Source: Helicobacteraceae bacterium (GTDB lineage: Bacteria; Campylobacterota; Campylobacteria; Campylobacterales; Sulfurimonadaceae). Taken from it: DNA of 35,184 bases. The notes beneath the pieces are model-generated. The model saw nothing but the letters and a program-made list of their open reading frames with translations, did not search any database and had not been told where the DNA came from. Location: the NCBI GenBank assembly GCA_027052175.1, contig JALUFE010000076.1, positions 1-35,184 of the forward strand, given 5' to 3'. The position numbers and the translations under genes are program-made. How positions within the stretch are numbered: the stretch's first letter is position 1; every line of letters begins with the position of its first letter. Shown in pieces: positions 1 through 35,184 of the stretch.

Positions 1-36
1 TTGACTCATTCTTTTGTATTTTACTTCTCTTGGCAT
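1..36 (-). CDS. 5' end of an unidentified gene, cut by the window edge
   Basis: On the minus strand an ATG at position 36 follows a strong AAGGAG Shine-Dalgarno sequence with a 6-base spacer. It opens a frame reading MPREVKYKRMSQ that runs off the left edge. Twelve residues are too few to identify the product. The ribosome binding site is the main support. The gene diverges from the SprT-like gene, so the bases between them should hold both promoters. Confidence 0.55.
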   Translation of the reverse strand, partial: MPREVKYKRMSQ

Positions 37-112
37 TGTTGACTCCTTGGAATCTTTTGCTTCAATTTCAGCAACTTTTATTCCATTCGGTCAGTGCCGG
101 CATTTGTTTTGC

Positions 113-118
113 TATAAT
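113..118 (+). promoter_or_regulatory. -10 box of the SprT-like gene
   Basis: A perfect TATAAT is preceded by TTTTGC, the extended -10 context typical of Campylobacterota vegetative promoters. The next ATG begins 6 bases after the box, where transcription would be expected to start, so the mRNA may be leaderless. Confidence 0.5.
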
Positions 119-124
119 GGAACG

Positions 125-625
125 ATGAAAAAGTCGTTAGAACGTATTTTTCTCGGTATCGTCCTCTTTGCATCGGCAATTTTGGGCTACAACTACTATA
201 GTGAATACCGATTCGAAGAGAATTTCGACAAAAGGTATCTGCCTCCTTTACATAAAAAAGAGCAGGAAATTTTGCGAAATATGCAGCGCTCCTTTGGATA
301 TACCGTGCGATTTCCAATCGTTATCACGGAGAAGATACCCGGACGCATCTACGGATTTGCGACATTCAACAAGAAAGGGCACGTCGTTATCTATCTTAAC
401 AAACGTGTCTTTAAAGAGAGTTTCGACTACATTCTCGATGATGTACTCGCACATGAGTATGCCCACGCACTGCTGTTGAGTCGTGGCTATATCAATGATG
501 CAGAGGGTGGGCATACACCTTTGTGGCAGCGAACTTGCAAAGCCCTTGGCGGACTACACTGTGAACGCTATGTAGACAGAGACGACGTAGTAAGCAGAAA
601 ATTGCGAAAAATTTTAGGAGAATAA
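125..625 (+). CDS. Membrane-anchored SprT-like zinc metallopeptidase
   Basis: The predicted protein has 166 residues starting at MKKSLERIF. The ORF track's longer version from 14 reads through the promoter. An N-terminal hydrophobic segment (about residues 5-22) should anchor it in the inner membrane with the rest in the periplasm. The sequence HEYAHALL supplies an HExxH zinc site, and a later HTPLWQRTCKALGG matches the distal His-x3-Trp signature of SprT-like proteases. The substrate is unknown. It is probably cotranscribed with the next gene, which starts one base after this stop codon. There is no strong Shine-Dalgarno sequence, only GGAA very close to the ATG. I am confident of a metalloprotease fold but not of a precise family. 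Confidence 0.75.
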   Translation: MKKSLERIFLGIVLFASAILGYNYYSEYRFEENFDKRYLPPLHKKEQEILRNMQRSFGYTVRFPIVITEKIPGRIYGFATFNKKGHVVIYLNKRVFKESFDYILDDVLAHEYAHALLLSRGYINDAEGGHTPLWQRTCKALGGLHCERYVDRDDVVSRKLRKILGE

Positions 626-626
626 A

Positions 627-1253
627 ATGGAATTACAATATGTTGGACCAAAACCCATTATAGATCAACACGGAATCGATTTTGACAAAAGCGAACCGGA
701 CAGATACATCTTTATCCATGCAGTTTTGGAACTTATAGAAAGCATCGAAGCGTGTTACGACAACAGTTGCAAGGGTATTATCGATATAACCGAATACACT
801 CACAAGCACGTAAGCGGCGCTCAGCTTGTAGAATTTGCAAAAAAGCATTGTAGCGAGCAGATCGAAGAGATCATAATAGAAAAAGAGCTGCGACTCGACA
901 CGCTCATCTCAGAATACAAACAGCACGTCCACGACAACGATCTGCTACAAATCGAAGACAAAGAAGCTTGGCTTGGCAACATCGATATTATGGAAGGATA
1001 CTACAAACAATTTGTCCAAAACGAAGTGGTTTACGAGTGCCTGCTTGATATACTCGCACAAAACCTTTACCAAAAAAGGATCAAAGAGATCATCTTCGAT
1101 CTTGGCAACAATTACGGATTTGTCTTCACTTATCTGCAAAATGTTCTAAGCGAACATAAACCGCCACTCGATGCCGAGATGCAAATAGAGGTAAGAGAGG
1201 GTCATACCGTAGGTCATTTCTATATCCGTCATCCCCAAAAGGCAAATATCTAA
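627..1253 (+). CDS. Conserved hypothetical protein, acidic, cytoplasmic
   Basis: The 208-residue product is acidic and largely helical, with no signal peptide or membrane segment. I do not recognise a family. The start is well supported by AGGAG a few bases upstream, embedded in the end of the SprT-like gene; only one base separates the two genes, so they are probably translationally coupled. The frame is intact and base composition resembles the neighbours. It ends tail to tail against fliI with a 4-base overlap. Confidence 0.75.
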   Translation: MELQYVGPKPIIDQHGIDFDKSEPDRYIFIHAVLELIESIEACYDNSCKGIIDITEYTHKHVSGAQLVEFAKKHCSEQIEEIIIEKELRLDTLISEYKQHVHDNDLLQIEDKEAWLGNIDIMEGYYKQFVQNEVVYECLLDILAQNLYQKRIKEIIFDLGNNYGFVFTYLQNVLSEHKPPLDAEMQIEVREGHTVGHFYIRHPQKANI

Positions 1254-2566
1254 CCCCTTTGAATCTCCATCAGCTCTATGAGCTTGGCGACGCTCTCTTC
1301 AAAAGCTGCGATCTCTCCGGCATCTTGCATGAGGAACGCCTCCATCGCCTCTTTTTTCTCTATCGCCTCATCGAGCTCCACATCGCTTCCTTTTATATAG
1401 GCGCCTATACGAATAAGCATCTCATTCTCCTTGAGCAGTGTATAAAGACGTCTAAACTTCCTCGCCGCCAAGGCATGCTCTTTTGAAATGATGTCGTTCA
1501 TCACCCGTGAAGCGGAGTTTAAAATATGTACCGGCGGGTAGATTCCAAAGTCCGTCAGCTCCCTTGAGAGGACAATGTGCCCGTCAAGGATAGAACGGGA
1601 CTGATCGGCGATGGGATCACTCATGTCATCTCCCTCGATCAGGACGGTGAAAAAGGCGGTAATGCTGCCTTTGCCTTCCTCTTTACCGGCACGCTCCATC
1701 AGCTGTGGCAGTAGAGTGAGCGAACTCGGCGGATACCCTTTGGAAGTGGGCGGCTCACCAAGAGCGAGTCCTATCTCACGCTGCGCCATTGCAAAACGGG
1801 TGACGGAGTCCATGATAAAAAGCACGTCTCTACCTCGCTCCTTAAAATACTCCGCCACGCTCATCGCACTGAAAGCTCCATATTTTCGCATCAAAGGACT
1901 GTCGTCACTCGTCGCTACGACAATGACCGTATTCGTCAAATCGCCTCCGAGATTTTTTTCGACAAATTCGGGCACTTCACGCCCCCGCTCCCCAATAAGA
2001 GCTACCACCTTGATTGGTGCTTCGCTACCGCGAACGATCATTCCCATCAGCGTCGATTTGCCAACCCCGCTGCCGGCGAATATTCCGAGTTTCTGCCCTT
2101 TTCCGCAGGTAAGCAGACCGTCGATACTTTTCACACCGACGGAAAAAACTTCATCGATCATCCCACGTTTCATAGCCTCTATAGGAGGTTTGATGATAGG
2201 CTGTTGCGAAGTGGTCTCTATGTTCCCTTTCCCGTCTACAGGACGCATAAAAGGATCGACGACTCTACCAAGGAGCGCTTCACCTACGGGGATGTTGAGC
2301 CCACTTTGGTCCATAAAGACCCGATCACCCGTCCTCAGCCCCTCGACAAAACTAAAAGGAGTGATGTAAAATTCGCGTCCCACCAACTCCGTTACCATGC
2401 CTATCGTCTCAAGCTCGTTTTCCTCGGAAACTATACGCACCATGTCGCCGATGCCAACTTTCAATCCGGTGGCTATGATAACGGTGGCATTGATTTGAGT
2501 CACTTCTCCAAATGCAATCGAAAGCTTCTCTTTGGAAAGTTTTTCGGAAATTTTTGAGAGACTAAT
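1250..2566 (-). CDS. fliI: Flagellum-specific export ATPase FliI, probable ATT start
   Basis: FliI energises export of flagellar rod, hook and filament subunits at the inner face of the membrane. The P-loop GSGVGKST (about residues 165-172 from the chosen start) and [18 protein letters not shown], a Walker B-like segment, mark an F1-beta/FliI-type ATPase. The ORF track's 490-residue version starts deep inside folE. I place the start at an ATT whose last base is the first base of the folE stop (ATTAG), with AGGAG exactly 6 bases upstream. This gives 438 residues, a normal FliI length, and an N-terminus that begins where I recall other campylobacterial FliI proteins beginning. The only ATG nearby is at 2623; it would add 19 residues, overlap folE by 62 bases and have its AAGG touching the start codon. 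Identity is certain; the start is an inference. Confidence 0.95.
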
Positions 2567-3137
2567 ATCTCGCTCCTGTAGGAGAGTTGATAAGGGAAAA
2601 AAACTCAGCCCGAGTTTTCTCATCCTTTTTGAAAAGTCCTCGCAAAGCCGAAGAGGTAGTGGTGGAATTGATCTTCTCCACCCCCCGCATCTCCATACAC
2701 ATATGACGTGCCTGAATGACAACGCCTACCCCTTTTGGATCGATCGTTTCCATGATCGCATCGGCTATCTGTTCGGTGAGCTGCTCCTGAATCTGCATGC
2801 GTCTGGCGAAGACATCGACCACCCGCGGAATTTTCGAAAGGCCGACAACCTTGCCGTCGGGAATATAAGCTACATGTGCCCGCCCGATGATAGGGAGAAG
2901 ATGGTGTTCACAGGTAGAATAAAACTCTATATCCTTTATAAGTACCATTTCGTCGTTACTGCTTGTAAAAAGTGCGGATTTCAGTATCTCCTCGGCATTT
3001 TGCTTATAACCGCCAAAGATGAACTCATACGCCTTTTTGACTCTTTTTGGTGTATCCAAGAGTCCCTCTCTCTCCGGATCCTCGCCTATATGGCGCATCA
3101 TCACTTTTACCGCTTCTTCAAACTCTATATCATTCAT
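2562..3137 (-). CDS. folE: GTP cyclohydrolase I (FolE)
   Basis: FolE converts GTP to 7,8-dihydroneopterin triphosphate, the entry step to tetrahydrofolate and to the deazapurine of queuosine. The 191-residue length suits the family. STCEHHLLP supplies zinc ligands Cys76 and His79, and Cys147 in [11 protein letters not shown] is the third. The segment [16 protein letters not shown] is also diagnostic. The start at 3137 has only a weak, close GGAAAAAG upstream. fliI follows with a 1-base overlap, a pairing I recall from Campylobacter. The last queuosine-precursor enzyme, QueF, is encoded in this window at 24.4 kb. Confidence 0.97.
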
Positions 3138-3204
3138 CTTTTTCCAATCAATCTGCTATGCTATTTGTTTGTAAAAGGATACTCTCTCGTTGCTTTAAAT
3201 TTAA

Positions 3205-3210
3205 TATAAT
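3205..3210 (+). promoter_or_regulatory. -10 box upstream of the DUF1254/DUF1214 gene
   Basis: TATAAT lies 32 bases before the downstream ATG, in the divergent folE/DUF1254 gap. The same bases read TATTAT on the other strand, which could serve folE, so the two promoters may overlap. No clear -35 box is visible. Confidence 0.4.
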
Positions 3211-3242
3211 ACCAACAAGAATAAAATCAAGGCATAGCATCT

Positions 3243-4619
3243 ATGAAACTTTGGATTACACTGCTTCTGAGCACTTTACTTTTTGGACGTTCCATACCGC
3301 AGGGATACATCTCTCCTATTCCTTTGGATGTCTTGACAAAACCGGAAGAGAGAGTACATTTCGGCTCGCTTTTATTTGACGACGGTATAGCGACGCCGGA
3401 TTCAAAACAAAAGATAGCAAATGAACTTTCGTACATACAAATAAGTAACATATACTTCAACAACTATGAAGCCGTCTGGCTTGAGATTCTCAAAAGAGAA
3501 CTTGTCAAACTCGGAATAACACCAAACAAAACGTTCGCCATTACGGCTTCTTCCATCACATCAAAAATGCTCTGGCCAGAACTCGATCCGGGAGCTGTCT
3601 ATACCGTCGGAGTGATAGATCTCGGCAAAACTCCAATGACGCTGCAACTGCCTGACAACTTTGACTATGCGCTTCTGCTCGATCATTTCGGCAATGAAAT
3701 TGCCTCTTTGGATGCAAATGGCAGCTATCTTCTCTACGGTCCCGATGAAGACTTCGTCCCCTCTACCAAACTGCTGCGTATAAACGACGAAGACAAGGAG
3801 TTTCAAACTCTCCAAAGCGACACCTATACGAACTTCCTGTTTATCCGAATGCCACGAGATGCGAATATAAGCGCTTTTCAATCACGACTGCATGCCACCC
3901 CGCTACAACAAAATGCGAGCTTATCAAATGAATTCATAGATATCTCTGCTTTGGAAAGCATCGTTCTACTGCCAAAAAGTGCACGTTTTTTCAAACTGCT
4001 CGATACCGTCGCTCAAGACGATGTACTCCCAGCACCCAAGACAAAGGAGCTCGCTGCGGTGGGGATCGTTAAAAACAGAGCTTTTCAGCCCGATCTGCGA
4101 AAAAGAGCGCTTCTGCAGGATGCGGCACACACTGCGGGCATCATTTTACAAAACACTCCCGCTTTGTATCATCTTAAAGCTCTTTCCAATCCAAAGAGAA
4201 AAGATACTGCCGTCATTACTCTCATTGTCGATGATAAAAACACCACGCTTTCGGGTTCAAACAGCTATCTTCTGCATATGCCGGCCAATATAGCGGCACA
4301 AAACTGGAGCGTCACGCTTTACGATACACAAACAACTTCGATGCTGCAAAATCCACTCCAGCTACACCCATACATTCTTGGCAGCGACAAAGAACTTCTC
4401 TATAACGCCGATGGAAGCATCGATCTGCATTTTGCACCGCAAACGGAAAATGATGCCCTCCAAGCCAATACGATCAAAACGGTTCCAGGCAAAAATTTTT
4501 TCGCAATTGTCCGCTTTTACAAACCGCGGATGGATGAAAAAGGACTTGATCTATCACTTCAAAAACTTGAGAGCAACATTTCAAAAAGAGAGCCGGATGA
4601 AGATATTTCCGTTTTTTAG
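3243..4619 (+). CDS. Periplasmic DUF1254/DUF1214-type protein
   Basis: The 458-residue product starts with a signal peptide (MKLWITLLLSTLLFG), so it is exported. The middle, with GAVYTVGVIDLGKTPMTLQLP and later SYLLYGPD, resembles the DUF1254 domain. The C-terminus, with NWSVTLYDTQTTSML, YNADGSIDLHF and FFAIVRFYKP, resembles DUF1214, and the two domains usually occur together. Its biochemical role is unknown. It is flanked by folE (divergent) and rpsU (same strand, own promoter), which say little about function. Family assignment is by motif memory. Confidence 0.75.
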   Translation: MKLWITLLLSTLLFGRSIPQGYISPIPLDVLTKPEERVHFGSLLFDDGIATPDSKQKIANELSYIQISNIYFNNYEAVWLEILKRELVKLGITPNKTFAITASSITSKMLWPELDPGAVYTVGVIDLGKTPMTLQLPDNFDYALLLDHFGNEIASLDANGSYLLYGPDEDFVPSTKLLRINDEDKEFQTLQSDTYTNFLFIRMPRDANISAFQSRLHATPLQQNASLSNEFIDISALESIVLLPKSARFFKLLDTVAQDDVLPAPKTKELAAVGIVKNRAFQPDLRKRALLQDAAHTAGIILQNTPALYHLKALSNPKRKDTAVITLIVDDKNTTLSGSNSYLLHMPANIAAQNWSVTLYDTQTTSMLQNPLQLHPYILGSDKELLYNADGSIDLHFAPQTENDALQANTIKTVPGKNFFAIVRFYKPRMDEKGLDLSLQKLESNISKREPDEDISVF

Positions 4620-4641
4620 CTTGAAGTGAATTTTTTTATGG

Positions 4642-4647
4642 TATAAT
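4642..4647 (+). promoter_or_regulatory. -10 box of rpsU
   Basis: TATAAT sits 38 bases before the rpsU ATG, preceded by a T-rich tract. TTGAAG 15 bases upstream could serve as a short-spaced -35. Confidence 0.55.
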
Positions 4648-4684
4648 TTCATTTCAAAAATTTTACAGAAAGTGGGTGATGTGA

Positions 4685-4897
4685 ATGCCTGGTATTATCG
4701 TAAGACCAGACGACAGTTTTGAAGCTGCGTACAGACGTTTCAAGAAACAAGTGGATCGTAACCTCATCGTTACGGAAGCGAGAGCTCGAAGATTCCACGA
4801 GACTGAAACTGAAAAACGCAAGAAGTTCAAAATTGCGGCTCGCAAGAAGATGCTCAAGCGTCTTTATATGATGCGACGCTACGAATCACGACTCTAA
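4685..4897 (+). CDS. rpsU: 30S ribosomal protein S21
   Basis: The 70-residue basic protein starts [20 protein letters not shown] and continues with an Arg/Lys-rich helix, the S21 pattern. S21 sits on the 30S platform near the mRNA entry of the anti-Shine-Dalgarno region. The gene stands alone between its own promoter and hairpin terminator, so it is a monocistronic unit here. A GTGGGTGATGTG stretch precedes the ATG and gives a modest ribosome binding site. Confidence 0.97.
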
Positions 4898-4898
4898 G

Positions 4899-4918
4899 TA
4901 TAAGCCTTCGGGCTTGTA
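4899..4918 (+). terminator. Hairpin terminator after rpsU
   Basis: TATAAGCC-TTCG-GGCTTGTA forms an 8-bp stem (one G-T pair) with a stable TTCG tetraloop, starting 2 bases after the rpsU stop. The downstream tract is only moderately T-rich. It lies between convergent rpsU and the DUF481 gene and could act in both directions. Confidence 0.65.
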
Positions 4919-4939
4919 CCCTTCTAACTTTTACTCCAT

Positions 4940-6274
4940 TCAAAATCGCAAACCGCTTCCCACAATGAGCTGATAATCACTTTTAAGAGGTGTTATACCA
5001 CCTGCGGACTGGGGAGAGTCTATATAATCCCAAATGAAACTCGTATTGATAAAAATCCGATCCTCGATGATATCGTTCTCAAGCGTAACATCGGTATGAT
5101 GTTTGTATCGACCCGATTTTTTCTGTGTCAATGTCAGCTGATAGTTTATTTTCATTTTATTGAGATGATTGAATTTATATTCATATTTTGTATATGCTTC
5201 AAATGAGAGGGACGTTTCATACGGCTTCGCCTCATCACTGGCAAAGTAGCGCGTATAGAGATACGCCGGACCTGCGGCGACATCCCATTTCACTTTCTCG
5301 ACATCGAAAACCGTATATCCTACTCCAAAACCGAATGTATACTGTTTGTCGATATTCTGGAACTTGTTGTTGTAAAATTCGGCTACAACCGGAGTGAAAA
5401 AGAGCTTTTTCGTATAAAAGAGGTCATATTTGACATTGAGACGGTTGTCGTTTGCCGTCGTTTGGCCTGCCGCTTTGTTGAAGCGTCCCAAATAATCCAT
5501 GCTAAATCGACTCTTGGGCGTTCTGCGTTCCAGACTCTCTTTGAAGACGACATCTTCCTGCTCGATATTTCCTTTCCTGAAATCGATGTTTAAAGAGAAA
5601 TCTCCGACCCATTTTCGCGACTCTCTCTCCTCTGCCGAAGTGATGGAAATAATCATATCCTTGTTAAATGTATACGTATGATCGCCGCTGATAATCGTGA
5701 TTTTGTCATCTTTATAACGTATGACTCCTTTGAAAATCGCGACGTTATCTATGTTCACCTGCATAGGGGCGTATGTTTTTATCTCGACGATATCTTTGAA
5801 CTTGAATCTGTAAATACCGAACTCTTTACTGTCGAATTCGAGCTCTTTTTCATACAAAGAGCGCACATGGCCTATCAGCCAGTCTCCATATTTTGTTCTT
5901 ATCCAGTCAAACCCCGCCCTTGGTGAAGGTGCAAAAGTCTTCTTTTTGAGTAGTTTGGTTACATTGACAGTTCCGTTTTCATCGATCGATTCGACGACAT
6001 CTTTTATTTTGAGATGTTTTTTTTCTTTATCGAAACGATTGGCTTTTTCGCTTAATTCCTCTTTGGAAAGTCCCGAGGTATCTTCGACAACGATCGGTTC
6101 GTTTTCATTGGAGTTCGCCTCCACGGAAGCCGTTTTGTTTATCTCCTTGCGCCCTGTAGATTCTTGGGAGCCGCTTCTTTTTGTGTCGTCCAACTTGCTG
6201 CTTTGCAGATCAAGGCTCTCTCCAAAAAGCGCACCAGTAATGAAAAAAGCGAAAAAAACACTAAATTTTACCAT
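4940..6274 (-). CDS. DUF481-type outer membrane protein
   Basis: From the chosen start (MVKFSVFFAFF) the product has 444 residues with a signal peptide ending near ALFGES. A low-complexity Ser/Lys/Glu-rich linker follows, then a domain beginning FDWIRTKYGDWLIGHVRSLYEKELEFDS. The last two thirds have the alternating aromatic/polar strands of an outer-membrane barrel (YDLFYTKKLFFTPVV and following) and end in LRF, with the terminal Phe expected of a barrel. This matches DUF481 proteins, whose function is unclear. ATGs at 6283 and 6310 are also possible, but only 6274 has a TGAG at suitable distance. The start lies inside the end of dgt, so the gene is the last in that run. Confidence 0.75.
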   Translation of the reverse strand: MVKFSVFFAFFITGALFGESLDLQSSKLDDTKRSGSQESTGRKEINKTASVEANSNENEPIVVEDTSGLSKEELSEKANRFDKEKKHLKIKDVVESIDENGTVNVTKLLKKKTFAPSPRAGFDWIRTKYGDWLIGHVRSLYEKELEFDSKEFGIYRFKFKDIVEIKTYAPMQVNIDNVAIFKGVIRYKDDKITIISGDHTYTFNKDMIISITSAEERESRKWVGDFSLNIDFRKGNIEQEDVVFKESLERRTPKSRFSMDYLGRFNKAAGQTTANDNRLNVKYDLFYTKKLFFTPVVAEFYNNKFQNIDKQYTFGFGVGYTVFDVEKVKWDVAAGPAYLYTRYFASDEAKPYETSLSFEAYTKYEYKFNHLNKMKINYQLTLTQKKSGRYKHHTDVTLENDIIEDRIFINTSFIWDYIDSPQSAGGITPLKSDYQLIVGSGLRF

Positions 6275-7358
6275 AGAGCTCATTGTAGAGTTCAAGGGCA
6301 TACCGATCACTCATTCCAGCAATAAAATCTGCTACGACACGGTGTTTCGCTCTCTTTGACAGTTGCCTGTAATAATAGGAAGAAAGCATAGCGGGCTCCT
6401 CCATCAAAGCTTCGTAAAGTCCTTCTACAGCCTTCGACCCCGCATACATCTTACGGACGATACGATGATGTTTGTAGAGCTTTTGCATCAGCACTTTTTT
6501 GAGCTTTTTGATCTGCGTCTCAAGCGCTTTGTCGAACCCGATCGGAATCTCGACAGAAGCCGGCAAAGCTGCACACAGTACTTGAGTGTTCTCTACACGC
6601 TCTTTGGAAAACTCCAAAAGTGCATAGACGAGATGATTAATCAAATGGGAACTGAAACGATAACGAAACATCTCGTGTTCGTTCATCTCTATCCCTTCAG
6701 AGCGTACCTTCTCCAAAATCGTCACTACAAGGTCACTCTCTTGCAAATCTTCAAATGTAATAAGTCCGGAGTTAATACCGTCGTCGATATCATGACTGAT
6801 GTAGGCTATCTCATCCGCACGATCGACGATCATCGCTTCGATGCTTGGATGTGTCGCGAGATCGAATGTTTCATCAATCCATTTTGGCAGAAAGCTTTTT
6901 TTGTAGGGATAGGAGTGCTTGAGTATCCCCTCCAGTGTAGCGAAGGTGAGGTTGAGCCCATCAAAGTTTTTATAGCGTTTTTCAAGCAGTGAAACGACAC
7001 GAAAGCTCTGAAAATTGTGCTCGAAACCGTTTGTAAAACCGTCCCTCTTGAGACATTCGTCAAGTTTGTCGCCACCTATGTGTCCAAAGGGAGTATGGCC
7101 CAGATCATGTGCAAGTGCTATCGCTTCCGCGAGAGACTCTCGAAGTCCAAGAGATCCCGCGATGCTGCGTGCAATTTGAGCGACCTCTATGGAATGAGTG
7201 AGGCGCGTGCGGAAAAAATCTCCCTCATGGTTTAAAAAAACCTGCGTCTTGTACTCAAGCTTACGAAAACTTCCACTGTGAATGATTCGATCACGGTCAC
7301 GGGCAAACGGATCGCGAAAGTCGTCATGATGCTCATAAAAGCGCTCGTCACACCGCAT
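6261..7358 (-). CDS. dgt: dNTP triphosphohydrolase (Dgt-like, HD domain)
   Basis: Enzymes of this family cleave dNTPs to deoxynucleosides and triphosphate and so control dNTP pools. The HD metal site is visible as THSIEVAQIARS, ALAHDLGHTPFGH and DRADEIAYISHD, in the usual order. DRDRIIHSGSFRKLEYKTQVF near the N-terminus is also typical. The ORF track extends to 7670 only because the frame stays open inside phnA; the true start is the ATG in TGATG, overlapping the phnA stop, giving 365 residues. Specificity for dGTP over other dNTPs cannot be read from sequence. It shares the run with thyX and nrdB. Confidence 0.92.
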   Translation of the reverse strand: MRCDERFYEHHDDFRDPFARDRDRIIHSGSFRKLEYKTQVFLNHEGDFFRTRLTHSIEVAQIARSIAGSLGLRESLAEAIALAHDLGHTPFGHIGGDKLDECLKRDGFTNGFEHNFQSFRVVSLLEKRYKNFDGLNLTFATLEGILKHSYPYKKSFLPKWIDETFDLATHPSIEAMIVDRADEIAYISHDIDDGINSGLITFEDLQESDLVVTILEKVRSEGIEMNEHEMFRYRFSSHLINHLVYALLEFSKERVENTQVLCAALPASVEIPIGFDKALETQIKKLKKVLMQKLYKHHRIVRKMYAGSKAVEGLYEALMEEPAMLSSYYYRQLSKRAKHRVVADFIAGMSDRYALELYNELYGKI

Positions 7359-7861
7359 CACGCTTTTTTCAAAAACTCCGCTTTGAGGTAAATTTTCGTA
7401 CCGTTCACACGCCCTTCGATATGCCCTTCTACATCTTGAGGAATGGAAATATTCCGTACGGTCGTTCCTCGTTTTGCCGTAAATCCGGCTCCTTTGACAT
7501 CGAGGTCTTTGAGTATAACGACATTGTCCCCCGCTTTGAGTTCGACGCCGTTGGCGTCTTTGACGACTACTTTGTTTGCTTCGGCACTTTGGAGCGCATC
7601 CACAAGCTTTTGTTCCTCCTCTTCGAGGTACATCATATCTGTCATGTCGCTTCTTCCCAGCTTGCTCCACAACAGGTAACTAAGTACTTTCACATCCGGA
7701 TTTTCGCTCCACATAGAGTCATTCAGACAATTGAAGTGGGTCTCATCAAGGTCACCACTCTCGATCTGCTCTTTGCAGGTCTCACACAGCATCACACTGT
7801 GCTCGGGTGCAAATTCATACGCCTCTACATTCTCACTGCTTCCACAAAGTTCACAATTCAC
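7358..7861 (-). CDS. phnA: PhnA/YjdM family zinc-ribbon protein
   Basis: The 167-residue protein starts MNCELCGSSENVEAYEF, with CxxC pairs at both ends of the first 30 residues forming a zinc ribbon. It ends with the PhnA domain (VVVKDANGVELKAGDNVVILKDLDVKGAG). Despite the name, no phosphonate-degrading role is established for this family and no phn genes are present. The start is GTG in TAGTG, overlapping the upstream lipoprotein stop, with a strong AAGGAG upstream. It is followed by dgt with a TGATG overlap. Confidence 0.9.
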   Translation of the reverse strand: MNCELCGSSENVEAYEFAPEHSVMLCETCKEQIESGDLDETHFNCLNDSMWSENPDVKVLSYLLWSKLGRSDMTDMMYLEEEEQKLVDALQSAEANKVVVKDANGVELKAGDNVVILKDLDVKGAGFTAKRGTTVRNISIPQDVEGHIEGRVNGTKIYLKAEFLKKA

Positions 7862-8091
7862 TATTTTTTCTCCTTATCTTGAAATTGAATGGCATCATCG
7901 ATGTCGGGTTTTTGTTTTTTATGTTTGAAAAAGGCTTTCTCCGCCTCTTTTTCATTATACTTGCGGCACTCCTCGGGAATGTTTTGCGTATTTGGCTCCG
8001 CGGCTATCTGATCGCACATCGTACCGTTTATGGTCAAGTTACCGCATCCGCTTACAAAAAAAAGCGATGCAAATAGAAGTAGATTTCTCAT
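7861..8091 (-). CDS. Small putative lipoprotein
   Basis: The 76-residue product begins with a short basic start and hydrophobic core ending LFFVSGC, a lipobox with the acylated Cys at residue 16. The mature part is charged (Lys/Glu-rich) with two further cysteines that could form a disulfide. No family is recognised. The ATG overlaps the thyX stop (TGATG) and the stop overlaps the phnA start, so it belongs to the translationally coupled run. Export to the periplasm is inferred from the lipobox. Confidence 0.75.
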   Translation of the reverse strand: MRNLLLFASLFFVSGCGNLTINGTMCDQIAAEPNTQNIPEECRKYNEKEAEKAFFKHKKQKPDIDDAIQFQDKEKK

Positions 8092-8945
8092 CAGTCCTCT
8101 TTTACGATTAGTTTGAGATATTTTTTCGGGGTCGCCGCTTTCATCGCACGTGCCAGCCAGCGAATCTGGAAATAGGCTGCACCGCTGTCACGCAGCGAAA
8201 AGTAGTTCTTCAAGCTTCTGAGATTGAACGTCACGACCATATCGACCTTCCAGTTGTCAGTAACGATATGTTTGAAAGCATCGCCAACATTTCGCTTCTT
8301 TTTGCCGCTTTGCAGCGCCTCGAAAAGTGCTTCGCTGTTGGCCTGAAACTCGTCAAGCAGCGGCAGTGAACTTTTGGCAACCGCTTTGAGAAAAAAGTCA
8401 TCGAGCCTTTTTCGCTGAAATTCCAATTTATTGAACATCGTCTCTATTTCGATACGATTGTACGCTTCCTCCGCCGTTACCAGCATATCGAAACCGTTTA
8501 CCTTCCGAAAGAAAAATTCCTGTGGCTCGACATCTTCCAGACTCGCTACATAGGCATTGATGACACTGCTCATCGTATAACGGGTACTACGTACACTTAT
8601 GGCCTGCAGACGGTGTCTGGCATGCTCCTGCAACACTCCTCGCGATGTGCCGCGAATCAGGTAACTGAGGTTGGTGTGTTCCAAGATAGAGTGGTGAAAA
8701 TAGGTCCATGCAAGATCGTCGAGAAGTTTCGAGTCGTCTATGGCGCTGAGCTCCCTGAGGGCTTCTTCTGTTGGCAGTTCATCCTCAAGCGACTGCACAA
8801 CTTCGTTTTCACTGCTGCAAAAGGAGTCATAGCAGGTGCGTGCAGCCACTTCACTGACACCGATGCCGCTCTCCGCAAGCAGAACTACACTCGGTTTACG
8901 ATATCGTATGCCCTCAATCGTTTCAAATTCGCTCTCTTGGCTCAC
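8091..8945 (-). CDS. thyX: Flavin-dependent thymidylate synthase ThyX
   Basis: ThyX makes dTMP from dUMP using methylene-tetrahydrofolate, FAD and NADPH. The signature region reads RHRLQAISVRSTRYT. It keeps RHR and the distal Ser, Arg and Tyr of the ThyX motif but has Ala where the first Ser is usual. HHSILEHTNLSYLIRG upstream and FNLRSLKNYFSLRDSGAAYFQIR downstream are the other conserved blocks. The 284-residue length is at the long end, as I recall for Campylobacterota. The start is GTG after GAGGAAACAG. FolE in this window feeds the folate it uses. Confidence 0.93.
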   Translation of the reverse strand: MSQESEFETIEGIRYRKPSVVLLAESGIGVSEVAARTCYDSFCSSENEVVQSLEDELPTEEALRELSAIDDSKLLDDLAWTYFHHSILEHTNLSYLIRGTSRGVLQEHARHRLQAISVRSTRYTMSSVINAYVASLEDVEPQEFFFRKVNGFDMLVTAEEAYNRIEIETMFNKLEFQRKRLDDFFLKAVAKSSLPLLDEFQANSEALFEALQSGKKKRNVGDAFKHIVTDNWKVDMVVTFNLRSLKNYFSLRDSGAAYFQIRWLARAMKAATPKKYLKLIVKED

Positions 8946-8980
8946 ACCTGTTTCCTCATCAAAAATTTTCTAATTATACC

Positions 8981-9622
8981 CTATTTTTCCACACCATCAA
9001 GTATGGGAACGAAGTCGCACTCTTCGAGTTCTTCCTTTTCAATGCGCTCTCCATGCTTGTAAAAACGGGTGATAATCTGCTTCTCTTTGATCTGAAGCGG
9101 AGCTACGAGCATGCCATCCTCTGCAAGCTGATCAAAAATCCTCTGAGGAATCATCTTTGCAGTGGCGGAAAAAAGAATGCGATCATAGGGAGCGTACTGT
9201 ATCCAGCCGTTTTGACCGTCATCGGTACGCACATGAACATTTTGATAACCAAGCGCTCTAAAGCGGCTCTTGGCTTCAAGCACCAGCTGCTCTATACGCT
9301 CGATCGTAAAAACACCGCGAAAAAGATGACTCAAAACCGCAGCCTGATAGCCGCTGCCGCATCCAATTTCAAGTACTCTGTCGACCCCTATGGGTGCCAG
9401 ATATTCCGTCATCTTCGCTACCGTCAAAGGAGAGCTGATAAACTGCGCCCCGGCTATGGGCAACGCATCGAGTTTATAGGCGATACGCTCGAAACCTTTG
9501 GGTACAAAAAGCTCGCGCGGTGTGGCGGCTATGGCTTCTTTGACTCTTTGTGTCAGCGGAAAAATTTTCTCTATCTCCTCCGCCATTTTCTGCGACCTGC
9601 GCAGCTGTAATTCCAAATTCAC
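8981..9622 (-). CDS. pcm: Protein-L-isoaspartate O-methyltransferase
   Basis: PCM methylates isoaspartyl residues formed by protein ageing, starting their repair. The 213-residue protein has the SAM-binding motif VLEIGCGSGYQAAVLSHL and the family's preceding block AGAQFISSPLTVAKMTE; FVPKGFERIAYKLDALPI near the N-terminus is also typical. The start is GTG, one base after the stop of the nitrilase gene, with GGGGAG upstream, so translation is probably coupled. thyX follows after 35 bases. Confidence 0.93.
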   Translation of the reverse strand: MNLELQLRRSQKMAEEIEKIFPLTQRVKEAIAATPRELFVPKGFERIAYKLDALPIAGAQFISSPLTVAKMTEYLAPIGVDRVLEIGCGSGYQAAVLSHLFRGVFTIERIEQLVLEAKSRFRALGYQNVHVRTDDGQNGWIQYAPYDRILFSATAKMIPQRIFDQLAEDGMLVAPLQIKEKQIITRFYKHGERIEKEELEECDFVPILDGVEK

Positions 9623-9623
9623 A

Positions 9624-10355
9624 CTACTCCCCTATCCCGATGTCCATATAGCGGCGCATCTTCTTGATCTCGTTTTTGTCAAACTTTTTGAGTAAAATAT
9701 CTCGCTTCCCGTTACGCTCGTCGATGCCAAAAGGAGAAACAATGCCGCTTTGGGCATTGCACTCCTCGTTGCGATTGTCGCTGCAGACCACATAACACTC
9801 GTTCATAACGGCAAGCGCATTTGTAAGCGTGAGATAGTTCCGCTCTCGTATCTTCCCCCACCAGCTCGGTGCGGCGATGATATCCGCTCCTTCTAACTGC
9901 ATCCACAGTTTTTTGAAGCGCAGTTCGAAGCAGATCAAAATGCCGAGCTTCACGCCCGCCACCTCAAATATCATGATATCCGTTTCCTCTCCTGCATCGA
10001 AGTAGCGATGCTCGTCACCGAACTTGAAAAGCTTCGCTTTTGCCTGTCTTCGAAGTATAGCACCGTCATACAACACATAAGCGAAGTTCTTCGCCCCATC
10101 CCCGTCACGCTGCAGTAACGTCAGTATAACCGTTTTGTTTTTGGAGGCTTCTGTAAGTTTTGGTAGTGCGACCTCGGCAAAATCGAGCGCCGCTTCGAAG
10201 TTTTCATAGTCATACCCTGTCAGACAGACCTCACCTGCTACCACAAGTGAATTCTCCGGGCACCTGTCAATCAGGTCAAGGAGTCTATGCAGATTGTGGT
10301 CATACTCTTTCGTCGTCTCAAACAGAAGCGTACAGAGCTTAGAAATCGTCGTCAA
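9624..10355 (-). CDS. Carbon-nitrogen hydrolase (nitrilase superfamily)
   Basis: The 243-residue protein has the Glu-Lys-Cys triad of the superfamily: Glu in [12 protein letters not shown], Lys in [14 protein letters not shown] and Cys in [15 protein letters not shown]. The chemistry is hydrolysis of a nonpeptide C-N bond, but the substrate (an omega-amide, carbamoyl compound or deaminated glutathione are options) cannot be told. The start is TTG and overlaps the nrdB end by 17 bases; no better start or strong ribosome site is visible, so the N-terminus is uncertain. It is probably coexpressed with nrdB and pcm. Confidence 0.85.
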
Positions 10356-11367
10356 AGCTGAGGCTGCCTTTGGAGTAGTTCGCTACGGTGCCTTCGAAGA
10401 AATTGGTCTTCTGGTCGTTGAACTTGGCAAAATCATCCACCCACTTGATAGGGTGTTTGACGTTATACAGCGGCTCGAAACCGACAGCATTGAGTCTTTC
10501 GTCGGCAAGGTACTTGATATACTGTTCTATAATCTCGTCGGTAAGACCAAGAATCTGCCCCTGCGTGATATATTTGCCCCACTGGGTCTCAAGCTCGACG
10601 GCATTTTTGAACATCTCGATGACCTCGGATTTTAGCTCCTCTGTAAAGAGATCGGGACGCTCTTTTTTGAGGGTATTGATGATGTTTTGAAAAAGTACGA
10701 GATGGGTTACCTCGTCACGCTGGATAAAACGGATCATCTGCGCGCTTCCAAGCATTTTACCGCTTCGGGCCAACGTGTAAATGTAGGTAAAGCCACTGTA
10801 GAAGTAAATCCCCTCAAGAATCTGGTTGGCAAAACAGGCTTTGACGAAATTATGCTCGGTCGGATCTTTTGCAAGTTCTTCATAGACTCTGGCTATCGCA
10901 TCGTTCTTGTGCTTGAGCATCATGTCGCGCCGCCACAGTTCATATATCTCTTCGGTATTAGTCGAAATGGAATCCACCATAACCGCATAACTTTGGGAAT
11001 GGAGCGCTTCCTCGAAGCTTTGACGTACCAAGATAAGGTTGACTTCGGGCGCAGTGACATAGGGGTTGACATTGTCGATAAGGTTGTTTGTCTGGAGCGA
11101 ATCCATAAAGATAAGCTGCGAAAGCGCTTTGTCGTACGCCGTCTTCTCCGCATCGGTAAGATTTTTGTTATAGTCTACGACATCCCGCGTCATATCGACC
11201 TCTTTTGGGAACCATGTGTTGTTGAGCATCATCTCCCACAAATTGTATGCCCACTGATACTTGATATCGTTAAGCTCAAAAATACCCGTTGGATTACCGC
11301 CGAAAATCTTACGCTCGTTGGCTGTCTCTTTGGTGTTTGGGTTGTAGATCTGTTTTCTGTGCAGCAT
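10339..11367 (-). CDS. nrdB: Ribonucleoside-diphosphate reductase, beta subunit (class I)
   Basis: NrdB carries the diiron site and tyrosyl radical used by NrdA to reduce ribonucleotides. Ligands appear as Asp89 (FMDSLQ), Glu120 and His123 (EEALHSQSY), a Glu in [10 protein letters not shown], and Glu/His in [10 protein letters not shown]. Tyr127 in HSQSY is the radical tyrosine by comparison with E. coli. The length of 342 residues is normal. AGGAGA lies 8 bases before the ATG. nrdA is not in this window. It is the first gene of an eight-gene run that also includes thyX and dgt. Confidence 0.96.
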
Positions 11368-11386
11368 AAGCGATTCTCCTGAAAAT

Positions 11387-11417
11387 TCTTTATAAAAAGT
11401 TGGGCTCTTTATAAAAA
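11387..11417. promoter_or_regulatory. Twin direct repeat in the nrdB upstream region
   Basis: TCTTTATAAAAA occurs twice, at 11387 and 11406, 19 bases apart, directly upstream of nrdB. On the nrdB strand each copy contains TTTATA/TATAAA, so one may be the -10 and the pair may be a regulator site. It does not match the NrdR box consensus I know. Confidence 0.35.
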
Positions 11418-11458
11418 ATTCTGTCTGACATTTTAGTGAATTTTAGATTAAATATAGG

Positions 11459-11464
11459 TATAAT
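11459..11464 (+). promoter_or_regulatory. -10 box of purT
   Basis: TATAAT is 33 bases before the purT ATG and follows an A/T-rich tract. No convincing -35 is visible, as is usual in this phylum. Confidence 0.5.
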
Positions 11465-11497
11465 TGGAGTAATTTTTTTCATAAGGAAAATCAAACG

Positions 11498-12661
11498 ATG
11501 GAATTTAGCGCACCACTCAAAAGCAACTCCACAAAGATCATGCTTCTCGGATCGGGAGAACTCGGCAAAGAGGTCGCCATAGAGGCACAAAGACTCGGTC
11601 TTGAAGTCATCGCGATTGACCGCTACCAAAACGCTCCGGCACACCATGTCGCTCACAGAGCACACGTGGTCGATATGCAAAACAAGGAGGCGGTACTTGA
11701 GATCGTCCGTCGTGAGAAGCCCGATTTCATTCTACCCGAGATCGAGGCTATCAGCATCGACGCACTCTTCGAAGCTGAAAAAGAGGGCTTTCATGTCATC
11801 CCAAACGCAGAAGCGGTCAACAAGACGATGAACCGTAAAAACATTCGCGTCTTTGCCGCCGAGGAGCTGGGGCTAAAAACCAGTCCGTACGTTTTTGTCA
11901 AAAGCTATGAGGAGCTTGTCGCAGCCGGCGAAAAGGTCGGATACCCGTGTGTCATCAAGCCCGTTATGAGCTCCTCCGGTCATGGACAGAGCATCGCAAG
12001 AAAGCCTGAAGATATGCAAAATTCCTGGGAGATCGCCAAAGAGGCGCGCGGCGATGCGAGTGAATTGATCGTAGAGGGGTTTGTGGACTTCGACTATGAG
12101 ATCACGATGCTCACAGCTCGAAACGAAAAAGAGACGGTCTTTTGCGAACCTATAGGCCATGAACAGCGAGACGGAGATTATGTCTTCTCCTGGCAGCCGA
12201 TGCAAATGAGCGAAGTCGCCAAACAAAAAGCGCAAGAAATCGCCAAAACGATCACTGACGGTCTCGGAGGTCGCGGTATCTTTGGAGTGGAGCTCTTCAT
12301 CAAAGGGGATGAAGTTTACTTCAGTGAAGTCTCCCCTCGCCCGCACGACACCGGAATGGTCACCCTCATCACTCAAAGCCAGAGCGAGTTCGCCCTGCAT
12401 CTGCGCGCCGTGCTTGGTCTGCCGCTTGGATTTGCCTTCTATGGGGATGGAGCGAGTGCCGCATACAAAGCCGAAAACGAAAGCTACGCTCCCGTAGTCG
12501 ATGTCAATGAAAGCATCTTCGATGAAAAGAGCTTCGTGCGCGTCTTCTCCAAGCCGGAATCCCATAAAGGGAGAAGAATGGCAGTCGTTTTAGTCTTTGA
12601 CACGGTGCAAAAGGCACTCTCCAAAGCAAGAGAACTTGTGACGAAAATACAGGACTGCTAA
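11498..12661 (+). CDS. purT: Formate-dependent GAR transformylase PurT
   Basis: PurT uses ATP and formate to formylate glycinamide ribonucleotide, the third step of purine synthesis, without folate. The 387-residue ATP-grasp protein shows [21 protein letters not shown] at the N-terminus, [18 protein letters not shown] in the ATP-binding region and [29 protein letters not shown] at the metal site. Its stop overlaps that of convergent purN, which catalyses the same step with formyl-tetrahydrofolate. An AAGGA 10 bases upstream serves the ATG. Confidence 0.96.
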
Positions 12662-13206
12662 GAAATTCTCTGCAAGGCCTCGATAAGCACTGCAGGTTCT
12701 ATCTGCTTTACAGCCGCTTCGAGCTTCTCGGCATCCCAAGAGGGATCGACGCGAAGACGTCTTTGCAAAATGATTTCCCCGCTGTCATACTCTTCATCGA
12801 CAAAATGCGCACTCACGCCGCTCTCCCTCTCACCAGCCGCGAGAACCGCCTCATGAACTTTTCTGCCGTACATTCCCGTTCCCCCGAATTTCGGCAGCAG
12901 TGAAGGGTGTGTGTTGACGATGCGACGGGGATAGCGCCTTATAAGCTCTTTTGAAATTTTTTTCATATAACCCGCAAGGATAACGAGATCAATATCATGC
13001 TCTTCTAATTTCTCTAAAATAGTCCCTGTCACTCTATGCGGATAGAGTCTTTCGTTGACAACTTCGCAGACAATTCCGTTGGCTTGTGCCCTTTGTATAA
13101 CAGAAGCGTTTGAATTGTTTGTTATGATGAGTTTTATATTGAAACCGGCTCGCAAAAGTGGTTCCAGCACCGATCCGTTATGAGAAGCAAAAAGTGCAAT
13201 ATTCAA
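12658..13206 (-). CDS. purN: Folate-dependent GAR transformylase PurN
   Basis: PurN transfers a formyl group from 10-formyltetrahydrofolate to glycinamide ribonucleotide. The 182-residue protein has [17 protein letters not shown] with the catalytic His of the HPSLLP block, and [17 protein letters not shown] with the conserved Asp. Its N-terminus ([15 protein letters not shown]) is a slightly divergent form of the usual SGNGSN loop. The start is TTG, about 8 bases after AAAGG. It is transcribed toward purT and ends in it. Confidence 0.92.
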
Positions 13207-13227
13207 TACTTACCTTTTTTTGATAGC

Positions 13228-13235
13228 ATTATACA
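13228..13235. promoter_or_regulatory. Overlapping divergent -10 boxes, purN and hydroxyacid dehydrogenase
   Basis: ATTATACA reads TATAAT on the minus strand, preceded by TTTTG (extended -10), and TATACA on the plus strand. The minus box lies 22 bases before the purN TTG, the plus box 20 bases before the dehydrogenase ATG. RNA polymerase could occupy only one direction at a time. Confidence 0.45.
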
Positions 13236-13254
13236 AAATTTACGAGGACAGAGG

Positions 13255-14181
13255 ATGAAAATAGTTTTACTCGATGCCATAACCTTTGGCGATACGGATT
13301 TAAGCGGCTTTGACAAACTCGGAGAAGTGACAATCTACCAAAAAACTCTGCCGCAGGAGACTTTGGAACGTATCAAAGAAACCGATGTGGTTGTAACGAA
13401 CAAAGTGGTCATTACAAAAGAAGTGATGCAACAATGTCCAAATCTCAAACTCATTGCCATTGCCGCAACAGGTATGAACAATATCGATCTCGATGCAGCA
13501 CGAAGTCTTGGAATCGAAGTGAGAAACGTTGCAGGCTACTCCACCGCTTCGGTTGTCCAGCATACTTTTGCGATGCTGTTGTATCTGTTAGAGCATTCAA
13601 GATACTATGACGATGCGGTCAAAAGCGGCAGCTACTCCAGAAGCGGTGTCTTTACCGACGTGAGTCGTCCGTTTTGGGAAGTAGCAGGCAAAAAGTGGGG
13701 AATCATCGGACTTGGAGCAATCGGCAAAGGGGTCGCCGAAGCGGCTTCCGCCTTTGGAGCCGAAATCCTCTACTACTCCACAAGCGGCAAAAACAGCTTC
13801 GCGAAGTATAAAAGAGTGGAACTTGACGAACTGCTCCAAGAATGCAGTATCGTTTCCGTCCATGCTCCACTGAACGAACGGACCAAAAATCTGTTAGGGT
13901 ATGAAAAACTTGTGAAAGTAAAAGAGGGAAGTATTATTCTCAATCTCGGCCGAGGAGGTATCATCGACGAAGCGGCGGCAGCGAAAATCGTCGACGAAAA
14001 GGAACTTTATATCGGTTTGGACGTCTTTGAAAAAGAGCCCTTGCCTAAGGACTCTCCTCTTTTACAGGTAGCACACAAAGAGCGTCTCTATCTCACACCG
14101 CACATCGCCTGGACAAGCAGGGAAGCCAGAGAAAAACTCATAAAAGGAGTCATCGCCAACATCAAAGAGATATGCTGTTAA
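13255..14181 (+). CDS. D-2-hydroxyacid dehydrogenase (hydroxypyruvate/glycerate type)
   Basis: The start at MKIVLLDAITFG gives 308 residues; the ORF track's earlier start lies inside purN. The nucleotide-binding motif reads GIIGLGAIGKGVAEAASAFGAEI. The family's catalytic residues are visible: Arg in NLGRGGIIDE, Glu in DVFEKEPL and His in LTPHIAWTS. This family reversibly reduces 2-keto acids with NAD(P)H; hydroxypyruvate/glycerate is the closest guess. GAGG lies directly upstream of the ATG. The 3' end overlaps the next gene by 10 bases. Confidence 0.9.
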   Translation: MKIVLLDAITFGDTDLSGFDKLGEVTIYQKTLPQETLERIKETDVVVTNKVVITKEVMQQCPNLKLIAIAATGMNNIDLDAARSLGIEVRNVAGYSTASVVQHTFAMLLYLLEHSRYYDDAVKSGSYSRSGVFTDVSRPFWEVAGKKWGIIGLGAIGKGVAEAASAFGAEILYYSTSGKNSFAKYKRVELDELLQECSIVSVHAPLNERTKNLLGYEKLVKVKEGSIILNLGRGGIIDEAAAAKIVDEKELYIGLDVFEKEPLPKDSPLLQVAHKERLYLTPHIAWTSREAREKLIKGVIANIKEICC

Positions 14182-14579
14182 CACTCTCGCTCTTTGGTGC
14201 TTCTTTCCTGGCGGCTACTATCCTCCCTTTTAGCAGTGAAGCAGCGCTCGTCGGTGCACTGCAGGAAGGGCTGTCACCCACTACTGCCCTGCTTGCAGCC
14301 TCCAGCGGCAATCTCCTTGCCATCATCCTCAACTACGCACTTGGCTACTTCCTCTATGAAAAGATGCACACCAAGCTCCACACCTCCAAAACAGGCAAAA
14401 AAGCCTACAAATGGGGACACAGATACGGCTACTACGCTTTGCTGCTTTCATGGCTACCTATCATTGGTGACCCACTTACGATTGTTGCCGGTTTGGTGCG
14501 GCTGAATTTTTGGTATTTTTTGCTGATAGCCGGCAGCTTAAGAGTGCTTCGTTACTATCTGATAATCATAAGCTTTTAA
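14172..14579 (+). CDS. yqaA: YqaA-like small membrane protein (DedA/VTT-related)
   Basis: The 135-residue protein has several hydrophobic segments and the pattern PFSSEAALVGAL, GNLLAIILNYALGYFLYEK, then YGYYALLLSWLPIIGDPLTIVAGL. The last block, with a charged residue in a proline-bounded re-entrant loop, is typical of the YqaA branch of DedA/SNARE-associated proteins. Relatives have been linked to lipid scrambling and envelope homeostasis, but this one's role is unknown. It overlaps the preceding dehydrogenase gene by 10 bases, so the two are probably coupled. Confidence 0.85.
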   Translation: MLLTLSLFGASFLAATILPFSSEAALVGALQEGLSPTTALLAASSGNLLAIILNYALGYFLYEKMHTKLHTSKTGKKAYKWGHRYGYYALLLSWLPIIGDPLTIVAGLVRLNFWYFLLIAGSLRVLRYYLIIISF

Positions 14580-14590
14580 ACAAAACCAAG

Positions 14591-14596
14591 TATAAT
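14591..14596 (+). promoter_or_regulatory. -10 box of the fumarate-reductase-like operon
   Basis: TATAAT lies 28 bases before the flavoprotein ATG, in the 45-base gap after yqaA, giving the flavoprotein/iron-sulfur/DUF1538 set its own promoter. Confidence 0.45.
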
Positions 14597-14624
14597 CACA
14601 AAAAACTACTATCAGTGAGTGAAA

Positions 14625-16133
14625 ATGGCAAAAGTTCTTATCATCGGTGCGGGCGGTGCGGCTCTCAGTGCTGCGATAGCGGCAAAACAAAGCGGTGCGG
14701 ATGTAACGGTCGTGACAAAAGAGTATCCGACACGCTCGCAGACCTGTATGGCACAGGGCGGCATCAACGCGGCTATCGGTGCAGACGACAGTATAGAAGC
14801 ACATATCGAAGATACACTCAAGTCCGCCAAAGGTCTGGCGGACATGAAAGCGGTAGAATTGATGTGTTCAAAAGCGCCTGAAGCTATTGGCTGGCTGGAC
14901 TCTATCGGTGTGCCTTTCTCGCGTACTGAAGATGGGCATATTGCACAGCGACGACTAGGTGGTGCATCACACTCAAGAGCCTGTTATGCACAGGATTATA
15001 CGGGTTTGAAGATACTTCATACACTCTATGACTACGCTAACAAACTGGATATCGAGTTTGTAAACGAGCGTTTTTTGCTTGATCTGTTAGTAGAAAACGG
15101 CAGAGCCTACGGTGCACTCTTTTTGAACATCAAAACAGGAGAAGTCGAAGCCATCACTGCTGACAGTGTCATCCTCGCAACCGGCGGTTACTCCAAACTC
15201 TACCATAGCCACTCCACCAACTCCAAAGCTGCCACTGGTGATGGCATAGCTGCAGCGGCAAGAGCGGGAGCGAAGCTCTCTAATATGGAGTTCGTGCAGT
15301 TTCACCCGACAGCCCTCAAAAGCTCGGCCATTTTGATAAGCGAGAGTGCCAGAGGGGCAGGCGGGAAACTGCTTAACTCCAAAGGGGAACGCTTTGTAGA
15401 GGAACTAAAACCCCGCGATGAGGTAAGCCTTGCCATCTACAAAGAGATGCAAAAAGGAGAGGATATCACTCTCGATATCACCCATCTTGGAGAAGCGTTC
15501 ATCGAAGAGAAGCTGCCGCAGGAGCGCAAACTCGCCATCCTCTATGAGGGAGTCGACCCCGTCAATGATCCACTGCCTATCAAACCTGCCGCTCACTATA
15601 CGATGGGCGGCATAGCGGTCGATCTTGCTATGCAAAGCAGCATAGAAGGGCTTTATGCCGTTGGGGAGTGCAGCGAGTCGCGCGTACATGGTGCCAACCG
15701 GCTTGGAGGCAACTCACTGCTTGAGATCGTTGTTTTTGGAAAGATAGCCGGAGAGAATGCAGTCAAACAGCTAAACAAAGAGCCGCTCGATCCCGCCAAA
15801 GCGATCAAAACGGCAGAAACAAAACTGCAGCGACTTTTCGATGCCAAACCGCAAGAGAATTTTTACGATACCAGAGCCAAGCTTGGTGATCTTTTCTACA
15901 CCAAATGTGGTATAGAACGTAACGCCAAGGAGCTAAAAGAGCTGCTTGCATTCATTACAGATATCAAGACAAACAAAGAGTACTTCGGCATCATCGACAA
16001 AAACAGAGCCTACAACACCAACCTCATCAACTATCTCGAGTTTGAAAATCTTTTGCAGGTTGCCGAGTCTGTAGCGAAAGGGGCACTGGAAAATGAAACA
16101 AGCACAGGGGCACACAGAAGGAGTGACGTATGA
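14625..16133 (+). CDS. Soluble fumarate reductase/succinate dehydrogenase-like flavoprotein
   Basis: The 502-residue FAD protein belongs to the SdhA/FrdA superfamily. Visible blocks are the dinucleotide fold VLIIGAGGAALSAAIAAK, the substrate-site segments SARGAGGKLLNSKGERF and AAHYTMGGIAVD, and ESRVHGANRLGGNSL. In classical enzymes a His in RSHTxAA(Q/E)GG carries covalent FAD; here the block is RSQTCMAQGG, so Gln39 replaces it and FAD should be noncovalent. FSRTEDGHIAQRRLGGASHSR resembles, from memory, the thiol:fumarate reductase flavoprotein TfrA. There is no Tat signal, so it is cytoplasmic, unlike periplasmic MfrA. A GTG at 14619 is an alternative start; GAG spacing favours the ATG. It overlaps the iron-sulfur gene by ATGA. 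Confidence 0.88.
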   Translation: MAKVLIIGAGGAALSAAIAAKQSGADVTVVTKEYPTRSQTCMAQGGINAAIGADDSIEAHIEDTLKSAKGLADMKAVELMCSKAPEAIGWLDSIGVPFSRTEDGHIAQRRLGGASHSRACYAQDYTGLKILHTLYDYANKLDIEFVNERFLLDLLVENGRAYGALFLNIKTGEVEAITADSVILATGGYSKLYHSHSTNSKAATGDGIAAAARAGAKLSNMEFVQFHPTALKSSAILISESARGAGGKLLNSKGERFVEELKPRDEVSLAIYKEMQKGEDITLDITHLGEAFIEEKLPQERKLAILYEGVDPVNDPLPIKPAAHYTMGGIAVDLAMQSSIEGLYAVGECSESRVHGANRLGGNSLLEIVVFGKIAGENAVKQLNKEPLDPAKAIKTAETKLQRLFDAKPQENFYDTRAKLGDLFYTKCGIERNAKELKELLAFITDIKTNKEYFGIIDKNRAYNTNLINYLEFENLLQVAESVAKGALENETSTGAHRRSDV

Positions 16134-16843
16134 AGATCAAAGTCCAAAGAGAAAATGAACTGACAGAGTATGAAGTAGAGAGTGTGCTCACCCTTCTTGA
16201 AGCGCTCGAGCAGATCAAATCCGCTCAGGATGCTTCGCTTGCCTTCACGCACGGATGCCGCAGCAGTGTCTGTGGCAGCTGTGCCGTGCGAGTCAACGGC
16301 AAAGAGGTACTCGCCTGCGCACACAAAGTCCAAGAGGGCGATGTCGTAGAGCCGCTTCGTAACCTCCCTGTCGTGCGTGATTTGGTCGTAGATATGGAGC
16401 GCTCATTGCAGACGAACAAGCGTTCACATGCCTATCTTGAGCGCTACAACGAAGTCTCGCTTACCCACGAGGATGAAAAGCTCAATGCACTTCAAAGCGA
16501 CTGCATCCTCTGCAACTCCTGTTACAGCGTCTGTCCTGTTTATAGTGTGAACGAAGATTTTTTGGGACCGTTCGCACTTACTCGTGTCTGGAAATATGTC
16601 AGTGACAAGCGCGAAGGTAAACCAAAACCAAAGATCGACGCCATCCAACAAAACGGCGTATGGGACTGCACACTCTGCAACGAGTGCACACTTGTGTGCC
16701 CACAGGGTATTTCCCCCAAGCAGGATATCGAAAAGCTGCGTGCGAAGTCAGCGCAGTTTGGCTATATGGATCCTAACTTCGGATCGTTTGGCGGAGGATT
16801 CGAGAGCTTTGGCGGTGGCTTTGACGGCTCGCCGCAATTTTAA
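16130..16843 (+). CDS. Iron-sulfur subunit of the fumarate-reductase-like complex
   Basis: The 237-residue partner has a plant-type [2Fe-2S] site (Cys43, 48, 51, 63), then two full CxxCxxCxxxCP motifs (Cys125-135 and Cys180-190). Classical SdhB/FrdB has a non-Cys residue at the second position of the last motif and holds [3Fe-4S]; four cysteines here predict a second [4Fe-4S], as I recall for E-type succinate dehydrogenases and TfrB relatives. It is about the size of normal SdhB and lacks the CCG domain. The C-terminal 25 residues are Gly/Phe-rich with SFGGGF repeated. No membrane subunit follows, so the electron donor is open. Confidence 0.9.
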   Translation: MKIKVQRENELTEYEVESVLTLLEALEQIKSAQDASLAFTHGCRSSVCGSCAVRVNGKEVLACAHKVQEGDVVEPLRNLPVVRDLVVDMERSLQTNKRSHAYLERYNEVSLTHEDEKLNALQSDCILCNSCYSVCPVYSVNEDFLGPFALTRVWKYVSDKREGKPKPKIDAIQQNGVWDCTLCNECTLVCPQGISPKQDIEKLRAKSAQFGYMDPNFGSFGGGFESFGGGFDGSPQF

Positions 16844-16852
16844 GGATAAAAG

Positions 16853-18787
16853 ATGCTGCATCTGCAAGACTTTCTGCTGCTGCTCAAGGAGTCTTTCCGC
16901 GATCTCCTGCCGATCGTTCTTGTTATAATCTTCTTCCAGGGTGCCATTATCGAAAGCATTCCGCAGAACTGGCTTGCTACCTCCATCGGACTGCTGATAG
17001 TCGCTATCGGCCTTGCCGTTTTTCTACTTGGACTGGAGATAGGCATCTTTCCTGTCGGAGAGGGCTTGGCAACGGAGTTCGCACGCAAAGGCTCCATACG
17101 ATGGATACTCCTTTTTGCTTTTCTTATCGGTTTTGGTACGACGATAGCAGAACCCGCTTTAGTCGTTATCGCCGACAAAGCCGCAGCCATCAGCAACGGA
17201 CGCATCGATGCGGATTTCCTTCGTGGAGTCGTCGCTTTTTCGGTCGGTTTTGCGATACTTTTGGGATCATGGCGCATCATCAAAGGGCATCCGATCCACT
17301 ACTACATCATCGCCGGCTATATCCTCGTTGTTGTGACAACCATCTTCAGCCCAAACGAAATCGTGGGTCTGGCTTACGATCTTGGCGGTGTGACAACCTC
17401 GACGGTAACCGTCCCGCTTGTAGCAGCTCTTGGTATTGGCCTGGCTTCGAGCATCAAAGGGCGCAATCCGATCCTTGACGGTTTCGGACTGATCGCTTTT
17501 GCCAGTCTCACACCGATGATTTTTGTGCAGATTTACGGTATCTATGTCTACAACTTCATCGATCCGATCACAATAAGCGATATTCCGACACTCATCGCCA
17601 CCAACGGAGAACCCGAAGCTGCAGCAGTACTGCAGCTCGATGTCAAAGGATTGGCACTCAGTCTTCTGGGAGTTCTCAAAGACGTTTTTCCTATCCTTGC
17701 TATCATTCTCTTTTTCCAATATGGCGTACTTAAAAAACCTATAGAAAATCTCAAAGAAGTTCTCATCGGATTCGCTTTGGTTATCATCGGCCTCGACGCT
17801 TTTATCATCGGTCTTGAGATGGGACTTTTCTCATTGGGCGAGACGATGGCGCAGGAACTGACAAAAAAAGCGAGTGTGGCCGTTATCTATGCTTTCGCTT
17901 TTGCCATCGGCTTTTCGACGACAATGGCCGAGCCAAGTCTGACTGCAATCGCAAAAAAAGCCAAAGAGGTGAGTGACGAACGCATCAATGACTTCGTTTT
18001 ACGTCTTTTCGTCGCACTCGGTGTAGCCGGAGGGATTACATTGGGAGCGTTCCGCATCATAAACGGTGGTGAAATCGTCTACTATATCACAGTAGGATAC
18101 ATCTTCGTCATCGCTCTGACTTTCATTGCACCGAAATACATCGTCCCTATCGCTTACGACAGCGGCGGTGTGACAACCTCGACGGTAACCGTCCCGCTTG
18201 TCGCCGCCATCGGTTTAGGTCTTGCAACCAACACACCAGGGCGCGACCCACTTGTAGACGGCTTTGGTCTGATCGCTTTTGCCTCGCTCTTCCCCATGAT
18301 AACGGTTATGACTTACGGTGTTATAGCTGAAAAAATGGGCATCAAAGGAGAAGATGAAAAAGAGCGAGAACATTACGATGAACTTCTCCACGCTCTTGAA
18401 GCGGCTCAAGATATGGATCTTGCCACGATCAATGTCGATGGAGGTAATCAGACATGCTCTTTCAAGATGCCTTTTTCTGCTGTTCACCTCATCGTCCCAA
18501 GAACCAAAGAGGAAGAGGCCATCGAAGTTGCTTTGCAATCCGGTGCACGCGGTGTGACAACGTTTGCAGCAAAAGGATTTGGTCTCCAAGAATCCGAACG
18601 GATGTACAACAAACTCCAGATGGAAAAAGAGAATGTGGATCTGATGTTCATCGTCCCAACTAAAAAAGTAGAGGAACTGATCCGATCACTTATGAACGAA
18701 CTGGGTATTCTCAACAAAACAGGGATAATCTACTCTCACTCTATTGAAAACATCAAAGGATTGAGTTTAAGAGGTGAAGATCTGTAA
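16853..18787 (+). CDS. Tandem DUF1538 membrane protein with fused PII-like domain
   Basis: The 644-residue product contains two homologous membrane halves (about residues 1-240 and 260-490). Each carries IGFxTTxAEP, YDxGGVTTSTVTVPLVAA and DGFGLIAFASLxPM, the DUF1538 pattern, which suggests an inverted- or tandem-repeat transporter. The last ~140 residues (from VHLIVPRTKEEEAIEVALQSGARGVTTFAAKGFG) resemble a PII/NrgB-type regulatory domain, with LMFIVPTKKVEELI as the second strand-helix unit. The cargo is unknown. It starts 9 bases after the iron-sulfur gene behind AAGGATAAAAG, so it is likely cotranscribed. Family calls are from memory; the internal duplication is directly visible. Confidence 0.85.
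   Translation: MLHLQDFLLLLKESFRDLLPIVLVIIFFQGAIIESIPQNWLATSIGLLIVAIGLAVFLLGLEIGIFPVGEGLATEFARKGSIRWILLFAFLIGFGTTIAEPALVVIADKAAAISNGRIDADFLRGVVAFSVGFAILLGSWRIIKGHPIHYYIIAGYILVVVTTIFSPNEIVGLAYDLGGVTTSTVTVPLVAALGIGLASSIKGRNPILDGFGLIAFASLTPMIFVQIYGIYVYNFIDPITISDIPTLIATNGEPEAAAVLQLDVKGLALSLLGVLKDVFPILAIILFFQYGVLKKPIENLKEVLIGFALVIIGLDAFIIGLEMGLFSLGETMAQELTKKASVAVIYAFAFAIGFSTTMAEPSLTAIAKKAKEVSDERINDFVLRLFVALGVAGGITLGAFRIINGGEIVYYITVGYIFVIALTFIAPKYIVPIAYDSGGVTTSTVTVPLVAAIGLGLATNTPGRDPLVDGFGLIAFASLFPMITVMTYGVIAEKMGIKGEDEKEREHYDELLHALEAAQDMDLATINVDGGNQTCSFKMPFSAVHLIVPRTKEEEAIEVALQSGARGVTTFAAKGFGLQESERMYNKLQMEKENVDLMFIVPTKKVEELIRSLMNELGILNKTGIIYSHSIENIKGLSLRGEDL
17384..17421 (+). repeat. 38-bp exact repeat, copy 1 (first DUF1538 half)
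   Basis: This segment is identical to 18164-18201, 780 bases (260 codons) away in the same frame. It encodes GGVTTSTVTVPLV in each half, with every synonymous site the same. Confidence 0.9.
18164..18201 (+). repeat. 38-bp exact repeat, copy 2 (second DUF1538 half)
   Basis: Second copy of the identical segment; the flanking bases differ immediately on both sides. Confidence 0.9.
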
Positions 18788-18814
18788 CCTTTTTCTCTAA
18801 ATCATAAAAAAAAC

Positions 18815-18843
18815 GGATATTCAAATACATTTAAGAAATATCC
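18815..18843. promoter_or_regulatory. Inverted repeat at the DUF3015 promoter
   Basis: GGATATT and AATATCC flank 15 bases. The right arm falls between the expected -35 and the -10 box at 18847, a position where a repressor would block transcription. It may instead be a weak terminator of the DUF1538 gene. Confidence 0.3.
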
Positions 18844-18846
18844 ATC

Positions 18847-18852
18847 TATAAT
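18847..18852 (+). promoter_or_regulatory. -10 box of the DUF3015 gene
   Basis: TATAAT lies 42 bases before the ATG, and a strong AAGGAG follows at 18884. This combination suggests a well-expressed gene. Confidence 0.6.
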
Positions 18853-18894
18853 TATTACTTCATCAACAAACTGAATCATCACAAAGGAGTTTCA

Positions 18895-19338
18895 ATGAAA
18901 AAAATTCTCGTAAGCCTGGCGGCAGTAGTCGCTCTAAGTTCAGCTGCATTTGCAGGAGTTAACAGTCAAACAGGATGTGGTTTGGGTGCCATGATCATCA
19001 AAGATGACAGTTCTGCAGTGCTTCTTGCGCTTCAAGCAACGACAAACGGTACATCCATGAACCAGACTTTCGGTATCACAAGTGGTACACTCGGATGTAG
19101 AAAAACGAAACTCGTTATGAATGAAAGAGCTCAAGAGTTTGTTGCAAGCAACATGGATACACTTGCAAAAGAGATCGCAATAGGTCAGGGGGAGAGTATT
19201 GACACGCTTGCGGAGCTTCTCAACATCGAAGATAAAGCAGGTTTCGCTGCAGCACTTCAAGCCAACTACAACAAAATCTACGCCAGCAAACATGTCAAAA
19301 TGGCAGATGTTCTCGACAACATCGCTACTGTCGACTAA
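18895..19338 (+). CDS. Secreted DUF3015-like protein
   Basis: The 147-residue product begins with a clear signal peptide (KKILVSLAAVVALSSAAFA, cleavage after AFA). The mature part has TGCGLGAMIIKDDSS, a QATTNGTSMNQTFGITSGTLGC segment and an alpha-helical C-terminus, which fits DUF3015. Two cysteines may pair in the periplasm. Function is unknown. Promoter and ribosome site are both strong. A hairpin separates it from the DUF4105 gene, and I recall DUF3015 and DUF4105 genes being neighbours in other Proteobacteria. Confidence 0.82.
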   Translation: MKKILVSLAAVVALSSAAFAGVNSQTGCGLGAMIIKDDSSAVLLALQATTNGTSMNQTFGITSGTLGCRKTKLVMNERAQEFVASNMDTLAKEIAIGQGESIDTLAELLNIEDKAGFAAALQANYNKIYASKHVKMADVLDNIATVD

Positions 19339-19346
19339 CACACTTT

Positions 19347-19369
19347 TATAGAGGCCTAAGGCCTCTGTA
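19347..19369 (+). terminator. Hairpin between the DUF3015 and DUF4105 genes
   Basis: AGAGGC-CTAAG-GCCTCT, extended by three further pairs (one G-T), forms a 9-bp stem just after the DUF3015 stop. No good T-run follows, so it may be a partial terminator or an RNA-stability element that sets different levels for the two genes. Confidence 0.5.
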
Positions 19370-19382
19370 TGAGGAACTTTTC

Positions 19383-21206
19383 ATAAAACAGTTTTTTTTT
19401 ATTCTCCTCTTTTCATCTGTTTTATCGGGTGTGACTCTGCGCGAAGCTCTGCAAAAAGCAGTGGACGATAAAATATATGAACAGAGATACTGGAAACTGC
19501 TTTTGCACTACAACGGCAACGAAAGCGAAATAGACGATGCCTCTTTTTTTCTCAGCCCCAAAGGACGCACCTCACCAAAAGAGGAACTTATCGCAACACT
19601 CGATGCACTCTATCATGAAAAGAGTCACGACGACAACGCTACAGCCTGTCGTTATCCCGCACGAACCCGCTGGCTGAAAGAAAAACTCTCTCTGACAAAC
19701 CTGCCGAATGTACAATGCCAGGAGTATCAGAACGTACTCAAACGAGTCGATCCGCAATCCGCCACACTCGTTTTTCCTTCGGCACACATCAACTCACCCG
19801 CTTCTATGTTTGGACATACTTTCATACGTATCAATTCCTCCTACCACTCCAGACTGCTTGCTTATGCCATAAACTACGCCGCCGACGCCGATCCGGACAA
19901 AGAGAACGCCGTCGTTTTCGCTATAAAAGGACTTTTTGGCGGTTACGCCGGAAGATATTCACTGCTGCCATATTATGATAAACTCAAAGAGTACAGAGAT
20001 ACTGAAAACAGAGATATATGGGAATATGATCTCAACCTGACAAAAAAAGAAACACTTCAGATGTTCGAGCACATCTGGGAGATCAAAGATGTACGGGCAT
20101 CTTACTACTTTTTTACGGACAACTGCTCGTATGAAATGCTCTGGCTTATAGAAGCAGCCAAACCTTCCGTACATCTGCGAGAACACTTTTTACTGGATGT
20201 CATTCCTTTGGAAACGGTGCATGTGGCAAAAAAAGAGGGATTGATTGCGGCAGTGAACTATCGTCCCTCGAAGCGAAGTGTCATAGAGGCCTACAAAAAT
20301 ATTTTGCACTATCGTGCCATCATGCTCGCAAAACAGCTTGCAAAAGCGAAAAGCACTCCGCAAGAGCTGCTTGCCAGTCGCTATAGTGCGGATATAAAAA
20401 GATACACACTCGAAGCGGCCATAGAATTGACACAGTATTACTATCAAAAAGGAGAGTTTGGCAAAGAGAAGTATCTTGATATTTTTCACTCACTTACAAG
20501 CGCTCGGGCAAAACTCGGCAGAACAAAAAAAGTAATTCCAAAAAAGCCGCCCAATCCTCTTGAAGGACATAGAGCGAATAGAGTGTCTCTCGCATTGCAA
20601 AGTATCGATAGAACCGGATCTGTGCATTTTGGATTTCGTCCTGCATATCACAGCCTTGGCGACCCACTTTATGGATTTTTACGAGGAACACAGATAGAAT
20701 TTCTCGATTTCGAGGCTTACACGACAAAAAAGAGACTCCATCTCGATAAAGCAACCGTTCTTTCCATAATTTCCATCGCTCAAACTGACAGCTTCTTCAA
20801 TAATTTTTCGTGGAGAATGAATCTTGGATGGAACAGAGACTACCTCGATACAAAAAGCAGATTCAATTTCAGTGTCGGGGCTGGGATCAGTTTCGGGAAT
20901 GATGTCGGATACCTCTACACTCTCATCGATCCTCTTTTCTACAAAACCGATAAATTTGTAACAGGGATCGGTGCAAGCGGAGGATTCGTCATTGATTCTT
21001 ATCAGAAGATAGGCAATACAAAAGTGGAATATACTCACAGATGGTACGAAAATGCAAAAGAGCAGAATATCATCTCATGTGTTCAGACTTTCCGCCTTCA
21101 ACAAAATCTCGCTCTCAAACTCAAATACGATTATCATCAACGAAAAAAGGGGAAAGAGGAATCGAACGAGGAGATTTACTCGTTCGAACTGGGGTACTAC
21201 TTTTAA
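19383..21206 (+). CDS. DUF4105-type outer envelope protein, probable ATA start
   Basis: The ORF track starts at the GTG at 19431 and so lacks an export signal. Sixteen codons upstream, in frame and without stops, an ATA sits 7 bases after AGGA; reading it as Met gives M-KQFFFILLFSSVLSG, a complete signal peptide, and 607 residues. The N-terminal half contains VFPSAHINSPASMFGHTFIRI and YYFFTDNCSYEMLWLIE, typical of DUF4105 (Lnb N-terminal periplasmic domain) with its His and Cys. The C-terminal half has barrel-like strands and ends in ELGYYF, as outer membrane proteins do. Export therefore seems required. Function is unknown. Confidence 0.82.
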   Translation: MKQFFFILLFSSVLSGVTLREALQKAVDDKIYEQRYWKLLLHYNGNESEIDDASFFLSPKGRTSPKEELIATLDALYHEKSHDDNATACRYPARTRWLKEKLSLTNLPNVQCQEYQNVLKRVDPQSATLVFPSAHINSPASMFGHTFIRINSSYHSRLLAYAINYAADADPDKENAVVFAIKGLFGGYAGRYSLLPYYDKLKEYRDTENRDIWEYDLNLTKKETLQMFEHIWEIKDVRASYYFFTDNCSYEMLWLIEAAKPSVHLREHFLLDVIPLETVHVAKKEGLIAAVNYRPSKRSVIEAYKNILHYRAIMLAKQLAKAKSTPQELLASRYSADIKRYTLEAAIELTQYYYQKGEFGKEKYLDIFHSLTSARAKLGRTKKVIPKKPPNPLEGHRANRVSLALQSIDRTGSVHFGFRPAYHSLGDPLYGFLRGTQIEFLDFEAYTTKKRLHLDKATVLSIISIAQTDSFFNNFSWRMNLGWNRDYLDTKSRFNFSVGAGISFGNDVGYLYTLIDPLFYKTDKFVTGIGASGGFVIDSYQKIGNTKVEYTHRWYENAKEQNIISCVQTFRLQQNLALKLKYDYHQRKKGKEESNEEIYSFELGYYF

Positions 21207-21208
21207 AG

Positions 21209-23011
21209 CTACTTTCTTGAAGCTCTTTTTCTTTCGTGTTCTTTAAGCAGCTTTTTACGGATTCGGACATTTTGCGGTGTGACTTCGAGGAGTTCGTCAT
21301 CTTCTATCCATTCGAGTGCGCGCTCCAAACTCATTTCTCGCGGCGGAACGAGTTTGATCGCATCGTCGGCTCCGGCACTTCGGATGTTTGTCTGTTGCTT
21401 GCCTTTGATAGGGTTAACCACAAGGTCATTCGCACGTGAGTGCTCACCGATGATCATCCCCTCATATACCTTTGTCTGTGGCTTGATAAAGAGCACCCCA
21501 CGGTCTTGGAGATTGTAAAGCGAGTAGGCAAGCGCTTCGCCGTTTTCCATAGAGATAAGCGCACCATAGCTTCGTGACTCGACGCTGCCGCTGTAAGGGC
21601 GGAACTCCAAGAAGGAGTGGTTCATAACGCCCTCCCCTTTTGTGTCGGTAAGGAACTGTCCTCTAAAACCGATGAGTGCGCGCGCAGGGATCTCGAACTC
21701 GATACGCTGAAAGCCCTGTCCCATCGGAACCATCGATTTCATCTCCGCCTTTCGCTTTCCAAGACGCTCAATGACCGTACCGCTGAGATCTTCGGGAACG
21801 TCGATGACAAGATGCTCGAACGGCTCACATTTCACACCTTCGATCTCTTTAACGATGACCTCAGGACGACTAATACCGAACTCATACCCTTCACGGCGCA
21901 TATTTTCCGCCAAAACCGTAATCTGCAGTTCTCCACGACCGGAAACTTTGAACTTTCCTTCTCCCACGGTTTCGAGTTTCATCGCGACATTTGTCTGCAT
22001 CTCCGCTTCAAGACGGTCTTTGAGTTTGTTGGCCGTAACATGCTTTCCTTCCTGGCCTGCAAGCGGTGAGTCATTGACGCTGAAAACAACCGTCAATGTC
22101 GGCTCTTCAATATGAAGCGGATCGAGTGCTTTGGGATTTTCCACATCACAGACGGTATCACCTACATCGACAGTCTCCATACCGGCAAAGGCGACGATAT
22201 CACCCGCTTCCGCCTCTTCGATCTCCATTCTGTTGAGACCATGGAAACCGATAAGCTTTGTAATACGCCCTTTGACCATCTCACCGTCAGCCTTGGCAAG
22301 CATAACATTGTCACCTTTTTTTACACGACCGTTGAAGATACGGCTAATGCCGATCTTCCCGACATAATTGTCATAATCGAGCGTGAATACCTGCGCCTGG
22401 AACGGATTGTCCGCACTGCCTTCCGGCTCTGGAATCTCGTTGATGATCGTCTCGAAGATACACTGAAAGTCGCCGTCTTCATCCTCCATGTCAAGCTTGG
22501 CTATCCCGTCACGCGCCGCAGCGTAGATCACAGGAAAATCGAGCTGATCCTCATTGGCGTCCATATCGGCAAAAAGGTCGAACATCTCATCGACCACACG
22601 CTCAGGCTCTGCTGAGGGCTTGTCTATCTTGTTTACAACAACAATCGGTTTCTTGCCAAGTTGGAGCATCTTTTTAACGACGAATTTCGTCTGCGGCATA
22701 ACACCCTCGTAAGCATCCACAAGTACGAGTACGCCGTCAACCATCTTGAGCACCCGCTCGACCTCACCACCAAAGTCGGCGTGTCCCGGAGTGTCGATGA
22801 TGTTGATCTTGTAATCTTTATAACGAATGGCGGTGTTTTTTGAAAGGATCGTGATGCCTCTCTCTTTTTCAAGGGCATTGGAGTCCATCGCTCTCTCTTC
22901 AACCTGCTCGTGTTCGGCAAAGGTTCCTGACTGCTGCAGTAAACCGTCCACAAGCGTCGTCTTTCCATGATCGACGTGAGCGATAACTGCGATATTTCTA
23001 ATCTTTTGCAA
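21209..23011 (-). CDS. typA: Ribosome-associated GTPase TypA/BipA
   Basis: TypA is an EF-G-like translational GTPase that helps ribosome assembly and stress growth. The 600-residue protein has [15 protein letters not shown] (P-loop), [12 protein letters not shown] (switch I), [16 protein letters not shown] (G3) and NKIDKP (G4). The 'ERGITI...[14 protein letters not shown]' combination separates TypA from EF-G and LepA. The start is TTG, 7 bases after AAAGGA. Its stop lies two bases from the convergent DUF4105 stop. Its promoter overlaps that of cca. Confidence 0.97.
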
Positions 23012-23040
23012 ATTGCGTCCTTTGAAAGGGTAAATATTTT

Positions 23041-23073
23041 TGGAATTATATCGAAATTGTGGTTATAATAATA
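23041..23073. promoter_or_regulatory. Fully overlapping divergent typA and cca promoters
   Basis: A minus-strand TATAAT (23050-23045) serves typA, and a plus-strand TATAAT (23064-23069) serves cca. With normal spacing each promoter's -35 falls on the other's -10, so their use should be mutually exclusive. Predicted start sites leave 20-26 base leaders. Confidence 0.5.
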
Positions 23074-23096
23074 TTGACTCAACAGAAGGATGCCGC

Positions 23097-24395
23097 TTGG
23101 AACACTCCATACGAGATTGTATTTATTTGAATTGCAAAAATCTTCTGGATTATCCCAAAGAACTCAAAACAGTATTTGAAACTTTGCAAAATAATGGAGC
23201 ACGACCTATCATAGTCGGGGGATTTGTTCGTGATGCTCTTTTGGGAGTATCAAAACGCAAAGACATCGACATAGAGGTATATGATATTGACTCCTATGAG
23301 AAACTGACACAACTTCTTGCTCCCTTTGGAAGTGTCTGTGTCGTTGGAAAAAGCTTTGGGGTATGCAAACTCAGGCTTGGTGAGTTGGAGTGCGACTTCT
23401 CGCTGCCTCGAAGAGAGACAAAAACAGCCAGCGGACACAAAGGTTTTAGCATTTATCATGATAAAACACTCACCTTCAAAGAGGCTGCATCACGGCGTGA
23501 CTTTACGGTCAATGCGCTTGGATTTGATCCAATCAGAAACGTTTTACTCGATGAGTACAATGGTTTGAGAGATCTGAAAAACAAAACACTCCGGGCGGTC
23601 AATGAAAAAACTTTTACAGAAGACCCACTGCGTATCCTGCGTGGAGTCGTTTTTGCCGCTCGGTTTAGCTTTCATTTTCATCCATCTCTTACAAAACTCT
23701 GCCAAGATATGATAGCAAAAAATATGCTTGCAGAACTCCCAAAAGAGCGCATTTTCGATGAGTTGAGAAAGCTCTTTTTGAAGTCCAAAAAACCTTCACG
23801 CGCTTTTTTACTGCTCAAACGTCTTGGAGAAGATATCTACTTCAAAGAGCTCTTTTTTCTCCCCCGTCAACAGTTCAAGCATACTCTGGATACTCTGGAT
23901 CGTCTGGCTTGTCATGATAATTCTGATCTTGCACTCTTTTTTGCCGCCATGCTTTTGTATGTGCCGGATGCGAACAAAGTGCTATGGCGTTTTACAAACG
24001 ATAAAAGATTGTGCGAAAAAAGCTTCTCTTTGCTTGCAAACTATAACACGCTTCTAACACTTTTAAAAAACGGTTATAGCAATTACGATCTGAAAAAGGC
24101 GGCTGTCACTGTGCCTATGGAGTTCACACTGCGATTTTTGGAAGCGCTCTATCCCGATATGCAAAACTCCATAACAGTTATGAGAAGAAGGTGCGAAGAG
24201 CTTGGTATCTTGTATGAACCGATCAAGCCGCAAATCACGGGAAAAGATCTTATAGCAGCAGGTCTTGCTCCCTCACCACAGTTCAAAGAGATTCTTGCCA
24301 AACTTTATGATCTGCAGCTGCAGGGGAAAAAAATCGACCAAACATCTCTTTCAGACTACCTTGAGACTATTTACGCTCGATCCCCTCACTGTTGA
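23097..24395 (+). CDS. cca: CCA tRNA nucleotidyltransferase
   Basis: The enzyme builds or repairs the 3' CCA of tRNAs. Class II motifs are IIVGGFVRDALLG, the catalytic pair in KDIDIEVYD, SRRDFTVNALGFD and TEDPLRILRGVVFAARF. The ORF track starts at a TTG at 23040, but that lies upstream of the predicted transcript start. The TTG at 23097, 6 bases after AGAAGGA, gives 432 residues and keeps the whole catalytic head. The long C-terminal part is helical with no HD phosphohydrolase motif. The 3' end overlaps convergent queF by 29 bases. Confidence 0.9.
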   Translation: MEHSIRDCIYLNCKNLLDYPKELKTVFETLQNNGARPIIVGGFVRDALLGVSKRKDIDIEVYDIDSYEKLTQLLAPFGSVCVVGKSFGVCKLRLGELECDFSLPRRETKTASGHKGFSIYHDKTLTFKEAASRRDFTVNALGFDPIRNVLLDEYNGLRDLKNKTLRAVNEKTFTEDPLRILRGVVFAARFSFHFHPSLTKLCQDMIAKNMLAELPKERIFDELRKLFLKSKKPSRAFLLLKRLGEDIYFKELFFLPRQQFKHTLDTLDRLACHDNSDLALFFAAMLLYVPDANKVLWRFTNDKRLCEKSFSLLANYNTLLTLLKNGYSNYDLKKAAVTVPMEFTLRFLEALYPDMQNSITVMRRRCEELGILYEPIKPQITGKDLIAAGLAPSPQFKEILAKLYDLQLQGKKIDQTSLSDYLETIYARSPHC

Positions 24396-24753
24396 TCTCT
24401 ATAACGGTATGCACGTTTCCTCTGGGGTTGAAGTCGGCTGTGAGTTTCATGTACTTTGGCTTGAGCTTTTCAAAAAGCGTCTCATATATCTCGTTTGCGC
24501 TTGCTTCATGTGAAATGTATCTGTTACGAAAAGAGTTGATATAGAGCTTGATCGCTTTGAGCTCTACAACCCATTCGTTTGGAATATACTCCAGATATAA
24601 TGTCGCAAAGTCGGGATACCCGCTTCGTGGACACAAGCAGCTAAACTCCGGCAGCGTTATCTTGATAAGATATTCTCTTTCATATTTGTTTGGCCATATT
24701 TCGAGGTCTTTTTCGACATCGAACTCGGCTATCTCTTTTTCTCCATATTTCAT
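24367..24753 (-). CDS. queF: NADPH-dependent preQ0 reductase QueF
   Basis: QueF reduces 7-cyano-7-deazaguanine to preQ1 in queuosine synthesis. The 128-residue single-domain (type I) form has FSCLCPRSGYPDFATLYLEY with the catalytic Cys and Asp, and SFRNRYISHEASANEI with the NADPH-binding block. AAGGAG sits 5 bases before the ATG, which overlaps the stop of the GGDEF-EAL gene (ATGA). FolE in this window starts the same pathway; the intermediate queC, queD and queE genes are elsewhere. Confidence 0.96.
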   Translation of the reverse strand: MKYGEKEIAEFDVEKDLEIWPNKYEREYLIKITLPEFSCLCPRSGYPDFATLYLEYIPNEWVVELKAIKLYINSFRNRYISHEASANEIYETLFEKLKPKYMKLTADFNPRGNVHTVIEINSEGIERK

Positions 24754-26150
24754 GATATCTCCTTCATCTGTGATAGATATTTTCCCTGAAAATAATCGAC
24801 TCCCAGCTCTTTTGCAAGATTAAACTGCAACTCCTCTTCGATCATTTTCACCCATGTCCGTATGCCTCTCGTATGAGCGATATATCCGAATCCCTTTATA
24901 ATATCAGCGGATTCTTCTAACCGATCCTCTTTGGTATAACCGCTGTCGAAACGTACTATATCAATATCAAGATCACGCAGATACAAAAAACTCGTATGCG
25001 CCACGCCGAGCTGATCAACCGCAAAACGAATTCCAAGCTCTTTGTAAGAGTTTAAAATGGTATTGAATTTTTTTGTTTTGAAATAGTACTCATTTTCACT
25101 GAACAAAAAGATGAATCTACTTCCCATCTTTTCTTTTCCGTCAAGAAGCTGTCTAATTTTTTCCAGAAAAAGCGGATTTCGAAGTGAACTCGTCGCTATT
25201 GGAACGGCTACCCTTTTTGTTTCGAAACGCTCTATATTTTGTAAAACATTTTCAAATAACATCATATCAAAATCGAGTGTCAATCCAAGTTTGTTGATCA
25301 CCTTTTTATATTTTTTCTGATAGATATACCGTTCCTTTTTCGTTTTGATTCGCACAAAAAGTTCGACAAACTGCGCTTTCTTGTCCGCATCAAAAACAGT
25401 TTGAAAAGCGATGGATATGGAGCTGTTTTCTATGGCCTCTATAACAAGCGATTCAAGCTCGTTAGGATCGATGGCGTCGAAATTCGCCTCTTTCTTATAA
25501 TGGTTGATCTCCTGCTGCTCGAAAAGATGGTCAATGAGATGATCGATATTTTTTGAAAAACCTGTGTCGGTAATGGCACCGGAAATTTTCACCTCGATAT
25601 TTTCGATCTTGAACTCACCACTTTTCAAACACAAAAGATCTATAAGTACTTTATGTTCATTTGCAGAACCTTCCAGTCCTATAAGAAAATCACCGCCTTT
25701 GATCCTTCCCAAAGGAAAATCGCTAAATCCTTTTTTTTCAAGATACTCTCCCAGCCACTTTGCAAAATAACGAAGAACCTTGTCTCCGTTTTTTATACCG
25801 TACTGTTCGTTGATATCGGTAATGTTGTCGACACTGATAAGCATAAGAGTATAATGTGCGTGTTTTGGAATCTGCTCTTTGAGATATTCGTAAAGATATT
25901 CCCGGGTGAATGTTTTACTGACCGGATCGGTGATCGTAACGTCGAATCCTTTGTAGATCAAGTAGAGAATGAAATAGACACTCACCAGCAACAGCACTGA
26001 AGATTCTATATAAAACGCCGCCGAAAGATTTTCGTAATTGGTTATAAGAGTGGTAAAAACAAGCACCAGAATAAGCCCAAAGATGGGAAGCCCCATCCTC
26101 AATGCCAGTCCGAACCGATACTCACGCTCTTTTTTTTCAGGGAGAAGCAT
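24750..26150 (-). CDS. Membrane GGDEF-EAL protein with degenerate active sites
   Basis: The 466-residue protein has two membrane segments (about residues 13-35 and 45-66), then a GGDEF-like domain (DPVSKTFTREYLYEYL... onward) and an EAL-like domain. The cyclase loop reads GRIKGGDFLIG, missing the Glu of GGDEF. In the EAL half the signature EAL is ELF, DDFGTG is replaced by VDQLGVAH, and the later metal-binding Glu/Asp residues are not visible. Neither synthesis nor hydrolysis of c-di-GMP is expected; a c-di-GMP receptor or regulatory role is more likely. It starts 5 bases after gyrB with no clear ribosome site and overlaps queF by ATGA. Confidence 0.88.
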   Translation of the reverse strand: MLLPEKKEREYRFGLALRMGLPIFGLILVLVFTTLITNYENLSAAFYIESSVLLLVSVYFILYLIYKGFDVTITDPVSKTFTREYLYEYLKEQIPKHAHYTLMLISVDNITDINEQYGIKNGDKVLRYFAKWLGEYLEKKGFSDFPLGRIKGGDFLIGLEGSANEHKVLIDLLCLKSGEFKIENIEVKISGAITDTGFSKNIDHLIDHLFEQQEINHYKKEANFDAIDPNELESLVIEAIENSSISIAFQTVFDADKKAQFVELFVRIKTKKERYIYQKKYKKVINKLGLTLDFDMMLFENVLQNIERFETKRVAVPIATSSLRNPLFLEKIRQLLDGKEKMGSRFIFLFSENEYYFKTKKFNTILNSYKELGIRFAVDQLGVAHTSFLYLRDLDIDIVRFDSGYTKEDRLEESADIIKGFGYIAHTRGIRTWVKMIEEELQFNLAKELGVDYFQGKYLSQMKEIS

Positions 26151-26155
26151 ACAAC

Positions 26156-28843
<2,688 letters not shown>

Positions 28844-29914
28844 TCAGATGACTATAGGCATTATGACCGTTTTGAAATTGTTTTCCTGGAGTACGAAAGG
28901 ATGATTGCTGTCGTTTAAACCCATTAGAAATTCAGGTGTTTCGATGCTGTTTAAAAAATCAAGAATATATCTGCTGTTTACTGCCAAGATAAAAGATTCT
29001 TCAAAGTTTGCAGGATAGAGAAGCTCTGTTTTTGCTTCATTGTTGTCGTCACTGAGGGATTCGAAAACTATTTTTTCATTCAAAAACGTGAGTTTGACGT
29101 CGTTGGAGACAGTCGTAATTTGTTTAAGAGCATCAATGATCTCTTTTTTTGGCAAAGTAAGACTTTTTTTTGTCTCTTTTGGAATGATGCGGGAATATTC
29201 GGGAAACTTTCCGTTTATCAATTTTGTAAAGAAGGTATATTCGGTCGATACGATGATAAGATGTGTTTCGTCATAAAACATCGAAATGTCATCGAAAAAG
29301 AGTTTTTGTATCTCCAATATGGCTTTTTTCGGGATAATAATTGAAAGTTCTGCATTTTGTTGTTCATTTTGAAGTGTAACGATGGCAAGTCTTCTTGTAT
29401 CTGTCGAGACGAAATTGATACTTTGCTCTTTAATATCTATAAGCGCACCGTTTAATTCGAATTTTGGATTGTTGGTATCGATGGCCGGAGTGATTTTTTT
29501 TAAAGCATCTATGAGTTTGTGGGAATTTATGGTGAGACTCGGTTTGTTTTCGTATGAAGGAAATTCTGGAAACTGTTGTGGAGAGAAGATAGGAAGCTTA
29601 AATTTTGAATTTCCCTGTTTAATGAACAAGGTGTCATGAAGCAGTTCCAGTTCTATCTTGTCGTTTTTGAGGATTTTTACGATATCAAGCAGTTTTCTTC
29701 CGTTGGCAGTGGCTTGTCCATTTTGAAGTATCTCGACGTTTTGTGTTGAGACAAAAAGACCTATGTCATAGTCGGTAGCTTTTATATTGAGTGTGTTGTT
29801 TTGTGCATCGAGAAAAATATGAGAGGTTATGAGTGAAGTATCTTTTTTTTCAAGAAAAGGCGTTGCATGTATAAGGATATTTTCAAGAATATTTTTTTCA
29901 ATGAGTACTTTCAT
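28844..29914 (-). CDS. dnaN: DNA polymerase III beta sliding clamp
   Basis: The 356-residue protein starts MKVLIEKNILENILIHATPFLEKKD and shows the clamp's three-fold repeat pattern, with FVSTDTRRLAIVTLQ and SRYILDFLNSIETPEFLMGLND as typical segments and LPIVI-like MPIVI at the C-terminus. It encircles DNA and tethers the replicative polymerase. GAGGG precedes the ATG. Its upstream region is the AT-rich unwinding tract of the origin, so its promoter and the origin overlap. Confidence 0.97.
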   Translation of the reverse strand: MKVLIEKNILENILIHATPFLEKKDTSLITSHIFLDAQNNTLNIKATDYDIGLFVSTQNVEILQNGQATANGRKLLDIVKILKNDKIELELLHDTLFIKQGNSKFKLPIFSPQQFPEFPSYENKPSLTINSHKLIDALKKITPAIDTNNPKFELNGALIDIKEQSINFVSTDTRRLAIVTLQNEQQNAELSIIIPKKAILEIQKLFFDDISMFYDETHLIIVSTEYTFFTKLINGKFPEYSRIIPKETKKSLTLPKKEIIDALKQITTVSNDVKLTFLNEKIVFESLSDDNNEAKTELLYPANFEESFILAVNSRYILDFLNSIETPEFLMGLNDSNHPFVLQENNFKTVIMPIVI

Positions 29915-29923
29915 TTCGTTTCC

Positions 29924-30054
29924 CTCTTATATATTTATATTTTTAGTAGGTAGTAGTAGGGGGAGTTGAATACGTGAACAACATACAAGTACTCCCTTGA
30001 TAAGGCTTTTTTGTATGTGAATGAACTCTCTTTCAACTTTCACACCTATTCACT
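29924..30054. other. oriC2: oriC2-like origin: unwinding element, DnaA-trios and DnaA boxes
   Basis: On the plus strand the order is an AT-rich tract (29924-29943), TAGTAGGTAGTAGTAG (29944-29959), a G-rich patch, then a DnaA-box-like CGTGAACAA (29973-29981, reverse orientation). TGTGAATGA at 30016-30024 is the exact complement of TCATTCACA, the Helicobacter-type box. ACTTTCACA (30036) and CTATTCACT (30046) are weaker boxes, 10 bases apart. AT-rich DNA, 5'-TAG-3' triplets, GC-rich spacer, box is the published layout of a basal unwinding element. A dnaA-dnaN location fits bipartite origins in this phylum. Confidence 0.75.
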
Positions 30055-30131
30055 TGGGAAATTATATCTTTTTTTTTTATCAGTGCCAAACTTGAGTTTT
30101 CAACATTTTTCGTGACACCGTTTTTGTTGGG

Positions 30132-31451
30132 TCAGGCACTTTCTGAAGAGGAGGTCAGTTTATTGGTCAGTTCTTCTATTTTTGTTTTGAAATCTTCGTC
30201 GTTTTCGATGAGTTCGTTGATCTTTTTGAGCATATGGCTGATGGCGGTGTGATCTTTCATGCCAAAGTACTGAGCAAGCTGCGGCATTGTGTTTTGTGTA
30301 AGTTCGCGACTGAGATAGATGGCGATACGTCTTGCATAGACGATGTTTTTGCTTCTGCTTTTACTCTTAATTTCACTGGGTTTGATGTTGAGGTCTTTGG
30401 CGACCGTTTTGGTGATACTGTCGAGTGTGAGATTGGCTCTGTTTTCCTGAATCTGGTCTTTGAGTATCTGTTTGGTGAATTCGAGCGTGATGTCTACATG
30501 CATTAATTGCGAGTAGGCATGGAGTTTGGAAAGTATCCCTTCTATTTCACGTACATTGCTCTCTATTACCGTTGCTATGTAGTTTACGATATCATCGTCG
30601 AGTTTTACTTTGTTGATTTCGCATTTTTTCTTGATGATGGCGATTTTCGTTTCGAGTTCTGGTGGTTGAATGTCGGCTACAAGACCCCATTCGAAGCGGC
30701 TTTGCAGCCGTTTTTCGAGTCCGCCTATCTGTTTTGGGTGTTTGTCGGCTGTGAGGATGATCTGTTTTTTTTCGCTTTTGAGTGCTTCGAACGTATGAAA
30801 AAACTCCTCTTGGATCGTGTCCTTGTTACTGAGAAACTGTATATCGTCTATGAGAAGTACATCGCATTTTCTGTATTTCTCTTTGAAGCGCTCCATCGTC
30901 TGGTTGCGCACGTGGCGAAGAAAATCGTTGAGAAACTGTTCGACGGTCGTGTAGATGACGTTTTTTCCTCTGTTTTGCAGTACATTTCCTGCTGCTTGCA
31001 TCAGGTGGGTTTTGCCAAGCCCTACTCCTCCGTAGATAAAGAGTGGATTATAAACTTCTCCCGGTTTTTCACTTACGCTTTTTGCTGCTGCATAGGCGAA
31101 CTGGTTCGAACCGCCGACCATAAAGTTGTCGAATGTGTGAGAGGGATTGAGCATGGAATTGACGATTTTTTTTGTCGTTTCACTTTTTTTTGTTCGCCCG
31201 TTGAGTGTTTTGGCGTTTCTTTCGACTATTTTTACATTGATTTTTTTTCCTTTTACTTCAAAAAGATGTTCAAGTTTGTTTTTGTAGCGATTCTTTATCC
31301 AGCTCGCTATGAGTGGATTCGGTGCGACGAAGAGTGCAGTTGTGTCATTTGATCGTTTTGCATCGTATTGGAGTTGTTTGATATAACGGTTGTATTCTAT
31401 CTCAGGTATTTCCTCTTTGAGCATATTGAGGACTTCATTGGCTATTTTCAT
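30132..31451 (-). CDS. dnaA: Chromosomal replication initiator DnaA
   Basis: DnaA binds origin boxes and opens the duplex. I start at MKIANEVLNMLKEEIPEIEY (439 residues, GAG 3 bases before the ATG); the track's start at 31499 would place the promoter and a DnaA box inside the gene. AAA+ motifs are YGGVGLGKTHLMQAAGN (Walker A) and DVLLIDDIQFLSNKD (Walker B), with LQSRFEWGLVADIQPPELETK following. The C-terminal DNA-binding signature reads MPQLAQYFGMKDHTAISHMLKKI in the usual helix-turn-helix. It is the upstream gene of the dnaA-dnaN-gyrB series. Confidence 0.97.
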   Translation of the reverse strand: MKIANEVLNMLKEEIPEIEYNRYIKQLQYDAKRSNDTTALFVAPNPLIASWIKNRYKNKLEHLFEVKGKKINVKIVERNAKTLNGRTKKSETTKKIVNSMLNPSHTFDNFMVGGSNQFAYAAAKSVSEKPGEVYNPLFIYGGVGLGKTHLMQAAGNVLQNRGKNVIYTTVEQFLNDFLRHVRNQTMERFKEKYRKCDVLLIDDIQFLSNKDTIQEEFFHTFEALKSEKKQIILTADKHPKQIGGLEKRLQSRFEWGLVADIQPPELETKIAIIKKKCEINKVKLDDDIVNYIATVIESNVREIEGILSKLHAYSQLMHVDITLEFTKQILKDQIQENRANLTLDSITKTVAKDLNIKPSEIKSKSRSKNIVYARRIAIYLSRELTQNTMPQLAQYFGMKDHTAISHMLKKINELIENDEDFKTKIEELTNKLTSSSESA

Positions 31452-31474
31452 AATCTCATTGCACTTGTTTTTTA

Positions 31475-31564
31475 TGTGAATAATACTGAAATTATTCATA
31501 AATCGAGGTTAAATCAGGCGTATTTACAGGACTTTTTCAATGTGAATGGATATTATGTGAATAA
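31475..31564. promoter_or_regulatory. oriC1: oriC1-like DnaA-box cluster and dnaA promoter
   Basis: TGTGAATAA at 31475 and 31556 and TGTGAATGG at 31541 are same-orientation DnaA boxes (complement TTATTCACA). The first overlaps a minus-strand TATTAT (31485-31480), the likely dnaA -10, and forms an 8-bp-arm inverted repeat with ATTATTCA at 31491-31498. This fits DnaA autoregulation and an upstream origin half. Confidence 0.65.
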
Positions 31565-31775
31565 CTGATCTTACGCACCATATCATAAACTCGAAAAGAG
31601 AAAACCTTTGTCTTGCAGCTGGCACTTTCTCTTCTCGCCTTTTGGGTTGCTTTTGTGACATACGATTGCTGCGTTACATTTTCCTCAGTGTAGCTACGGC
31701 TATGCTTCGTCGGTGTAACTTGCACTTGGATATCGCTAAAAGCACTCAGTTTATGATATGGTGTGTAAGGTCAGT
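31564..31775. mobile_element. 212-bp MITE-like element M1 with 28-bp inverted ends
   Basis: The ends, 31564-31591 and 31748-31775, are inverted repeats matching at 26 of 28 positions (left begins ACTGATCTTACGCACC). Nested inverted repeats lie inside, including CGAAAAGAGAAA with a near-complement at 31626-31637 and GTTACA/TGTAAC around GTGTAGCTACGGCTATGC. No ORF is plausible. Flanks read GAATA and GAATG, a possible imperfect target duplication. Its left end shares one base with a DnaA box. Confidence 0.7.
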
Positions 31776-31869
31776 GAATGACTTTTTTTGTCTTTGAAAA
31801 GATTCTCTATCTGTTTGGTTATAGAATCAGATATAATAATATTTAATGATTATAAACAAATTAAAAAAA
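31776..31869. other. AT-rich stretch between M1 and parS
   Basis: Very AT-rich, with a TATAAT at 31832-31837 but no gene after it. It could be an unwinding tract for the upstream origin half or simply spacer. Confidence 0.35.
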
Positions 31870-31885
31870 TGTTTCACATGAAACA
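31870..31885. promoter_or_regulatory. parS: parS-like ParB binding site
   Basis: TGTTTCACATGAAACA differs from the canonical 16-base parS TGTTTCACGTGAAACA at one central position. It lies about 0.4 kb upstream of dnaA beside the origin, where chromosomal parS sites normally cluster. parA and parB are not in the window. Confidence 0.8.
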
Positions 31886-31901
31886 TGAGCAAAGGGATAA
31901 A

Positions 31902-32202
31902 GTTATTACTCCACCAATCAATTATCTAAATCAGCAATGCAGTGATTTTGTTCATAATCAAGGCAATTTCTTGCAGGTGTAGCCGTAGCTAAGTTTGGAA
32001 ATTTTTTTGCGAAATGTCGCAAGCTTTCACTCCTCCCATAGGGCGTTATAAAGAGAGCTTTACTCTTCGTTAGATAACCTTCACCGTAGCGCCCGCTACG
32101 CTGAAGGTTATCTGCCTTGATTAAAACTCTCTTGATAACGCTGAGACTACTTAGGAGTTTTGCAAGAAGTCTATTGAGTTAGTTTGTTGGTGGAGTAATA
32201 AC
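31902..32202. mobile_element. 301-bp fold-back element M2 with perfect 16-bp inverted ends
   Basis: Perfect inverted ends GTTATTACTCCACCAA (31902-31917) and its complement (32187-32202) enclose further nested arms. AATCAAGGCA pairs with TGCCTTGATT (32112-32121), and GCGTTATAAAGAGAG pairs with a copy at 32127-32141 with one mismatch. At the centre, 32072-32113 is a 20-bp stem with one mismatch and a 2-base loop. The right part contains a 51-base block identical (inverted) to 35021-35071. No coding frame is plausible. Confidence 0.75.
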
Positions 32203-32402
32203 ACCGTCAGATATGCCTTTTTCTTGTTGCCTTTTTAGAGATGAGATGATTTTCGCTCATCTTTGTACGGAAATGACTTGAAGTAGAATGATTACGACTG
32301 CATCGCTTTTCATACAAATGCGGGCTAGACGCATCTCATTAGATATGAAATTATTTCCTTCGCATTACTTAAAAGTTAGGCGGAGTATAAGTAAAATAAG
32401 AA
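32203..32402. other. Non-coding gap before hisF
   Basis: About 200 bases without a supported gene. The only structure I see is a 7-bp hairpin AGATGAG/CTCATCT at 32239-32262. It is not an obvious terminator. Confidence 0.4.
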
Positions 32403-32408
32403 TATAAT
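32403..32408 (+). promoter_or_regulatory. -10 box of hisF
   Basis: TATAAT lies 29 bases before the chosen hisF ATG. The predicted transcript start near 32415 leaves the ORF track's TTG at 32420 almost at the 5' end, favouring the ATG at 32438. Confidence 0.5.
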
Positions 32409-32437
32409 TTTTTCATATTTTGTACATTGAGATAAAA

Positions 32438-33199
32438 ATGAAAAATTATTTTGCTAAACGAATCATCCCTTGCCTGGATGTAAAAGACGGACGGGTGGTA
32501 AAAGGTGTCAATTTTGTCGGTCTCAGAGATGCCGGTGATCCTGTCGAAGTTGCAAGACGTTATAATGAAGAGGGTGCGGATGAACTAACCTTTTTGGATA
32601 TAACGGCTTCGAGCGACAATCGCGATACGATTGTCGATATCGTAGCGAAAGTGGCGAAGGAGGTCTTTATTCCACTCACGGTGGGCGGAGGTATCCGCAA
32701 GCTCGATGATATCTATAAGCTTCTCAATGTCGGTTGTGACAAAGTGAGTGTCAACTCTGCCGCGGTCAAGCGTCCCGAACTTATCAACGAAGGGGCGAAG
32801 CGCTTTGGAAGCCAATGTATCGTCACGGCTATCGATGTCAAAAAACATGGTGAGAGATACCATGTCTATCTCAACGGCGGGCGAGTGGACACAGGCATCG
32901 ATGCGGTTGCATGGGCGAAAGAGGTGGTCGATCGAGGCAGTGGCGAGATCCTTTTGACCTCTATGGATACAGACGGCACGAAAAAAGGTTTTGAACTCGA
33001 TATCACTCAACAGATAAGCGAAGCGGTGCACGTTCCTGTCATTGCAAGCGGAGGAGCGGGAACTATGGAACATATCAAAGAGGCATTTGAAATAGGTGCC
33101 GATGCAGCGTTGGCGGCAAGCATTTTTCACTATCATGAAATAGATATTATGGAGCTCAAACACTACTTGGATAAAAACGGAATCCCTGTTCGCCTATGA
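32438..33199 (+). CDS. hisF: Imidazole glycerol phosphate synthase subunit HisF
   Basis: HisF, with the glutaminase HisH, cyclises PRFAR to imidazole glycerol phosphate and AICAR in histidine synthesis. The 253-residue barrel starts [23 protein letters not shown], with catalytic Asp11 in CLDVKDG and the second catalytic Asp in VTAIDVKK; phosphate-binding loops GGGIR and ASGGAGT are visible. GAG sits 6 bases before the ATG. No other his gene is nearby. AICAR links to the purine genes. It overlaps the next gene by ATGA. Confidence 0.97.
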
Positions 33200-33723
33200 T
33201 GATTGTATGTGCAGGCAATAACGAACATTTCAGTTTTGCTTCCCCTATGGGTGTAGGATTGATTGAGATGAGTATCAATCTTACACGCCTTTGTTTGATG
33301 AATCCGCCGGAATATCTGCTTTTTGTCGGGACTGCCGGAAGTTACGGAGAGGCAGAGATTTTCGATATAGTCAAAAGCAAAACTGCCGCTAACATCGAAC
33401 TCTGCTTTTTGCAAAACGGATGTTATACGCCGCTTGATAACGTCATAACGGCTAACACGGAAAAAACGAAAGATATTATCGTCAACAGCTCCAACTATAT
33501 AACGACAAACAAAGCGTTAGCAAAAAGTTTTCTGCAATATGGCATAGGACTCGAAAATATGGAGTTTTTTGCATTTCTGTCTGTCGCTAAGGAGTTTGAT
33601 ATCCCTGCCGGTGGTCTTTTCTGTGTGACAAACTATACCGATGAAAACGCGCACAAAGATTTTTTGAAAAATCAGCAAAAAGCGAAAATGTTGCTTGAAG
33701 AGTATGTGGAAGGATTGCAATGA
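33196..33723 (+). CDS. Purine nucleoside phosphorylase-like protein (PNP/UDP family)
   Basis: The 175-residue protein is short for the family (usually 230-290). [12 protein letters not shown] matches the glycine-rich phosphate-side loop, and [34 protein letters not shown] matches the ME...SD region that contacts ribose and base. The Asp that protonates the base in bacterial hexameric enzymes is Asn here (CVTNYTD), which in trimeric enzymes goes with 6-oxopurines. It could be a phosphorylase or a nucleosidase of the MTA/futalosine type. It overlaps hisF and rlmN by 4 bases each, so the three form an operon. Confidence 0.7.
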
Positions 33724-34796
33724 AAGTAATGAAACCCTCTATAATGGATTATACGAGAGAAGAACTGGAAGCTGTGGTGAAGCCAAAATTTCGAGCAAAG
33801 CAGATTTTCGGCTGGGTTTATCATCATTATGTAGAGAGCTTCGAAGAGATGAAGAACATTCCAAAAAAACTTCAAGAGAATCTTTCGCAAAAATTTGTCG
33901 TCAATCCGCTTAAAATTGTCAACAAAGAGATATCGAGTGACGGAACGATCAAGTATCTTTTCGAGCTTTCAGACGGTAAAACGGTCGAATCCGTATGGAT
34001 AAAAATGAAAGATGCTCTGTATGATGAAAAAGGAAAACTACTGCATGAAGCGAAGTATTCAGTCTGTGTATCGACGCAGGTAGGATGTAAAGTGGGCTGT
34101 TCCTTTTGTCTCACGGCAAAAGGTGGTTTTACAAGAGATCTCACAGCCGGAGAAATTGTAGCTCAGGTTGTTAGTTTGAAAAAAGACAACGATCATGCGC
34201 ATAATCGCATAACAAACATCGTTTATATGGGGATGGGTGAACCGCTTGACAACTTGGACAATCTTGCTAAAGCCATAAAGATTCTAAAAGATCAAGATGG
34301 ACTTGCAATTTCAGCAAAAAGACAGACAGTCTCAACGAGTGGGCTTTCGACAAAAATAGACAAGCTTGGGAAAATGGATCTTGGTGTGCACATTGCCATA
34401 TCGCTGCATGCAGTGGATGATGAGTTGCGAACGGAGCTTATCCCTATGAATAAAGCACACAATATAAACTCCATCATAGAAGCGGTTAAACGCTACCCTA
34501 TAGATACGCGTAAACGGGTAATGTTTGAGTATCTTGTCATAAAAAACAAAAACGATGATGTATCAAGCGCGAAAAAGCTTGTCAAACTTCTTGCGGGCAT
34601 CAAAGCCAAGGTAAATCTTATCTACTTCAATCCCTACCCCGGAACACAGTATGAACGGCCAGACAAAGAGGATATGCTCAAATTTCAAGATTATCTGACG
34701 AGTCATGGAGTTTTATGCACCATACGTGATTCCAAAGGCATAGATATCAGCGCTGCATGTGGTCAGCTCAAAGAAAAAGTACAAACAAAGGGATAA
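33720..34796 (+). CDS. rlmN: Dual-specificity RNA methyltransferase RlmN
   Basis: RlmN is a radical-SAM enzyme that makes 2-methyladenosine at 23S rRNA A2503 and tRNA A37. The 358-residue protein has CVSTQVGCKVGCSFCLTAKGG with the CxxxCxxC cluster site, IVYMGMGEPLDNLDN, and the C-terminal methyl-carrying Cys in SAACGQL. FRAKQIFGWVYHHYVESFEEM at the N-terminus is typical. The ATG overlaps the phosphorylase-like stop (ATGA). Confidence 0.96.
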   Translation: MKVMKPSIMDYTREELEAVVKPKFRAKQIFGWVYHHYVESFEEMKNIPKKLQENLSQKFVVNPLKIVNKEISSDGTIKYLFELSDGKTVESVWIKMKDALYDEKGKLLHEAKYSVCVSTQVGCKVGCSFCLTAKGGFTRDLTAGEIVAQVVSLKKDNDHAHNRITNIVYMGMGEPLDNLDNLAKAIKILKDQDGLAISAKRQTVSTSGLSTKIDKLGKMDLGVHIAISLHAVDDELRTELIPMNKAHNINSIIEAVKRYPIDTRKRVMFEYLVIKNKNDDVSSAKKLVKLLAGIKAKVNLIYFNPYPGTQYERPDKEDMLKFQDYLTSHGVLCTIRDSKGIDISAACGQLKEKVQTKG

Positions 34797-34808
34797 TTGC
34801 AAAAGCGC

Positions 34809-34814
34809 TATAAT
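34809..34814 (+). promoter_or_regulatory. -10 box of the CcoS-like small gene
   Basis: TATAAT 33 bases before the ATG, just after the rlmN stop, gives the small gene its own promoter. Confidence 0.5.
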
Positions 34815-34846
34815 TCGTTCAACTTATCTTTTTTTAAAGGCTTTTA

Positions 34847-34939
34847 ATGAGTGATGTGGGTGTATTTGAAGTTGTTTTACTTGTTGCGGTTTTTGCTGTA
34901 GGGGTTGGAGGATTTCTCTGGGCAGCTTTGAAAGATTAG
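34847..34939 (+). CDS. 30-residue CcoS-like single-pass membrane peptide
   Basis: Too short for the ORF track. ATG follows AAAGG with a 7-base spacer, a promoter lies upstream and a hairpin downstream, so it looks like a complete small gene. The peptide starts MSDVGVFEVV, has one hydrophobic helix (VVLLVAVFAVGVGGFLWAAL) and ends KD. The GGFLWA(A/V)K-like end resembles CcoS/FixS, which helps assemble cbb3 oxidase, but it stops before the usual acidic tail. No cco genes are near. The coding call is fairly good, the family call tentative. Confidence 0.6.
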   Translation: MSDVGVFEVVLLVAVFAVGVGGFLWAALKD

Positions 34940-34947
34940 GTACGGCA

Positions 34948-34976
34948 AGACGGCCGACACACCAGGAGGGCCGTCT
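34948..34976 (+). terminator. Hairpin after the CcoS-like gene
   Basis: AGACGGCC and GGCCGTCT form a perfect 8-bp GC-rich stem with a 13-base loop, 9 bases after the stop. The following bases are not a strong T-run; CACAC in the loop could pair with GTGTG downstream as an alternative fold. Confidence 0.55.
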
Positions 34977-35020
34977 ATGTGTGAAATAATACCTTACTTT
35001 TCTTACATTTTTCTTTCTTT

Positions 35021-35184
35021 AGACTTCTTGCAAAACTCCTAAGTAGTCTCAGCGTTATCAAGAGAGTTTTATTACTCCACCAATAAACTAACTCAATTTT
35101 AGATGCTGCAATCTTGTTCCTAATCAAGGCAGTTTCTTGAAGGCATAGCTGTAGCTATGTTGAAAGAAACTAACGCAGAGTAGG
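35021..35184 (+). mobile_element. Partial repeat element M3, truncated by the window edge
   Basis: It opens with the 51-base A-block (AGACTTCTTGCAAAACTCCT...) identical to the complement of 32122-32172. TTATTACTCCACCAA (35069-35083) and a stretch resembling M2's left arm follow (TAATCAAGGCAGTTTCTTG against ATAATCAAGGCAATTTCTTG). The order of blocks differs from M2. The element runs past 35184. No gene is visible in it. Confidence 0.7.

Follow-up and report, generated by a model that had tools for sequence, protein, structure and literature searches.

The interval between dnaA and dnaN (29915-30131) of an uncultured Sulfurimonas relative raises two questions: whether the chromosome is opened there by DnaA, and how a single extra base within the sequence to be bound should be understood. 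The window, that is, the whole stretch of 35,184 nucleotides analysed here, contains both genes, and a first-pass annotation had placed a probable opening site between them. This placement is supported by the order and polarity of the parts, a 13-bp spacing, phylum-wide conservation, a nearby turn of the GC skew and the in vitro unwinding of the dnaA-dnaN interval of relatives (PMC5043019). It is very probable that the site is the oriC2 of a Sulfurimonadaceae-type bipartite origin, in which positions 29927-29981 constitute a basal unwinding module (DnaA-trio/BUS) opened by a DnaA filament. Sequence, geometry, conservation and skew were observed for the site itself, while unwinding by DnaA is ascribed to it by analogy with relatives. 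The element is of a known kind, the DnaA-trio/BUS class. The probable opening site is thereby fixed to within approximately 50 bp, and a single unwinding module is compared across the phylum. The features are collected in Table 1.

Table 1. Features of the proposed origin region, in window coordinates.
Feature	Position	Strand	Basis or remark
dnaN (sliding clamp)	28844-29914	-	Pfam DNA_pol3_beta domains
AT-rich part of DNA unwinding element	29927-29943		sequence, nearest-neighbour energy
DnaA-trio run	29944-29959	+ (strand to be bound)	sequence; kept in family and most of phylum
Trio 5	29944-29946		
Trio 4	29947-29949		
Slipped base	29950		
Trio 3	29951-29953		
Trio 2	29954-29956		
Trio 1	29957-29959		
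G-rich spacer between boxes and trios (C-rich on dnaA-coding strand)	29960-29964		sequence
Trio-proximal box of tandem pair, decayed, GTATTCAAC	29965-29973	-	core TTCAA; overlaps TTGTTCACG box by one base
DnaA box loading the trios, TTGTTCACG	29973-29981	-	perfect TTCAC core, 13 bp from trio 1
DnaA box, exact H. pylori type, TCATTCACA	30016-30024	-	related TTCATCACA-type site at about the same offset in relatives
Distal DnaA box, outward, ACTTTCACA	30036-30044	+	GTGAA core conserved at about -84
Distal DnaA box, outward, CTATTCACT	30046-30054	+	GTGAA core conserved at about -94
Probable dnaN promoter, TTGGCA-17-TATAAT	30061-30089	-	11/12 matches; -10 at 30061-30066
dnaA (initiator)	30132-31451	-	Pfam Bac_DnaA, Bac_DnaA_C, DnaA_N
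Upstream DnaA boxes of probable oriC1	31475-31483, 31541-31549, 31556-31564, 31773-31781	-	box search

Trio run, DnaA boxes and flanking DNA

The plus strand at 29944-29959 reads TAGTAGGTAGTAGTAG, a trio run of TAG TAG G TAG TAG TAG, which is exactly the five TAG units with one extra G described in the first-pass annotation. The succession of AT-rich DNA, trio run, G-rich DNA and reverse DnaA box, likewise described there, was confirmed in its order and polarity on this strand at 29927-29981. The 16-mer TAGTAGGTAGTAGTAG occurs a single time in the 1.78-Mb assembly, even when one mismatch is allowed, and its backwards-read control has zero occurrences in the same assembly. For TAGTAGTAG, the expectation from dinucleotide shuffling is 0.05 per window, and the pattern CTAx3-N0-2-TACTA gave 1 match in the window versus 0 in 100 shuffles. 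Moreover, the combination of a TTCAC box core with trios at the right spacing was reached by 0 of 3000 dinucleotide shuffles of the dnaA-dnaN intergenic region. A lenient trio pattern in the published style, (NTN)x3, has no discriminating power by itself, giving 10 matches against 8.6 expected by chance. A BUS is defined by at least three trios with a conserved middle adenine; five TAG units are present here, three of them in unbroken register beside the box. An Rfam scan of 29800-33000 gave no match above threshold.

Matches to the E. coli-type DnaA box are no commoner in the window than expected by chance, and the boxes were therefore called by the Epsilonproteobacterial core, TTCAC (PMC5043019), and by spacing. 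In total, the dnaA-dnaN interval holds four TTCAC cores. The box closest to the trios with a perfect core, TTGTTCACG, is separated from trio 1 by a spacer of 13 bp (29960-29972) and is correctly oriented; the BUS rule places a DnaA box in the right orientation at most 16 bp from the first trio, and 13 bp is the modal spacer among published BUS predictions (PMC8287927). Its core is present at the exact offset of -19 in 57 of 64 non-redundant relatives. For the proximal member of the pair, at -11, the exact core (TATTCAC box) was found in 39 of the 64, and the decay to TTCAA is common to the two other genus members with sequence. A BUS with a single box is allowed, and in the B. subtilis pair the upstream box alone is needed for strand separation (PMC8287927), a report with which the stronger conservation at -19 than at -11 is in agreement. 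Further from the trios, the exact Helicobacter-type box of the first-pass annotation is real, yet it lies 56 bp away and is not the abutting box, a place taken by TTGTTCACG. The two boxes that had been described as weaker and one helical turn apart are indeed 10 bp apart from start to start (ACTTTCACA and CTATTCACT), but by the TTCAC rule their cores are perfect (PMC5043019). Midway between the distal and proximal boxes, at an offset of about -38 to -34, TAGG is strongly conserved in the family, with GG in 84-88%; in the window the corresponding place, 29993-29997, carries AGGGA on the minus strand.

On the dnaN side the trios are flanked by AT-rich DNA, and on the dnaA side by G-rich DNA and the inverted DnaA boxes. 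By nearest-neighbour energy, the 30-mer of lowest stability in the intergenic region begins at 29926 and ranks 21 among 35,154 window positions. The G-rich run GGGGGAG occupies 29959-29965; in relatives, positions -5 to -1 are 62% G+C within an otherwise AT-rich region.

The two sides of dnaA

The start of dnaA at 31451 is preferred over 31499, since, in relatives, the matching sequence ahead of residue 17 is often interrupted by stop codons. TTCAC-core boxes are found on both sides of the gene and the trio run with its unwinding element lies between dnaA and dnaN, the arrangement by which an Epsilonproteobacterial bipartite oriC is recognized. The gene order ruvC-dnaA-dnaN-gyrB is typical of Epsilonproteobacteria with exceptions and has been lost in Helicobacter (PMC5043019). 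Here, dnaA-dnaN-gyrB is kept and hisF, rather than ruvC, is found upstream of dnaA. Because that order is typical and not universal (PMC5043019), hisF in this position does not exclude a bipartite origin. The two genus relatives L002 and L003 also carry hisF (32420-33199 in the window) upstream of dnaA.

The GC skew changes sign near the site. It was followed in the window, on one 178-kb contig of a close relative and in spaced samples of a complete relative, the source assembly being divided into 131 contigs. In the window the cumulative minimum is at 28772 and the trio run at 29944, so that the check proposed in the first-pass annotation found the minimum within 1.2 kb of the trio and not far from it. 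On the 178-kb contig of the nearest relative, the minimum (80,443) and the trio (77,403) are approximately 3 kb apart. In the complete relative the skew is mostly positive over the first 1.1 Mb and negative beyond it; the trio lies at 1555 and dnaA at the start.

The first-pass annotation had also named the dnaA-hisF side as the place where unwinding might be found instead. The window's most easily melted DNA, at 31825-31865, does lie upstream of dnaA, and instability alone therefore does not single out the trio site. Opening in the dnaA-hisF interval, with the trio side reduced to an auxiliary DnaA cluster, would draw on this most AT-rich and least stable DNA and on three close DnaA boxes with a fourth in the same interval. 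However, no trio run is present there, the window's only TAGTAGTAG and the skew minimum are on the dnaN side, and much of the interval is built of repeated mobile-like elements. Furthermore, when DnaA-dependent unwinding was mapped in vitro for S. denitrificans, A. butzleri and W. succinogenes, only the dnaA-dnaN side was opened (PMC5043019). Opening on the hisF side is accordingly regarded as most improbable, and the dnaN side is retained as the probable site of unwinding.

Several repeats were observed around the origin region. A repeat some 194 bp long at 31980-32173 (within 31902-32202), of which other contigs hold more than 10 good copies, is enclosed by the arms of another inverted-repeat element; this part of the dnaA-hisF (oriC1) interval has the appearance of miniature mobile elements nested in one another. 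A second repeat family is represented at 31564-31775, with terminal inverted repeats of about 28 bp and about nine further copies in the assembly; the DnaA boxes 31556-31564 and 31773-31781 lie at its two ends. Between dnaN and gyrB, a short inverted repeat at 28659-28715 is related to the ends of the 31980-32173 repeat.

Conservation of the module and the dnaN leader

Relatives were sampled as 80 from named records plus two sets of genomes drawn from the order and phylum. The combined score for box and trio was reached by 113 of 126 dnaA-downstream regions, some of these loci being near-duplicates, versus 0.05 expected per set from shuffles. Among 40 representative genomes of 21 families the module is plain in most and degenerate in some, such as L156, L157, L164 and L167; it was not found in three of the 40 (L136, L144 and L152), and the stretches taken from these three also held no dnaN. 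The same module is present downstream of dnaA in most of the Campylobacterota families sampled. Across the 64 non-redundant relatives, trios 1-3 show 100% conservation of T and A, positions that the search pattern itself had fixed, and the trio block carries a mean information of 1.73 bits per column versus 0.49 in the upstream part.

It is necessary to consider whether the TAG run could instead be conserved as part of the dnaN promoter or leader, as a signal for transcription or translation. The run begins 42-51 nt upstream of the dnaN start codon throughout the family, and a TATAAT is located at a fixed distance upstream of it. Nevertheless, the box-to-trio offsets of -19 and -11 are constant in 59 of 78 sequences, whereas the distance from the trio to the dnaN ATG varies over this range. 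In family f18, where dnaN is much further away, the trio keeps its place relative to the box rather than to the start codon, and in the H. pylori-like L154 and L155 the trio and DnaA box persist without dnaN downstream. The probable -10 element is, moreover, about 100 bp upstream of the run. Since the distance to the box is fixed, that to dnaN varies and the module persists without dnaN, a dnaN signal does not explain the run, and this alternative is given very little credence in comparison with an unwinding module.

The element does lie in the leader, because the probable dnaN -10 is upstream of the trios. Of the 50 family members whose upstream sequence is long enough, 42 have an exact TATAAT at 106-107 nt from the start of the trio, and in these relatives two GTGAA box cores, pointing outward and spaced by about 10 bp, come after it. 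The DNA between TATAAT and trio is constant in length, yet its mean identity is only 43%. This fixed distance, despite poor sequence conservation, suggests a constraint on length or helical phase. The unwinding module is thus probably contained in a dnaN leader of about 140 nt, with the distal boxes at the expected transcription start, as judged from the sequence. The first-pass annotation had located the opening site in the dnaN promoter/leader; the leader holds, but the promoter itself does not, the module being downstream of the conserved TATAAT. Transcription of dnaN would run through the module, since it lies in the leader, and we infer that DnaA on the distal boxes may repress dnaN.

The register slip

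Within the run, trios 1-3 are in register, in agreement with the published minimum of at least three trios, and trios 4-5 are out by one base. That the extra G is an error of sequencing or assembly was considered and rejected, the slip being common to relatives. A full run accompanies 95 distinct DnaA sequences of the family. In 76 of them the linker between the third unit and the final TACTA is two bases long, and in 19 it is one base; a one-base linker keeps the trio register, and a two-base linker shifts trios 4-5 by one. On the DnaA tree at least seven changes of the linker state are needed, and well-supported branches force five of these; throughout the family the slipped state is the prevailing one. 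Outside the family, slipped runs were found in family f6 (genera g55 and g75), and none appeared in the remaining families examined. The extra G is therefore not noise, and the family-wide register slip is the sole unusual, mildly surprising trait of the element. A supplementary figure of PMC8235120, which lists Epsilonproteobacterial trios, may already show it.

The slip runs against strict trinucleotide spacing, since in B. subtilis such register was important in vitro: strand separation became slower when 1 bp was deleted within the trios and recovered with a deletion of 3 bp (PMC6669920). Either trios 1-3 suffice, so that a natural slip is tolerated, or the filament steps over it. According to the former, which is compatible with the oriC2 reading, the extra G would be a neutral irregularity and trios 4-5 would be remnants. 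Trios 1-3 are described as the essential ones in B. subtilis (PMC10721633), both linker states occur and at least five changes between them are forced, all of which make neutrality a serious candidate, at close to even chances. Against neutrality, TACTA or TATTA follows the linker in all 78 distinct family sequences scored first, while the preceding one or two bases vary freely, and only linker lengths of 1 and 2 were found, never 0 or 3, within a search pattern that required TA[CT]TA within 3 bases. It is tentatively proposed, as an idea rather doubtful at present, that the Sulfurimonadaceae and some related lineages keep a selected one-base slip, the filament being in register for three protomers and then stepping over the extra base to two more trios. 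In the cryo-EM model DnaA captures only two of the three bases in a trio (PMC10721633), and with one base per trio thus left free, an uncaptured linker of two bases is conceivable. If selected, the slip would show that strict three-base spacing has exceptions in nature, and it might serve as an inherent weak point or a pause separating filament nucleation from bubble extension. In the literature surveyed, strict counting in threes rests on the deletion experiment with B. subtilis DnaA; the conserved one-base slip is a case supplied by nature on which such strictness can be tested.

The following process is envisaged for the module. DnaA would bind the box at 29973-29981, with assistance from the decayed box next to it and from the distal boxes (30016-30054). 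Subsequently, a filament of ATP-DnaA would grow over the 13-bp spacer onto the plus strand and capture the TAG trios from 29959 towards 29944, after which the AT-rich DNA at 29927-29943 would open for helicase loading. Trios 1-3 would be held in fixed register with the box; we infer that the one-base displacement of trios 4-5 is tolerated by the filament, probably as a two-base uncaptured linker. When the window DnaA was aligned to B. subtilis DnaA as it stands in the BUS structure 8btg, the trio-capturing residues of B. subtilis DnaA, whose roles in base capture are described in PMC10721633, were all identical or conservatively replaced (N187 N, I190 L, I193 V, R202 K, K222 K, E228 E).

Four known systems come closest to the site. 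The oriC2 of Sulfurimonas denitrificans (PMC5043019) belongs to a related lineage and shares the dnaA-dnaN interval, the AT-rich unwinding element, the reverse-oriented box proximal to it, an outward distal box, the TTCAC core and a DnaA-trio, which has been noted in A. butzleri and W. succinogenes as well. It differs in that unwinding and footprints were measured there, whereas the window is known from its sequence, and in having ruvC rather than hisF upstream of dnaA. The B. subtilis BUS (PMC6669920, PMC8287927, PMC10721633) has tandem boxes, of which the counterpart nearer the trios is decayed in the window, and shares with it a GC-rich gap, trios of 3'-GAT-5' that point away from the boxes and AT-rich DNA beyond them, and its base-capture residues are kept in identical or conservative form; the TTCAC core, the one-base overlap of the boxes and the off-register trios 4-5 are peculiar to the window in this comparison. 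In H. pylori oriC2, where the trio was shown to be necessary for opening (PMC8235120), paired ts1-ts2 boxes, a GC-rich gap, about five trios and AT-rich DNA are likewise present, but in H. pylori-like genomes the trios keep their register (CTACTACTGTTACTA in L154), the proximal box is stronger and dnaN is not adjacent. Finally, the Campylobacter jejuni oriC (PMC6052347) also has twin boxes overlapping by 1 bp before the unwinding element, between dnaA and dnaN; its trio is degenerate and it has no GC-rich gap, whereas both are clear in the window.
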